From positions 27,117 through 91,116 of the forward strand of contig SVQP01000003.1 of the NCBI GenBank assembly GCA_015065285.1: a stretch of 64,000 nt of DNA. Reading direction: 5' to 3'. Of this stretch, positions 1 through 64,000 are shown one piece after another. The notes beneath the pieces were generated by a model. That model was given only the letters and a program-made list of their open reading frames with translations, was not told where the DNA came from and made no database searches. The stretch comes from Oscillospiraceae bacterium (GTDB lineage Bacteria; Bacillota; Clostridia; Oscillospirales; CAG-272). The position numbers and the translations under genes are program-made. Position 1 is the first letter of the stretch, and each line of letters opens with the position of its first letter.

Positions 1-276
1 AAATATACCATTGAGATCATGGTACCCGCACTGCTGGTGCTGATGACTCTGAGCGGCTTTTCCGGCATGATTGGCCCTTTGGTGATCCTTGCGATTCTGA
101 TCCTTGAGATCGTGGTGTTCTTTGTCACCAAAACCAATTCTCCCATCCACGATTTGCTGGCGGGAACTGTTGCGGTCGATATGGCAAGCCAGCGAATTTT
201 TGAAAGCCCCGAGGAACTGCTGGAGTACAAAAAGAAGCTTCAGGCAGAGGTTGCCGCGGACAGCAAATATTTTTGA
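1..276 (+). CDS. RDD family membrane protein, C-terminal part (truncated by window start)
   Basis: Frame open from base 1; hydrophobic segment followed by NSPIHDLLAGTVAVD, typical RDD-family C-terminus. Confidence 0.6.
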   Translation, partial: KYTIEIMVPALLVLMTLSGFSGMIGPLVILAILILEIVVFFVTKTNSPIHDLLAGTVAVDMASQRIFESPEELLEYKKKLQAEVAADSKYF

Positions 277-334
277 TTGTTATTATTTAGCAATAAATAA
301 ATAAAATAAAAAACAAAGCAAAGGAAGAGAAAAC

Positions 335-1435
335 ATGAAAGTTGTTTTGCAAAACCTGACAAAAGTCTTCCCCAGCCGAAACAAGAAAGCGAATGAAGAG
401 GTAATCGCGGTCAACGATTTTACCTTTGAAATTCCGGACGGCAAGCTGATCGGCTTGCTGGGTCCCTCCGGCTGCGGTAAGAGCACTACGCTGTACATGA
501 TCAGCGGTCTGCAAAAGCCTACCGGCGGTAAGATCTTCTTTGGCGAGGATGACGTTACCGAGCTGGCTACCGAAAAGCGCGGCGTCGGTCTGGTGTTCCA
601 GAACTATGCGTTGTATCCCCACATGACTGTTAAGCAGAACATTCTGTTCCCCCTGCAGAACCTGAAGGGCAAGGACAAGATGTCCAAGAACGAAATGCTG
701 GAGCGCGCACATGAAGCTGCAAAACTGGTGCAGATCGATGAGCTGATGGACCGTAAGCCCAGTGAGCTTTCGGGCGGTCAGCAGCAGAGAGTTGCGATTG
801 CAAGAGCACTGGTTAAGATGCCTCGTGTACTGCTTTTGGACGAGCCTCTTTCCAACCTGGACGCAAGACTGCGTCTGCAGACCAGAGAAGAGATTCGCCG
901 CATTCAGCGCGAGACCGGTATCACTACCGTATTCGTAACGCACGACCAGGAAGAGGCAATGTCCATTTCCGATATGATCGTAGTTATGAAGCTGGGCGTT
1001 CTGCAGCAGATTGGTGCTCCCCAGGACGTTTATGACGATCCTACCAACCTGTTTGTTGCTAAGTTCCTTGGCACGCCTCCCATCAACGTATTTGAGGGCA
1101 AGGTGCAGGGCGGCAAGGTTTACATCGGTGATGAGGCTGTGCTTGACGTTGCAGACGTTGAGGATAGGGAAGTGTTCATCGGTATCCGTCCCGAGGGCTT
1201 TGTTCCGGATGAAAACGGTGCTATGTGCTGCAAGATGCGCAGCGTAGAGGTTATGGGCAGAGACGTCAGCGTGGTTTCCGAGCATGACGGTATGGTAAGC
1301 CCTGTCATCCGCTCTATCATCAATGCAGACAGCGGCATCGATGCAACCGCTACCACCATCCGTTATTCCATCAAGCGTCACAAGATCTTCCTGTTTGATA
1401 AGCAGACCGAGGAAAGAATCCGTTTCGAGGTGTAA
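335..1435 (+). CDS. Sugar-type ABC transporter ATP-binding protein (MsmX/UgpC-like)
   Basis: Walker A GPSGCGKST, signature LSGGQQQRVAIARAL, Walker B VLLLDEPLSNLD, C-terminal TOBE-like region. Confidence 0.93.
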   Translation: MKVVLQNLTKVFPSRNKKANEEVIAVNDFTFEIPDGKLIGLLGPSGCGKSTTLYMISGLQKPTGGKIFFGEDDVTELATEKRGVGLVFQNYALYPHMTVKQNILFPLQNLKGKDKMSKNEMLERAHEAAKLVQIDELMDRKPSELSGGQQQRVAIARALVKMPRVLLLDEPLSNLDARLRLQTREEIRRIQRETGITTVFVTHDQEEAMSISDMIVVMKLGVLQQIGAPQDVYDDPTNLFVAKFLGTPPINVFEGKVQGGKVYIGDEAVLDVADVEDREVFIGIRPEGFVPDENGAMCCKMRSVEVMGRDVSVVSEHDGMVSPVIRSIINADSGIDATATTIRYSIKRHKIFLFDKQTEERIRFEV

Positions 1436-1436
1436 T

Positions 1437-2447
1437 ATGGTAGATAGTAAACAACAATGGAAAGCGTGGCTGTACCTGTCTCCCGCCATTGTCCTTCTGC
1501 TGGTATTTACGGTATGGCCCATCATTAACACAATTATCATGGCGTTTACTGAAGGCTACACGGCACTGGGAAACATTGGTGAGCAGACCTTCCAGTTCGG
1601 TATCGGCAACTTTACCAAGGTCATCTTCAAGTTCCCGGACTTCAAGGAGTGCTTGATCAATACCATGATTCTGTGCTTTGCCACAGTACCGATTTCCACC
1701 TTCTTAGCACTTCTGATCGCTGTTTGTCTGAACTCGATCAAGCCCCTGCAGAGATTGCTGCAGACCATCTTCTTTTTGCCCTACGTTACCAACTCGATTG
1801 CAGTCGGTATGGTATTTGCAGCAATGTTCAACATTGTCGGTACCTTCCTTGGCAGTGAATCTCAGCTGGTAACATCTCCCGGTATCGTCAACTATTTTAT
1901 TGAGATCTCCGGTCTTGGCAACCTGATTGAATGGCTGCTGGCAAATTACCCCAACACCATCAGCTGGCTGACCACTACGTATCCCATCAGCTGGATCAAC
2001 GACGGTTCGACCTACATGGCAAATATGCTGGTGATCATTGTTTATATCGTATGGAATGCGCTGCCTTTCAAGATCCTGATCCTGCTTGGCGGCTTGCAGA
2101 GCGTAAACAAGCAGTACTATGAGGCTGCAAAGGTAGACGGTACCTCCCGTACCCGCGTCTTTACCAACATCACCATCCCGTTGCTGTCTCCCATGCTGGC
2201 GTACGTTATCATCACCGGCTTTATCGGCGGCTTCAAGGAATACTCCAGTATCGTCGGTATTTTCGGCGAATCCATGGGTCCCCCTCACGATCCTTACAGA
2301 CTCAATACCATGGTCGGCTTGATTTATAAGGAACTGCCTTTAAACCAATACGGTAGAGTTGCTGCCGCTGCTTTGGTCCTGTTTGCAATCATTTTTGTTA
2401 TCACCATGATTAATCTCTGGGTGAGCAAAAAGAAAGTGCATTATTAA
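1437..2447 (+). CDS. ABC transporter permease (MalF/UgpA-like)
   Basis: Multi-TM; EAA-loop-like motif YYEAAKVDGTSRTRVFTNITIPLLSP; ATG at 1437 right after the ATPase stop. Confidence 0.9.
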   Translation: MVDSKQQWKAWLYLSPAIVLLLVFTVWPIINTIIMAFTEGYTALGNIGEQTFQFGIGNFTKVIFKFPDFKECLINTMILCFATVPISTFLALLIAVCLNSIKPLQRLLQTIFFLPYVTNSIAVGMVFAAMFNIVGTFLGSESQLVTSPGIVNYFIEISGLGNLIEWLLANYPNTISWLTTTYPISWINDGSTYMANMLVIIVYIVWNALPFKILILLGGLQSVNKQYYEAAKVDGTSRTRVFTNITIPLLSPMLAYVIITGFIGGFKEYSSIVGIFGESMGPPHDPYRLNTMVGLIYKELPLNQYGRVAAAALVLFAIIFVITMINLWVSKKKVHY

Positions 2448-2459
2448 GGAGGTGCCGGT

Positions 2460-3401
2460 ATGACTGAACAAAAAAAGCTTTCTGTAATGCGTGAACGTAA
2501 CATGCAATCCGAAACGCAAAAGAACAAGATCGGCAAGGTCATTGCACAGATTTTGTGTTATGCGTTCCTGATCACCATGGCGTTCGTAATCCTGTTCCCG
2601 TTTTACTGGATGATCATCTCCTCCTTGAAAACGGTTGACGAGTATTATCTGACAATTCCTACGTTTTTCCCCAAGACCATAGTACTCAAGAACTATTTCT
2701 GGGATGCGTTTGAAACCGCAAACCTGAGTAGACTGTTCTTTAATACGGTACTGGTTGGTGTGGTTTCCACCGTGCTTTCTCTGGTGATCACCGTGCTTTC
2801 CGCATTTGCGTTTGCACGTCTGGAGTTCAAGGGCAAGAACGCGCTGTTTGCAGCACTGCTTGCTACTATGATGATCCCCGGTGAGCTTTTCACCATCACC
2901 AACTATCAAACGGTTGCAAACTGGGGGTGGGTCGACTATGAAGTTAACTGGTTTGAGGGGTATGCGGTACTGATCGTTCCGTTCCTCGTCAGCGTTTTCT
3001 ACATCTACCTGCTCAGGCAGAACTTCTTGCAGATTCCCAACGAGCTGTACCTTGCCGCTAAGGTTGACGGTACGAGCGATCTGAAATATCTGTGGAAGGT
3101 GATGATCCCGCTGGCACTGCCTACACTGATCTCTATCACCATTCTCAAGATGATGGGTTCCTGGAACTCCTACGTCTGGCCTAACCTGGTCTCCAAGATC
3201 GCAGTTGACCAGCCTAATACCTACAAGCTGATCACCAACGGTCTGCGTGGCGCCAACTTTACGCTTGAGGGAAGTGACCGCGTTAACTTCCCGGTACAGA
3301 TGGCAGCAGTCGTGGTTGTTTCCATCCCGCTGTTCTTGGTATTTATCTTCCTTCGTAAGTACATTATGAAGGGCGTATCCCGCAGCGGTATTAAGGGCTA
3401 A
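2460..3401 (+). CDS. ABC transporter permease (MalG/UgpE-like)
   Basis: LYLAAKVDGTSDLKYLWKVMIPLALPTL EAA motif, multi-TM. Confidence 0.9.
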   Translation: MTEQKKLSVMRERNMQSETQKNKIGKVIAQILCYAFLITMAFVILFPFYWMIISSLKTVDEYYLTIPTFFPKTIVLKNYFWDAFETANLSRLFFNTVLVGVVSTVLSLVITVLSAFAFARLEFKGKNALFAALLATMMIPGELFTITNYQTVANWGWVDYEVNWFEGYAVLIVPFLVSVFYIYLLRQNFLQIPNELYLAAKVDGTSDLKYLWKVMIPLALPTLISITILKMMGSWNSYVWPNLVSKIAVDQPNTYKLITNGLRGANFTLEGSDRVNFPVQMAAVVVVSIPLFLVFIFLRKYIMKGVSRSGIKG

Positions 3402-3465
3402 TAAGCATTTGCTTATTATATAAAAGGCAAAAAATAAAAAATAAAAGAAAGAAGGAACAAAAATT

Positions 3466-4896
3466 ATGAAAAAGTTTTTGTCTGTGCTTCTTGTCTGCAT
3501 CATGCTCGTAGGCGTTATCGCAATGAGCGGCTGTACCGATACTTCCAATGCAGCTAAGCCCAATTTCGAAATGCCTGAGGGTGGTTACGACGGAAGCGAA
3601 GTCACCATCACGTTCTACCACACCATGGGTAGCAACCTCTCCGACGTACTCAACGCATACATCGAAGAGTTCAACAAGATCTACCCCAACATCACCATCG
3701 TTTCCACCCAGGTTGGCGGTTACGATGACGTGCGTGACACCATCTCTACCGACATCACCGTTGGTAACCAGCCCAACATCGCGTACTGCTATCCGGACCA
3801 CGTAGCTCTGTACAACCTTGCTAAGGCAGTTGTGACTCTGGACACCCTGATCGACAGCGAGATCGAGGTTACCCGTGCAGACGGCACCACCGAGATCATT
3901 GGTCTGACCCAGGCACAGAAGGACGACTTCATCAAGGGTTACTATGAGGAAGGTCAGCAGTTTGGTGACGGTCTGATGTACACCATGCCTTTCTCCAAGT
4001 CCACCGAGGTTCTGTACTACAACAAGACCTTCTTTGAGGCAAACGGCCTGAGCGTTCCCACCACCTGGGACGAGCTGGAGCAGGTTTGCGCAAAGATCAA
4101 GGAAATCGATCCCACCTGCGTACCTCTGGGCTATGACTCCGAGGCAAACTGGTTCATCACCATGTGCGAGCAGTACGGCTCCGATTACACCAGCGCTACC
4201 GGCGACCACTTCCTGTTCGACAACGAGCAGAACCGTGCTTTTGTTAAGAAGTTCTCCGAATGGTATGACAAGGGCTACGTAACCACTCAGACTCTGTACG
4301 GTGCATATACCTCCGGTATGTTTGTTGCACAGGGTGCTGATGAGATCCACAGCTATATGTCCATCGGTTCCTCCGCAGGTGCAACCCACCAGCGTCCCGC
4401 TAAGGATGACAGCGGCAACTACCCCTTCGAGGTAGGCATCGCTTCCATTCCTCAGGTTGATCCCGCTAACCCCAAGGTTATCTCTCAGGGTCCCTCCGTA
4501 TGTATCTTCAAGAAGGACAATCCTCAGGAAGTTATCGCTTCTTGGCTGTTCGTAAAGTACCTGACCACCAGCGTTGAGTTCCAGGCTGAGTTCTCCATGG
4601 CTTCCGGTTACGTTCCGGTTCTCAAGTCTGTTGCAGAGAACGAGACCTACGCTGCATTCCTTGCAAATGCTGACGGTTACAACTACGTTTCCGCTCTGTC
4701 TGCAAAGGTATGTCTGGATCAGCAGGAAGCTTACTACACCTCTCCTGCATTCAACGGTTCCTCCACTGCTCGTGACCAGGTTGGCGCTCTGCTGACCAAG
4801 TGCTTGGGTTACAAGACCTCTGATGCTAACATTGATGCTCAGATCAAGAAGGCATTTGAAGAGGCTATGACCTACTGCGAATACTACGGCGGTTAA
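3466..4896 (+). CDS. Extracellular solute-binding lipoprotein (family 1)
   Basis: Lipobox MSGC after signal peptide; SBP motifs (VTITFYHTMG..., LYYNKTFFEANGLSVPTTWDEL). Confidence 0.92.
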   Translation: MKKFLSVLLVCIMLVGVIAMSGCTDTSNAAKPNFEMPEGGYDGSEVTITFYHTMGSNLSDVLNAYIEEFNKIYPNITIVSTQVGGYDDVRDTISTDITVGNQPNIAYCYPDHVALYNLAKAVVTLDTLIDSEIEVTRADGTTEIIGLTQAQKDDFIKGYYEEGQQFGDGLMYTMPFSKSTEVLYYNKTFFEANGLSVPTTWDELEQVCAKIKEIDPTCVPLGYDSEANWFITMCEQYGSDYTSATGDHFLFDNEQNRAFVKKFSEWYDKGYVTTQTLYGAYTSGMFVAQGADEIHSYMSIGSSAGATHQRPAKDDSGNYPFEVGIASIPQVDPANPKVISQGPSVCIFKKDNPQEVIASWLFVKYLTTSVEFQAEFSMASGYVPVLKSVAENETYAAFLANADGYNYVSALSAKVCLDQQEAYYTSPAFNGSSTARDQVGALLTKCLGYKTSDANIDAQIKKAFEEAMTYCEYYGG

Positions 4897-4908
4897 TTAC
4901 AGGACAAT

Positions 4909-6252
4909 ATGAGAGCACTGAATAGATGGCTTTGCGTGCTTTCGGTGCTTGTTATGGTGCTCGGCTGCATGGCGGGTTGTGACCAAAACCCGTCAAGCGG
5001 CGAGCAGGGTACCGAAGCTCCCGCACAGAATATTGACTTTGCTGCCGAGGTCAAGCTGGATATGGAGTCCAACACCGCAAAGGTGAAGGTCAACAGCATC
5101 CACGCATTTATCGACGGCGATACCACACACTTTGAGGTTCCGACCTCTGTTGCCGAGAACGGCATTCTCAAGGCAAGATACCTTGCCATCAACACGCCCG
5201 AATCCACGGGTAAGATCGAAGAATACGGCAAAACGGCTGCTGCCTTTACCAAGGAAAAGCTGTCCGGCGCATCTTCCATTTACATTGAATCCGATGACGC
5301 CAACTGGAATCTCGATTCCACCGGCGGTCGTCATCTCGTTTGGGTATGGTACAGAAACTCGGAGGACGAGGAGTACCGTAACCTGAATATTGAAATTCTC
5401 CAGAACGGTCTGGCAATTGCGTCCAACTCTGCACAGAATCGCTACGGTGAAAAGGCAACTGCAGCCATTGCGCAGGCAAAGGCGCAGAAGCTCAACGTAT
5501 ATTCCGGCAAGAAGGACCCCAATTTCTACTATGGCGAAGCAGTTGAGCTGACGCTCAAGGAGCTGCGCACCAACATCGAAGCCTATAACGGTGTAAAGGT
5601 CGCCTTCAACGGTGTGATCACCGCAAACGAAGGTCAGGCAGTTTATATCGAGGACTACGATGCAGAAACCAATATGTACTACGGCATGTACATCTACTAC
5701 GGCTACGGTCTTTCCGGTGAGGGTCTTGATATCCTCTCGGTTGGCAACGAGGCAAGAATCGTGGGCACCGTCCAGTATTACGAGGTTGGTGGCACCTATC
5801 AGGTCTCGGGCTTGACCTACCGTCAGATGAAGCCGAACGATCCCGGTAACATTCAGAAGCTCAGCGATGGGCATTCTCCCGCATATTTCCCCACCGAGGC
5901 GGATACCTTTATCAACGGTAAGGTAGAGATCGAAAGGGAAGATGAGATCGTTGCCATGGATTATGCACAGCTTGCTCAGTCGACCTCGATCGAAATGAAG
6001 AACCTGGTTGTCAAGAGCATTTATACCACTGTCAGTGATACCAACTCGAACGGCGCTATGACCCTGACTTGCGAAGTCAACGGTGTTACGGTAGACGTTC
6101 GCACTGTCGTTCTTTACGATGAGAACGGAGCGTTGGTGACCGAAGAATATTTTGCAGGCAAGACCATTGACGTTAAGGGCTTGGTTGATTATTTCAGCGG
6201 CTCTTATCAGATCAAGGTACTGTCTTTGGCAAACATCACCATTCATGAATAA
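4909..6252 (+). CDS. Lipoprotein with staphylococcal nuclease (SNase/thermonuclease)-like domain plus OB-fold-like region
   Basis: Lipobox MAGC; FIDGDTTHFEV...KARYLAINTPES...YGKTAAAFTKEKL...GRHLVWVWYR...LNIEILQNGLA matches the SNase core order; VKVAFNGVITANEGQAVYIED is OB-like. Confidence 0.8.
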   Translation: MRALNRWLCVLSVLVMVLGCMAGCDQNPSSGEQGTEAPAQNIDFAAEVKLDMESNTAKVKVNSIHAFIDGDTTHFEVPTSVAENGILKARYLAINTPESTGKIEEYGKTAAAFTKEKLSGASSIYIESDDANWNLDSTGGRHLVWVWYRNSEDEEYRNLNIEILQNGLAIASNSAQNRYGEKATAAIAQAKAQKLNVYSGKKDPNFYYGEAVELTLKELRTNIEAYNGVKVAFNGVITANEGQAVYIEDYDAETNMYYGMYIYYGYGLSGEGLDILSVGNEARIVGTVQYYEVGGTYQVSGLTYRQMKPNDPGNIQKLSDGHSPAYFPTEADTFINGKVEIEREDEIVAMDYAQLAQSTSIEMKNLVVKSIYTTVSDTNSNGAMTLTCEVNGVTVDVRTVVLYDENGALVTEEYFAGKTIDVKGLVDYFSGSYQIKVLSLANITIHE

Positions 6253-6272
6253 TTAAAAAGGGGATTACCAAC

Positions 6273-8705
6273 ATGAAAAAGATTCTTAGTGTCCTCTTGG
6301 TTGCAGTTCTGATGCTGGGTGTGCTTGTTGCTTGTAACAACATTCCCTCCACCGGCGAAGAGCCCTCTGCACTGGAAAATGCAAAGAGCTATCTGCAGAC
6401 CATGTATAAGGACAAGAACACTACGACCGCCGCTGACTTTGAGCGCGTAGGCGTACTCGTTGTTGACGGTGTAAAGTACACCGTTACCTGGACTGTTGAC
6501 GTGACCGAGGGTATCACCATTTCCGTAAGCGAAGATGGTAAGACCGTTCACTTCGACGTTGACGAGGAATCCTCCAAGGAGATTCCTTACACTCTGACCG
6601 CTACCATTTCCGATGCAGAAGGTCAGACCATTGCGCTTGAGTTTAAGTACACCATTCCTAAGTTTGCTGTAACCTCCTTTGCAGACTACATGGCTGCTAA
6701 GGAAGGCGACACTGTTGTTGTTGAGGGTATTGTAGTTGGTATCAACTCCAAGGCTGCAGGCAACACCAGAAACCACCTGTTCATTATGGACGAATCCGGC
6801 GTAGGCGGCTACTACTCCTACCAGATGGAGGCTGACCCCGTTGCTGATCTGGGCATCGCGGTTGGTATGACCGTTCGCGTAGCCGGTCCCGTATCTCCTT
6901 ACAACGGCATGCAGGAAATCAAGGGCGGCGTTGCAACCGTGCTTGACACCAACGTCAAGGAGTTCGCTCCCGTTGATATCACCGAAAAGTGGGTTGAGGG
7001 CACTGACTTCAACCAGTTCGTAGCACTGCCCGTAGTTGTAAAGGGTGTTACCCTTGGCGGCCAGGAGCTTGCTAATGCTACCAGCCAGTATCTGTTCTTC
7101 AGCCTCAACGGTGTTGAGGGCTACGTAAGAACCTACGTAACCGATTTCCCCACCACGCTCAAGGCAGAGGACAAGGGCACCATTGATGCAGCACACGCTG
7201 AAAAGTTCGGCTACGTTGCTGACGTTACCGGTATCCTGATCACCTACTCCGGCAAGCCCTACCTGATTCCTACCTCTGTAGATTGCTTCTACAACGTTAC
7301 TCTCCCCGAGAGAAACGATGCTGAAAAGGTTGCTTTTGAAAAGGAAAACCTCAGCTTTGCTACCACCATCTCCAAGGGCGGTGAAATGGATCTTCCCGGC
7401 GCTGCTACTTACAGTGACGTAGTTTCCATCACTTGGGAATCCAACAGCGAGCTGGCTGTTGTCAACGGCAACAAGCTCAACATCACCATTCCCACCGAAA
7501 CCGCTACCATCAAGCTGACCGCTACCATTACCTGCGGTGAGGCTACCGGTACCAAGGAATTCGAAGTTAAGATCCTTGCAGGCAGCATGACCTACGAGCA
7601 GATCGTTGACGCAGCTTACGGTCTGGCAGTAGGTGAGGCTCTGGAAGGCACTTACCGTCTGTTTGGTGTGATCACCAGCGTTGATACCGCTTGGAGCGAT
7701 CAGTACTCCAATATCACCGTTACCATTCAGGTTGGTGATAAGGCTGACAAGCCGATCCAGTGCTTCCGTCTGAAGGGCGATGGCGCTAAGGACCTCAAGG
7801 TTGGCGACGCTATTACTGTTGACGGTGTTCTGAAGAACTACAACGGCAAGATCGAATTTGACGCAGGTTGCCAGCTCGTAGGCATGGGCGAGGTTGTATC
7901 TCAGGGTGCAATCCTTGACATCGCATACGCACTGCAGCCCGGTGAGGTCACCGAGGAATCCTACACCCTGACCGGTGTGATCTCCTCCGTTGATACTCCC
8001 TGGAGCGATCAGTACTCCAACATCACCGTTACCATCATTGTTGACGGTAACACCGAAAAGCCCATGATGTGCTTCCGCCTGAAGGGCGAGGGCGCTCAGG
8101 GTCTGAAGGTTGGCGATACCATTACCGTAACCGGTACCTTCACCAACTACAATGGCACCATCGAGTTCAACGCAGGTTGCACGCTTGATAAGCTGGTTCC
8201 CGGTGAGGGCGGCGAGCAGGGCGGTGAAGAGCAGCAGCCCGTAGGCGACGTTACCACCAATGCAGGCGTTGAGATCAAGGAAGGCGTTGCATACCTGATG
8301 TCCATGAACCAGGTAACCAACGGTCATACCGTTTACGTTTGCGGCGGTATCGATCAGGACAGATATCTTGTTACCTCTACCGATAAGGCAGCAGCTCTGC
8401 AGATCTTTGTTGAAAAGACCGATGCAGGTTACAAGTTCTACACCACCATTGACGGTGCTAAGAAGTACATCAACGTAACCACCAACGATGCAGGCAAGAC
8501 CGCTGTTCTGTATCAGGATACTTGCACCAGCGTATACAAGTACGTTTCCGAAACCAACATTTGGGTAACCACCCTTGACGGTCAGGACAAGTACCTCGGC
8601 TCTTACCAGAGCTTCGATACCATCAGCGCTTCCAACACCAGCTATATCAATGCCGGCAACACCGGTGTTTCCCAGTTCCCCCTGGAGCTGATCGTAGCTG
8701 AATAA
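6273..8705 (+). CDS. Lipoprotein with several OB-fold-like modules, including a near-identical tandem pair
   Basis: Lipobox LVACN; VVVEGIVVGINSKAAGN...LFIMDESG; repeated ITSVDTxWSDQYSNITVTI...CFRLKGxGAxxLKVGDxITVxGxxxNYNGxIEFxAGCxL. Confidence 0.75.
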   Translation: MKKILSVLLVAVLMLGVLVACNNIPSTGEEPSALENAKSYLQTMYKDKNTTTAADFERVGVLVVDGVKYTVTWTVDVTEGITISVSEDGKTVHFDVDEESSKEIPYTLTATISDAEGQTIALEFKYTIPKFAVTSFADYMAAKEGDTVVVEGIVVGINSKAAGNTRNHLFIMDESGVGGYYSYQMEADPVADLGIAVGMTVRVAGPVSPYNGMQEIKGGVATVLDTNVKEFAPVDITEKWVEGTDFNQFVALPVVVKGVTLGGQELANATSQYLFFSLNGVEGYVRTYVTDFPTTLKAEDKGTIDAAHAEKFGYVADVTGILITYSGKPYLIPTSVDCFYNVTLPERNDAEKVAFEKENLSFATTISKGGEMDLPGAATYSDVVSITWESNSELAVVNGNKLNITIPTETATIKLTATITCGEATGTKEFEVKILAGSMTYEQIVDAAYGLAVGEALEGTYRLFGVITSVDTAWSDQYSNITVTIQVGDKADKPIQCFRLKGDGAKDLKVGDAITVDGVLKNYNGKIEFDAGCQLVGMGEVVSQGAILDIAYALQPGEVTEESYTLTGVISSVDTPWSDQYSNITVTIIVDGNTEKPMMCFRLKGEGAQGLKVGDTITVTGTFTNYNGTIEFNAGCTLDKLVPGEGGEQGGEEQQPVGDVTTNAGVEIKEGVAYLMSMNQVTNGHTVYVCGGIDQDRYLVTSTDKAAALQIFVEKTDAGYKFYTTIDGAKKYINVTTNDAGKTAVLYQDTCTSVYKYVSETNIWVTTLDGQDKYLGSYQSFDTISASNTSYINAGNTGVSQFPLELIVAE

Positions 8706-8718
8706 GAAAAGCTAAAAC

Positions 8719-8752
8719 AAAAAGCGATGCACCTCGGTGCATCGCTTTTTGT
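8719..8752. terminator. Rho-independent terminator, convergent between + and - operons
   Basis: aaaaagcgatgcacc tc ggtgcatcgcttttt stem, with T/A tails on both sides. Confidence 0.9.
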
Positions 8753-8826
8753 TTATGTAGGGCAGGGATCTGTTTATGTTCGGGCATCAAACAAAAGGGC
8801 GGATTGTATATCCGCCCCAAACTTTT

Positions 8827-9552
8827 TTATTGATTCAAATATCCCGAAAGCTTTTTGAACACGGTCATGTTGGTGCGGTCAGACTGCAAAGGAGTTACGG
8901 AGATATAGCCGTTCATGACGCAGTCGGTATCCAGCTCCAGATTTTCGGTGTTCTCGAAAATAAATTGTCCTACCTGCTGATAGGTGCCGTTGCCGTTGTC
9001 CACCCACTCGTCGGAATACTTTGCCTGACCCTGACGGGTGATGCGGATGCCCTGAGGATTCTCGGGAATGTTAACGTTGTAGAGATTGTTCTGCGCAAAG
9101 AGATTATTGCGCTCAAAGAACTTGAACACGTAGTCCAGCTGCTCCAAAGCACCTGCCAGCGTTGCGGGATCGGTGGAGAGCGCCAAGCCTCTGTGACCCT
9201 GCGCGGCAGCCTCATAGATGGCACCCACCGTGCCGGAATACACAATATCCTGCCCGATGTTGTAGCCGCGATTGATGCCCGAAATGACCAGATCGTATTG
9301 TTCGCCAAGACCGATGATGCCCCAGCGCACGCAGTCGGCAGGGGTGGAATCCACGGCATAAGCGGTAGTTTGGGGGCAGAGATCGTATTTGGTCACAGCA
9401 ATGGGGTGGAAAATATCAATGCCGTGGCTCTTGCCGCTTTGCTCATACAGAGGGGCAACCGTGGTGACCTCGCCGTATTTAGATGCCCATTTGACCAGAG
9501 AGATCAAGCCCTCGGCTTTGATGCCGTCGTCGTTTGTAATCAGAATTTTCAT
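8827..9552 (-). CDS. surE: 5'/3'-nucleotidase SurE
   Basis: MKILITNDDGIKAEG...VSGINRGYNIGQDIVYSGTVGAIYEA. Confidence 0.95.
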   Translation of the reverse strand: MKILITNDDGIKAEGLISLVKWASKYGEVTTVAPLYEQSGKSHGIDIFHPIAVTKYDLCPQTTAYAVDSTPADCVRWGIIGLGEQYDLVISGINRGYNIGQDIVYSGTVGAIYEAAAQGHRGLALSTDPATLAGALEQLDYVFKFFERNNLFAQNNLYNVNIPENPQGIRITRQGQAKYSDEWVDNGNGTYQQVGQFIFENTENLELDTDCVMNGYISVTPLQSDRTNMTVFKKLSGYLNQ

Positions 9553-10520
9553 AACCAGCCCTCGTTTTCGGATTTGTATTTTGCCAAGGTTGCATCAGCC
9601 TCGTCGACCAGTGCCTTGACCTCTTTTTTGCTGTAAACCGTAGCACCGCTTGCACATGCGTGACCACCACCGTGATAACGCTCGGCAATCTGATTGACCG
9701 TGACAAAGCGCGAACGCAAACGCACGCGGGTCTCGGTCTCGTGCTCAATAAAGATCATCCAGATCAAGCTGCCCTTGATCGAATCCAGAAGGGAAACAGC
9801 AGCCGCTGCTTGCTCATGCGTCAAGCCAAACTTTTCCATGGTGGCGCGGCTGATATACAGATATGCTACGCCCGCAGGGGTGACCTTGACGTTTTTATAC
9901 ACAAAGGATTTGAAGGAAAAGGACTCCATGTCCTGCAGGTACAGATGTGCGTAAAGCACCTCGGTGTCAATGCCCACGTCCAGCAGCATGCCTGCCATGC
10001 GCATAGTGTCGCCCGAAACGCAGCTGAAGCGGAAGCGACCCGAGTCGGTGACCATTCCGGTATACAGGTAGGTAGCCGCCTCTTTGTTGATCTTGAGCTC
10101 GTCCTTGAAGGTGTAATAGAACTTTGCCACCATCTCGCAAACCGAGGACGCCTCCTCCTCGACCCAGAGAATGTCACCGTAAGGGTTGACGTTGATATGG
10201 TGGTCGATCTTGATCAGCTCGCGGCACAGCGCGTATTTGGGATTGGAGATACGCCCCTCGTTACCGGTGTCCAGCACGATGCCCAAGGCGCCCTCGTATA
10301 AAGAATCGTCCACAGGCGCGTCGTCCTCGCCCAAAAAGGCAAGGTAGTCGGCATGCTCACCGTCGGTCAGAATCACCTGTTTTTCGGGCCAGGTCTGCAG
10401 AATGATCTCCTTAAGGCCCTTGGTTGCACCCACGCAGTCACCGTCGTTGCGCACGTGACGGAACAGCATGATGCGATCGTATTGCTTGATTTTATTCAGA
10501 ATTTGCTGTAATACTTCCAT
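9549..10520 (-). CDS. DHH-family phosphoesterase (NrnA-like), copy 1
   Basis: NDGDCVGA, VLDTGNEGR, KIDHHINVN, DSGRFRF, YHGGGHACASGATV (DHH + DHHA1). Confidence 0.9.
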   Translation of the reverse strand: MEVLQQILNKIKQYDRIMLFRHVRNDGDCVGATKGLKEIILQTWPEKQVILTDGEHADYLAFLGEDDAPVDDSLYEGALGIVLDTGNEGRISNPKYALCRELIKIDHHINVNPYGDILWVEEEASSVCEMVAKFYYTFKDELKINKEAATYLYTGMVTDSGRFRFSCVSGDTMRMAGMLLDVGIDTEVLYAHLYLQDMESFSFKSFVYKNVKVTPAGVAYLYISRATMEKFGLTHEQAAAAVSLLDSIKGSLIWMIFIEHETETRVRLRSRFVTVNQIAERYHGGGHACASGATVYSKKEVKALVDEADATLAKYKSENEGWL

Positions 10521-10523
10521 TTT

Positions 10524-11465
10524 TTACTGTCCTTTCTCTGCCAGAGCATCCAGATCTGCAAGCATCTGCATTGCAGTTTCACGGTCCTTGACCGTAGCAC
10601 CGCTTGCCTTGATATGACCGCCGCCGCCATACTTGACCGCAATGGCATTGATATTGTGCATGCCGGAGCGCAGCTCGCACAGCACGCCCTCATCGGTTTC
10701 TGTAAAGTTGACCCAGATATTCACACCGCGGATCTCGCCCATGGTGTTGACCATGCCGCGCGAAACCGTAAAGGAATCAGCGCCCGTGGCTGCCAGCTCC
10801 TCCTTGGTAGTGTATATGTAGCCAACGTTGTGCTCGGTGAATTGGATCTTGAGCACGAACGAGGCACGCAGACGGATAAAGGAAAAATCATCCGCGTACA
10901 GATTGCGGTAAATGTCGTTGGTATCAAAGGGATGCGATTTGAGGAAGGAGGCAAGACGGAAGGTGTTTGCGCTGGTAGAATCGTAGCGGAAACGACCCGA
11001 GTCGGTCACCATACCGGTATAAAGCGACTTGGCTGCAAGAGGGGAGAGGGTCAGACCGCTCTCCATGGCAAATTCGGTGATCAGACCGCAGCAGCTTTCA
11101 TAAGAGCTGTCGGTTACCTCCACGTCCGCAATGGTTTCCACAAATAAATGGTGGTCAATGCGCGCGGATACGTGGGCTGTGGTATAGCGCATATCACTGA
11201 TCAGCGCTTTGGCAGAGGTGTCAAGCACAATGGCAAGTGCGTCGCGGTATTCTTGGTCCGCCACCTCGTCCATAATGCTGTCCTCCATGAAAGCAAAGCG
11301 CTTGGCAGGGTCACCCACCACAAGCACACGTTTTTCGGGAAAGTTTTCCTTAATGATGTGCTTCAGACCAATCTGGCTGCCCATCGCGTCACCGTCGGGA
11401 TTGGTGTGACGGTGAATGATGATGGTATCATGGCAGCGGATCTGCTCTAAGATTTTTTCAAACAT
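10524..11465 (-). CDS. DHH-family phosphoesterase (NrnA-like), copy 2
   Basis: NPDGDAMGS, VLDTSAKAL, RIDHHLFVE, DSGRFRY, YGGGGHIKASGATV. Confidence 0.9.
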   Translation of the reverse strand: MFEKILEQIRCHDTIIIHRHTNPDGDAMGSQIGLKHIIKENFPEKRVLVVGDPAKRFAFMEDSIMDEVADQEYRDALAIVLDTSAKALISDMRYTTAHVSARIDHHLFVETIADVEVTDSSYESCCGLITEFAMESGLTLSPLAAKSLYTGMVTDSGRFRYDSTSANTFRLASFLKSHPFDTNDIYRNLYADDFSFIRLRASFVLKIQFTEHNVGYIYTTKEELAATGADSFTVSRGMVNTMGEIRGVNIWVNFTETDEGVLCELRSGMHNINAIAVKYGGGGHIKASGATVKDRETAMQMLADLDALAEKGQ

Positions 11466-11483
11466 ATCTATCTCCTTAAAAAT

Positions 11484-12683
11484 TTAATCAAAGTAGCCTG
11501 TGTATTCCACCTTCAGCGTGCTGTTGGGGAACAGGTAATGATGCAGATCCACAAAATAGGATTCCGTCATGCTGGCAATATAGTCCACCACGATCTGATT
11601 GGGCTCCGCGCTTTCATAGGGGCGGGAGCGCTTGTAATGGACCTTGTTGAGGTAGTTGATGTGGTGCGTGTAGATGGGGGCATTCTTGTTGCCCGCGCGC
11701 AGATCATCCAGGCATTGCCCGTAGATCTCTGCCATCATGGGCTTGGCGGTGTGCTCCAGATTTGCACGGGGAGCGGCATAGTTGTAGATCATGCGATAGT
11801 TGGCAGCCTTGGAATCCACCAGCGCCTTGAAATGACGCTTGTCCAGCCCGATGTAAGGCTTTGCGTAGCTGTTTTCGATGATGTTGACCACCAGATTGTT
11901 GATGATCTCTGCGTTGATCGAGCCAATATCCTCATTGAAAAAGGCGGATTCGGGGGTCAGCCCCGCGCGGTCGGCATCCTGTCTGTCCTTGCCAAGATAG
12001 GCAATGATGTCCGAGATGCGCACCACGATTGCTTCCAGCGATCCGGGGAGAATGGTGTTGGCATAACCGGGCTCTGTGTAGCAGCGCTCGATCATGCGAT
12101 CAAATTCCTCAAAGCTGTCAATTGGCTGCGGCTCGTACTGCATCATCTCCACCTCACCGTTGTGGGTGGCAATGCCATGCAACGTTTGCAGGCTGATATT
12201 ATAGGGGAACATTTCATCCAGCACGCGAACGGAGTGCACGTTGTGGAAGAAAAAGCGCCCGGTGTGCTGATGGTACAACTCGCAAAGATAAGCTTCGCCC
12301 GAATGCGCAAAGGGCGGGTGACCGATATCGTGCCCAAGCGCGATCGCCTCGATCAGATCAAGGTTGAGCCCCAGTGCAGCTCCAATGGTGCGCGCAATGC
12401 GGGAAACCAGCTGCACGTGCAGGCTGCGACGGGTGATGTCGTCGTTTTTGATCAGCGAGAACACCTGTGTTTTGCCGGTATAGCGGTTATAAAAGGGGCA
12501 GTGCAGGATCTTATCAATATCGTGTACAAAGGGCGGGCGCCAGACGCTTGCGCTGTCCGAAGAGACGCATTTTCTGCGAATGACGCTGCTGTTTTCATAT
12601 CCAATTCGCAGAGTGCTACCCTCAAGCCTGTCCTGCACAATATTGGCAGCCACAGCAGGGGAAAGGGTTTCGTATTTCGGCAT
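11484..12683 (-). CDS. dGTPase-like HD-domain triphosphohydrolase
   Basis: NRYTGKTQVFSL...ALGHDIGHPPFAHSGE...HNGE, dNTPase HD motifs. Confidence 0.88.
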   Translation of the reverse strand: MPKYETLSPAVAANIVQDRLEGSTLRIGYENSSVIRRKCVSSDSASVWRPPFVHDIDKILHCPFYNRYTGKTQVFSLIKNDDITRRSLHVQLVSRIARTIGAALGLNLDLIEAIALGHDIGHPPFAHSGEAYLCELYHQHTGRFFFHNVHSVRVLDEMFPYNISLQTLHGIATHNGEVEMMQYEPQPIDSFEEFDRMIERCYTEPGYANTILPGSLEAIVVRISDIIAYLGKDRQDADRAGLTPESAFFNEDIGSINAEIINNLVVNIIENSYAKPYIGLDKRHFKALVDSKAANYRMIYNYAAPRANLEHTAKPMMAEIYGQCLDDLRAGNKNAPIYTHHINYLNKVHYKRSRPYESAEPNQIVVDYIASMTESYFVDLHHYLFPNSTLKVEYTGYFD

Positions 12684-12847
12684 ATATACCTCGTAAATCT
12701 ATCTGAAAATTTTGAGTGTGCTTAACATATCATTATACTATAAAAAGGTGCAAATTGCAAACGTTTTTGAGAAAGAAATTGATGGAAAACGCATTCTTGT
12801 AGATTCTCACAAAATAAAGCCTTTCGTTTTGTAAAAAAGGCAAAAGA

Positions 12848-12877
12848 AAGCCTCTGCCAAATTTTTGGCAGAGGCTT
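12848..12877 (-). terminator. Terminator hairpin after UshA-like gene
   Basis: aagcctctgccaaatttttggcagaggctt. Confidence 0.75.
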
Positions 12878-12880
12878 GTA

Positions 12881-14359
12881 TCAGTTGCTCCAACCGCCGC
12901 TTTGCATGAAATCTGCAACAAGGTCGCGTGCAAAGGTGGTCTGATCGTAGGTGTCTACCACCGTGATGCGGTTGGGCGCGTAGGATGCGCTGTACGTATC
13001 CGTGATAATGTAATAGGTCGCATTCGGATCAATGCCGCCCTTGACGCTGTTTCCGTATGCGCTATAGGTAATGAAATAATTGGAATTATTGGTGTTAATG
13101 AATTTCTTTTGCAGATCCGAGCCCTTGATGCTGCCAAGCACGATCTGATTATCAAAGGGCAACAGCATTTGCAGGTCGCTGTAGCGAACCTCGCCTGCGG
13201 CAAGGTCGTAAGGGGATCTTGTGGAGATAAATCCACCGCCAAGCACCAGATCGTATTGCGAGCCCCAGTGCTGCTGACCAAGTGCCAGATAAAGATCTGC
13301 AACCTTTTGCTTGATCTCGCCCGAGGAGCGCTTGCGTGCGTTGTTACCAAGCACCACGTCACCCATTTGCAGCTGCTCGGCATATTTTTGCTCAAGCCCG
13401 TCTATAATGGTATCTCCCGTGTATTTGTTGTAAACCTTGGTGGGAATCTGCTGGGCAGTAATCACAGCCGTTCCGGTGATCTCGTTGATCAGGACCTGCG
13501 CATGGGTAATGCCGTCGTTGTCGCCGCCGCCTTGCACGTGGTATACACCGTAAGAATCTATGTTAACATAGCTTTTGTGCGTATGCCCCTCGAACACCAC
13601 GTCCACGTAGCCGTCCGAAAGCTCGTAATCATAATCACTGCCACCTGCGTGGATCGAATACACGATCAGATCCGCGCCCTGCGCACGAAGCGCTTGGGAT
13701 TCATCCTTGACAAGCTCGGTCAGCGCGTCGTCCAAGACAAAGTACACGTCCTCGACCTTGTCCGAGGAAATCGAGGAATAGCAGTCACCAATCGCACCGA
13801 TGATGCCGACCTGAATCTTGCCAAGATCTACCATCACCGAGCCCTGACAATAGTCAACCCGTTGATTGGTGCTTTTCTCATAAACGTTTATGGCAAGGAA
13901 AGGGAACTCGGCAAGCTCCAGATTATCGTATATTGCCTCTTCACCCCAGTCGAATTCATGGTTGCCAAGCGTCATGGAAACAAAGTCCATCTCGTTCATC
14001 CAGTCCGTCACGATCAAGCCCTTGGTCAGACCGGATTCGGAGCTGCCTTGCCACATGTCGCCCGAGGAAAGCAGGATGGTATTGGGGTTTTGCTTGCGCT
14101 GCAGGCGCATATAGCTGTTGAATTCGTCCATGCCGGGCTGGCTGTCGGTATCAAAGATCTTGCCGTGCAGGTCGTTGACGGCAAACAGATCCACCTCTAC
14201 CAGTACCGAGACGGTGCAGGTATCGCATTTTCCGTTGTCATCTGCGTCGGTATGCACGCAGGAGCTCTCGGTAGGGGGCTGAGGCGCTATGGTCGTGCAG
14301 GCGCCAAGGCACAGAATCAGCACAAGCAGCAGCGCCAAAAGAGAAAGAGAACGTTTCAT
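12881..14359 (-). CDS. 5'-nucleotidase/UshA-like metallophosphatase lipoprotein
   Basis: Lipobox LGAC; AVNDLHGKIFD, GDMWQGS, LGNHEFDWG, VVFEGHTH, C-terminal nucleotidase domain VLGGGFISTRSPYDLAAGEVRYSDLQMLLPFDN. Confidence 0.9.
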   Translation of the reverse strand: MKRSLSLLALLLVLILCLGACTTIAPQPPTESSCVHTDADDNGKCDTCTVSVLVEVDLFAVNDLHGKIFDTDSQPGMDEFNSYMRLQRKQNPNTILLSSGDMWQGSSESGLTKGLIVTDWMNEMDFVSMTLGNHEFDWGEEAIYDNLELAEFPFLAINVYEKSTNQRVDYCQGSVMVDLGKIQVGIIGAIGDCYSSISSDKVEDVYFVLDDALTELVKDESQALRAQGADLIVYSIHAGGSDYDYELSDGYVDVVFEGHTHKSYVNIDSYGVYHVQGGGDNDGITHAQVLINEITGTAVITAQQIPTKVYNKYTGDTIIDGLEQKYAEQLQMGDVVLGNNARKRSSGEIKQKVADLYLALGQQHWGSQYDLVLGGGFISTRSPYDLAAGEVRYSDLQMLLPFDNQIVLGSIKGSDLQKKFINTNNSNYFITYSAYGNSVKGGIDPNATYYIITDTYSASYAPNRITVVDTYDQTTFARDLVADFMQSGGWSN

Positions 14360-14415
14360 AAAACCTCCGGGAATATCACATACTACGATTATAGCATACA
14401 ATCGACAAAAAGTAA

Positions 14416-14438
14416 AGGGGTTGCGCAAGGCAACCCCT
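14416..14438 (-). terminator. Terminator hairpin after HD-GYP gene
   Basis: aggggttgc gcaag gcaacccct. Confidence 0.6.
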
Positions 14439-14443
14439 ATTTG

Positions 14444-16567
14444 TTATTTGAGCTTTGAAAGGGATGCGTGGAAGCAATCCAGAATCTTGGGGGAGAAGGC
14501 ACCGCACTCCCCGTTATCGATCATAGCAACCGCCTGCTCGGGCGTGTATGCCTTTTTGTAATAGCGGTCGTTGGTCAGTGCATCGTAAACGTCAACGATT
14601 GAAACGATCTGTGCCCAGATCGGGATTTGCTCACCGCACAGCGCGTCGGGATATCCCTTGCCGTCGTATCGCTCGTGGTGATAGCGGCAAATGTCGTAGC
14701 AGTAGCGGTAGAAGTGGTCTGTGCTCTCGTATTTGCCAAGCATTTCGCAGCCGTAAATGGTGTGCTTTTTCATCTCGGCAAATTCCTCGTCGGTCAGGCG
14801 ACCGGGCTTGAGCAGGATATGGTCCGGAATGGCGATCTTGCCAATATCGTGCAATGCGGCAGCGGTTGCAATACGGTCCGCTTCACTGGGATCAATGCCG
14901 TATTCGGGGTATTTTTCCATCAGCGCATCCAGAATGGAGCGTGTCAGCGAGGTCACACGCTGCACGTGGTCTCCCGTTTCCATGCTGCGGTATTCAACCG
15001 CGGAGGTCAGCACGCGTACGATAAACGAGTTCATCTGGTCGTTTCTCTGGGTTTCCTCCAGCAGCTCCATGCTCTTGATTTTGTCGGTATTATCCTGCAC
15101 GAACAGCATCAAAAGACGATCGCCCTCGTATTCCATGGCACGAATTGTGGTGACAAACCAACCGTATTCGTCCTTGCCGTCGATCAAGCCCTTGTAGCCG
15201 TAAGAGATTTCCTCAGTAAGGTTCGAGCTGTTAACAGCTCGCCGGCATGCTCCGAGAACCTCTTCTCGGAATTCGGGTGCCACGGTTGCCGAAAAGGCTT
15301 CCAGATGTGATTCGATATTGCCACCGCTTGGCTGCTTGACGATGTTACCGTCCTCAAATTGCATATAATAAACGGTGTCCTTGGTGACGTTGACCTGCAT
15401 GATGCGTGTATAGGCACCTGTAGCTGCCTTGGTGAACAGATTGCGGAAGTAATCCGAGCGGGAGATCAGCATCTGCTCCTGATTGACGTCCATAAAGCAG
15501 ATAATCGCCTCCAGCGCACAGCCCTGTTCGTTTTGCGCGGTCATAATCACGAACATACGGTTCCACTTGACAGTATCCCCGTACAGATGACGGTAGGTGA
15601 CGTAGTAGTAGGGATGCTCTGCGTTGAGCTTTTCATTGATATAATCAATGTCGCAAGCCTCGCGCATTTCCTCTCGGTCATCGGGATGCACGTATTGCTT
15701 GATATAGCCCTTCATCGCCTTTGTGTAAGGTCGCTTGGAGGGCGCCTTTTGCTCGCGATAATCGGGGGAGTGGCGAATGCTGTTGGCAATGCTGATGCGC
15801 TCAAGCGATTCCTCGCGCAAATCGACGCAATAGGAGCTCAAAAACAGCTTACCAAAGCCCTGCAGCTGCGCGTAGATCGAGATCTGTCCGCGCTCGTATG
15901 TGTTGATAAAAAAGAAAGCGTGAATGGCGGCAATGGTCATGGCGATGTTTACAAACGGAACCTCGGGAACCAGTGCCTGAATGGGGGAGAGCGAAAGAAT
16001 CAGGAAGGAGTACATGGTGATGGAAAGGTATCTGTTTCTCTCCACCGCATTTTTTTGCATAATGGTTTTGGCGATGGCGCGCGCACCGATCAAGCCAAGG
16101 TACAGCAGTGCGATGATCAGGTGTACTGCATATAAAGGACCGCGTGCGTGAATGCCGGTTACGGGGTCGATGGTGAATACCCAGCCCGTCCAGATCGAAG
16201 CAAATGCCAGCGCGGTGTTGATCAGGGCGGGGGAAAGGGTCAGGAAGAGGAAGATGGTCTCCTTTTTCTTGTTGCCCGGCTCGCGCAGCAAATGATCGGA
16301 ATATAAGTAGCAGCAGTAAGCCGCCAGCCCGGTCATGGCATAATAAAGAATTGCCAATACGTAGTCAACCGCAATGGGCAGCACGATGACGTTGTCCTCA
16401 CAAAGCACCCATAAAAGGTCTACTGTGATCAAAAGAATGCTGGACAGCAGCACCATGGAAAAGCGACGGCGCTTTTGCGTCTGGCGGATCTCGCCAAGGG
16501 TGAGAACGTAGATTGCGACGGTCAATGCAAGAGTAACGCTGGAAATGCTCCAATACATAAATTGCAT
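14444..16567 (-). CDS. Membrane-anchored HD-GYP domain protein (putative c-di-GMP phosphodiesterase)
   Basis: N-terminal multi-TM region, PAS-like middle, HDIGKIAIPDHILLKPGRL and HHERYDGKGYP motifs. Confidence 0.88.
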   Translation of the reverse strand: MQFMYWSISSVTLALTVAIYVLTLGEIRQTQKRRRFSMVLLSSILLITVDLLWVLCEDNVIVLPIAVDYVLAILYYAMTGLAAYCCYLYSDHLLREPGNKKKETIFLFLTLSPALINTALAFASIWTGWVFTIDPVTGIHARGPLYAVHLIIALLYLGLIGARAIAKTIMQKNAVERNRYLSITMYSFLILSLSPIQALVPEVPFVNIAMTIAAIHAFFFINTYERGQISIYAQLQGFGKLFLSSYCVDLREESLERISIANSIRHSPDYREQKAPSKRPYTKAMKGYIKQYVHPDDREEMREACDIDYINEKLNAEHPYYYVTYRHLYGDTVKWNRMFVIMTAQNEQGCALEAIICFMDVNQEQMLISRSDYFRNLFTKAATGAYTRIMQVNVTKDTVYYMQFEDGNIVKQPSGGNIESHLEAFSATVAPEFREEVLGACRRAVNSSNLTEEISYGYKGLIDGKDEYGWFVTTIRAMEYEGDRLLMLFVQDNTDKIKSMELLEETQRNDQMNSFIVRVLTSAVEYRSMETGDHVQRVTSLTRSILDALMEKYPEYGIDPSEADRIATAAALHDIGKIAIPDHILLKPGRLTDEEFAEMKKHTIYGCEMLGKYESTDHFYRYCYDICRYHHERYDGKGYPDALCGEQIPIWAQIVSIVDVYDALTNDRYYKKAYTPEQAVAMIDNGECGAFSPKILDCFHASLSKLK

Positions 16568-16651
16568 GTCATGCCTCCTGTGTACTTGTCATACAGAATC
16601 ATTCTAACACAGTTTTTTGCGTTTTTCAATGGCTTTGCGCAAAGAATTAAA

Positions 16652-16687
16652 AAAAGCCGCATTTTGCCCGGGCAAAATGCGGCTTTT
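16652..16687 (-). terminator. Terminator after serA
   Basis: aaaagccgcattttgccc/gggcaaaatgcggctttt perfect inverted repeat. Confidence 0.85.
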
Positions 16688-16691
16688 GGAA

Positions 16692-17840
16692 TCAGATGCA
16701 ACGAACGCGCAACACGCCGTCCATGCTATCCATTTCGCAAGGACACATGCTGCCGCTGATGTCAAACATAGTGTAAGCATATTCGCCCTTGGACTTGCTT
16801 GCCATGTTTTCAATGTTATGACCCTTGGCAGAGATGGCAGCCGAAAGGGTTGCGATGACGTTGGGGATATTCTTGTGCAGTACGCAAACGCGGCTCTCGC
16901 CTGTGCGAGGCATGGAGAGGGCGGGGAAGTTGACGCTGTTGACGATATTGCCGTTTTCCAGGTAGTCCGCCAGCTGCTCTGCCGCCATGACGGCACAGTT
17001 ATCCTCGCTCTCCTCGGTAGAAGCACCCAGGTGAGGGATGGTGACCGCCCCCTTGATGCCAATCAACTCGGGGGTGGGGAAATCGGTGACGTAGGCGGAA
17101 AGCTTGCCGGATTCCAGCGCAGCAATCACGTCTGCGGCAACCACCAGATCGGCACGCGCCAGATTGATGATCTTGGCGCCGTCCTTCATGGTTGCAAGTG
17201 AGGCGGCATTCACCATGCCCTTGGTATCCTTAGTAGCGGGCACGTGCAAGGTGAGATAATCGGAGCAGGCGAACAGCTCGTCAAACGAAGCCGCCTTGAC
17301 AATGCGGGGGTCCAGATGCCAAGCGGCATCAACAGACAAAAAGGGATCGCAGCCTACAACGTTCATGCCAAGCGAGAGCGCTGTGTTGGCAACCATGCCG
17401 CCAATTGCACCAAGTCCAACCACGCCAAGCGTTTTGCCGCGCAGTTCGGTGCCTGCAAAGGCGGATTTGCCCTTTTCCACTGCCTTTGCAACATCGGTTG
17501 CGGGATCCAACGATTGCGCCCAAGAGATACCGCCCACGATATTTCTTGCCGCCAGAAGCAAAGCGCATACGGTCAGCTCCTTAACACCGTTGGCATTGGC
17601 ACCGGGGGTGTTGAACACCACAATGCCCGCATCCGCACATTTTTCAAGCGGAATGTTGTTCACGCCCGCACCTGCGCGCGCAACGGCAAGCAGGGAATCG
17701 GGCAGTGCCATGTCGTGCATGACAGCGGAGCGGACCATGATACCGTCCGGGGCGTCCATGCTTTCGGCTACGTGATAATCGGCAGGCAGCTTGGAAAGAC
17801 CTACCTTGGCAATCTTATTGAGCAGTTGAATGTTCTTCAT
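16692..17840 (-). CDS. serA: D-3-phosphoglycerate dehydrogenase
   Basis: GKTLGVVGLGAIGGMVANTALSLGM, NLARADLVV, ACT-like C-terminus; next to serC. Confidence 0.9.
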   Translation of the reverse strand: MKNIQLLNKIAKVGLSKLPADYHVAESMDAPDGIMVRSAVMHDMALPDSLLAVARAGAGVNNIPLEKCADAGIVVFNTPGANANGVKELTVCALLLAARNIVGGISWAQSLDPATDVAKAVEKGKSAFAGTELRGKTLGVVGLGAIGGMVANTALSLGMNVVGCDPFLSVDAAWHLDPRIVKAASFDELFACSDYLTLHVPATKDTKGMVNAASLATMKDGAKIINLARADLVVAADVIAALESGKLSAYVTDFPTPELIGIKGAVTIPHLGASTEESEDNCAVMAAEQLADYLENGNIVNSVNFPALSMPRTGESRVCVLHKNIPNVIATLSAAISAKGHNIENMASKSKGEYAYTMFDISGSMCPCEMDSMDGVLRVRCI

Positions 17841-17855
17841 AAGGTGACTCCTGTG

Positions 17856-18947
17856 TTATGCTTTGGGATTTTCGGCTTCGAATTTCTTCATAAAGGCAAT
17901 CAGGTCAACAATGCCTTCTACGGGCATGGCATTGTAGATGGAAGCGCGCATGCCGCCAACCGAGCGGTGACCCTTGAGGTTCTTAAAGCCTGCCTTGGCA
18001 GCCTCGGATGCAAATTTCTTATCCAGCTCCTCGTTGCCCGTTTTGAAGGTAACGTTCATGATCGAGCGGTACGCGGGCTGCGCGTGTGTGATATAGTAAT
18101 CGGTGGAGTCCAGATAATCGTACAGCATGCCTGCCTTTTGGTAGTTGATCTTGGCAATCCCTTCAAGTCCGCCAATCTCAAGCAGGTATTCGTATACAAG
18201 CCCTGCCATGTAGATGGCGTAGCAGGGAGGGGTGTTGTACATGGAATCGTTTTCTGCCATCACCTTCCACTCCAGCATTGTGGGAATGCCGGGCAGCGCC
18301 TGATCCAGCAGATCTTCGCGTACAATGACCACGGTCAAGCCTGCGGGTGCCATGTTCTTCTGTGCGCCTGCATAGATCACACCAAACTTGGAAACGTCCA
18401 CCGGCTCGGAGAGAATGCAGGAGGACATATCGGCAACCAGCGGCACGTCGCCCGTGTCGGGCACCTCGGGGAATTTGGTGCCAAAGATGGTGTTGTTATA
18501 GCAAACGTGCACGTATGCCGCATCGGGGCGTACGTCGTCCTTGGAAAATGCGGGAATATAGGAGAAGGTATCGGGCTTGGAGGAGGCAATGCACTTGGCA
18601 TCAAATCCCATGCGCAAGGCTTCCTTATATGCCTTTTCGGAGAACTGACCGGATACTACGTAGTCTGCCTTTTTGCTCTTGCCCATCAGGTTGAGCGGAA
18701 CCGATGCAAACTGGGTAGAAGCACCGCCCTGCAAAAAGAGCACCTTATAGTTCTCGGGGATCTGCATCAGCGTGCGAAGATCAGCCTGTGCCTTTGCAAT
18801 GATCTGCATATAATCCGCGGAGCGGTGACTCATTTCCATGACGGACATGCCGCTCTGTCCATAGCAAAGCAGCTCTGACTGTGCCTTTTCAAGCACGGGA
18901 AGGGGAAGCATGGAAGGGCCTGCAGAAAAATTGTATACTCTGTTCAT
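17856..18947 (-). CDS. serC: Phosphoserine aminotransferase
   Basis: VYNFSAGPSMLPLPVLEKAQ...MSVMEMSHRS...GVIYAGAQKNMAPAG. Confidence 0.95.
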   Translation of the reverse strand: MNRVYNFSAGPSMLPLPVLEKAQSELLCYGQSGMSVMEMSHRSADYMQIIAKAQADLRTLMQIPENYKVLFLQGGASTQFASVPLNLMGKSKKADYVVSGQFSEKAYKEALRMGFDAKCIASSKPDTFSYIPAFSKDDVRPDAAYVHVCYNNTIFGTKFPEVPDTGDVPLVADMSSCILSEPVDVSKFGVIYAGAQKNMAPAGLTVVIVREDLLDQALPGIPTMLEWKVMAENDSMYNTPPCYAIYMAGLVYEYLLEIGGLEGIAKINYQKAGMLYDYLDSTDYYITHAQPAYRSIMNVTFKTGNEELDKKFASEAAKAGFKNLKGHRSVGGMRASIYNAMPVEGIVDLIAFMKKFEAENPKA

Positions 18948-19030
18948 AACGAGTACCTCCGAACTTTAACAAGATAAAGCCATTGTATCACTAAATGAAA
19001 GTTATGTCAATAGCAAATTGCAAAAAAATA

Positions 19031-19060
19031 AAAATCTCTTCGAAAATACGAAGAGATTTT
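19031..19060 (-). terminator. Hairpin terminator
   Basis: aaaatctcttcg aaaata cgaagagatttt. Confidence 0.7.
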
Positions 19061-19093
19061 TGAATATTATGCAAGATTCTGCGAAAAATTCCT

Positions 19094-19723
19094 TCATTTT
19101 TCTTCCTTGACGCAAATCAGGTCGTTTGCGTAGGGCAAAGAGAGAATCCACTCGCAAAGCACGTGCCATTCCGCCAGCTTATGGTTGCGGCGCGCGTAGT
19201 ACATATTGATCAGATTTTCATAGTTGAGTGTGACCGTGCGCATCTGATTATAAGAGGAGGGAAGCATCTGAATCATGTTGTGCCAGGACTGCTTGTCATT
19301 CTTATCTGCAAGGAATTTCTGACGCTCGGATTCAAGGTATGCGATGACGCCGTCCAGCACGGCAAGGCCGCCCTCGTCCATACGGTCGCAGGAAAAATCG
19401 TCGCGCGTAAACTCCTTTGCGTGGATCTTGTGCATGGTGGAGGTAGAGTTTGCGGTGGTGCCGACCTTATACGTATCGAATTCCTTCCACCAGTACAAAG
19501 GAGCGGTAATATCCACCGTCACAAAGATCTGGCGCAGGAACTTGCGGTGGTCACTGCCTGCGTGAGCCAGGCGCTTTGCCAGGTCAAGGTCGTTGGGACC
19601 CAGCACGTAGTTTCCGTTCTCATCATAGTAGCTGTCCATACGGTTCCAGCTGTTCATGGGGTTGCGCGCGCCGCGGATCGCGCCTTCAAAATTCATAACC
19701 GCGCTTCTTTCTGTTTTGAGCAT
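19094..19723 (-). CDS. ThyX-fold-like protein lacking the canonical RHRxxSxNxxSxRY motif; function unknown
   Basis: Overall layout resembles ThyX (VTVDITAPLYWWKEF... then MLPSSYNQMRTVTLNYENLINMYYARRNHKLAEWHVLCEWI); RBS AAAGGGG before ATG at 19723. Confidence 0.55.
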   Translation of the reverse strand: MLKTERSAVMNFEGAIRGARNPMNSWNRMDSYYDENGNYVLGPNDLDLAKRLAHAGSDHRKFLRQIFVTVDITAPLYWWKEFDTYKVGTTANSTSTMHKIHAKEFTRDDFSCDRMDEGGLAVLDGVIAYLESERQKFLADKNDKQSWHNMIQMLPSSYNQMRTVTLNYENLINMYYARRNHKLAEWHVLCEWILSLPYANDLICVKEEK

Positions 19724-19795
19724 AGAGTACCCCTTTCAAAGTCATACATATTCTGGAATTATTATAACATAGCCGACAGAATTCGTCAATAGGAC

Positions 19796-21154
19796 TCAGC
19801 GCCTGCGCGTATATTTTCCGCGTCTTGGGCGCAGGGAAAGCCCTGAGTATACGTAAAGGAAATAACCGCCCAGCAAAAGAATGGCGCATATCACCGTGGC
19901 AATAAAGGCGCGGCTGGTTACGTAATCCGAAAGCAGGGAAATGCCGTGCATGATGGGATTGCGCGCATGGTCCTCGAGAATCACCGCATCCACGCTGCCA
20001 AGCAGCGTATCTTGGTAGTAAACCGAGATCACACCTACCACCTGACCTGCACTGACAGGCGCATCCAGGGAGGTCTGATTCAAGTGACAGCGCACGTCAA
20101 GGTCAGCATCCGAAGCCGCACGCGGCAGGTAAACGGTCAGCGCATCCTTGGCGCAAACGTCTATCTCCATTCCAAAGTGCCCGGTGTTCTCTACGGGAAT
20201 GGTTATGGTGGGCTGCCCCTTTTGCAGCACTTGCCTTGTGGCAAAGCCGTTGCATGCCCAGTTGACCAGCTCGTTGGCATATTTGTAGGAATACACGACG
20301 TAGTATTCGCTGCCGTCATCCTGCGTGACCATATCGTCATCTGCGCCCATAACCAGGCACAGATAGCGATCCCCGTCGCGCTCTGCGACTGTGACCGTGC
20401 ACCAGCCGCCCTCATCGGTGCTGCCGGCATTCATGCCCCGGCAGGCAGCGTTGAAATAGCCAATGCCGTAGTAGGTGGAGATCAGGCTATTGCGGTTGTG
20501 CAGCGTGCGCTCGGGGGAGCGGTTGGTGGGGGGCATAACGTATTTGACCGCCGAGCTGATTTCCATGTAAAGAGAATTTTTTGCAGCAGCCAGCGCAATT
20601 TTGGCTGTGTCAGCTGCGGTGGTGACCATGGCATCGTCATGCAAGCCTGTGGGGTTGGTATAAATGGTTTGCGAAGCCTCAAGCAGAGCAGCCTGCTCGT
20701 TCATTTTTTCCACTAACGCCTCGGTGCTGCCGAACAGTGAGTGAGCAAGCACTGCAATGGCGTCGTTATATCCTGCGCAAATGCCTGCATACAGCATATC
20801 CTTGATCGTGACGATCTCACCTGCCTCCAAGCCCATCACTCTGCCGTCAATACCGTCCAGCATTTGCGAGGTGATGGTGATCTGACGGTCAAGCTGACCG
20901 TCCGCCAGCTTGCAGGCAAGGTAGCCTGACATGATTTTGACGGTCGAGGCAGGGAAGCGCACGGTTTCTGTGTTTTTGTCCAGCATAACCGTTTCGCTGT
21001 TGATATGGTACACGTACACCGAGGCAGCCCTTGAGGTATCGGGTGGCGGTACAAGCGAGACCACGTCGGAGTGATTGGCAAATACGGGCAGCGCGCACGT
21101 CAATAGCAAAAGGATACAAAAAAAGAGGGAGACGGCTTTTTTCAAAAACATCAT
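19796..21154 (-). CDS. D-alanyl-D-alanine carboxypeptidase (DacF/PBP5-like)
   Basis: Signal peptide; FPASTVKIMSGYLA (SxxK), class A-type carboxypeptidase domain, C-terminal TM. Confidence 0.88.
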   Translation of the reverse strand: MMFLKKAVSLFFCILLLLTCALPVFANHSDVVSLVPPPDTSRAASVYVYHINSETVMLDKNTETVRFPASTVKIMSGYLACKLADGQLDRQITITSQMLDGIDGRVMGLEAGEIVTIKDMLYAGICAGYNDAIAVLAHSLFGSTEALVEKMNEQAALLEASQTIYTNPTGLHDDAMVTTAADTAKIALAAAKNSLYMEISSAVKYVMPPTNRSPERTLHNRNSLISTYYGIGYFNAACRGMNAGSTDEGGWCTVTVAERDGDRYLCLVMGADDDMVTQDDGSEYYVVYSYKYANELVNWACNGFATRQVLQKGQPTITIPVENTGHFGMEIDVCAKDALTVYLPRAASDADLDVRCHLNQTSLDAPVSAGQVVGVISVYYQDTLLGSVDAVILEDHARNPIMHGISLLSDYVTSRAFIATVICAILLLGGYFLYVYSGLSLRPRRGKYTRRR

Positions 21155-21170
21155 CTCCTCTCCTAAAATT

Positions 21171-22100
21171 TTATGTCAGATTTTCAAAATAAGCGCGCGC
21201 ACTTTTTGCATCGTGTGCTATGGCTGCGCGAAGCTCTTGCGCGTTTGCAAATTTTTGCTCCGGACGCAGAAAAGCATAAAAGGCGGTGTGCAGCTCTTTG
21301 CCATAAAGATCGCCTTCAAAATCAAATAAATAGGTCTCACAGTTCACGCGGGCATCCGAAGCATCCACGGTCGGACGAGCGCCTACGTTGGCAACACCGT
21401 CATAGGTCTTGCCGTCCACCGTGCAACGCACGGCATACACGCCGCGAGCGGGCAATGCCGACTTGGGCGAAAAATACTGATTTGCAGTAGGGAACCCCCA
21501 GGAAGAGCCGAGGTGCTTGCCGCGGCAAACCTTGGCACGCAGCGCCCAGGGGCGACCCAGCATCAGCGCAGCCTGGTCCACCTTGCCCTGTACGATCAGC
21601 TCACGAATCGCAGAGGATGCAATACGGCGCCCATCCGGCATGGTTTGCGCGGGCAGGATGACTGTGCGCTGTGCTCCAAAGTGCGCAAGCAGAGTGTCTG
21701 CATTTCCCAAGGCTTTTTTGCCAAAGCGAAAATCATAGCCACAAACCACACCCACACAGCCATAACGCTCCAAAAACGTCATGAATTCCTCAGCACTCAG
21801 GTCGCGCAGCTCGGGAAAGGGGGCAAGCAGGGCAAATTCCGCACCCGCGTCAAACAAAAGCGAAAGGCGCTCTTGTGTGCTTGTCAGGTGGGCAGGGGCG
21901 TCCTTGCATAAATAATCTCCCGAAGGACGCGTAAAGCAAAATGCACCCGCTCTCACGCCAAGCTCCTGTGCCATTTGCCGTGCGCTCTCTGCCAGCATGG
22001 CGTGCGCCTTGTGTACCCCGTCAAAGTTGCCAAGGCACAGCACGCAGGGAGAGGCGGATGGCAAAAGAGAAAAATCCTTGCCGATCAGGATAGCCGGCAT
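21171..22100 (-). CDS. ribF: Bifunctional riboflavin kinase/FAD synthetase
   Basis: CLGNFDGVHKAH, VVCGYDFRFGKKA, GSSWGFPTANQ, PTVD; ATG at 22100 (MPAILIGKD) preferred over longer ORF start. Confidence 0.9.
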   Translation of the reverse strand: MPAILIGKDFSLLPSASPCVLCLGNFDGVHKAHAMLAESARQMAQELGVRAGAFCFTRPSGDYLCKDAPAHLTSTQERLSLLFDAGAEFALLAPFPELRDLSAEEFMTFLERYGCVGVVCGYDFRFGKKALGNADTLLAHFGAQRTVILPAQTMPDGRRIASSAIRELIVQGKVDQAALMLGRPWALRAKVCRGKHLGSSWGFPTANQYFSPKSALPARGVYAVRCTVDGKTYDGVANVGARPTVDASDARVNCETYLFDFEGDLYGKELHTAFYAFLRPEQKFANAQELRAAIAHDAKSARAYFENLT

Positions 22101-22101
22101 A

Positions 22102-22302
22102 TCACTTGCAAAGGTAGCTGTTGACCAGCTCGCAAAGCAGCTGCTCGCGCTCAATGCTGCAGATCAGCGCGCGTGCACCGTTGTAATCGGTAATGTAGGT
22201 GGGATCGCCCGAAAGCAGATAACCGCTGATCTGCTGTACGGGATTGTAGCCGCCTTCCTTGAGGTCGGCATATACCTTGGTGAGAATATCTTTTGCGTTC
22301 AT
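22102..22302 (-). CDS. ireB: IreB family regulatory protein (UPF0297)
   Basis: ADLKEGGYNPVQQISGYLLSGDPTYITDYNGAR...LLCELVNSYL matches IreB family. Confidence 0.88.
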   Translation of the reverse strand: MNAKDILTKVYADLKEGGYNPVQQISGYLLSGDPTYITDYNGARALICSIEREQLLCELVNSYLCK

Positions 22303-22438
22303 ATCATAGCTCCTTGAAGGTTTTCATACTTAAATATATTATACCGAATTTTCTGCCAAATTGCAAGGGTTTTTGTTGCCTTATTTGAAAATATTAAACG
22401 ATTTGACACATATGCCTTAATTAAAAGGAGAGAGAACA

Positions 22439-22467
22439 TTGACTTTTATCGAAAACCGTGTTACAAT
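22439..22467 (+). promoter_or_regulatory. Sigma-A-type promoter
   Basis: TTGACT-17 bp-TACAAT. Confidence 0.7.
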
Positions 22468-22536
22468 GGAAGAAAGGACGAGCTGCGCGCGTGCGCGCCT
22501 TACGAGTTTGTCAAGTGATGAAAGGAGATAGAAAAC

Positions 22537-23328
22537 ATGAAAAAATTTGCTTTACTTCTTGCCCTTGTTTTGCTGCTGAGTGCAGTGATGGTTGCCTGCA
22601 ACACAGGTGACGATACGGGTGAACCCCCTGTAACGACTGCTCCCGAAACCCAGGCTCCGACCGAGGCGCCCACAACCCAGGCTCCCACGACTGAAGAGCC
22701 TACAACCGAAGCTCCAACCACCGAGGAGCCCACTACCGAGGAGCCTACAACCGAAGCTCCCACCACCGAGGAGACCACAGAGCCTGCCCCTGCCATAGAG
22801 CCCACCGCATACTTTAGTGCAGAGCAGCTGGCAGCGCTGAGCGCCGTGAACGCAACCGGCTCGCTGGAGGACGGTTACGTGCACTACTTGACAGGCACCA
22901 CCGATACCTTTACCAACCCCTGCATTACGTTGAGCGCAGAGGGCGAGGGCTTTACCGATATTATCGCAATCAAGTACCGCACCAACTGCGGCTCTTACGG
23001 CTCCAACTTCTGGGGCACCTTCTTACTCAACGGCACTGCGGAATTCAACGGCAACCGCAGAGACAGTGATAACTGGTTCTACTACTTCACCGACGGAGAG
23101 TGGGACGTGCTGATTCTGGATATGAGAAGAAATAAGGCAGGGGCTGACGGTGTTCCCGACACCGACGTCACGGGCGGCGCAGCTATTCAGACTGTTGTGT
23201 ATAATTTCTTTGATTACGTTGGAAACGACGGCAAGATCGTCACTGCGGACGGCGCAGAGGAGTATATCGATCTTGCGTATATCGCGTTCTTCAACACCAA
23301 GGAAGAGGCAGCAGCGTACTGCGACTGA
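22537..23328 (+). CDS. Lipoprotein with TTEAPTTEEP low-complexity linker and unknown C-terminal domain
   Basis: Lipobox MVACN; Thr/Glu/Pro repeats; beta-rich C-terminal domain. Confidence 0.8.
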   Translation: MKKFALLLALVLLLSAVMVACNTGDDTGEPPVTTAPETQAPTEAPTTQAPTTEEPTTEAPTTEEPTTEEPTTEAPTTEETTEPAPAIEPTAYFSAEQLAALSAVNATGSLEDGYVHYLTGTTDTFTNPCITLSAEGEGFTDIIAIKYRTNCGSYGSNFWGTFLLNGTAEFNGNRRDSDNWFYYFTDGEWDVLILDMRRNKAGADGVPDTDVTGGAAIQTVVYNFFDYVGNDGKIVTADGAEEYIDLAYIAFFNTKEEAAAYCD

Positions 23329-23342
23329 TACGAAACATTCAA

Positions 23343-23375
23343 AATCCCACCGAGAGTGCTCGGTGGGATTTTTTT
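23343..23375 (+). terminator. Rho-independent terminator
   Basis: aatcccaccgag agtg ctcggtgggatt + T7. Confidence 0.9.
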
Positions 23376-23410
23376 GAACTCTTAAATCTGCGCAAAAAGT
23401 TTGATATTTA

Positions 23411-23439
23411 TTGACAGAGATATAAAAATATGATATAAT
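23411..23439 (+). promoter_or_regulatory. Consensus sigma-A promoter of the Shango-type operon
   Basis: TTGACA-17 bp-TATAAT, exact consensus hexamers. Confidence 0.85.
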
Positions 23440-23474
23440 CAATATTTACAAGAAATACGAAAAAGGGGGATCTT

Positions 23475-25229
23475 ATGAGCACAAAAGACCGCAAGCAAGA
23501 GCTGGATGCTTTTTGGGATATTGATGGGCTGATGCCTGCCAAGCGCCCTGCCGTGCAGCGCAGACCGGGGGCGATTGATGCCGTGGAGATCGAGGTGCCG
23601 AGTGCAAAGCCGCCAAGGGATCAATCGGATACAAAGCTCAGCAAAAGTGTGCCTGCCAAAAGAACCCCTGCGCCCGAAGCTCCCGTCGTGCCCGATGCCG
23701 TTTGGGAAATGCAGGGGGGACTTGTACACCGCGTGACTGTGTACCCCTGGAAATCGGGATATACTTACTATGAAAAATTCTGCCGCGACGGGGAATATTT
23801 GCGCCGTATCAAGGGTAAGGAAGCACCGCACGTGGGATTCTTCTCCTATATGCCGCAATATGGGCAGATGACCAAGCCACAGCTTGCGTATTATCTGTGG
23901 TGGCGCGAGAATATCCGCTCAAACGGGGTGTACCTGCCTGCCGATTACAGTTATATTTTGCTGAATATGTACGAGCTGATCAACCTGCCCGACGATGATC
24001 CCGTCAAGGTGCGTGATGCGCTGTGCCGCTTGTGGGTGGCATATCACAAGGACGTGCCCAGGCTTGACCGCTATTTTGCAGAGTGGATCTGCGATTTTTG
24101 TCTGCTGCACGGGCTGCCTGCACCGGTGGAGCAGCTGGCGCCCATTCGCGAGGACGTGCTGGCAGTGGCAACGCTCAAGGAATTCTATCTGGACTGCGGA
24201 CAGGGTGCGAGTGAGGCAGCGGCATATGCAAAGGCGTTGCTGGGCTTTTGCTGCCAATATGATTACCGTAAAAGCAAATTTGCGCAAGGGGAGAGCAAGG
24301 CGCTTTATGACCGTATTGTTCCCGGTGTGCTGACCTACCTTTTGGAGCAGGGCGGCGCAGGTGCGCAGATCTTGCGTGGCAAGGGAGACGTGCAGGAAAG
24401 CGTGGTCAGCCGAGACAGCTACGTGGCAGCCCTTTGCTCGCACAGGATCAAAAAGCGCATAGAGGTCAGGTATTGCTCAATCTCCCGCTCGCACGAGCTG
24501 AGATTTGCCGTGACCGATATGGTCAAATATACAGAAAACCGCATTCGTGCGCACATGGGGGTCAAGTCGCGCCTGAGCGTGACAACCTTGTCGGATGAGG
24601 TCAAGCGCGAGATGGATGTGTATCTGGATGCGCAGGTGCCGCGCATGAAAAGCCGCGAGCAAGAGCAACAGGAGCAGTATGAAAAGCTTTATGATCTGCC
24701 CGTATCGCCCTTGGATCTTTCCCGCAGCGCAGAAATTGAGCAGGAATCCTGGGAGACTACCAAGCGATTGGTAGAGGCATTTGATCAGGTAGGGGAGGGG
24801 CTTGCTCCTTCCGAAGATCCTTTGCCCCCCGTAGGGGAGGGGCTTGCTCCTTCCGAAGATTCTTTCCCCCCCGTAGGGGAGGGGCTTGCTCCTCCCGAAG
24901 ATTCTTTCCCCCACGTAGGGGAGGGGCTTGCTCCTTCCGAAGATCCTTTCCCCCCCGTAGGGGAGGGGCTTGCTCCTTTCGCACCCCAAAACGACCTGGC
25001 GGCAGCGCTTTCAGATTATCTGCCCTTTATAGCGGCAGCTGCAAGACAAGACGCAGGCGCGCAAAGAGCGGCTGCGCGGCAGGCGGGACGCATGCTTGAT
25101 GCCATGGCGGATGAGATCAATGAGATCGCGGCTGAAGTGTTTGGCGACGTGATCTTGGAGGAAGGCGCACAAGGCTACGTGATCATTGAGGATTACAGAG
25201 AACAATTATCTTCTCTTTACGAGGTGTAA
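23475..25229 (+). CDS. TerB-N/TerB-C domain protein (Shango SngA-like)
   Basis: FFSYMPQYGQMTKPQLAYYLWWRENIRS...YILLNMYELINL (TerB-N); C-terminal MADEINEIAAEVFGDVILEE...IIEDYREQL (TerB-C-like). Confidence 0.8.
   Translation: MSTKDRKQELDAFWDIDGLMPAKRPAVQRRPGAIDAVEIEVPSAKPPRDQSDTKLSKSVPAKRTPAPEAPVVPDAVWEMQGGLVHRVTVYPWKSGYTYYEKFCRDGEYLRRIKGKEAPHVGFFSYMPQYGQMTKPQLAYYLWWRENIRSNGVYLPADYSYILLNMYELINLPDDDPVKVRDALCRLWVAYHKDVPRLDRYFAEWICDFCLLHGLPAPVEQLAPIREDVLAVATLKEFYLDCGQGASEAAAYAKALLGFCCQYDYRKSKFAQGESKALYDRIVPGVLTYLLEQGGAGAQILRGKGDVQESVVSRDSYVAALCSHRIKKRIEVRYCSISRSHELRFAVTDMVKYTENRIRAHMGVKSRLSVTTLSDEVKREMDVYLDAQVPRMKSREQEQQEQYEKLYDLPVSPLDLSRSAEIEQESWETTKRLVEAFDQVGEGLAPSEDPLPPVGEGLAPSEDSFPPVGEGLAPPEDSFPHVGEGLAPSEDPFPPVGEGLAPFAPQNDLAAALSDYLPFIAAAARQDAGAQRAAARQAGRMLDAMADEINEIAAEVFGDVILEEGAQGYVIIEDYREQLSSLYEV
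24789..24985 (+). repeat. 42-bp tandem repeat, 4 full + 1 partial copies, in frame within SngA-like gene
   Basis: gtaggggaggggcttgctccttccgaagatcctttgcccccc repeated at 24789, 24831, 24873, 24915 and partial at 24957. Confidence 0.95.
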
Positions 25230-25231
25230 AT

Positions 25232-26596
25232 ATGGAACAGAGATCTACACAACAAGTACCAAGACGCGTGCTGGGCGCACTGCTGGCATCGGTTTCCGCC
25301 GGTGTTGTGCCGCGCTCGGGCGCACCCTATATTGCCATTGGGCGCAAGGATGAGATCGCAGCGCTGCTTTCCGATCTGGAGCAGGTCAATGAGGGCGGTG
25401 CAGGCATGCGCTTTCTGGTTGGACGCTACGGCAGCGGCAAAAGCTTTTTGATGCAGCTGATCCGCGGATATGCGCTGGAGCGCGATTTTGTCACGGCGGA
25501 CTGCGATCTGTCTCCCGAGCGTCGCTTGTATGGCACGGGTGGCAGCGGTGTGGCAACCTACCGCGAGCTGATGAAGAATCTTGCCTCCAAGGCTTCACCC
25601 GATGGCGGTGCCTTGCCCAAAATCATTGCCAGATGGATCGCCTCTCTGCAAGCAGAGCTGGTAGCACAAGGGCATTCGCCCGATTCTCCCACGTTTGAAA
25701 GTGCACTCAACGCGCGCCTTGTGCAAAAGCTTGCCGAGGTGGAATTTTTGGTGGGCGGCTTTGATTTTGCGCGCGTGATCACCGCGTATTATCGCGCTTA
25801 TATGAGCGGTGGTGAGCAGGATCGCGAGATGATGAGTGCTTGCCTGCGCTGGTTGCGTGGTGAGTTTTCCACCAAGACCGAAGCAAAGAATGCGCTGGGA
25901 TTTTCGGTATCTGTCATCATTGATGACGACAACTGGTATGATTTTCTCAAGCTCTGGGCGTCCTTGGTGCGCCTGATGGGCTATCGCGGCTTGGTCGTGT
26001 TTATCGACGAGTGCGTCAATCTGTATAAGATCGTGCACCGCGTCAGCCGTGAAAACAACTATGAAAAGATTCTGTCCATGTTCAACGATACGCTGCAGGG
26101 GCGCGCCCCCGGCTTGGAGATCGTGTTTGGCGGCACACCGCAGTTTTTGGAGGATAGCCGCAGAGGACTGTTCTCGTATGAAGCACTGCGCTCCCGTCTT
26201 TGCGACAGCCGATTCACCCCCGAGGGCTTTAAGAATCTGATCGGTCCGGTCATTCGTCTGCGCAGACTTTCTGATGACGAGCTATTTGCACTGATCACGC
26301 GCATTACACAGCTGTACGCACAGTATTATAACGTCAAGCCTCGCATTACCGAGGAGCAGCAGGTAGCGTTTTTGCAAACCTGTCTTGCACGCGCGGGAGC
26401 GGACAGCATGATCACGCCGCGTGAGATGCTGCGCGATTATATGACCGTGCTCAACGTGCTCATGCAAAATCCCGAGGCAAGCTTTGAGGATATTGTCAAG
26501 ACCACAAGCGCGCCTGTATCAGCAACCGCCGGCGCGATCTCGGAGCAGCCCGCACCCGAAGCACGCAAATTCACACCCGACGATCTTGATTTTTAA
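25232..26596 (+). CDS. P-loop ATP-binding protein, DUF2791/BrxD-like (Shango SngB-like)
   Basis: GRYGSGKSFLM Walker A; GLVVFIDECVNL Walker B; VFGGTPQFLEDSRRGLFSYEALRSRL. Confidence 0.82.
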   Translation: MEQRSTQQVPRRVLGALLASVSAGVVPRSGAPYIAIGRKDEIAALLSDLEQVNEGGAGMRFLVGRYGSGKSFLMQLIRGYALERDFVTADCDLSPERRLYGTGGSGVATYRELMKNLASKASPDGGALPKIIARWIASLQAELVAQGHSPDSPTFESALNARLVQKLAEVEFLVGGFDFARVITAYYRAYMSGGEQDREMMSACLRWLRGEFSTKTEAKNALGFSVSVIIDDDNWYDFLKLWASLVRLMGYRGLVVFIDECVNLYKIVHRVSRENNYEKILSMFNDTLQGRAPGLEIVFGGTPQFLEDSRRGLFSYEALRSRLCDSRFTPEGFKNLIGPVIRLRRLSDDELFALITRITQLYAQYYNVKPRITEEQQVAFLQTCLARAGADSMITPREMLRDYMTVLNVLMQNPEASFEDIVKTTSAPVSATAGAISEQPAPEARKFTPDDLDF

Positions 26597-26607
26597 GAGG
26601 GAAGCAT

Positions 26608-28845
26608 ATGACCAGAGCAGACGAGATTTTTGAAAGATTTCCCGATTTTATCAGGGAATTCATCTATACCAATACCTGGGAATCCCTGCGCCCTGTGCAG
26701 ATGGCGGCAGCGCACACGCTGTTTGAAACCGACCGCAATCTGTTGCTGACCTCGTCTACCGCAAGCGGCAAAACCGAGGCGGTCTTCTTTCCCATTCTCA
26801 CAGAGCTGTGGGATCACCCGAGCAGCAGCATTGGCGTGATCTATATAGCGCCCTTGAAAAGCCTGATCAACGACCAGTTTTTCCGCATTGAGCAACTGCT
26901 GGATCAAAGCGGCATCCCGGTCACGCACTGGCACGGTGACGTTGCTGCCTCACACAAGCGTAAGCTGTTGGAGAATCCGCGTGGCGTGCTGCAGATCACA
27001 CCCGAATCACTGGAGGCAATGCTGATCAACCGTTCTAACGATATTCCGCGCTTGTTTGGAGACTTGAGATACGTGGTCATTGACGAGATCCACACGCTGA
27101 CGGGCACAGACCGCGGCAATCAGATCCGCTGCCAGCTGGAAAGAATTACCCACCTGATCGGGCACGACGTGCGCCGCGTGGGGCTTTCCGCCACGATTGG
27201 TGACCCACAGGGGGCTGCCGAATGGTTGAGCGCGGGCACGGGCAGGGAGACCGACGTGCCGCTCTTTGACGAGGGCAAGATCCGCTGGCGACTTGGCATG
27301 GAGCACTTTTACGTGCAAAATCCCAAGGCAACGCAAAGCAAGGATGAGGCAGAGAAGGACCATGAGGAGCTTGCCGAAGCCCCCGCTATGCTGGACGCGG
27401 GCTATGAATATATGTATGACTGCGTCAAGGATAAAAAATCTCTGGTGTTTTCCAATTCCAGAGAGGAGACCGAGTATTTGTGCGCAACGCTGCGTCAGAT
27501 CGCGCACGCAAGAGGAGACCGTGACGTATTCCTGATCCACCACGGTAACCTTTCGGCATCCTTGCGCGAAGAGGCTGAGCTCAAGATGAAAAACCAAGAG
27601 GAGTTTGCCGTTACCTGCGCGACCGTGACCATGGAGCTTGGCATTGACATCGGCAGACTTGAGCGCGTGCTGCAAAACCAAGCGCCCAACACGGTGACCG
27701 GATTTTTGCAGCGCCTTGGTCGCTCGGGCAGACGCGGACAGCCGCCCGAGATGATGATGGTGTTCCGCGAGGAGGATCCGCTGCCCAACACACCGCTGCC
27801 GCAGCTGATTCCGTGGGAGCTTTTGCGTGGCATTGCCATTGTGCAGCTGTATATTGAGGAGCGTTTTATTGAGCCACCCATGAAAAAGAAGCTGCCGTAT
27901 TCGCTCCTGTTCCATCAGACGCTGAGTATTTTGGCTGCGCAAGGAGAGCTGACGCCTGCGGCGCTGGCTGCCAAGGTGCTCGCACTGCCACCCTTTGCAA
28001 GCGTCAGACGCGAGGACTACAAGGTGCTCATGATCTCCATGCTCAACAACGATTTCCTTGAAATGACCGAGGAAAAGGGCTTGATTGTGGGGCTGGCGGG
28101 CGAAAGATTGCTCAAAAGCTTCCGCTTTTATGCCGTTTTTAAGGATAGCGAGGATTATACCGTGCGCTGTGGCTCGGATGAGATCGGCACCATTACCACA
28201 CCGCCTCCCGTGGGCGACCGCTTTGCCTTGGCAGGGAGAGTGTGGGAGGTTGAGGAGCTGGACATCTCTCGCAAGCTGATCTACGTGCGCAGCGTAGAGG
28301 GCAAGATGGAGATCTCCTGGCCGGGCGATTTCGGTGAGATCCACACCAGGATTCTGGAGCGCATGAGACAGGTGCTGACGGAAGAGACCGTATACCCGTA
28401 CCTCAAGGATAACGCGCGTGCAAGACTGGATATGGCGCGCCACGTTGCGCACAATACCGGCATGCACGAGCATTCACTTATTCACCTGGGCGGATATAGC
28501 TGGTGCTTGTTCCCGTGGCTGGGCACGCGCGCTTTTCGCACGCTGCGTCGCTTGCTCAAAAAGCATGCTAAGCAGCTGGGCATTTCAGGCATTGAATTTG
28601 AAGGATGTTATTACATCACCTTCAAGATGGAAGGCAGCGGCGATTTTGAACTGATCCGCCGTCTTTGCCGCATTGCCGAGCAGGGCATTGACTGCCAAAG
28701 CCTTGTGGAGGCGGGCGAGCTGCCGGTATTTGAAAAATACGACGATTACGTGCCGGGCGAGCTTTTGCGCCAAGCCTACGCCACAGACAGGTTAACTGCC
28801 CCCTTGGTGGAAAAGCGACTGCACGATATTCTGGAGCAGTACTGA
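26608..28845 (+). CDS. DEAD/DEAH-box Lhr-like helicase (Shango SngC-like)
   Basis: SSTASGKTEAVFFPIL, YIAPLKSLINDQ, VVIDEIHTLTG, GLSATIGDP, LGRSGRRGQ. Confidence 0.9.
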   Translation: MTRADEIFERFPDFIREFIYTNTWESLRPVQMAAAHTLFETDRNLLLTSSTASGKTEAVFFPILTELWDHPSSSIGVIYIAPLKSLINDQFFRIEQLLDQSGIPVTHWHGDVAASHKRKLLENPRGVLQITPESLEAMLINRSNDIPRLFGDLRYVVIDEIHTLTGTDRGNQIRCQLERITHLIGHDVRRVGLSATIGDPQGAAEWLSAGTGRETDVPLFDEGKIRWRLGMEHFYVQNPKATQSKDEAEKDHEELAEAPAMLDAGYEYMYDCVKDKKSLVFSNSREETEYLCATLRQIAHARGDRDVFLIHHGNLSASLREEAELKMKNQEEFAVTCATVTMELGIDIGRLERVLQNQAPNTVTGFLQRLGRSGRRGQPPEMMMVFREEDPLPNTPLPQLIPWELLRGIAIVQLYIEERFIEPPMKKKLPYSLLFHQTLSILAAQGELTPAALAAKVLALPPFASVRREDYKVLMISMLNNDFLEMTEEKGLIVGLAGERLLKSFRFYAVFKDSEDYTVRCGSDEIGTITTPPPVGDRFALAGRVWEVEELDISRKLIYVRSVEGKMEISWPGDFGEIHTRILERMRQVLTEETVYPYLKDNARARLDMARHVAHNTGMHEHSLIHLGGYSWCLFPWLGTRAFRTLRRLLKKHAKQLGISGIEFEGCYYITFKMEGSGDFELIRRLCRIAEQGIDCQSLVEAGELPVFEKYDDYVPGELLRQAYATDRLTAPLVEKRLHDILEQY

Positions 28846-28847
28846 AA

Positions 28848-28878
28848 AAAGAGCCAAACCGATTCGGTTTGGCTCTTT
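28848..28878. terminator. Convergent terminator
   Basis: aaagagccaaaccg att cggtttggctcttt. Confidence 0.85.
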
Positions 28879-29119
28879 ATCTTTTTTCCAGATAATCGAT
28901 CAGTAAAACACCGCCAAGCAGTACCACCGCACCGCCGAGAATGGTTTCAATGGCGGGTATGTAGGCAATACCGATCAGGTTTGGATTTGCTCTGAAGGCG
29001 GCATCTATGCGCACAGCAGTGTCGCACGTGGCAAGTGTCAGCAAATTCAGCCCGAAAAGGGCGACGTAAAATGCCTTTGGCGAGAGCGTAAAGAATCGGG
29101 ATATGCGTGCTTTTTTCAA
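28877..29119 (-). CDS. Small two-TM membrane protein
   Basis: Two hydrophobic helices; probable TTG start at 29119 placed 8 nt after AAGGAGG. Confidence 0.5.
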   Translation of the reverse strand: MKKARISRFFTLSPKAFYVALFGLNLLTLATCDTAVRIDAAFRANPNLIGIAYIPAIETILGGAVVLLGGVLLIDYLEKR

Positions 29120-29263
29120 AATATGCAACCTCCTTGATATTACTTTCGTAACCATCATAGCATAATGGCGCATAGAATGCTACAGAAAATGATCGGAAGA
29201 GCAGGAAAGTGGTGCCATAAACGCACAAAATATTGAAAAATCGCGGTTTTTTTACAATATTTG

Positions 29264-29279
29264 ACACAATATCTTGTGT
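29264..29279 (+). promoter_or_regulatory. Putative NrdR box upstream of nrdR
   Basis: ACACAATATCTTGTGT, close to ACACwATATmTTGTGT consensus; downstream promoter TTTACA (29286) -17- TATAAT (29309). Confidence 0.55.
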
Positions 29280-29354
29280 AAGGTCTTTACAAATGTCACA
29301 AGATGTGTTATAATGGTACAAGTACCGGAATAAATTTTTGGAGGATTGTTTTTT

Positions 29355-29819
29355 ATGAATTGCCCCGCTTGTGGATATGCAGAGAGCAAGGTTGTGGACT
29401 CCAGACCTATTAATGATGGCAGCAGCATCCGTCGCAGACGTGAGTGCCTGCAGTGCCAGAAGCGCTTTACCACCTTTGAGATTATGGAATCGGTGCAGAT
29501 CTTCGTAATCAAGAAGAACGGGGAAAAGCAGCCCTTTGATAAATCCAAGCTGTTGGTGGGTGTGCTCAAGGCAACGCAAAAGCGCCCGGTCAATGCAGAG
29601 GAGATCGTCAATACCATCGAGCAGGAGCTGCAGAACACGCTGCGCCACGAAATTTCTTCTCAGGAGCTTGGCGAGATGGTGATGGATCTGCTGCGCGAGC
29701 GCGATGAGGTTGCGTACGTGCGCTTTGCTTCGGTATACCGCGAATTCAACGATATTGATTCCTTTATGGCAGAACTCAAATCGCTCAAAAAGCGCCAGTC
29801 CAAAAAGACTAACATCTAA
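29355..29819 (+). CDS. nrdR: Transcriptional repressor NrdR
   Basis: MNCPACGYAESKVVDSRPINDGSSIRRRRECLQCQKRFTTFE + ATP-cone. Confidence 0.97.
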   Translation: MNCPACGYAESKVVDSRPINDGSSIRRRRECLQCQKRFTTFEIMESVQIFVIKKNGEKQPFDKSKLLVGVLKATQKRPVNAEEIVNTIEQELQNTLRHEISSQELGEMVMDLLRERDEVAYVRFASVYREFNDIDSFMAELKSLKKRQSKKTNI

Positions 29820-29826
29820 ACCAATC

Positions 29827-29858
29827 AAAAAAAGCCGAACCCCAACTTCGGCTTTTTT
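29827..29858 (+). terminator. Terminator after nrdR
   Basis: aaaaagccgaa...ttcggctttttt. Confidence 0.75.
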
Positions 29859-29876
29859 ATTACATGGAGCGATAGA

Positions 29877-30617
29877 ATGACAAAAAAACCTTTATCTAGA
29901 ATGAGAAAAGCATATCTTGCGCGCTTTGTGTACCGCTGCTTGGTGTTGCTTGCGCTGATTTTGCTGTGCATTTTCAGACCGCAAACAGCAGAGATCATAG
30001 AGGGAACGGCGCTGTTTGCAAGCTTTCACTGGACGCACCTGTTCTTGTACTTTTTGTGGGGCGTGTGGATGTTTGACATGCTCTTTCAGATCATCCCCAG
30101 CAAGAACATGTATGCCATGGGCTCGCAAAAGGTGTTTCGCCGCAACTTCAGCCCTTGCGCGAGATGCGAGCAGGTGGACCGCAAGGCACTGCGTAAGAGA
30201 TATACCAAGGAAGCCTTGAAGGTGTGGTGCTTCTGGGGACCCTTGACGCTGGCGCTGGCGCTTGTTTGGTTTTTGTGGCTCAAGCCCATGGGCGCTTATT
30301 GGTTTTTGCTGCTGTTTGTAGGCGCATTTTACGTGTGTGATCTGATCTGCGTGCTGTTCTGGTGTCCCTTCCGCGTGTGGTTTATGAAAAACCGCTGCTG
30401 CACCACCTGCCGCATTTTCAACTGGGATCACTTTATGATGTTCACCCCGTTTTTGTTTGTGCCGGGTGTGTATTCCTGGTCGCTGGCAGGGCTGGCTGTT
30501 GTGATCTATATCATCTGGGAGATTCAGATCTACACGCATCCCGAACGCTTTACCGATGCGTGCAACGATACGCTCAAATGCAAGAACTGCACGGATCACC
30601 TGTGCGGAAAGTTTTAA
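29877..30617 (+). CDS. Polytopic membrane protein with paired cysteines (CxxC, CCTTC, CKNCTDHLC)
   Basis: Long ORF with several TM segments and Cys clusters; family not recognised. Confidence 0.65.
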   Translation: MTKKPLSRMRKAYLARFVYRCLVLLALILLCIFRPQTAEIIEGTALFASFHWTHLFLYFLWGVWMFDMLFQIIPSKNMYAMGSQKVFRRNFSPCARCEQVDRKALRKRYTKEALKVWCFWGPLTLALALVWFLWLKPMGAYWFLLLFVGAFYVCDLICVLFWCPFRVWFMKNRCCTTCRIFNWDHFMMFTPFLFVPGVYSWSLAGLAVVIYIIWEIQIYTHPERFTDACNDTLKCKNCTDHLCGKF

Positions 30618-30619
30618 GT

Positions 30620-30701
30620 AAAAAAGAGTCATCGTTAAGCTGGTTCTCATAAGGATGTTTGGATAATCCAAAATTGTAGGGACAGGCGTCCTCGACTGTC
30701 C
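30620..30701 (+). repeat. Left ~82 bp inverted repeat of the RAYT unit, ending in a REP hairpin
   Basis: aaaaaagagtcatcg...tctcataagga.gttt...ttgtagggacaggcgtcctcgactgtcc aligns with reverse complement of 31951-32030. Confidence 0.8.
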
Positions 30702-30772
30702 ATGACACATAAATTTCGGCAGAGATGTTGTTTTCTCTGCCGATTTGTGTTATAATGATATTGGTGATAAAA

Positions 30773-31297
30773 ATGGATGAACTTAAAAAGAGAAAAACAC
30801 CGAGATATCAAAGTTTTGATTACAATAGTGTTGGAGTATATTTCATAACGATTTGCACGCAAAATAGGCGAAGCATCCTATCTCGCATTGTAGGGACAGG
30901 CGTCCTCGACTGTCCGCAAATCGAATTAACTCAATACGGAGAAATTGCGGATAAATACATCAAACAATTAAATGATTTCTATGAACATTTGTCGGTTGAA
31001 AAATATGTCATAATGCCTAACCACATTCATTTTTTGCTTTGGGTAAAGGAAAATAAGACCGATAACGGACAGTCGAGGACGCCTGTCCCTACAAATGTTG
31101 AAAGAGCGAACAGCGCGTGCTCTCAATTTGTATCGACATTCAAGCGTTTTTGCAATAAGGAGTATGGCGAAAACATTTGGCAAGCTCGTTTCAACGACCA
31201 TATAATTCGTAACCGCGATGACTATGAAGAACACGTAAAATACATTTACGAAAACCCTATACGTTGGTACTACGACGAATTATACACAGAAGAATAG
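30773..31297 (+). CDS. REP-associated tyrosine transposase (RAYT, Y1/IS200-like)
   Basis: VGVYFITICTQNRR, YVIMPNHIHFLLW (HUH), FKRFCNKEYGENIWQ, DHIIRNRDDYEEHVKYIYENP (catalytic Tyr). Confidence 0.92.
   Translation: MDELKKRKTPRYQSFDYNSVGVYFITICTQNRRSILSRIVGTGVLDCPQIELTQYGEIADKYIKQLNDFYEHLSVEKYVIMPNHIHFLLWVKENKTDNGQSRTPVPTNVERANSACSQFVSTFKRFCNKEYGENIWQARFNDHIIRNRDDYEEHVKYIYENPIRWYYDELYTEE
30890..30915 (+). repeat. REP copy inside the RAYT ORF (direct)
   Basis: gtagggacaggcgtcctcgactgtcc, encodes (I)VGTGVLDC(P). Confidence 0.9.
31067..31092 (-). repeat. REP copy inside the RAYT ORF (inverted)
   Basis: ggacagtcgaggacgcctgtccctac, encodes GQSRTPVP(T). Confidence 0.9.
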
Positions 31298-31394
31298 GGG
31301 TATGGGCTTTGCCCGAAGCCGGCGTTGCTTGCAACGCTGTAATACAAAGGCGAAACTGGCGATAAAGAAAAATGAAAGCATTTAATTTGCCGAG

Positions 31395-31871
31395 GTGAGT
31401 GTTTTGATATTTTGGATAGAGAAACAATTCAAAAATGAATATATTGACTCTGCAAAAGAGACTGGCATCAGATGTGTATTTTCTAAGGAATTTAATGAAG
31501 ATGCCAGAATCGAAATAATGCAATTCATAAAATTTATCAGAGCCAATTATTATTTTCCCATTAGGGTAAAAATATGGTTTGATAACGAAACTCATTTTGT
31601 CAATCAAACAGATGGTCACAAATATTATGGAGTTTTTTACGATGGCGATTCTGATAAAACGACATATCCCAAAATTCATATTGCAGCAAAACAGACCGAA
31701 AAAAATTCTATAGAAGATATATTGTTTAGCATAGCACACGAATTGACCCATTATTATCAATGGTATTTTCTTGAAGACGATAAACGAACAGACAGAAGTT
31801 TGGAAATAGAAGCAAACAAATGGACTAAATATATCCTATACACATATTATTGTGAAAATCCAACCGAATAA
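31395..31871 (+). CDS. Small HExxH putative zinc metallopeptidase-like protein
   Basis: SIAHELTHYYQWYF...SLEIEANKWTKYIL (HELTH plus downstream E); GTG start at 31395. Confidence 0.6.
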   Translation: MSVLIFWIEKQFKNEYIDSAKETGIRCVFSKEFNEDARIEIMQFIKFIRANYYFPIRVKIWFDNETHFVNQTDGHKYYGVFYDGDSDKTTYPKIHIAAKQTEKNSIEDILFSIAHELTHYYQWYFLEDDKRTDRSLEIEANKWTKYILYTYYCENPTE

Positions 31872-31885
31872 TATTCTAATTGTAA

Positions 31886-31917
31886 AACCCCGACAGACAT
31901 TAAAATCTGTTGGGGTT
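31886..31917 (+). terminator. Hairpin terminator
   Basis: aaccccgacaga...tctgttggggtt. Confidence 0.7.
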
Positions 31918-31950
31918 AATCTTTGTTTTCTGCAATACAATTATTGTGAT

Positions 31951-32030
31951 GGACCGTCGAGGACGCCGGTCCCTACAAAATGGCTGTAAACTTCCTTATG
32001 AGAGCCTGCCTTTGCGGTGACTCTTTTTTT
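31951..32030 (-). repeat. Right ~80 bp inverted repeat of the RAYT unit with REP hairpin
   Basis: ggaccgtcgaggacgccggtccctac...tccttatgagag...cggtgactctttttt, inverted relative to 30620-30701. Confidence 0.8.
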
Positions 32031-32041
32031 GCGGAAATCTC

Positions 32042-32101
32042 TTGACAAACCCTGCGCTATGTGGTATCATACAAGCAGTACAGATAATACAGATAATACA
32101 G
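32042..32101 (+). promoter_or_regulatory. Promoter TTGACA-17-TATCAT plus cagataata direct repeats (candidate GntR operator)
   Basis: TTGACA 32042-32047, TATCAT 32065-32070, then cagataata/cagataata/cag. Confidence 0.6.
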
Positions 32102-32114
32102 AAGAGGTGAATGT

Positions 32115-32468
32115 ATGAAATTCAGCTTTTCGGGCAATCAGGATATTTATCTTGAAATTGCCGAGAGATACAAGGAATATATCCGGCAGGGGATCATCCG
32201 AAACGGTGAAAAGCTGCCGTCTGTCAGGCAAGCGGCAGGCGAGCTTTCGGTTAACCCCAACACGGTGGCAAAGGCTTATGCAAAGCTGGAGCAGGACGGA
32301 TATATCTGCTCCTTGCCCAAAAAGGGTGTTTACGTGATCTGGGAGGGCGGTGAGCAAAATCAACGCGAAAACGCAGATCTTACGCTCATTCGAGCCATAC
32401 GCGACCGCGGCATTGACAAGCAGACCATACTTTCGTGGATCGAGGAGGTGTACAAGGGTCATGATTGA
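32115..32468 (+). CDS. GntR-family regulator, YtrA type
   Basis: YKEYIRQGIIRNGEKLPSVRQAAGELSVNPNTVAKAYAKLEQDGYI. Confidence 0.9.
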   Translation: MKFSFSGNQDIYLEIAERYKEYIRQGIIRNGEKLPSVRQAAGELSVNPNTVAKAYAKLEQDGYICSLPKKGVYVIWEGGEQNQRENADLTLIRAIRDRGIDKQTILSWIEEVYKGHD

Positions 32469-33342
32469 AGTAAAGAATTTATGCTATGACGTTGGCGGTA
32501 AAATCATACTTAAAAACGTAAATCTGACGCTGCAGCAAGGCAGTGTGATGGGTCTTGTGGGTATCAACGGTGCAGGAAAGACCACGCTGCTGCGCCTGAT
32601 CTCGGGTGTGTTGACCAAAAAGTATGGTGAGATCCTCATAGACGGGAAAAAAGTCAGCGAGGAAGAGGTGCGTCGCGCGCTGTTTTTCCTGCCGGACGAC
32701 CCGTATTTTACCATTTATACCACGGGAAATTCCATGTACCGAATGTACGAGGTATTTTATCCCGAGATCGACAGAGCCGTTTTCGATCGGTTTACAAAAG
32801 AATTTGGGCTGGATCCCAAAAAGCCGATCCGCAATTTCTCCAAGGGCATGCGTCGCCAGCTGTATATTTCCTTGGCGCTTGCGGTAAAGCCCAAATATTT
32901 GCTTTTGGACGAGGCATTTGACGGACTTGACCCGCTCTCACGCCACATCTTCAAGCGCGTGCTCAACGAGTTTGTGGAAGAGTTTGGCACCTCGGTCATC
33001 ATTTCCAGCCACTCCTTGCGCGAGCTGGAGGATTTTTGCGATTGCTATGTGCTGCTTGACCAGATGACGGTATCTGCCTCGGGTGATATTGCCGAGAAGG
33101 TCAACAGCTTCTGCAAATTCCAGCTTGCTTTTCTGGATGAGATTGACGAGCGGGCATTTGCGCACCTGCCCGTAACCTCACTGGAGAAGAGCGGACGCTT
33201 TGTGCGTGTGGTGCTGGAAGGCAATGCGGCTGAGCTTTTACCGCAGCTGCAAGCATTGAATCCTGCCGTGGTGGAGGAGATGCGCATGGACTTTGAAGAG
33301 GTCTTTATCCTCGAGGTAGAAAAGAGGGGGTATTTGAAATGA
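32461..33342 (+). CDS. ABC transporter ATP-binding protein
   Basis: GINGAGKTTLLRL, FSKGMRRQLYISLAL, YLLLDEAFDGLDP. Confidence 0.92.
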   Translation: MIEVKNLCYDVGGKIILKNVNLTLQQGSVMGLVGINGAGKTTLLRLISGVLTKKYGEILIDGKKVSEEEVRRALFFLPDDPYFTIYTTGNSMYRMYEVFYPEIDRAVFDRFTKEFGLDPKKPIRNFSKGMRRQLYISLALAVKPKYLLLDEAFDGLDPLSRHIFKRVLNEFVEEFGTSVIISSHSLRELEDFCDCYVLLDQMTVSASGDIAEKVNSFCKFQLAFLDEIDERAFAHLPVTSLEKSGRFVRVVLEGNAAELLPQLQALNPAVVEEMRMDFEEVFILEVEKRGYLK

Positions 33343-34352
33343 AGATCTTTTTCAGATATTTGTTTTACAGACTCAAAAACAGTGTGCTGCGCACGTTGAT
33401 TTTCACCGCGCTCTCGGTTGCCATTTGCCTGATCGGCATTTCCATGAGGAACGGATCCGCCGAGCCGAAATATTGCGAAAGCGGACTTTACATGCTTGCC
33501 ACCGCCCTGTGTATCACAGCCAGCATCGTGCCGCTCTTTGAGCTCTCGGGGCTCAAAAACCGCAGAAATCTGGATACGCTGTTTTTCTTCCCGATCAAGC
33601 GCGAGAGAATGGCACTCGTGCATTTTATCAGCGGCTTTGTGCAGGTGGCTGCCATTTATACGGTCACTTGGGCGGCAAGCTATCTCTGGCTTGCGCTCAA
33701 CACAGATTATTATGCGCTTGGGTATATGATCCCGTATTATTTGCTGTCGCTTTCGCTTGCGTTTGTCATCTATTCGATCTATTGTTTTTTGTTCATGCAA
33801 GCCAACACAACGGCGGACGGTGTGCTGTTCTGCCTGCTGTGGATCTTCCTGCCTGCTTTGGTCTCTTTGGTGCTTGACGTTGTATGGCACGTTGAAATTG
33901 CAGGGAAATTGGCAGAGTGGGGCATTATGTACACGCCCATGAATCATCTGACCATCATCTTTCAGGATCTGATCGAGATCAACGACCCGGCAAGCTGGGA
34001 TACGTCGACAGAGCTGATTATGGAGCGCTGGTACATGTTTGTGATCTGGGGCGCTGCAGGTCTTGTGGCTGCGAATGCATATCTGTTCAGCTTTGTGCAC
34101 AAGGGTGCGGAGCAGGCAGGGGAGATCTCAAATTCTCCTTTCGGATACGCGGTGCTTATTCCTGCCTACGGCTATTGCCTGATACAGATTTCCATGGGAA
34201 TTTTTGTTCCGCTCCTGATCGTTATGTATCTGGGCGTCATGCTCTCGGGCTACCTGATTTACAGAAGAGGATTTAAGTTCAAGGTCCCCGATATCATCGT
34301 GACCGTGATCGGACTTGCCTTGCCGTTTGTCGTGGCGTATATGAATCGCTGA
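33339..34352 (+). CDS. ABC transporter membrane protein
   Basis: Multi-TM ORF overlapping the ATPase stop; YtrA-type operon layout. Confidence 0.75.
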   Translation: MKIFFRYLFYRLKNSVLRTLIFTALSVAICLIGISMRNGSAEPKYCESGLYMLATALCITASIVPLFELSGLKNRRNLDTLFFFPIKRERMALVHFISGFVQVAAIYTVTWAASYLWLALNTDYYALGYMIPYYLLSLSLAFVIYSIYCFLFMQANTTADGVLFCLLWIFLPALVSLVLDVVWHVEIAGKLAEWGIMYTPMNHLTIIFQDLIEINDPASWDTSTELIMERWYMFVIWGAAGLVAANAYLFSFVHKGAEQAGEISNSPFGYAVLIPAYGYCLIQISMGIFVPLLIVMYLGVMLSGYLIYRRGFKFKVPDIIVTVIGLALPFVVAYMNR

Positions 34353-34365
34353 GTAATATGAATAT

Positions 34366-34396
34366 AAAAAACCGCCGATTCTTCGGCGGTTTTTTG
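34366..34396. terminator. Convergent terminator
   Basis: aaaaaccgccgattcttcggcggtttttt. Confidence 0.85.
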
Positions 34397-35317
34397 TTAT
34401 TCCAATTCAAAGAGCTTGATCATGGCAATGGCGCTGCCGCTTTCGTAGTCGCGCACCTCGCCAAGGGCAAAGAAATGATCCTGTGCGTCACAGATGCGCA
34501 CGCGCGTACCGGTTGCAAAATGCGAATGGATCTTGCTCTGGTAGATCTCACAGCCGTTTCTGCACAGCCGCTTGTAAAAATCGGGCAGGGAAACGGCAGG
34601 CAGATCGGAAAACAGCACCTCAACAGGGAGCAATCTCTCCAATCTTTGCGCGTCGTCCATTTCTTCCAGCTCTGTTGTGGTCATGCACGCGTCCAAGCCA
34701 AAGCCGCCTGTTTGCACGCGCTGTAGCGTTGCCATTGCACCGCCGCAGCCAAGAGAGGCGCCAATATCTGCACACAGCGTGCGGATATACGTACCGCCCG
34801 AGCAATCTACCGTCAGGATATAGTCGCTTGCTACGTCGGTCGGCTGGCAGGAAAGTGAGAAGATCTCAATCTCTCGCGCCTGCCTTTCCACCTCAACGCC
34901 CTTACGCGCCAAGTCGCAAAGCTTTTGCCCGTCCACCTTTAAGGCACTGTACATGGGCGGAATCTGCGCGATTTTGCCCACAAATCTGCGGCATGCTTCT
35001 GCCACTTGATCGGGGGTAGGGAGCGCCTCACTTGTCGTCAACACCGTACCCGTGGTATCCTCGGTATCGGTGGTCAGACCAAGTCGCAGCGTAGCTCTGT
35101 AGACCTTGCGGTCGTGGCTGACGTATTCGCAAGCCTTAGCCGCTCTGCCCACAAGCACCACCAGTACACCGGTTGCCATGGGATCAAGCGTTCCCGTGTG
35201 TCCCACGCGCTTTGTGTGCAGTGCACGGCGCACCTTGTAAACAATATCGTGCGAGGTTGCGCCCGCGTGCTTGTTAATGAGCAGAATGCCGCTGGGTTCC
35301 ACTTGCGGCGCGCTCAT
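34397..35317 (-). CDS. truB: tRNA pseudouridine(55) synthase
   Basis: GILLINKHAGATSHDIVYKVRR...VGHTGTLDPMATGVL; ATG at 35317. Confidence 0.95.
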   Translation of the reverse strand: MSAPQVEPSGILLINKHAGATSHDIVYKVRRALHTKRVGHTGTLDPMATGVLVVLVGRAAKACEYVSHDRKVYRATLRLGLTTDTEDTTGTVLTTSEALPTPDQVAEACRRFVGKIAQIPPMYSALKVDGQKLCDLARKGVEVERQAREIEIFSLSCQPTDVASDYILTVDCSGGTYIRTLCADIGASLGCGGAMATLQRVQTGGFGLDACMTTTELEEMDDAQRLERLLPVEVLFSDLPAVSLPDFYKRLCRNGCEIYQSKIHSHFATGTRVRICDAQDHFFALGEVRDYESGSAIAMIKLFELE

Positions 35318-35967
35318 GCGGGAAAGCGCACGTGCGCCGAGTAGATGGGCATACCTTTTGCGGTAAAGTTTGCTTCGTATTCGGTCATAACGTTGGTTGC
35401 AGCCATTTCGCTTTGGTGCAGATCCTCGGTTTTCCACACGATCTCCAAGCCGCAAGCCTCAAATTCCTCAAGGCTGAAGAAAAACAGATCGTGATTGTCG
35501 GTCTTGAATTTCAGCATGCCGCCCGGGACCAGCAGCTCACGGTACTTTTCAAGAAAGCCGCGGTGCGTCAGTCTGCGCTTTTTGTAGCCGCTCTTGGGCC
35601 AAGGGTCGCTGAAATTGAGATAAATGGTGTCCAGCGAATGCGCGGGCAGCCACTCGGGCAGGTTCTGTGCATTGCCGATGATGAAACGCAGATTATCGGG
35701 GCGGGTGTCGGCACACTCGGTCGCCTTTTCCAAGGCAAGGCATGCCACGTCGGGCACGCGCTCCATGGCGATCAGATTGACCTCGGGGATAGCCGCAGCC
35801 GTGCCGCAGGCAAATGCGCCCTTGCCGCAGCCGATCTCAAGAGAAAGCGGCTTTTTCTCGGGGAAGGGGGCACAGGGGTCATCCATCAGTACCTCGGGAT
35901 GCTCAATCAAAAGGGCGGAGCAGGCGGCAATTCTCTCGGCGCCGTGCTTTTTTCTTCTCATTCTCAT
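35314..35967 (-). CDS. trmB: tRNA (guanine-N7)-methyltransferase
   Basis: LEIGCGKGAF...INFSDPWPKSGYKKRRLTH-type motif (LNFSDPWPKSGYKKRRLTHRGFLE). Confidence 0.95.
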   Translation of the reverse strand: MRMRRKKHGAERIAACSALLIEHPEVLMDDPCAPFPEKKPLSLEIGCGKGAFACGTAAAIPEVNLIAMERVPDVACLALEKATECADTRPDNLRFIIGNAQNLPEWLPAHSLDTIYLNFSDPWPKSGYKKRRLTHRGFLEKYRELLVPGGMLKFKTDNHDLFFFSLEEFEACGLEIVWKTEDLHQSEMAATNVMTEYEANFTAKGMPIYSAHVRFPA

Positions 35968-35982
35968 GAATTTTACCTCAAA

Positions 35983-37077
35983 TCAAACGTTGAAGCGGAA
36001 CAGAACGATGTCGCTGTCCTGCATGACGTAGTCCTTACCCTCACTGCGGTAAAGACCTGCATCCTTGCAAGCGGCAACGCTGCCCAACTTGACCAGATCG
36101 TCATAGGAAACCACCTCGGCACGGATAAAGCCGCGCTCAAAGTCGCTGTGGATCTTGCCCGCTGCCTGAGGTGCCTTGGTGCCCTTGGTGATGGTCCATG
36201 CGCGAACCTCCTTGGGACCTGCTGTCATGTAAGAGGTCAAGCCCAAGAGGGAATAGCTTGCCTTGATCAGCTTGTCAAGACCGCTTTCCTCAATGCCCAT
36301 GTCTTCCATGAACATTGCCTTTTCCTCGGCATCCAGCTCTGCAATCTCGGCTTCAATGCCTGCACAGATCCACATGATCTCGCTGTGCTCGCTCTTGGCA
36401 TATTCCTTGAGCGCTACGTAGCCGGGGTTGTCAAGCGGCTCGCTGCCTGCCTCATCCTCGCTGACGTTTGCCACGTAGATAACGGGCATACGGGTCAGCA
36501 GGTGCGTGTCAGCCAAAAGCTCCTCCTCGTCGGGCGTCAGCACCACGGTGCGCGCGCAAAGACCCTCTTCAAGCGCTGCCAGAATCTTCTTGAATACCTC
36601 CATCTGCGCTGCGAGCGACTTATCAGCGCGCATTGCCTTGGTGGTGCGCTCAATGCGGCGCTCCATCATTTCCATGTCGGAAAGGATGAGCTCCATGTTG
36701 ATGGTCTCAAGGTCACGCATGGGGTCAATGCTGCCCTCAACGTGAATGATGTCGTCATTTTCAAAGCAACGAATGATGTGCAGAATCGCATCACATTCGC
36801 GGATGTTGGAAAGGAACTGGTTGCCCAGACCCTCGCCCTTGGATGCACCCTTGACAAGACCTGCAATGTCTACGAATTCGCAAACTGCAGGGGTCAGCTT
36901 TTCAGGCTTGTACATTTCAGCCAGCACGTCCAGACGCTTGTCCGGTACGGGCACGATGCCTACGTTGGGCTCAATGGTGCAGAAGGGATAGTTTGCGGAT
37001 TCGGCACCTGCGTTGGTCAGGGCGTTAAACAGAGTGGATTTTCCCACGTTGGGAAGTCCTACAATACCAAGCTTCAT
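35983..37077 (-). CDS. ychF: Redox-regulated GTPase/ATPase YchF
   Basis: [40 protein letters not shown]. Confidence 0.97.
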
Positions 37078-37324
37078 AGTTGTATCTCCGATTTCAATAG
37101 AATTTGATAGCCATAATTATACATCATAATTATAAACTATTTTTTCATACTTTGCAAGCCCCCACGGCAATTTTGCCCTTGGCGAAACGGAGAAAATGCA
37201 CGTCTTTCCCTCTGTGCCATATGGAGAATTATACCAATGACCGATTTCGGGGCGCTCTTGGTTCGTGCAGCTGCGGATCTGTGAAGCAAAACGAGAATTA
37301 TTTTGTCTTTTTTTGCCAATCTAC

Positions 37325-37353
37325 TTGTCAAGACCTGTGAAAAAAGGTACAAT
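37325..37353 (+). promoter_or_regulatory. Promoter of GH38 gene
   Basis: TTGTCA-17-TACAAT. Confidence 0.6.
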
Positions 37354-37398
37354 AATTGTAGTATGGTAATATTTCATTTCCCGAAAGGATCAAGTCAC

Positions 37399-40300
37399 AT
37401 GAAAAAAGACAAAAGGCTCTACGTTGTATCCAACGCGCATCTGGATACCCAATGGAACTGGACGATTCAGGATACCATCCGTGACTGTGTCAAGAACACG
37501 TTGGCGGACAACTTTGCATTGTTCGAAAAGTATCCTCACTATCACATGAATTTTGAGGGGGCATTCCGCTATGCGCTGGCAAAGGAGTATTATCCCGATC
37601 TGTACGAAAAGCTCAAGGAGTACGTAGCGGAAGGGAAATGGAGCGTTTCGGGCAGCCAATGGGATGCATCTGATACAAACGTGCCCTCGTCCGAGGCGTA
37701 TATGCGTCAGATTTTGCTTGGAAACGGCTTTTTTGAAAAAGAATTCGGCAAAAAGAGCGCGGATATTTTCCTGTCCGACTGCTTTGGCTTCCGCTGGTCC
37801 TTGCCGTCGATTGCCGCGCACATGGGCTTGACCGGTTTCTCTACCCAAAAGCTTTTGTGGGGCGTTGGCACGCCCATCATCCACGAGGATGGCAGCGTCA
37901 CCAAGCCCATGCCCGACAAGGATGCCGTACGTATGGATCTTGGCAGATGGGTAGGCCCCGATGGCAACAGCATCGTAGGCTCGTTTATCTGCAACAACTA
38001 TACCATGAGATTTGAAAGCGACCCCGAAAAGCGTCCGATTCACGATCGTGGTGAATACAGCGACAAGATCGACCACAATGCAAAATATGCCGGCGTACCC
38101 TCCTGCATGCTGTATTTCGGCACGGGCGACTACGGCGGATCTGCTACCGATGAGTCAGCACGCTACCTCAACGACGCCGTTGAGCAGAACGGATCCGATA
38201 AGGAGTTTGAGGTCATTGCAGCCAGCACAGATCAGATTTTCCTGGAAATGACCCCCGAGCAGATTGAAGGCTTGCCCGTATATACAGGCAACCTGCATAT
38301 TCCGCACGGCTTTGGCACACTGACCTCGCATGCCATTAACAAGCGCTGGAACAGAAAGTGCGAGCTGCTTGCCGATTCGGCAGAGCGCGCAGCCTCTGTT
38401 GCCAAGTGGCTTGGCACGGGCAGATATCCGAAAGAGAGAATTGACTTTGCATGGAAGCTGTTCTTGTGGCATCAGTTCCACGATGACCTGCCCGGCACGT
38501 CTATTCTGGATGCTTATCGCTTCAGCTATAACGATTACGTCATTGCGCAGAACGTGCTGGCCGACGAGCTGACCGCCTCGGTTGACGCTGTGGCATCAAG
38601 GCTTTGTACCAACGTTTCGGGACAGCCCGTGATCGTATACAATCCCGTTGCATGCACCCGCAGCGATCTGGCAAGTGCTCCCGTACCTGCCGGTGCAGAA
38701 TATGTACGCGTGTACACAGCGGATGGCAGGGAGGTGCCCTCGCAGATCTCTGTTGCGGGCGGTGAAAGAGTTGTAAAATTCATTGCAAGTGTGGCACCCG
38801 TTTCCTTTACCGTGTTCAACGTAGTTGCATCGGATGCTCCTTGCGCTCTGCCCACCGATCTTTGTGTGTGTGAGAAAAGCCTTGAAAACGGAAGCTATCG
38901 GGTAAGCGTCAATGCACAGGGGCATATCGCATCCGTTTACGACAAGAAGAACTGCCGCGAGTTGCTGTCTGCGCCTTCGTCCCTTGCCAAGAGAGAGGAC
39001 AATAACGAAAAGTGGCCCTCTTGGGAGCTCAAGTACGAGGATACCAAGCTACCCTTTGTGAGTGTGGGCGGTGACGTTACGGTGGAGATTGCCGAGCAGG
39101 GCGCTGCTGCCGTGGCACTCAGAATCACGCACAAGGATGGAGACAGCACCTTTGTGCAGACGGTTCGATTGATTGCGGGAGTGGAGCGCGTGGACGTGGA
39201 GAACGAGGTGGATTGGAGAGAGAAAAAGACCCTTCTCTGTGCGCTCTTCCCACTGAGTGTGACCAATCCCGTAGCTACCTTTGATATCGGTCTTGGCGCA
39301 GAAACGCTGGGCAATACCGATTCCTACCCCTATTTCCAGCATTGCGTGCATCAGTGGGCTGATATGGAGGATGCGGACGGCTCGTTTGGCGTTGCTATTT
39401 TCAACGATTGCAAGTATGGCATGGAAAAGCCGGACGACAACACGCTGCGCCTGACCTTGATTCACACGCCCAAGGCGCGATTCAAGTATATCAGCGGTCA
39501 GGACTGGCAGGATCAGGGCAGAAACATCTTCAAGTATGGCTTTGCTTCGCATGCAGGCAACCGCGATGGCGTGGCAGCAAAGGCAGAGTGCTTCAACAAT
39601 CCGCTCTACGCCTTCACAGCAGACAAGCATGCAGGAGAGGTATATGAGCTGAGCTTTGCAAGCGTGAACAATGGCGAGATAGCCATTCGCTGCATCAAAG
39701 AGGAGCAGAAGGGTAACCGCCTTGTCGTGCGCGTGCAGGAAACTGCAGGTCGCGCACATGCCGACGTAAAGCTTTCGCTGGCAGCAGAGATTGCCAATGC
39801 CACAGAGACCAACGGCTATGAAGAGGGGAACGGTGCCGTAGCACATGACGCGCACTCCTTGACCTTTGATATGACCCCCTTTGCGGTCAAAACGTTTGTC
39901 ATTGAAACAAAGAATGCGCAGGATGCCCTCAAGCTTGGAACGCCCGTGGCGCTCGACTATAATAAGCGCGTGACCACTTCGCGCGACGACTATACTGCAG
40001 GCGAGTTCGGGCAGGGTATCTCAATTCCCGAGGAGCTGCTTGAGAGCACGGTTTATAGCGGTGGCGTAAAGTTTGAGCTTGGCAGTGCAGGTCAGAATAA
40101 TGCTGTGCTTTGTAACGGGCAGAGCGTCAAGCTGCCTGCAGGGACCTCTCGCGTTGTGCTGCTGGCAGCATCGCGCAAGGGCGACGTCAAGGCTACCTTT
40201 GGCGTTGGCGATCAGAGCGTGACGCTCAGGATCAATGATTTCTGCGAAAACGTTGGCGGATGGGATCAGGTGGCTGCAGGCGACGTAGCGTTTATCAAGC

Positions 40301-41190
40301 GCGATGCACTTGCCATCAGCTATTCTCACACGCACGACGTACAGGGTGACCGTCTTTACAAGTTTGCCAATATTTTTGCATACGTGCTTGAAACAAAGGG
40401 CGCGGATCACATCACGCTGCCTGCAGGCGAGCAGATCGTGCTCATGGCTGTCACAGCCTTGACAGGCAACGTCAAGAGCACGCACCCCACCGCACCTCTT
40501 TACGACTTTGTTGCGGAAAATACCGCTCCCACCCATAAGCTGATTGCGGTGGATATGAACGTGGAGGGCGAGTATCACGCAGGCGAAATGGTGCGCGTGG
40601 CAGCGCCTCGCTGCAATCATAACGGCGTGTTTGAGGGCTTTGGCGGCAATGCCGATATCGTATGGCAGGAGGACGTGCAGGCATTGGTTCGTATGGGAGA
40701 TCAGGATGCCACCATTTATCCCGTATTCTCGGAGCTTGGTGAGAACGTAGTGCTGGGCAAGCCCTGCCGTGCAAACAACAGCCGTGCGAAATTCGGTGAG
40801 ATCCCGGAAAACGCGCTCAACGGTGACTGTAAGAGCAAATGGGCAGGAATGGCAGAGCCGGCTGATACCGAAACCGGGCATGCGGCTTGGCTGGAGGTTG
40901 ATATCGGTGAGCTTGTGCCCATCCATGGGTGGTTGGTGCAGCACTGCGGTGAATACGAGGAAAGCGTTGACAACACCGCGGAGTATTTCCTGCAATATAA
41001 GGCTTCCGAGGATGGGGAATGGCTGACTGCCGACGAGGTTCGCAGCAACCGTGAGAATATGACCGTGCGCGAGTTTGCGCCCGTGCAGGCAAGATACGTG
41101 CGCTTGTACGTTACCAGACCCACCCCTCACTGGGATAAGACAGCCCGCATTTATCAGCTGCACGTATACCGCGCACCCGAAAAGAATTGA
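37399..41190 (+). CDS. GH38 alpha-mannosidase-like enzyme with C-terminal F5/8 type C (discoidin) domain
   Basis: NAHLDTQWNWTIQ, LSDCFGFRWSLPSIAAHMGL; C-terminal ALNGDCKSKWAG...WLEVDIGELVPIHGWLV...ARYVRLYV; ATG at 37399. Confidence 0.88.
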   Translation: MKKDKRLYVVSNAHLDTQWNWTIQDTIRDCVKNTLADNFALFEKYPHYHMNFEGAFRYALAKEYYPDLYEKLKEYVAEGKWSVSGSQWDASDTNVPSSEAYMRQILLGNGFFEKEFGKKSADIFLSDCFGFRWSLPSIAAHMGLTGFSTQKLLWGVGTPIIHEDGSVTKPMPDKDAVRMDLGRWVGPDGNSIVGSFICNNYTMRFESDPEKRPIHDRGEYSDKIDHNAKYAGVPSCMLYFGTGDYGGSATDESARYLNDAVEQNGSDKEFEVIAASTDQIFLEMTPEQIEGLPVYTGNLHIPHGFGTLTSHAINKRWNRKCELLADSAERAASVAKWLGTGRYPKERIDFAWKLFLWHQFHDDLPGTSILDAYRFSYNDYVIAQNVLADELTASVDAVASRLCTNVSGQPVIVYNPVACTRSDLASAPVPAGAEYVRVYTADGREVPSQISVAGGERVVKFIASVAPVSFTVFNVVASDAPCALPTDLCVCEKSLENGSYRVSVNAQGHIASVYDKKNCRELLSAPSSLAKREDNNEKWPSWELKYEDTKLPFVSVGGDVTVEIAEQGAAAVALRITHKDGDSTFVQTVRLIAGVERVDVENEVDWREKKTLLCALFPLSVTNPVATFDIGLGAETLGNTDSYPYFQHCVHQWADMEDADGSFGVAIFNDCKYGMEKPDDNTLRLTLIHTPKARFKYISGQDWQDQGRNIFKYGFASHAGNRDGVAAKAECFNNPLYAFTADKHAGEVYELSFASVNNGEIAIRCIKEEQKGNRLVVRVQETAGRAHADVKLSLAAEIANATETNGYEEGNGAVAHDAHSLTFDMTPFAVKTFVIETKNAQDALKLGTPVALDYNKRVTTSRDDYTAGEFGQGISIPEELLESTVYSGGVKFELGSAGQNNAVLCNGQSVKLPAGTSRVVLLAASRKGDVKATFGVGDQSVTLRINDFCENVGGWDQVAAGDVAFIKRDALAISYSHTHDVQGDRLYKFANIFAYVLETKGADHITLPAGEQIVLMAVTALTGNVKSTHPTAPLYDFVAENTAPTHKLIAVDMNVEGEYHAGEMVRVAAPRCNHNGVFEGFGGNADIVWQEDVQALVRMGDQDATIYPVFSELGENVVLGKPCRANNSRAKFGEIPENALNGDCKSKWAGMAEPADTETGHAAWLEVDIGELVPIHGWLVQHCGEYEESVDNTAEYFLQYKASEDGEWLTADEVRSNRENMTVREFAPVQARYVRLYVTRPTPHWDKTARIYQLHVYRAPEKN

Positions 41191-41295
41191 AATCGAGGGA
41201 TTACGTCTTTTTTACAAAGAGCCTTCAATATCCTGAAATAAGATATAACCAAATCGTATGGTAGTATAAATCATCTGATCAATCGGAGGTATCTC

Positions 41296-42804
41296 ATGGG
41301 AAAGCACTATCTTGTGAATGATTCGCTGTTTTACGCTGAAAATGCGTACGTAGCAAAAAATCCGTATCTTGGCATGGAAGCAGAGGACGCACCGCTGCCG
41401 GTCTATGCAAAGGTGAAGGACAGACTGCCAAGCCCTGTATGGGAGGGGCATGGGGATGTGCTGGCATGCTACAACAAGGTGTGGGAAATCGCCTTTTGTA
41501 ATCTGCGCCGTCCAAATGCCGAGGCGGGCTTTGTATCCAATTTCATCGATACGGCTTTTAACGGATACCTGTTTATGTGGGATTCCTCGTTTATTGTCAT
41601 GTTTGGCAGATACGGCTCGCAGGTGTTCAATTTCCAAAAGACCTTGGATAATATGTATTCGCATCAGCACAAGGACGGCTTTATTTGCCGTGAGATCTGC
41701 GAGAGCGAGCCGGGTGAGCAGTTTCAGCGTGACGACCCCGCATCCACGGGCCCCAATATCATGCCGTGGTGCGAGTGGGAATACTACCAGCTGACGGGCG
41801 ACAAAGAGCGTCTTTCGCGCGTGTTTTATCCGCTGCTGGCATATCACAAGTGGCTGCAGCGCAACCGCACTTGGCGCGACGGCAGCTATTGGTCCTGCGG
41901 TCTTGCTTGCGGCATGGATAATCAGCCCCGCGTGGAGAGGGGGTATAGCGACCATTGCTCGCACGGACACGGCATTTGGGTGGATGCTTGTATCCAGATG
42001 GTCATCAGCGGCAAGGTGCTGATCGAGATGGGCAAAATTCTCGGTCACGAGCAGGATACCGAATGGCTTGTCGAGGAGGTAGAAATGCTGAGCGCGCTGA
42101 TCAACGATAAGCTCTGGAGCGAGCAGGATGCGTTTTACTACGATATGTGGCGTTCGGGGCTTTCGGGCGTCAAGTCGATTGGCGCTTACTGGTCGCTGCT
42201 TGCGGACATTGTGCCCGCAGAGCGCCTGCCACGCCTGATCGCACACCTTGAAAATCCTGCCGAGTTCAAAAGACCCCATCGCGTGCCCACGCTGTCTGCC
42301 GATCACCCCGAGTACAACGAGAACGGTGCTTACTGGAAGGGCTCGGTCTGGGCACCCACCAACTACATGGTGCTCAAGGGGCTTGAAAGAGTAGGGTACC
42401 ATGACCTTGCGCACGAAATCGCTTGCAACACTCTGGAAAACGTGGTCAAGGTATACTTGGAAACGGGCACGGTTTGGGAGAATTATTCGCCCGAGCATGC
42501 GCGTCCGGGGCAGCCGGCAAAAGCGGATTTCGTTGGCTGGACGGGTCTTGTCCCGATCGCGGTGCTGATCGAGTACGTGATCGGCATCAAAGCAGACGCC
42601 AAAAATGACGAGATCGTGTGGCGCGTGAATCTGACCGAGCAGCACGGCATTGAGCGCTATCCCTTTGGCGGAAAGAGCGTAGATCTTGTGTGCGCAGCGC
42701 GCCGGAGTGCGACCGACGAGCCGCAGATCACGATCAAGTGCGACACCCCCGTCAAGCTTCGCGTTATCTGGCACAGCGGCGAAAAGGTGATTGAAAGTAA
42801 ATAA
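41296..42804 (+). CDS. (alpha/alpha)6 glycosidase, GH63/GH37-like
   Basis: FMWDSSFIVMFGRYG, GLACGMDNQPR, YWKGSVWAPTNYMVLKGLERVGY, ENYSPE. Confidence 0.8.
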   Translation: MGKHYLVNDSLFYAENAYVAKNPYLGMEAEDAPLPVYAKVKDRLPSPVWEGHGDVLACYNKVWEIAFCNLRRPNAEAGFVSNFIDTAFNGYLFMWDSSFIVMFGRYGSQVFNFQKTLDNMYSHQHKDGFICREICESEPGEQFQRDDPASTGPNIMPWCEWEYYQLTGDKERLSRVFYPLLAYHKWLQRNRTWRDGSYWSCGLACGMDNQPRVERGYSDHCSHGHGIWVDACIQMVISGKVLIEMGKILGHEQDTEWLVEEVEMLSALINDKLWSEQDAFYYDMWRSGLSGVKSIGAYWSLLADIVPAERLPRLIAHLENPAEFKRPHRVPTLSADHPEYNENGAYWKGSVWAPTNYMVLKGLERVGYHDLAHEIACNTLENVVKVYLETGTVWENYSPEHARPGQPAKADFVGWTGLVPIAVLIEYVIGIKADAKNDEIVWRVNLTEQHGIERYPFGGKSVDLVCAARRSATDEPQITIKCDTPVKLRVIWHSGEKVIESK

Positions 42805-42814
42805 TTAAAACTCA

Positions 42815-42842
42815 AAAGGCAGGATCGCAAGATCCTGCCTTT
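42815..42842. terminator. Convergent terminator
   Basis: aaaggcaggatc gcaa gatcctgccttt. Confidence 0.75.
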
Positions 42843-42852
42843 GGTTAATATT

Positions 42853-44139
42853 TTACGGATCAATCAACCCGAAATTCTGAAATGCCAGTAGGTTGTTGAG
42901 ATTGGATTGATAGCTTTGCACGTCGGTGGTATCTGCGTTTTGGATAAACGCCTGCGCCATCTGCTGCTGTCCTGCGCAAAACGCCTCTGCACGGGTAGCC
43001 CCTTCGCTTTTGGCTTTCAGATAGCCGTACAGCAGGGAATACCTGCAATATCCCTGCACGTATTCCTCGCCCGAAAGCATACAGTCGATATCTATGCCGT
43101 GCAGCACAGCCGTGGAGGCAATTGCGCCTACGCACCGCCCACTCAACGCTTTGGTAATAATGTTACCCGACATGCCCTTTGCGGGCTGACAGCCGCCGGT
43201 ATAGAGAAAATACGGCATGCCGTTCAGCTTACGATTGATGGTGTTTGTGGTCAAAACGTCTGTGCAGTAATAATCATATTTGCCTCTGCCGGTAAAAATG
43301 GTTTGCGAGAGCACGTCCTTATTCGCATGGCTTTCGTGAAAGATCTCGCACACGTTTTGCTTGGTCAGCGGAGCCCAATCATCTGCGTTGCAGCTGCCCT
43401 CGAGATCAAGTGTAGATGCATAAACGCCCTCGGTCGTGCCATACAGGTGCACGTTGTCAATGAATTTCCATTCGTCGCGTGCACGCGTCAGAAAGTATCC
43501 CGTGTCGTCAACTGCAACCGAATACCATCCAACGGGAAGAATCGGCGAGGCAACCGATACGTTTACAATATCCTGCTCTTCGACCAGCGCAAGGTATTCG
43601 CGGTATTTGGTGATGAAATCCGCGAAATCTCCCCGCAGCAGCGGCAGACGCACCACGTGCCATGCGGGCATGATGTCAATCTCTTCAAGACTGTGTGCCA
43701 GCTCGTGCGCGCTGATTTTATCCAGTGCATCAGGATCATTGTTAAAGTTAGTATAGAAATAATCAGAGACGAAGTCGTCTTCCTTGAACATTTCATCTTG
43801 CGTTTGCATTTCAAATTCGTGCTTATGTACGAATGCGGGAACAGCATTGGGCGTGCCGAAGATCTGAATGCCGCAGGGGTCATATCCTCGTGCATCGCGC
43901 TCTTGGATCAACAGTCGATATACATCGGCTGCATTTTTTTGCTCGCAAGCATCCACTATGGCGATCTCATAATCGGGATAGAGATCACAAAGCCCCCGGA
44001 TTGCTGAAATATCCTCTTCGGTCATGGCCTTGCTGTTGTAGACAAACAGATAATATGGCTCGGGTGGTTGATCTGCCTTGCAGGATGCAAGACAGAAAAG
44101 CAGGAGCGCGATAAGCAATAGATAACCGATGCGCTTCAT
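42853..44139 (-). CDS. Lipoprotein, possible clan CD (gingipain/caspase-like) cysteine peptidase fold
   Basis: Lipobox LASC; IFHESHAN and YFLYTGGCQPAKGMSGNIITKALSGRCVGAIASTAVLHG resemble the His and Cys strands of C25-type peptidases. Confidence 0.45.
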   Translation of the reverse strand: MKRIGYLLLIALLLFCLASCKADQPPEPYYLFVYNSKAMTEEDISAIRGLCDLYPDYEIAIVDACEQKNAADVYRLLIQERDARGYDPCGIQIFGTPNAVPAFVHKHEFEMQTQDEMFKEDDFVSDYFYTNFNNDPDALDKISAHELAHSLEEIDIMPAWHVVRLPLLRGDFADFITKYREYLALVEEQDIVNVSVASPILPVGWYSVAVDDTGYFLTRARDEWKFIDNVHLYGTTEGVYASTLDLEGSCNADDWAPLTKQNVCEIFHESHANKDVLSQTIFTGRGKYDYYCTDVLTTNTINRKLNGMPYFLYTGGCQPAKGMSGNIITKALSGRCVGAIASTAVLHGIDIDCMLSGEEYVQGYCRYSLLYGYLKAKSEGATRAEAFCAGQQQMAQAFIQNADTTDVQSYQSNLNNLLAFQNFGLIDP

Positions 44140-45077
44140 TGTAAATTCTCCGAAATCTCCTTGATCCAAGGGATTAGCTTCATAAATGCAGTTCCGTTGA
44201 AATCCGAGTTGATGGGTGAGAGATATTCAAGCTCGGTATCACATCCGTTGCCATCCAATAAAGCCTTTAGTTCCACGGATTGCTCGTTGGGGATAGACGG
44301 CGTGTCCGTATAGCAAAACAGCAATACGGGAGCCTTGATGGTCTCGTAAAAGTATTTGGGAGAACGCTTGTCAAGCTCATCCGGCAGCTGCTCCTCGGTG
44401 CAACCAACGTAATACAAGTACATTTCCTTGATCTGCTCGCCTCTGAAATCCACCAAAGCTTGCATATCACAGATGGCGTCTACGACAGCGCAACCTTTAA
44501 TGACTTCCGGATAAGTTGCCGCCAGCTTCAATGCAAACGTAGCACCTGTCACCGCGCCTGCCGTGATGATACAGCGATCGGACAAAAAGGGACAGGCGGT
44601 GCAAATAGACAGCATGGCTTCTGCATCCTGAAAATCTTTTCCGCAAAAATCCTTTTCGCCCTCGTTTTCCTTGGAACCGCGATTGAAAAGGCGCATGACG
44701 ATTACATCTTTTTTGGCAAAATTCTCCACTAAATAGTCTACCTCATAACCGATGTCGGGAAAATACAGCACGCATGGGTAATCCTTTTGCGCGTAGTCCG
44801 TAGGCAGCGCGATCTCAAAATACCGCCCAAGGCCGTCCACCTCAAAATCCACACGGTAGGCAAGCTCGGTCTTGGTACAGTATTGCTCCAGCTTGGTCAC
44901 CGCCGTCACGCCCTCGATCTGCGTCATGTCCTCAACGGTACGCAGGGTGGATTCCGGCTCTGTCGTGGCAGGGGGCTCGGTATCTGTCGTTTGCGTTGTG
45001 TCAGCGGGTGGCTGCTGTGCGTTGCAGGCAACCAACAGCATTGTCAGTAAAAGTAACATGGTTGTCAATCTTTTCAT
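44136..45077 (-). CDS. Lipoprotein with alpha/beta-hydrolase (S9-like) fold, apparently lacking catalytic Ser and His
   Basis: Lipobox LVAC; RCIITAGAVTGATFALKLAATYPEVIKGC (GxSxG replaced by GAVTG); KAPVLLFCYTDTPSIP; no His at expected C-terminal site. Confidence 0.6.
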   Translation of the reverse strand: MKRLTTMLLLLTMLLVACNAQQPPADTTQTTDTEPPATTEPESTLRTVEDMTQIEGVTAVTKLEQYCTKTELAYRVDFEVDGLGRYFEIALPTDYAQKDYPCVLYFPDIGYEVDYLVENFAKKDVIVMRLFNRGSKENEGEKDFCGKDFQDAEAMLSICTACPFLSDRCIITAGAVTGATFALKLAATYPEVIKGCAVVDAICDMQALVDFRGEQIKEMYLYYVGCTEEQLPDELDKRSPKYFYETIKAPVLLFCYTDTPSIPNEQSVELKALLDGNGCDTELEYLSPINSDFNGTAFMKLIPWIKEISENLQ

Positions 45078-46180
45078 TTTGTTTTCCTCCTGAATACGTA
45101 ATAACCGTTTATCACTCCACCATAAGAATAGTCGCCGCTCTTGTGCTCCATGATCAAATAATCTTGACCACGCTCGGTAAATATGCGGTAGTGTTGGGCA
45201 AATTCCATTGCTACGTCCAGTACCAAGCCGGCGGAGTATCTTAGCCCTTTTTGGTACATTCCGCCGTTCAGTCTGCGTGTTTGCTGACATATTCCGCGGG
45301 GGTAGAATTGCATATCCACGATCATCAATTCGCTCTCCCAATATTTGCGCTGACTGTCGAATTGATCGGGAGTGTGCACGAGATCCACGGTTTCCCAATC
45401 ACCAAGCACGCGTTGGTCGGCAACGTACGGAATGTCGACGTTGTCGCGACCGATGCGCGTTTCGCGCTCGGTGTACTCCTTTGTGTCCACTTGCTTATAA
45501 ATGAGAACCTTGCGTTCTTGTTCGCCCTTTGCAAAAATATCCACCATCCAGTCGATCTCCATATATGTTGTTTCTTTGACGGTAAAGATGCGATATGCAT
45601 TGGGAACGATCACGTTAAAGTACGGCATCATGTAATACAAAAAGCCCTTGCTCCAAAAATACATCCACACGTGGCTGCCGCCCGGAAGAAAATATATGTG
45701 CTCCAAAAGCGCATCCTCCCGAATTAAGGTATCCTCATTATCGAAGGCTTGCTCCGGCTTCATATCACCGCAATACATCCACTTTCCGATCACGCGCGGA
45801 TCATGTTCAAAAGGCATCTGAAGTATTTGTTGAGTCAAGGGCAATACGCCCGGCTGTGTATTTCCGCAGAACTCATCGATCTGACCGACCTGATGATGCT
45901 TTTGATGAATACCCTCCAGAATGGCTTGCTTTTTGTTTCGATAGATGCGGCATTGTTCTGTTGGAGAGCAGGCAAGAAACTGCTTGATCTCGTCAAGAGA
46001 GAAGTCTAACTGCTTGAGCTGCTCGATCAGCTGAAAGGTTTTGATTTTATCTTGGCTATAGTAACGGTAGCCCGAGTCCGGATCGATATAGTCAGCGCAG
46101 AATACACCGATCTGATCGTAGTAGCGCAGCGTTTGCACGCTCGCCCCGCACACCTTGGCAAATTCTCCGATTTTCAGCAT
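45074..46180 (-). CDS. MerR-family regulator with C-terminal duplicated lipocalin-like sensor region
   Basis: MLKIGEFAKVCGASVQTLRYYDQIGVFCADYIDPDSGYRYY; C-terminal VIGKWMYCGDM... and VLGDWETVDLV... modules. Confidence 0.85.
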   Translation of the reverse strand: MLKIGEFAKVCGASVQTLRYYDQIGVFCADYIDPDSGYRYYSQDKIKTFQLIEQLKQLDFSLDEIKQFLACSPTEQCRIYRNKKQAILEGIHQKHHQVGQIDEFCGNTQPGVLPLTQQILQMPFEHDPRVIGKWMYCGDMKPEQAFDNEDTLIREDALLEHIYFLPGGSHVWMYFWSKGFLYYMMPYFNVIVPNAYRIFTVKETTYMEIDWMVDIFAKGEQERKVLIYKQVDTKEYTERETRIGRDNVDIPYVADQRVLGDWETVDLVHTPDQFDSQRKYWESELMIVDMQFYPRGICQQTRRLNGGMYQKGLRYSAGLVLDVAMEFAQHYRIFTERGQDYLIMEHKSGDYSYGGVINGYYVFRRKTK

Positions 46181-46210
46181 GTTTTCACCTTCCTCTTACT
46201 CGTTATCTTT

Positions 46211-46241
46211 ATTATAACATTATAGTTAACTATAGAGTCAA
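46211..46241 (-). promoter_or_regulatory. MerR-type promoter/operator
   Basis: minus strand TTGACT-[CTATAGTTAACTATAATGT, 19 bp]-TATAAT with perfect palindrome TATAGTTAACTATA. Confidence 0.88.
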
Positions 46242-46355
46242 GGACTTTTTTCAAAAATTTGCAGATTTCATCTTTCTCAGGGCAGAGGACAGTCCGGGGC
46301 GATTGACGGGGGTGAGAAATTCACGGAACGAATGTGCAAACCATGAGGAAAAATG

Positions 46356-46384
46356 TGGACAAGCCCCCGAAGATATGGTATAAT
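46356..46384 (+). promoter_or_regulatory. Promoter of metallophosphoesterase gene
   Basis: TGGACA-17-TATAAT. Confidence 0.55.
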
Positions 46385-46413
46385 GAATGCAGAAGCTTTG
46401 TAAGGAGGCAGGT

Positions 46414-47238
46414 ATGAACGTTATCAGGCAAACACTTGCCGTGGGGGCAGAGAAGCCCTTTCGGGCACTCCATATTTCGGACACACACCTGACTTATGCC
46501 GATGCGCGCGACGGACAGCGCAAGGTGGATCTGGTCGCCTGGCGTCTGCCGTCCTTTCCGTATGCCGAGCAGATGCTGGCAGAGGCGGGAGATCTGGCAA
46601 ATGAGCTTGGCGTGCCGATTCTGCACACGGGTGATTTGATCGATTACGTATCCTTGGCAAACTTAGAGGCGGTCACGCGTTTTACAGCGGCACACGACGT
46701 ATTTATGGCAACGGGGAATCACGAGTTTTCCTTGTACGTCGGAGAAGCCAAGGAGGACGCGGCTTATCGCAACCAAAGCTTGCCCCGGGTGCAGGCTTGC
46801 TTTGCAAACGACATTCGCATGAGCTCGCGCGAAATCGAGGGCGTCAATTTCGTGGCTCTTGACAACGGCTATTATCTCTTTGAGCCGGAGCAACTGGCAT
46901 TTTTGCAGCAGCAGGTACAAAAGGGATTGCCCATTGTGCTGATGATGCACACACCGCTTTATGAGCAGCCGCTTTACGATATGATCATGAAGGTCACCCC
47001 CTGCGCATACCTTGCGGGAGTGCCCGAGCCGCTGATGCGCTGCTATCCACCCGAGCGCTACGAGCAGCAGTTGGCGGACGAGGTGACACTGCAGACCATG
47101 GAATATATTGCCGCGCAGCCGCTGATCAAGGCGATCTTAGCGGGGCATTTACACCGCGAGTATCAAGGATGGTATGCCGGTCGCATTCCGCAATTCGTGA
47201 CAGGCTGCACAAGCGCGCGTTTGATTGAATTTGTATAA
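46414..47238 (+). CDS. Metallophosphoesterase
   Basis: ALHISDTHL, LHTGDLIDY, MATGNHEF, AILAGHLHREY. Confidence 0.85.
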   Translation: MNVIRQTLAVGAEKPFRALHISDTHLTYADARDGQRKVDLVAWRLPSFPYAEQMLAEAGDLANELGVPILHTGDLIDYVSLANLEAVTRFTAAHDVFMATGNHEFSLYVGEAKEDAAYRNQSLPRVQACFANDIRMSSREIEGVNFVALDNGYYLFEPEQLAFLQQQVQKGLPIVLMMHTPLYEQPLYDMIMKVTPCAYLAGVPEPLMRCYPPERYEQQLADEVTLQTMEYIAAQPLIKAILAGHLHREYQGWYAGRIPQFVTGCTSARLIEFV

Positions 47239-47251
47239 AAGAGGTGCGAAT

Positions 47252-49333
47252 ATGAAACTGACCGCTACCAAACAATATCACTCCACACCCATCAGCGAAA
47301 AGCTTGCCTCGAATTTTATTGAGCTGGGCTACGGGCTGCAGGTGGAGGGCATGATTGCCGAGCTGTTTTTTAACCGCAGCTTTGAGCCGTTTTATCCGTA
47401 TCGATTGATCAACAAGCTCTGGTACGACCTGCTGGAGGACGAAAACGACCACTCCTCGCGCTGTGAAACCGACTGGCGCGTGTTTGACTGGTACCACTCC
47501 TCATACGAGCACAATGCGTGGTTTGCGTTTCCCGGTACGGCGGGACATCAGCCAATAGAGGATGATTCCACCTTTGTCATTGAGCACTCTCCCATGGCGG
47601 ACGTGCATATTGCCATTGTCAAGGGTGGCTGCCACGGTGAGTATGCCATGCAGGTCATCAACGACTCGGATGCGCACGGTGGACTTGCGCAGGACGGCAA
47701 ATATTGCTTTACAGACGTGAAATACACCTTCAATGGCAAGATCCGTCGCACGAGTGGAGATCCCGCACTGCAGATCGCCATCTACCGTGAGGGCAGCGTG
47801 AGCGACCCCGTGGTGACCTGCCCGCTTGGCACGGTGGGGGATGACTATACAAAGGTGCAGGCTGAATTTTCTGTTCCCGAGCAGGGAAGATATACCTTTG
47901 CACTGTTGTTGCCACCGCACACAAGCGTGCTGTGCGATGATTTTTCGCTGCTTCCCGATGATGCCGTCTGCCGCATGAAAAAGAGCGCGGTGGAGGCGGG
48001 GGCGTACGTTGCCCCTGCAGTGATCCGTTGGCCGGGTGGCTGCTTTGCATCCTTTTATAACTGGCGCGACGGTGTGGGTGAGTACCGCCCGCCCATGAAA
48101 TCCTATTTCTGGGGCGGCTATCAGTATAACGACGTAGGCACCGACGAGCTTGCCTCTTATGCCGAGGCGGTGGGTGCTGAGTCCATGATCTGCGTCAACG
48201 TGCACCATCCCTTCAAGCGGTACTTTGAGTATGTGCCGCCCGAATCGTTGGATAAGGATCCGAATGATCCCACCATCCACGCAGCGCCCCACGGCAGAGA
48301 TCTTCCATGCTTTGCGGATATTGCAAGGGGCGCGCAAGAAGCAGCCGCATGGGTGGAATACTGCAATGGTGACGAGAGCACCGAGGGCGGTCGCGCCCGT
48401 ATTGCCAATGGTCGAAAAAAACCCTACAACGTGAAATACTGGGAGATGGACAACGAGGTGCACCGTTGGTTTACTCCCGAAGAATACGCGCGCACTTGCG
48501 TGCTGTATGCCAAGACCATGAAGGCGGTTGACCCCACCATCAAGATCGGCATTGACACCTACAGCTACAGCCTTGAGGCGCTGGAGCGCATGGTTGCCAT
48601 TGCGGGCAACGACATTGATTTTATTGCCGACCGCGGAAGTAGCGAGGATACGCTGCAAAAAAAGCTGGCGATCATTTGCGCATATAATCAGCAGCAGGGC
48701 ACCGGCATCCGCTATTGCAATACCGAGTGGTTGCCGCTCAGAGGAACCGATGCCTACAATATGGTGCCAAGAGGGGATAATAAGCTGACCAAATGCTATA
48801 TGTTCAGTAAATGGAAGTACGCGCTGGATGCCGCATCCGTTCTGATGATGTGGCAAAGGTATGGGCAGGTCATCGACTTTGTCAATTTCAATAACCTTGC
48901 CAATACGCATGCGCAATCTGCAATAGAGACCCCCAAGGAGGGCGCGTATCCTACGGCAGCGGGTATGATGCTGCACCGTTTTGCAAACACCTGTGCATAC
49001 AGAACGCTGGTGATCGATGGGTATAATCCCGACTGTGACGACATGCTGCAGGCACAGTTGTCGATCAACCGGGACGGGACGGCACTTGTACTCAACATCC
49101 TCAACAGAGGAGAGGAGGATGGAGAGGTAGTGCTGGATCTCGGTGTATTTACCCCCGTCTGCGGTACCCACGGTGGAGTGATGCTCTGCGCTGATAGTCT
49201 GGCTGCTATGAATACGTTGCATGACAGACCAATCGCGGAAAAATCGATTTCCCTGTGTCTAACGAACAGCGTTGCAACGGTTGCGGCTCCCGCAAGATCC
49301 TTTGCGGAGTACGTCATTCCGCTTACCGAATAA
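47252..49333 (+). CDS. GH51-like alpha-L-arabinofuranosidase
   Basis: SNFIELGYGLQVEGMIAELFFNRSFEP; RWPGGCFASFYNWRDGVG; KYWEMDNEVH (acid/base NE-type); CNTEW. Confidence 0.82.
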   Translation: MKLTATKQYHSTPISEKLASNFIELGYGLQVEGMIAELFFNRSFEPFYPYRLINKLWYDLLEDENDHSSRCETDWRVFDWYHSSYEHNAWFAFPGTAGHQPIEDDSTFVIEHSPMADVHIAIVKGGCHGEYAMQVINDSDAHGGLAQDGKYCFTDVKYTFNGKIRRTSGDPALQIAIYREGSVSDPVVTCPLGTVGDDYTKVQAEFSVPEQGRYTFALLLPPHTSVLCDDFSLLPDDAVCRMKKSAVEAGAYVAPAVIRWPGGCFASFYNWRDGVGEYRPPMKSYFWGGYQYNDVGTDELASYAEAVGAESMICVNVHHPFKRYFEYVPPESLDKDPNDPTIHAAPHGRDLPCFADIARGAQEAAAWVEYCNGDESTEGGRARIANGRKKPYNVKYWEMDNEVHRWFTPEEYARTCVLYAKTMKAVDPTIKIGIDTYSYSLEALERMVAIAGNDIDFIADRGSSEDTLQKKLAIICAYNQQQGTGIRYCNTEWLPLRGTDAYNMVPRGDNKLTKCYMFSKWKYALDAASVLMMWQRYGQVIDFVNFNNLANTHAQSAIETPKEGAYPTAAGMMLHRFANTCAYRTLVIDGYNPDCDDMLQAQLSINRDGTALVLNILNRGEEDGEVVLDLGVFTPVCGTHGGVMLCADSLAAMNTLHDRPIAEKSISLCLTNSVATVAAPARSFAEYVIPLTE

Positions 49334-49338
49334 ATACA

Positions 49339-49375
49339 AAGGCAGGTATCTTGTAAGATCAAGATGCCTGCCTGA
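49339..49375 (+). terminator. Terminator-like hairpin
   Basis: aaaggcaggtatcttg...caagatgcctgcctga. Confidence 0.5.
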
Positions 49376-49412
49376 TGTCTTGGAAAAATGTTAACTATTT
49401 TTGAAAAAATTC

Positions 49413-49441
49413 TTTACAAATACAATAAATTGTGATACAAT
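49413..49441 (+). promoter_or_regulatory. Candidate promoter of two-component operon
   Basis: TTTACA-17-TACAAT. Confidence 0.5.
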
Positions 49442-49579
49442 TATTAATGAAGATGAAAAAAAGGCGATTTTGAAAAAAATTCCGACAAAATTCATTCATT
49501 TATCACACAGACTCCCTATTGCAGCTGTATGATACAATCGAAAAAATGAAAAAGACTAAATACAAGGAGGATCCTTCCC

Positions 49580-50272
49580 ATGATGGATACCAAAATTCTT
49601 GTTGTGGATGACGACAACAACATCAGCGAATTACTTAAGGTGTATTTCACCAACGAGGGCTATGAGGTCAAGACCGCGTCTGACGGTGTAGAGGGCATCA
49701 GCTATTTCAAAATGTATGAGCCCGATATCGTGTTGCTTGACATTATGCTGCCCAAAAAGGATGGCTGGCAGGTTTGCCGCGAGATCCGAGAAATGTCCTC
49801 CAAGCCCATCATCATGATCACTGCGAAGGGTGAGGTATTTGATAAGGTACTCGGTCTTGAGCTGGGTGCGGATGACTTTTTGGTCAAGCCCTTTGATATG
49901 AAGGAGCTGTCCGCGCGCGTCAAGGCAGTGCTGCGCCGCTATCAGGCACACACCAATCAGGATGACGACGAGGTCGTCAAGTTTGAAAATATTGAGATCA
50001 GCCGCCAGAAGTATGAGCTCAAGCTCAAGGGCAAGAGCGTGGATATTCCTCCCAAGGAGCTGGAGCTGCTGTATTTCCTGGCTTCTAATTACAACCGCGT
50101 ATTCACTCGCGACCAGCTGCTGGACAAGGTCTGGGGCTTTGACTATCTGGGCGACTCCAGAACGGTTGACGTGCACGTCAAGAGACTGCGCGAAAAGCTG
50201 GAGGGCGCTTCGGATAAATGGATTCTGAAAACCGTCTGGGGCGTAGGCTATAAGTTTGAGCTGTTAGGCTGA
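49580..50272 (+). CDS. OmpR-family response regulator
   Basis: ILVVDDDNNISELLK, DIVLLDIMLPKKDGW, winged-helix C-terminus GVGYKF. Confidence 0.95.
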   Translation: MMDTKILVVDDDNNISELLKVYFTNEGYEVKTASDGVEGISYFKMYEPDIVLLDIMLPKKDGWQVCREIREMSSKPIIMITAKGEVFDKVLGLELGADDFLVKPFDMKELSARVKAVLRRYQAHTNQDDDEVVKFENIEISRQKYELKLKGKSVDIPPKELELLYFLASNYNRVFTRDQLLDKVWGFDYLGDSRTVDVHVKRLREKLEGASDKWILKTVWGVGYKFELLG

Positions 50273-50282
50273 GGCGATTTTC

Positions 50283-51746
50283 GTGTTTAAGAGTCTGTTT
50301 TTTAAGTATATCACGGCGTTTATGCTGATCATTGTGGTCAGCTTTATGCTGCTGATTCTGATCATTGGCAACATCATCAGCGGTTATTCCGAGGAGATGA
50401 AGGCGGACGTGATCACCAATTCGGCAAACGCTGCGTATACTTACGTAGACCAAAACTATCAAAAGGATGTTCCTTTTGCGCAGTATATCGAAGAGAATGC
50501 AGACAGTATTTCGCAGATCCTGCAGGCGCTGACCGTCAATTCGGACGGCACCACCATTATGCTTGCGGATGCCGACGGCACCTTGCTGATCGGTCGCGGG
50601 GTAGAGCAGGATTGTCTGCAGGTAGGGCAGGTGCTGCCCATGGACGATTTGCAACAGGTGCTGGGCGGACAGTACGTCTTTACCACCGATACCTTTGACG
50701 GGGCGTTTGAGCAGGCGCACACGGTGCACGCGCATCCGCTGCTGCACGAGGGAAGGGTGTACGGCATTGTGCTGGTATGTGCGGACTCCTCGGGCTGGGG
50801 AGACTTGCGCGATTCCACGGTGCAGGTCATTGTGGCAGCAAGCCTTTGGGTCATGCTGGCAGCTCTGATCTCGTTCTATTTTATCACCGAGCGCATTATC
50901 ACACCGCTCAAGGAGATGAGCCGCGCGGCAAAGAGCTTTGCAGCAGGAAAATTCGACGTACGCGTACCCGTGCACGGCAACGACGAGGTTGCGGACCTTG
51001 CGCGCGCAATGAACAACATGGCGCAATCCCTGGAGGCGCTGGATAATATGCGTACCTCGTTTATGGCAAACGTTTCTCACGACCTGCGCACGCCTATGAC
51101 CACCATTTCCGGGTTTATTGATGGGATTTTAGACGGTGTGATCCCTGCGGATCAGCAGACCTATTATCTTGGCATTGTGTCCGAGGAGGTCAAGCGCTTG
51201 TCGCGTCTGGTTTCGCAGCTGTTGGATCTGTCGCGCATTCAGGCGGGAGACCGCAAGTTTGTGGCAGCACCGTTTGATATTTGCGAGGTTTCTCGCTTGA
51301 TTCTGATCTCCTTTGAGCAAAAGATCGATCAGAAGCATCTGGACGTGGAGTTTGATTGCGAGGACGAGAATATGTTCGTGCTGGCTGACCGTGATGCCAT
51401 GTATCAGATCGTGTATAATCTGGTGGACAATGCGGTAAAATTCTCAACAGAGAGAGGCACGCTGCGCATTCGCATTGACCGCATCAAGAAAGCGGACAAG
51501 GTCAGAATCCGCGTCTATAATCAAGGGCAGGGAATTCCAAAAGAGGATCTGCCTTACGTATTTGAACGTTTTTACAAGAGCGACAAGAGTCGCGGCTTGG
51601 ATAAAAAGGGTGTTGGCTTGGGTCTTTACATTGCAAAGACCATTGTGGAAGCCCACCGCGAGAGTATATCAGTGGACAGTGTAGCGGGTGAGTGGTGTGA
51701 ATTCACCTTTACGTTGCCTTTAGTTGATGCTCCCGAAAAAGCATGA
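50283..51746 (+). CDS. Sensor histidine kinase (HAMP + HisKA + HATPase)
   Basis: MANVSHDLRTPMTTISGFIDGILDG; KGVGLGLYIAKTIVEAH. Confidence 0.95.
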   Translation: MFKSLFFKYITAFMLIIVVSFMLLILIIGNIISGYSEEMKADVITNSANAAYTYVDQNYQKDVPFAQYIEENADSISQILQALTVNSDGTTIMLADADGTLLIGRGVEQDCLQVGQVLPMDDLQQVLGGQYVFTTDTFDGAFEQAHTVHAHPLLHEGRVYGIVLVCADSSGWGDLRDSTVQVIVAASLWVMLAALISFYFITERIITPLKEMSRAAKSFAAGKFDVRVPVHGNDEVADLARAMNNMAQSLEALDNMRTSFMANVSHDLRTPMTTISGFIDGILDGVIPADQQTYYLGIVSEEVKRLSRLVSQLLDLSRIQAGDRKFVAAPFDICEVSRLILISFEQKIDQKHLDVEFDCEDENMFVLADRDAMYQIVYNLVDNAVKFSTERGTLRIRIDRIKKADKVRIRVYNQGQGIPKEDLPYVFERFYKSDKSRGLDKKGVGLGLYIAKTIVEAHRESISVDSVAGEWCEFTFTLPLVDAPEKA

Positions 51747-51762
51747 GAAGGGAGAGAGTCAC

Positions 51763-53184
51763 TTGGAAGAAAAAGATGCATTGACCCCCGAGCAGCAGCC
51801 CGAGCAGGTCGATCAACCTATAAAGGAGCAAGAAATTCAAGAACAGCCGGTCGAGCCGACAGAGGCGCAGCCTGCAGCCGAGCAGCCGACAGAGGAGCAG
51901 CTGATTGCAGCGGCACAGCAAGCCTTTGTCAAGGAGCAGAGCAGTGCACAAGAGGTGCAATACCGCTATCGCTGGAGCTACGAGCAGCAAAAGGCGGCTG
52001 ATCTTGGCAAAAAGAAAAAGAAGCACTCCGGCCACGCAGGGCTGTGGGCATATGCGCTGATCATGACAGCCGTGTTTGCCCTTTGCTTTGGCATTCTGGT
52101 GGGTGTGCTGTTGCTCGATCTGATCATGCCCTCGGATCCCGTGATTCAGGGCGGGCTTTCGGGCGACGTGACCGTGGTTGGCGGCGGTGACGAGCAGACC
52201 ATTGAGGTGGGTGCTCTGGAATCCGTGCGCAACTATACGGTTGTGATTACCGCAAAAACCGCAGCGGGCGTCAGCACGGGCACAGGCTTTGTGTTGACCG
52301 AGAACGGTTATATTGCCACCAACTATCACGTGGTGGAAAACGCGCAAACCATTAAAGTCAAGTTTTACGACGGCACGGCAGCGGTTGCCGAGATGGTCGG
52401 ATATTCCGAGATCGACGACCTGGCTGTGATCAAGATCGAAGCCGAAGGGTTGTACACCGCGAAATTGGGCAGCAGTGCGAACGTCAAGGACGGTCAGAAC
52501 GTGTATGCTGTGGGAACGCCTGCAGGCGAGGAATATGCCTGGAGCGTGACCAAGGGCGTGGTGTCCTATGGACAAAGAGAGGTCAAGATCTACGACGATG
52601 AGGGCATTTTGCAAAAGAAGATGAAGCTGATCCAGACCGATACACCCGTCAACCCGGGTAACTCGGGTGGACCCTTGGTCAATTCAAACGGTGAGGTGCT
52701 GGGCATTATCACGCTCAAGCTTTCGGGCTCTTATGAGAATATGGGCTTTGCCATTCCGATCGACGGTGCTATGACCATCCTCAATTCGATCATAGAGACG
52801 GGCAAGCCGGGCGATTCGCCCATTTCCACCAAGCGCCCCTTGATCGGCATTGTGGGCGTTGGCGTTGAGGCGGGTAAGTACTATATCAGCCTTGAGGACC
52901 GCATTCAGGAGGTGGATGCGGAATATGCCCGTCAGAACCCCGATACAGTCTTTTATGCTGCATATACCGGTGTTTGGGTGCAGAGCACCACACCGGGACT
53001 GGATGCTGCCAACAAGCTGAAAAAGGACGATATTATCGTATTGGCGGACGGTCAGGAGCTGGCGACCATTTATGATCTGATGAACGTCATCAATCAGCAC
53101 AACGGCGGTGATACGGTTGAGCTGACCTATTACCGGAACGGGGTTGCCAATATTGTGGACGTAGAGCTTGGCTACGCAGATTGA
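51763..53184 (+). CDS. HtrA/DegP-like membrane-anchored serine protease with PDZ
   Basis: ATNYHVVENA, DDLAVIKI, PVNPGNSGGPLVNSNG; TTG start at 51763 preferred. Confidence 0.9.
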   Translation: MEEKDALTPEQQPEQVDQPIKEQEIQEQPVEPTEAQPAAEQPTEEQLIAAAQQAFVKEQSSAQEVQYRYRWSYEQQKAADLGKKKKKHSGHAGLWAYALIMTAVFALCFGILVGVLLLDLIMPSDPVIQGGLSGDVTVVGGGDEQTIEVGALESVRNYTVVITAKTAAGVSTGTGFVLTENGYIATNYHVVENAQTIKVKFYDGTAAVAEMVGYSEIDDLAVIKIEAEGLYTAKLGSSANVKDGQNVYAVGTPAGEEYAWSVTKGVVSYGQREVKIYDDEGILQKKMKLIQTDTPVNPGNSGGPLVNSNGEVLGIITLKLSGSYENMGFAIPIDGAMTILNSIIETGKPGDSPISTKRPLIGIVGVGVEAGKYYISLEDRIQEVDAEYARQNPDTVFYAAYTGVWVQSTTPGLDAANKLKKDDIIVLADGQELATIYDLMNVINQHNGGDTVELTYYRNGVANIVDVELGYAD

Positions 53185-53198
53185 TTTAGGAGGTAGCT

Positions 53199-53873
53199 AT
53201 GGCTTGGGACAATTGGCTGTTTGAGCATATCGGCGCATGGGATTATCTGATCCGCATTATTGTGGCGTGCCTGTGCGGCGGACTGGTTGGTCTTGAGCGA
53301 ACCAAACGCCTCAAGGAGGCGGGAATCCGCACCCATATCATCGTGGCGCTGGGCGCTACGCTGATCATGGTGGTGTCCAAATACGGATTTGCTGACGTGG
53401 TAGGAGCGGATGCTTCGCGCATTGCATCCAACGTCATCACGGGCATCTCCTTTTTGGGAGCAGGTGTGATTTTTGTGCGTGGCGGCTCTGTCAAGGGCTT
53501 GACCACGGCAGCGGGCATCTGGGCAACAGCCGCGATCGGCTTGGCGCTTGGCGCAGGCATGTATACGGTGGGCGTGCTTTGCACGGTGCTCATGATCGTA
53601 CTGCAGATCTTTCTGCACAAGTTTTTGCCGGGGGATATGCAATCCTCCAAGGAGCTTTTGCTGGTGATTTCCAAGGATTATCACACGGTCATGCCCAAAA
53701 TTCGCGCAAGGCTGGAAGAGCTCAAGATCTTGATCTCGGGCGTGGAAATGGAAAAGCTGGACAACGGTGACGTGCGCGTCACCATGGACGTGCGACTGCA
53801 TAAGGATAGCATCAGCGACGAGCTTTTGGACCTGGCAGACGAATTCCCGGAGATCAAATCGATTGTGATGTGA
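53199..53873 (+). CDS. MgtC/SapB family membrane protein
   Basis: CLCGGLVGLERTKRLKEAGIRTHIIVALGATLIMVVS...GVIFVRGGSVKGLTTAAGIWATAAIGLA. Confidence 0.92.
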   Translation: MAWDNWLFEHIGAWDYLIRIIVACLCGGLVGLERTKRLKEAGIRTHIIVALGATLIMVVSKYGFADVVGADASRIASNVITGISFLGAGVIFVRGGSVKGLTTAAGIWATAAIGLALGAGMYTVGVLCTVLMIVLQIFLHKFLPGDMQSSKELLLVISKDYHTVMPKIRARLEELKILISGVEMEKLDNGDVRVTMDVRLHKDSISDELLDLADEFPEIKSIVM

Positions 53874-53886
53874 ATTGAAAAAGAGA

Positions 53887-53910
53887 AGGGGAGGCCGACA
53901 AGGCTTCCCC
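53887..53910. terminator. Convergent hairpin terminator
   Basis: ggggaggcc gaca aggcttcccc. Confidence 0.6.
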
Positions 53911-53926
53911 GATTTTTATGTGTCAA

Positions 53927-54985
53927 TTACTTTGACCATCCTTCAAGCATGCTCATATATTCCGGATATTCTCTGAGCTTTGCAAACTGTGGGTGTGGAG
54001 AGTGCAAAAGACGGTTGAGCTCCCACGCAACCAAATCGTCTGTCTTGTAGGTAGACTGAAACAGCTCTTTGATCACGGAATCTTCCTTGGCAAGATTCAT
54101 AATCCTCTGTAAGGATGCAAGATGCTTGTCTCTGATGCGGATGATTTCCGTGATAGGCGCGTTATCCGCTCTCAGCATTCCCGCCAAGGTTGCATACAAA
54201 GATTGCACACCAATGCTCAAAAACGCGAGATCACGTTGATTGCTCATTTCTGCGAACGTGTTGGCGATTGATTCGATTCGATCAATTTTTTCAGCAACTG
54301 ACAAAGTGGGATCAAAACGTATGATGCGTGTAAGTTTGATTGATATCACATCCATTAAGCCGTAGCAATTTCTTTTATTCCAATGGCGAAATTCAGGCGT
54401 ATCCTTGGAGAACAGCCCTTCCTTGAGTACAGGCGCTTGCCACGCAGAAAGATGATCAATCAGCTCGAATGCCGCCGCAGTATCACCGCTTGCATGTAGG
54501 AGCTTAGCTTTCATGTTGATGGCATCAGTGCGAAGACTGTCTTGTGTGCATCCTTCCAAAATACAATTACATATTTGTGTCAATTCGTCTTTGTTTTTCA
54601 TCAAAGTTTTTGTATCAGCGCCGCGTGCTTTGTCCCACATATAAGCATTCATAATGCGGTAATCATGGGGATATTTCTTTCGCGCATTGACGATCAGCTC
54701 CTTGCCTTGGGCAAATCTGCCTTCTACGTACATTCGCTGATGCTCGGCAAGGATCATGTCCACGTCTTTCTTGGCTTTTTCCTCGTCATAACCCAAAAGC
54801 TCGTCAACTGTAACGCCGAAGATTTCTGCCAGCGGAAACAGCATCGTAATATCCGGATAGGTGTTTTTGGCCTCCCATTTACTAACTGCTGCCGTTGAGA
54901 TTGTCAAAAGCTCTGCGAGCTGCTCCTGCGTCAAACCCTTGGCAAGACGCAAACGTTTTATATTCGTACCAATGTTCAGTTCCAT
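53927..54985 (-). CDS. XRE-family transcriptional regulator with helical (TPR-like) C-terminus
   Basis: IGTNIKRLRLAKGLTQEQLAELLTISTAAVSKWEAKNTYPDITML. Confidence 0.9.
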   Translation of the reverse strand: MELNIGTNIKRLRLAKGLTQEQLAELLTISTAAVSKWEAKNTYPDITMLFPLAEIFGVTVDELLGYDEEKAKKDVDMILAEHQRMYVEGRFAQGKELIVNARKKYPHDYRIMNAYMWDKARGADTKTLMKNKDELTQICNCILEGCTQDSLRTDAINMKAKLLHASGDTAAAFELIDHLSAWQAPVLKEGLFSKDTPEFRHWNKRNCYGLMDVISIKLTRIIRFDPTLSVAEKIDRIESIANTFAEMSNQRDLAFLSIGVQSLYATLAGMLRADNAPITEIIRIRDKHLASLQRIMNLAKEDSVIKELFQSTYKTDDLVAWELNRLLHSPHPQFAKLREYPEYMSMLEGWSK

Positions 54986-55007
54986 ATCTTCTCCTTGTGA
55001 GTAAAGT

Positions 55008-55021
55008 AAACAGGCCTGTTT
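55008..55021 (-). promoter_or_regulatory. Perfect palindrome AAACAGGCCTGTTT between -10 and RBS of the XRE gene (candidate autoregulatory operator)
   Basis: 14-bp perfect palindrome downstream of minus-strand TATAAT. Confidence 0.6.
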
Positions 55022-55077
55022 CTGATTATATTATAACATAGATTGGAGATAATACAAGCGAAGCATAGGCAATATAC

Positions 55078-55096
55078 ATTTAACCGACGGTTAAAT
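55078..55096. promoter_or_regulatory. Perfect 9+1+9 palindrome ATTTAACCGACGGTTAAAT
   Basis: Direct reading. Confidence 0.6.
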
Positions 55097-55214
55097 AATT
55101 GTCGCAGGGGATGGAATAGATAAGTGAGAGATATAGATTAGAGCAAAAGAGCGTTTTTTTATGCAAGCAGGCTGTTTATTTGCACTTAAAGCAATGCATT
55201 TTTTGTTCAAAACA

Positions 55215-55475
55215 GTCCCGATGGGTTCAGACAGCCCCTTCCTCCCGTTGCGCTACGCTACGGGAGCCCTCCTTCCCCGTAGGGGACGGCTTTGCTGTGC
55301 GCATCCGTTTCGCTGATTTCTCCTTTAAGGGATGCCTTTCATGTTTCCCGTCTTATGACATGGCTCGATGCGGGAAACTTACATAAGGCGTCCCCACCGG
55401 GGAAGAGGACCCGCAACGAGCGAAACGCAGTGGAGTGAATGTTCGCGGGAAAAGGGGAGGGCTGATGAATTCGGG
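55215..55475. repeat. Highly structured non-coding region with several hairpins (possible dispersed repeat or RNA)
   Basis: CTCCCGTTGCG/CGCTACGGGAG; TCCCCGTAGGGGA; GTTTCCCG...CGGGAAAC; CCCGCAAC...GTTCGCGGG. Confidence 0.55.
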
Positions 55476-55575
55476 CAACAAATAGTATTCTCAAATAGCA
55501 AAGGGCTGAATCATTGTTTCGACTCAGCCCTCATTTTTTCTATTTCGTTAATTCCGCCGCCTAAATACTTATCTC

Positions 55576-56247
55576 TTACCCCAAAAACGGATTGAGCTTT
55601 GCCGATTCCTTCATACCGAAGATGACAGAGCGGGGCTTTTTGGACTTGAAGATGGCAGAGCCAGCCACGATGACGTTTGCGCCTGCGCCGGTGCAGTATC
55701 CGACGTTATCGGGGTTAACGCCGCCATCCACCTCGATATCCAGCTTCAAGCCGTGCTCCATGGCATATCTGCGCAAGAGTCTGACCTTGTCCAGCATGGG
55801 CATCATCAGCTCCTGACCGCCAAAGCCGGGCTCGACCGTCATTACGGTGACCTGAGAGAGCTTGGGCAGATAGGGGAGAATTGCCTCGATCGGAGTTTTG
55901 GGAGAGATGGCAATGCCCACGCGCATTTCGTGCGATGCAATGGCACGAATCACAGCCTCGGGGTCATCTGTGCTCTCGACGTGGAAGGTGATCATATCTG
56001 CGCCTGCGCGGACAAATCTGTCCACGTAGCGGATGGGATCGTTGATCATCAGATGTACGTCAAAAATCAGCTGGGTGGTCTTGCGGATGGATGCAACCAA
56101 TTCAGGCCCGAAGCTGATGTTGGGAACAAACGCACCGTCCATAATGTCCAGATGCAGATAATTTGCTCCCGCATCCTCAACCTTTTTAATTTCGTCAGCC
56201 AGATGCGCGTAATCGGCAGCCAGCAGGGATGGAGCGATATAAGTCAT
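55576..56247 (-). CDS. rpe: Ribulose-phosphate 3-epimerase
   Basis: IAPSLLAADYAHL, HLDIMDGAFVPNISFG, VMTVEPGFGGQ, EVDGGVNPDN. Confidence 0.96.
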   Translation of the reverse strand: MTYIAPSLLAADYAHLADEIKKVEDAGANYLHLDIMDGAFVPNISFGPELVASIRKTTQLIFDVHLMINDPIRYVDRFVRAGADMITFHVESTDDPEAVIRAIASHEMRVGIAISPKTPIEAILPYLPKLSQVTVMTVEPGFGGQELMMPMLDKVRLLRRYAMEHGLKLDIEVDGGVNPDNVGYCTGAGANVIVAGSAIFKSKKPRSVIFGMKESAKLNPFLG

Positions 56248-56378
56248 AATCTTTGTTCCTTTCTGTTGCAATATGTAGATTTATGTCATACTCTGTAATG
56301 TGACAATTCGCATAGCGGCAGCGGCAGGGAATGGCAAAATTCGGGACGTTGGACAAACGCGCCGCCAAGCACTGTGCT

Positions 56379-56852
56379 TTATATAGATTCGATCAGGCAG
56401 ACCGCATGTGCGGCAATGCCCAACCCTTGACCCGTAAAGCCGAGGTGCTCCTCGGTGGTTGCCTTGACGTTGATCAGGCTCGGATCACAGCCAAGCGCAC
56501 GGGCAAGATTCTGCTTCATGGTAGGGATGTGGGGGGCAAGCTTGGGGGCTTGGGCAATCACGGTGGCATCGATATTGCCAATACGATAGCCGTGCTGTAA
56601 GAGCAGCGCGCTGACGTGCTCTGCAAGCTTTAAGCTGTCCGCGCCCTTGTATGCAGGGTCGGTATCGGGGAAATGCTTGCCAATATCGCCAAGCGCGCAA
56701 GCGCCCAGCAAGGCGTCCATGACCGCATGGGTCAGCACGTCGGCATCCGAATGCCCCAAAAGTCCTTTATCATAAGGGATTTTTACACCGCCAAGGATCA
56801 GATCGCGACCCTCTGTCAGGCGGTGCACGTCATAACCGTGACCAATTCTCAT
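56379..56852 (-). CDS. ispF: 2-C-methyl-D-erythritol 2,4-cyclodiphosphate synthase
   Basis: [12 protein letters not shown]...[19 protein letters not shown]. Confidence 0.97.
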
Positions 56853-57631
56853 AAGTCTGCCTCCTCGGACTTGCGCATATCCAGCACAAGCTTTGCGTAA
56901 GGGAGATCACAAGGCTCTGTGATCTTGATATTCTGCTTGGAGCACTTGACCATTTTGACGGGATGCTTGACAAACTCAACCAGGGAATTATCGTCCGTCG
57001 CGCAGAACTTGTGCTCAATTGCCGCATAGCTTGCCGCAAGGTAAAGCGCGTGGCGGAAAACCTGGGGCGTTTGTGCCTGCCAGGTCATGGCGCGCTCGGG
57101 CGTGCTTTCAATATAGCCCGACTTGCCCACGATCTTGACGGTATCGGTTGCGGGGATGCCCGCAGATGCAGCGTCTGTTTTATAGGCAACGCGGCAAACC
57201 TCGCTGATCTCCTCGGGGGTGGTCAGGCAGCGCGCGGCATCGGCAATTGCCACGTATCTGACCTTACTGCTCACCGCCTCTGCGCCTGCCAGTGCGGATG
57301 CCTGTCGGGTCTCGCCACCGGGCACCACGGCAGTCAGCTTGGTAATGCCGTATTTTTCTTTGAATTGCTTGTAAATATCAATCTCGTCTGCCTTGGCAGC
57401 CACCACGATCTCCTTGATGCAGGGCGTGTTTTGGTAAGCCAGCAGCGTGTGCACCACGATCGGTTTGCCGCAAAGCAGCATCATCTGCTTAGTGGTCTTT
57501 TCGCCCATGCGCGTGCCGCTTCCGCCTGCTACAATGACAGCCGCGGTGTAGTTGCGCTTTCCCGCCTCTTTATCAGCCGCGCGCAATACGTCCGCAATAT
57601 CATGAGCCGCTTCTTTTGTTGTATAGCTCAT
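56849..57631 (-). CDS. ispD: 2-C-methyl-D-erythritol 4-phosphate cytidylyltransferase
   Basis: [28 protein letters not shown]...[13 protein letters not shown]. Confidence 0.95.
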
Positions 57632-58086
57632 TTTTTCTCGCTTTCGTCAAGGGCGTTGATGGCATCAACACGGGGCTGATGTCTGCCACCCTCAAATTCC
57701 TGATTCAAAAATGCATCTACCAGATCGCAAGCCACACCGTAACCGACAACGCGTGCGCCAAAGCACAGCACGTTTGCATCGTTGTGCATGCGGGTTGCGC
57801 GAGCAGAGAACACGTCCGAGCAGCAAGCTGCGCGAATGCCTGCGTGCTTATTGGCACACATGGACATGCCAATGCCGGTGCCGCAGATCAGAATACCGGT
57901 GGTATATGCACCGCTCTGAATTTCGGAGCACAGTGCATGCGCAATATCGGGGTAGCTGCAAGACTGGGGTGAATAGCAGCCAACGTCAAGCGCTTGTACG
58001 CCCTTGGTGGCAAGGTATTGCTTAATTTGCTCCTTGAGCGCGTAGCCTGCGTGATCGCAGCCGATGACAATTTTGTTGATAAGCAT
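57628..58086 (-). CDS. rpiB: Ribose-5-phosphate isomerase B
   Basis: IGCDHAGYALKEQIKQYL...LICGTGIGMSMCANKHAGIRAA. Confidence 0.95.
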   Translation of the reverse strand: MLINKIVIGCDHAGYALKEQIKQYLATKGVQALDVGCYSPQSCSYPDIAHALCSEIQSGAYTTGILICGTGIGMSMCANKHAGIRAACCSDVFSARATRMHNDANVLCFGARVVGYGVACDLVDAFLNQEFEGGRHQPRVDAINALDESEKK

Positions 58087-58102
58087 GGTATGTGTTCCTC
58101 TC

Positions 58103-58807
58103 TTAGGTATTTTGATTGGCAAGTCGCTCGGCTCTTTCGCGTTCTGCTTGCGACTGTCGCAGGTACACGGGCGCGAGCGCGGTATCGTCGGTGGCTTGAC
58201 CGTTTTGATATGCGGCAAGACCGCACATGGCAACACTGTAGCCGCTTTGCATGCGCATCTCCTCGGGAACGGGGCAAACCGCGGTTTTGGACAAGCCTTC
58301 GATCGTCACGTCATAGCCATCACCGACCAAGTAAATGGGCGCATCCATGCCTGCCAGCTCCTGGTCAAGCTCCGCGATCGAGATGGCGCGGTCGGGGCAA
58401 AGGCGGGAGATCACACCGTCCTTGCAGCGAAACAGCGCGTTGTAAACCTGCGCGCGTCTTGCGTTCATCACAGGGCAGAGAATGCCGTCAAAGCAGCGCA
58501 GATTGTACGCAAGCGCCTCCAGCGTGGAAACACCCGCGCAAGGAATGCTTTTACCAAAAGCAAGCCCCTTGATGGTTGCAATGCCGATTCTCACACCGGT
58601 AAAAGAGCCGGGACCCTGACTGACGGCAAACAAATCGATCTCGTCAATCTCCCATTCTGCCGAGCGCAGAACCGATTCGATCATGGGCAGCAGCGTTTGG
58701 CTGTGCGTGTTGCCCGTATTGAGGGTATAGTGTGCGACAAGCTTTTGGTCCTCGCACAAAGCCACCGTGCCGACAACGGCGGTGGAATCAAGAGCCAGAA
58801 TTTTCAT
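58103..58807 (-). CDS. tsaB: tRNA t6A biosynthesis protein TsaB
   Basis: MKILALDSTAVVGTVAL...GPGSFTGVRIGIATIKGLAFG. Confidence 0.95.
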   Translation of the reverse strand: MKILALDSTAVVGTVALCEDQKLVAHYTLNTGNTHSQTLLPMIESVLRSAEWEIDEIDLFAVSQGPGSFTGVRIGIATIKGLAFGKSIPCAGVSTLEALAYNLRCFDGILCPVMNARRAQVYNALFRCKDGVISRLCPDRAISIAELDQELAGMDAPIYLVGDGYDVTIEGLSKTAVCPVPEEMRMQSGYSVAMCGLAAYQNGQATDDTALAPVYLRQSQAERERAERLANQNT

Positions 58808-58813
58808 ATCGGG

Positions 58814-59272
58814 TCAGATCCTTTCAATCAAGATCTCGCGGCTGTTCGGCTGCTCTGCGTTATTTTTGACAATGGTGACGCGCAGATAATGCAACGGAAG
58901 CGCATAGGGGATTTTTTCGCACCATTCCGCAATGCAGATCCCACGGTCGGGATAATCGTCAAAGCCCATGGAGTAAAGATCCTCCTCTGAGTCTATGCGA
59001 TACATATCAAAGTGGAAGAGCGATTTTTTGGTGGATTTGTTGCGGTATTCGTTGACCAAGGTAAAGGTGGGCGAGCGCACAAGGCTCTCGGGAGACAGCA
59101 CGGATGCAAATCCGCGCACAAAAGCAGTCTTTCCTACGCCAAGGTCGCCGTACAGTGCCACAAAACGGGGAAGCGCTGCATCCTCTTGCATAGCCATTGC
59201 AAGGGACGCACCCAATCCTTCGGTTTCGGCAGGGCTATTCGATTGTAAGACGTGGGGAAAATTCAACTGCAT
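58814..59272 (-). CDS. tsaE: tRNA t6A biosynthesis ATPase TsaE
   Basis: LYGDLGVGKTAFVRGFA...SPTFTLVNEY...HFDMYRI. Confidence 0.95.
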   Translation of the reverse strand: MQLNFPHVLQSNSPAETEGLGASLAMAMQEDAALPRFVALYGDLGVGKTAFVRGFASVLSPESLVRSPTFTLVNEYRNKSTKKSLFHFDMYRIDSEEDLYSMGFDDYPDRGICIAEWCEKIPYALPLHYLRVTIVKNNAEQPNSREILIERI

Positions 59273-59312
59273 ACCTATCCATCCTAAATACTTATTCATA
59301 ATATATTATAGC

Positions 59313-59343
59313 ACAAAAAGCCCCTTATGTAAAGGGCTTTTTG
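59313..59343. terminator. Hairpin terminator
   Basis: caaaaagcccctt atgt aaagggctttttg. Confidence 0.75.
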
Positions 59344-59361
59344 TATAAGAATCTTTGATTT

Positions 59362-59592
59362 TTATTGCTTGCTTGTATCCTTTTGACCGCGATCACAGAC
59401 CTGCTCGCGCGTGCCGTCGGGACGCACAATGACCGTGTTATCCAGAATGCCGGTCATGGATGCGCGGAATTCACGGATGTACTCGGTGCGCAGTGCTGCG
59501 CGCTCCTCTTGCTCCTCGGGGGTCAGCGTCTCGCCACGCTTGACCTTGTGCGCAAGCTCGTTGATGCGGTCCAGTTTTGCTTGTTCCATAGT
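59362..59592 (-). CDS. DUF896 (YnzC-like) small protein
   Basis: LDRINELAHKVKRGETLTPEEQEERAALRTEYIREFRASM. Confidence 0.9.
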   Translation of the reverse strand, partial: TMEQAKLDRINELAHKVKRGETLTPEEQEERAALRTEYIREFRASMTGILDNTVIVRPDGTREQVCDRGQKDTSKQ

Positions 59593-59603
59593 CAATCCTT
59601 TCG

Positions 59604-61376
59604 TCAATCAGCGGTATAAAGCTTATAAAGTTCTGCGTACATGCCACCCTTTTCGGTCAGCTCGCGGTGCGTGCCCTCTTCAACAATGCCGTCCGAGGTC
59701 AGCACCACAATGCGGTCTGCGTTTTTGATGGTGGTCAGGCGGTGGGCAATGGTAATGGTGGTTCTGCCCACGGTCAGCTTTTCAATCGATTTTTGCACCA
59801 GTCGCTCGCTTTCATTGTCCAAAGCGCTGGTTGCCTCGTCCAGAATCAGGATGGGGGGATTCTTGAGGAATACACGGGCGATGGAAACGCGCTGTCTCTG
59901 TCCGCCCGAAAGCTTCAAGCCGCGTTCACCCACGTAAGTGTTGTAGCCATCGGGAAGCTCTTTGATAAATTCATCCGCACCTGCAAGACGTGCCGCCTCG
60001 ATGATCTCCTCGTCGGTCGCATCCGGCTTGCCATATGCAATGTTTTCGCGGATAGTGCCCGAGAACAGATAAACGTTCTGCTGCACAATGCCGATATTCT
60101 GGCGAAGCGAGCGCATGGTTACGTCCTGAATATTCTGCCCGTCCAGCAAAATCTGACCGCCCTGCAGCTCATAAAAGCGGGGAATGAGTGAGCAGAGTGT
60201 GGTCTTGCCGCAGCCCGAGGGTCCTACGAGCGCTACGTTTTCTCCTGCCTTGACGTGCAGGGAAAGATCGGTCAGCACGTTTTGCTTCTTGTCCTCCTCG
60301 TAGCGGAAGGTGACCTTGTCAAGCACAATGTCGCCCTTGACGTCGCAAAGCACCTTGGCACCCGACTTGTCCTTGATGTCCGGCTCCACGTCCAGAATCT
60401 CGGAGAAGCGCTCAATGCCGGTCATGCCGCGCTGGAATTGCTCGGTGAATTCCACGATGCGGCGCACCGAGGTAAACAGCGTAGAGACGTACATCAGAAA
60501 TGCAATGTAGTCTGCAGCCTCCAGTTGAATGATCGGGTTTTCGGCAGTCAGCAGCAGTGCGCCAACCACAACTACCACGATATAGAGCAGACCCTCAAAG
60601 AAGCGTGTGGACGCCTGGAACATGCCCATATAGCGGTACATGATGCCCTTGATGCCAAGGAATTTGGTGTTGCCCTGACGGAATTTTTCAATTTCGGTGG
60701 ACTCGTTGGCAAACGCCTTGACCTCGTGAATGCCCAAAAGGCTATCCTCTACCTGAGAGTTGAGCTCGCCAACCTGCGAACGGGAAAGGCGGAACGCCTC
60801 CTTCATTTTGCCGTTGAACGAGATCAGCACCAGCACCATGATCGGGATCATGGCAAAGGTAACCAGTGCCAGCAGGGGATTGATGACCAACAGAATGATA
60901 AACGAGCCAAGGATCTTGACGCCCGCGATAAAGAATTCCTCGGGGCAGTGGTGCGCAAACTCGGTAATATCAAACAGGTCGTTTGTAATACGCGACATCA
61001 GCGTACCGATCTTGGTGTTGTCAAAATACGAAAAGCTCAGCTTTTGCAAATGCCCGAACAGATCGCGACGCATGTCGGTCTCCATTTTAGCGCCTACAAT
61101 GTGACCGCGATTTGCCATGAAATAATAAGCAAGCGTGTCGATCAGACGCATCAGCAGATATACGCCGCCAAAGGTCAGAATCAGCGTCACAGTCAGCGTT
61201 TGGGGCTCGGATTCGGCTCTGCCCGTAATGTTGCGCACGATCAAGGGGAGCGCGAGCTCGCACATGGTGGTCAGCGCAGCGCAGAACAGGTCAAAGACCA
61301 GATCCTTGGTATAAGGCTTGTAATAGGGGAGAAAACGCTTCAGAGGGCTTGCTTTTTTCGATTTTTGTTTCGACAT
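59604..61376 (-). CDS. ABC transporter, fused permease/ATP-binding (exporter type)
   Basis: 6-TM domain, GPSGCGKTTLCSLIPRFY, LSGGQRQRVSIARVF, ILILDEATSALD. Confidence 0.94.
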   Translation of the reverse strand: MSKQKSKKASPLKRFLPYYKPYTKDLVFDLFCAALTTMCELALPLIVRNITGRAESEPQTLTVTLILTFGGVYLLMRLIDTLAYYFMANRGHIVGAKMETDMRRDLFGHLQKLSFSYFDNTKIGTLMSRITNDLFDITEFAHHCPEEFFIAGVKILGSFIILLVINPLLALVTFAMIPIMVLVLISFNGKMKEAFRLSRSQVGELNSQVEDSLLGIHEVKAFANESTEIEKFRQGNTKFLGIKGIMYRYMGMFQASTRFFEGLLYIVVVVVGALLLTAENPIIQLEAADYIAFLMYVSTLFTSVRRIVEFTEQFQRGMTGIERFSEILDVEPDIKDKSGAKVLCDVKGDIVLDKVTFRYEEDKKQNVLTDLSLHVKAGENVALVGPSGCGKTTLCSLIPRFYELQGGQILLDGQNIQDVTMRSLRQNIGIVQQNVYLFSGTIRENIAYGKPDATDEEIIEAARLAGADEFIKELPDGYNTYVGERGLKLSGGQRQRVSIARVFLKNPPILILDEATSALDNESERLVQKSIEKLTVGRTTITIAHRLTTIKNADRIVVLTSDGIVEEGTHRELTEKGGMYAELYKLYTAD

Positions 61377-61434
61377 TACGAAATTCTCCTTATGGGGAAA
61401 GGGCTGTTGCCTTTGCAACAGCCCAAGTTTTTCA

Positions 61435-63837
61435 TTAGCCTCTCAGGGCAATACCCAGCTTGAACTTGAGGTCGTTGATGATCTTCTTGGAAATCTTGTC
61501 AGCCTCTTCAACAGTCAGGGTACGGTCAGATGCGCGCAGTGTGACGCGGAAGGCAACGCTCTTTTTGCCCTCGCCCAGCTTTTCACCGCGGTAAATATCA
61601 AACAGCTCAACGTTTTCAACCAGAGCACCGCCCGCCTTGGCAATCACGCTCATGATCTTGCCAACCTCAAGCTCCTCCTCGCAAACAAACGCGTAGTCGC
61701 GAGTCGCAGCAGGGAACTTGGGCAGGGGCTTGTAATCGGGCTCGGTGTTGGAAACCTCAAACAGTGCGTCAAAGTCGATCTCTGCGCACAAAACGGGGAT
61801 GTTCATGCCGTAATTGTCAGCCACAACGGGGTGGATCTGACCGAACACACCAAGGTACTTGCCGTCAGATGTGGTCACGGTTGCACATCTGCCGGGGTGG
61901 TAAGAGGGGTTATCGGTGCATGCGGTGTATACGGGAGCCTTGACGCCTGCCATCTTGAGCAGATTCTCCACAGCACCCTTCATGCAGTAGAAATCAGCGT
62001 CACCGTACATACCAATCGTGACAACCGTCTTTTCCTCGGGCAGCAGCGCGAGATCTGCATCGGGCAGATAAATGGTAGCCATTTCAAACAGGCGCACGTT
62101 CTGGTTGGAGAAGTTGTTGTTTCTCTGCAGAACCTCCAAGAGAGAGGGCAGTGCCGTGGTGCGCATGACGCTGGTGTCCTCACCAAGCGGGTTGGAGATG
62201 ACAACAGAGGTGCGCAGAGCGCTATCCTCGGGCAGTGCAATGGCATCGTAGTACTTGGGGCTGATGAACGAGAAGGTCTGGATCTGAGAGATGCCCATGC
62301 CGTACATCAGCTGCTCGGTTGCAACAAACAGCTTCTGCTTGGGGGTTCTCATGCCCTGCGTGGTCTCAGCCTTAATGCAGGAGGAGGGAATCTTATCATA
62401 GCCCCAGATGCGGACGATCTCTTCCGCAATATCCTGCATGCAGCCAAGGTCGGAGCGGAAGGAGGGAACGTAGATGTTGCCGTTTTCCACGCGGCACTCC
62501 AGCGTTGCCAGAATGTCGATCATGGTCTGCTCGTCGATTTCGGTGCCAAGGAACTTGTTATACTTTTCGGGAGTGAAGGGCAGAATGGTCTGCTCCTTCT
62601 TGCCGGGGTAAACGTCGATCAAGCCGTCCACTACGTCGCCTGCGCCCAGCAGCTCTACCAGCTGGCATGCGCGCATCAAGCCGGGCAGGCAGTTCTCTGC
62701 GTCAAGACCCTTTTCAAAGCGTGCGGAGGATTCGGTTCTCATGCCGTTCTTCTTTGCGGTGACACGAGTATCGGGACCCGAGAAGCATGCGGACTCAAAT
62801 ACAACGGTCACGGTATCGTTCTCAATTTCGCTGTTGAGGCCACCCATAACGCCTGCCAGTGCGCAAGCCTTGTTTTGGTCGGCAATGACCAGCATGGAAG
62901 AGTCAAGCGTATGGCTGATGTTGTCAAGGGATACGAACACCTCACCGTCGCCTGCGCGGCGTACGTTGATCGCCTTGCCCTCAATCTGCTTGTAATCAAA
63001 GGCGTGCATGGGCTGACCGTATTCCAGCATGACGTAGTTGGTAATGTCAACGATGTTGTTGATGGGGCGAACGCCTGCAGCGCGCAGACGCATACGCATC
63101 CAGTCGGGAGAGGGAGCGATCTTGACGTTCTTGACTACCTTTGCAGCATAGCGGTAGCAAAGATCGGGCGCGCTGATGCCTACGGAGAGGTAGTTGTCAA
63201 TGCGGTCGCCGTCGCCCGCACCCTTGACGGATACAGGGGGGATGTGCCAATCAAGATCCATGGAAGCAGCACTCTCGCGTGCAAGACCGATAACGGAAAG
63301 ACAGTCGGGGCGGTTGGAGGTGATCTCAAACTCAACTACGGTGTCGCGGATCAAAAGGCAATCGCAAACGTCCTGACCGAGATACTGACCGTAGCACTCG
63401 TCCAGAATCCAGATGCCGTTTTCTTCCTTGCCGGGGCAATCGTGGCTGGTAAGACCCAGCTCACCAAACGAGCAAAGCATGCCGTTGGAATCCACACCGC
63501 GCAGCTTACCTGCCTTGATCTGCTTGCCCTCGGGCAGCGTTGCGGGAGCAACTGCTGCGGGAACGATAGCGCCAACGAATACGTTCTGCGCACCGGTAAC
63601 GATCTGAATGGGAGCTTCTGCGCCCACGTCGATTTGGCAGATCCACAAATGGTCGGAGTCAGGGTGACGCTCCATAGCGACAACCTTACCGATCTTAACG
63701 TTGGTGACGTCGCCTGCCAATACCTCAAAGCCCTCTACCTTGGAGCCGGTGTCGGTCATGCGGTCGCAGTACTTCTTGACGTCTGTGATCTTGTCTGTAT
63801 CAATATAATCGTGAAGCCAATTGAATGAAAGATTCAT
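61435..63837 (-). CDS. pheT: Phenylalanyl-tRNA synthetase beta subunit
   Basis: MNLSFNWLHDYI...RPDCLSVIGLAREVA-type B3/B4 region, C-terminal FDX-ACB domain. Confidence 0.96.
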   Translation of the reverse strand: MNLSFNWLHDYIDTDKITDVKKYCDRMTDTGSKVEGFEVLAGDVTNVKIGKVVAMERHPDSDHLWICQIDVGAEAPIQIVTGAQNVFVGAIVPAAVAPATLPEGKQIKAGKLRGVDSNGMLCSFGELGLTSHDCPGKEENGIWILDECYGQYLGQDVCDCLLIRDTVVEFEITSNRPDCLSVIGLARESAASMDLDWHIPPVSVKGAGDGDRIDNYLSVGISAPDLCYRYAAKVVKNVKIAPSPDWMRMRLRAAGVRPINNIVDITNYVMLEYGQPMHAFDYKQIEGKAINVRRAGDGEVFVSLDNISHTLDSSMLVIADQNKACALAGVMGGLNSEIENDTVTVVFESACFSGPDTRVTAKKNGMRTESSARFEKGLDAENCLPGLMRACQLVELLGAGDVVDGLIDVYPGKKEQTILPFTPEKYNKFLGTEIDEQTMIDILATLECRVENGNIYVPSFRSDLGCMQDIAEEIVRIWGYDKIPSSCIKAETTQGMRTPKQKLFVATEQLMYGMGISQIQTFSFISPKYYDAIALPEDSALRTSVVISNPLGEDTSVMRTTALPSLLEVLQRNNNFSNQNVRLFEMATIYLPDADLALLPEEKTVVTIGMYGDADFYCMKGAVENLLKMAGVKAPVYTACTDNPSYHPGRCATVTTSDGKYLGVFGQIHPVVADNYGMNIPVLCAEIDFDALFEVSNTEPDYKPLPKFPAATRDYAFVCEEELEVGKIMSVIAKAGGALVENVELFDIYRGEKLGEGKKSVAFRVTLRASDRTLTVEEADKISKKIINDLKFKLGIALRG

Positions 63838-63854
63838 GTTTCTGCTCTCCTTTC

Positions 63855-64000
<146 letters not shown>

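Follow-up and report, generated by a model that had tools for sequence, protein, structure and literature searches.

The window analysed here, i.e. the whole stretch of 64,000 nt from an Oscillospiraceae bacterium (CAG-272; assembly GCA_015065285.1, contig SVQP01000003.1, positions 27,117-91,116, forward strand), belongs to a gut Clostridia genome and contains three minus-strand genes, each with an open frame, which are joined by two 4-bp ATGA overlaps and have one promoter in front (Table 1). They encode a MerR-family regulator (P0001) and two proteins with the lipobox motifs LVAC (P0002) and LASC (P0003, the product of gene 3), and a terminator-like hairpin lies directly after gene 3. The cassette is also present in related gut bacteria; in the following, G-numbers denote the genomes of relatives and L-numbers the sequences of fetched gene neighbourhoods.

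Table 1. Features of the three-gene operon, with positions given in the window.
Feature	Position	Strand	Basis or remark
Promoter: -35 TTGACT (46241-46236), 19-bp spacer, -10 TATAAT (46216-46211)	46211..46241	-	unique in genome; same layout before 11 related MerR genes
Putative MerR operator, perfect 14-bp palindrome TATAGTTAACTATA within spacer	46221..46234	.	core AGTTAACT in most homologous promoters
MerR-family regulator P0001 (368 aa)	45074..46180	-	MerR HTH at residues 3-78, Pfam MerR_1 E 2.7e-15
Sensor repeat 1 of P0001 (residues 122-245)	45446..45817	-	hhalign against repeat 2
Sensor repeat 2 of P0001 (residues 246-368)	45077..45445	-	hhalign against repeat 1
4-bp ATGA overlap, regulator/hydrolase	45074..45077	-	same overlap in L091
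P0002 (313 aa), lipoprotein pseudo-hydrolase, probable alpha/beta-hydrolase (S9/BD-FAE-like) fold	44136..45077	-	V176/T259/S291 at Ser/Asp/His positions
4-bp ATGA overlap, hydrolase/gene 3	44136..44139	-	same overlap in L091
P0003 (428 aa), lipoprotein, candidate clan CD-like cysteine peptidase	42853..44139	-	His271 and Cys317 family-invariant; no database family
Terminator-like hairpin AAAGGCAGGATC-TTGC-GATCCTGCCTTT, T-rich tail	42815..42842	-	-21.3 kcal/mol, z = -5.95

A 19-bp spacer containing a palindrome is the hallmark of MerR regulation (PMC11049809, PMC1526738), and the TTGACT-N19-TATAAT promoter of the operon, with its palindrome inside the spacer, is of this type; a first-pass annotation of this DNA had already pointed to 19-bp spacers. 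When both strands of the 64 kb were scanned, it was the sole 19-bp-spaced site with at least 11 of 12 matches, and a search for the operator pattern that tolerated at most 3 mismatches gave a single match in the 2.1-Mb, 76%-complete genome, in which the backwards control of the pattern gave zero matches. The same promoter layout was found upstream of 11 related MerR genes; most of the homologous promoters keep the core, and the palindrome measures 22 bp in L025 and 16 bp in L029 and L092. Because the operator is unique in the genome and a strong hairpin stands at the operon end, the transcription unit is regarded as self-contained. In these respects the first-pass annotation, which had described a self-contained operon of three overlapping minus-strand genes behind one promoter, was reproduced in full, including all coordinates and both overlaps.

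The N-terminus of P0001 matched the Pfam MerR HTH profile PF13411 above the cut-off, and for the HTH and linker the closest entries of known structure were the multidrug-responsive MerRs EcmrR (E 4.9e-25), MtaN and BmrR. The two repeats of the C-terminal sensor were aligned to each other by hhalign with an E value of 1.9e-16 and a probability of 98.7; judged by this alignment, the sensor is a genuine tandem duplication. Of the initially described 'duplicated lipocalin-like sensor', the duplication was retained and the lipocalin likeness is a possibility only, the double sensor being without a Pfam family match and the lipocalin hint consisting of one weak PDB match (4lqz, E 0.036). Longer MerRs of 508-532 aa (L031:5325-6851, L032:7067-8614, L033:5126-6676, L034:6286-7884), which are located apart from cassettes and keep a degenerate 19-bp promoter, carry the identical type of double sensor after an extra, possibly GyrI-like middle region.

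P0002 alone scored below the Pfam cut-offs for alpha/beta-hydrolases; its profile matched hydrolases in the PDB at E 5.9e-5, members of its family match S9/BD-FAE, and those fused to BlaR1-type receptors (see below) match S9 at E 1.5e-10. In an alignment to homologues, V176, T259 and S291 occupy the positions at which an active-type outgroup (L083-L089, no MerR nearby) has intact Ser, Asp and His, in agreement with the earlier description of P0002 as a probable pseudoenzyme. The catalytic Asp and His are missing throughout the operon clade; the nucleophile Ser is retained in L026-L029, L072, L074, L077, L079 and L082 and lost in P0002, L073, L075, L076, L078 and L080, with a Val in the window and G480. 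By this alignment, the operon clade of the hydrolase is a pseudoenzyme clade. Some of its hydrolases stand alone, without cassette partners (L072, L074, L075). In the hydrolase tree, P0002, the G480 protein and a fusion protein of G601, the latter a long branch, cluster together (supports 96/84 and 100/99), apart from the group partnered with HEXXH proteins; the hydrolase type therefore tracks the partner type.

For P0003, searches of Pfam, NCBIfam and the PDB yielded zero significant matches, and C25 and clan CD profiles likewise gave no significant match. AlphaFold predictions from a single sequence and from four sequences were of low confidence (mean pLDDT 38 and 43), with uninformative Foldseek matches. 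An hhalign comparison of the gene 3 family with the C25 protein of G001 aligned the catalytic regions in register (His to His, Cys to Cys) and was not significant, 1-2 of 60 shuffles scoring equally. Further C25 proteins were found neither in 150 genomes of the phylum nor in plasmids, and among 18 genomes of the family of G001 only G001 itself has one. The gingipain (C25) or clan CD fold suggested for gene 3 at first pass was thus not confirmed. Within the gene 3 family, His271 is the sole invariant His, and Cys317, 46 residues further on, is likewise invariant; the His lies in a GHG context and the Cys in an LxxxC context in L092, L093, L103 and L104. L103 in addition has a weak match (E 0.11) over the His/Cys region to CHAT, which we take to belong to clan CD. 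This His/Cys pattern suggests a clan CD peptidase as a candidate identity. Since SHA replaces the canonical GHG in P0003 and L091, the window copy might be inactive too.

Recurrence was assessed at several levels of relatedness. Full-length homologues of P0001 were present in 7 same-family genomes besides its own (97 relatives searched), the hydrolase profile found members in 23 of 395 family genomes, and the gene 3 profile found 6 clear and 2 marginal members in family genomes (8 at a loose threshold). Single-sequence searches with P0003 of the order, of genome contigs and of viral contigs gave nothing beyond its own genome, and an order-wide profile search returned the window genome alone. 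The window and G480 (L073/L091), which belongs to another genus, share the complete arrangement of MerR, hydrolase and gene 3, down to the two 4-bp overlaps and the promoter with its 19-bp spacer; at 58% identity between the two gene 3 products, this recurrence of gene order, overlaps and promoter is above chance. Gene 3 adjoins the MerR gene in 4 of 5 assessable genomes, far beyond chance by a rough estimate, and one homologue (L093) has no neighbouring regulator. The check by gene neighbourhoods proposed at first pass thus showed homologues together in other genomes, so that the refuting outcome named there, homologues that never co-occur, did not arise.

The arrangements differ in their cargo. 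In G742 (L077/L092) the order is MerR, gene 3, membrane protein, hydrolase; in G631 (L103) gene 3 directly follows MerR; and in G601 (L080) the hydrolase is fused to gene 3, which continues in L104 at the end of a contig. Four genera (G236, G403, G416 and G321; L026-L029) have MerR and hydrolase followed by a lipoprotein with a HEYVH..E motif of gluzincin type, G285 (L076) has MerR, hydrolase and a small membrane protein of a zinc-ribbon family, and G395 (L024) and G417 (L025) have MerR with small membrane proteins only. The regulators of all these arrangements have the 19-bp promoter. For G395, a same-genus species, the flanks of the locus match those of the window, with an MGH1/GH63-like protein of 89% identity, an arabinofuranosidase-like protein of 76% and a response regulator of 99%; its regulator, 65% identical to P0001, is present in two tandem copies with membrane-protein cargo and the same promoter type, and no traces of P0002 or P0003 were detected in the locus region. 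As flanks and regulator are kept and the lipoproteins are absent, the cargo was exchanged or lost at a fixed site. The modularity of the cassette, in which relatives have replaced gene 3 or all of the cargo, is a point absent from the first-pass annotation. The G601 fusion (L080:1-1836 and L104:1-522) is a single lipoprotein interrupted by the contig end, and the gene before it combines a DUF1700-like N-terminus with a membrane domain common to the L024 and L077 cargo. The response regulator (window 49580-50272) stands out by its 99% identity to that of G395, compared with 65-89% for the flanking genes.

In G669 (L079) and G682 (L082), a BlaI-type repressor lies near a receptor whose M56 core (Pfam E 1e-33 to 1e-34) is followed C-terminally by the hydrolase domain, in which Ser is retained and Asp and His are gone. 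BlaR1 carries its extracellular sensor at this C-terminal position (PMC9834060). An M56 receptor or BlaI repressor is absent from the window operon and was found in the relatives L079 and L082 only. Three neighbourhoods (L079:2191-5590, L082:1-3469, L081:2047-4343) pair a BlaI-type repressor with an M56/BlaR1-type receptor that bears an alpha/beta-hydrolase domain and no penicillin-binding sensor; the receptor frame of L081 is interrupted by a stop. Because the triad is lost and the domain is fused to a BlaR1-type receptor at the sensor position, we infer a role of P0002-type pseudo-hydrolases in binding or recognition, not catalysis.

Taken together, these data are consistent with an autoregulated, ligand-triggered envelope-response cassette, an account that we consider evenly poised between right and wrong as a whole. 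Given its membership in the MerR family, the activator with its two-repeat C-terminal sensor would occupy its own 19-bp-spacer promoter, and binding of a small molecule to the sensor would untwist the promoter, so that the regulator and the two lipoproteins are co-produced. Both lipoproteins, as suggested by their lipoboxes, would work outside the membrane. There the pseudo-hydrolase, with its scaffold kept and its catalytic triad gone, may serve as the binding or recognition subunit, and a partner, predicted to be a peptidase from its sequence motifs (clan CD type in the window, HEXXH type in relatives), may act on the recognised target. The regulatory anatomy of the cassette is well supported; the biochemical roles of the proteins we infer. 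Because in L024 and L025 the regulator drives membrane proteins unrelated to these, the molecule that it senses may have no connection with the lipoproteins. The lone hydrolases, the gene 3 homologue without a neighbouring regulator and the lack of a peptidase family match for gene 3 likewise speak against the account.

A rival reading is an antibiotic or bacteriocin response, in which the sensor would bind a drug-like hydrophobic molecule in the manner of BmrR or EcmrR and the lipoproteins would sequester or cleave an antimicrobial peptide at the surface. The kinship with multidrug-responsive MerRs speaks for it, as does the double sensor behind an extra middle region in L031-L034; the patchy spread of hydrolase and gene 3 and the exchange of cargo at one locus would suit a competition trait, and the BlaR1-type fusion ties the hydrolase fold to an antibiotic-sensing receptor family. 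However, the similarity to drug-sensing MerRs spans the HTH and linker and not the sensor, the operon is without a transporter or known resistance gene, and PADLOC yielded only a weak MerR-type HTH match, so that we consider this reading rather unlikely. PADLOC likewise gave no support to the idea of a defence system. The operon could also be real with a gene 3 product that is no peptidase, of unrelated or dead fold, in which case the two lipoproteins would work as a pair solely in binding or scaffolding. A dead partner hydrolase, SHA in place of GHG in P0003 and L091, and the failure of gene 3 to match a peptidase significantly all fit such a pair; yet the invariant His and Cys, their GHG and LxxxC contexts in other members, the weak CHAT match of L103 and the HEXXH..E protein filling the same operon slot in four genera point to a peptidase, and on balance we doubt that gene 3 is none.

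The surroundings of the operon raise one more possibility, namely that it belongs as an accessory to the neighbouring locus for carbohydrate degradation, where it would sense a product of glycan breakdown and assist in glycoprotein processing. It is surrounded by glycoside hydrolase genes, and the equivalent locus of G395 likewise holds the regulator. We nevertheless judge this quite improbable: G395 keeps the glycosidases (76-89% identical) without the lipoproteins, the sampled flanks of other genera contain no recurrent glycosidase neighbours, and the operator occurs a single time in the genome. The synteny with G395 accordingly weakened the cassette as a candidate part of the glycosidase locus. 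This locus (window 37303-49333) comprises a GH38 alpha-mannosidase with an F5/8C domain, an MGH1/GH63-like hydrolase, a metallophosphatase and an arabinofuranosidase-like protein.

With respect to known systems, the cassette shares with BmrR, EcmrR, MtaN and TipA the MerR HTH and linker, a palindromic operator in a 19-bp spacer and a variable C-terminal ligand domain, but its sensor consists of tandem repeats of ~125 residues without Pfam match, not of GyrI or TipAS, and its cargo of lipoproteins, not efflux pumps. It resembles BlaR1/BlaI (MecR1/MecI) through the relatives L079, L082 and L081, in which the hydrolase domain sits on an M56 receptor beside a BlaI-type repressor at the place of the beta-lactam sensor of BlaR1; in the window, however, the hydrolase is a separate lipoprotein under a MerR, and the alpha/beta-hydrolase fold, its probable one, is different from the penicillin-binding fold. 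With C25 (gingipains) and clan CD, the gene 3 family has in common a His before a Cys, with hydrophobic stretches preceding them, a GHG motif in the majority of homologues and, by eye, a similar two-part layout, although this comparison is one of sequence motifs, the sequence match is not significant and the window protein has SHA instead of GHG. Weak profile matches across the core and the nucleophile-elbow region link P0002 to S9/BD-FAE alpha/beta-hydrolases, from which it differs in the substitution of all three catalytic residues.

Literature searches, incomplete in coverage, on MerR with lipocalin, on lipoproteins of clan CD and on operons with a pseudo-hydrolase returned nothing relevant, in line with the first-pass statement that a described system of such composition was not recognised. 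One-component regulation by MerR and the hydrolase fold are of known kinds; for the composition, the double sensor, the exchange of partners and the fusion of BlaR1 type, the searches turned up no description, and because of the incomplete coverage their novelty amounts to absence of evidence only. We tentatively, and with some doubt, propose that modular one-component cassettes of this kind, serving envelope responses, form a class not described so far. Its constant part would be the MerR with the double-repeat sensor together with the promoter; its variable part would be the surface effectors (small membrane proteins, or a pseudo-hydrolase paired with a HEXXH or clan CD-like peptidase), and the pseudo-hydrolase would be a new extracellular recognition domain that elsewhere forms a BlaR1-type ectodomain. 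The fusion of hydrolase and peptidase and the exchange of peptidase type under one regulator suggest that pseudoenzyme and peptidase are a functional surface pair, and the reuse of the pseudoenzyme as a BlaR1-type receptor ectodomain suggests that BlaR1-type signalling extends past beta-lactams. As the sensor is not recognised by the libraries, the operator is conserved and candidate outputs are clear, the ligand can be sought by a simple promoter reporter.

Two membrane protein families recur among the cargo. One, of ~190 residues and mostly with a C-terminal zinc ribbon, lies beside cassettes controlled by MerR or by BlaI/BlaR1 (L026:5591-6163, L025:7273-7902, L076:3165-3599, L079:4596-5168, L081:473-1341), and the other, polytopic and with an LPxExxRF motif, is found under the same regulators (L024:6160-6771, L025:5982-7330, L081:1369-2037).
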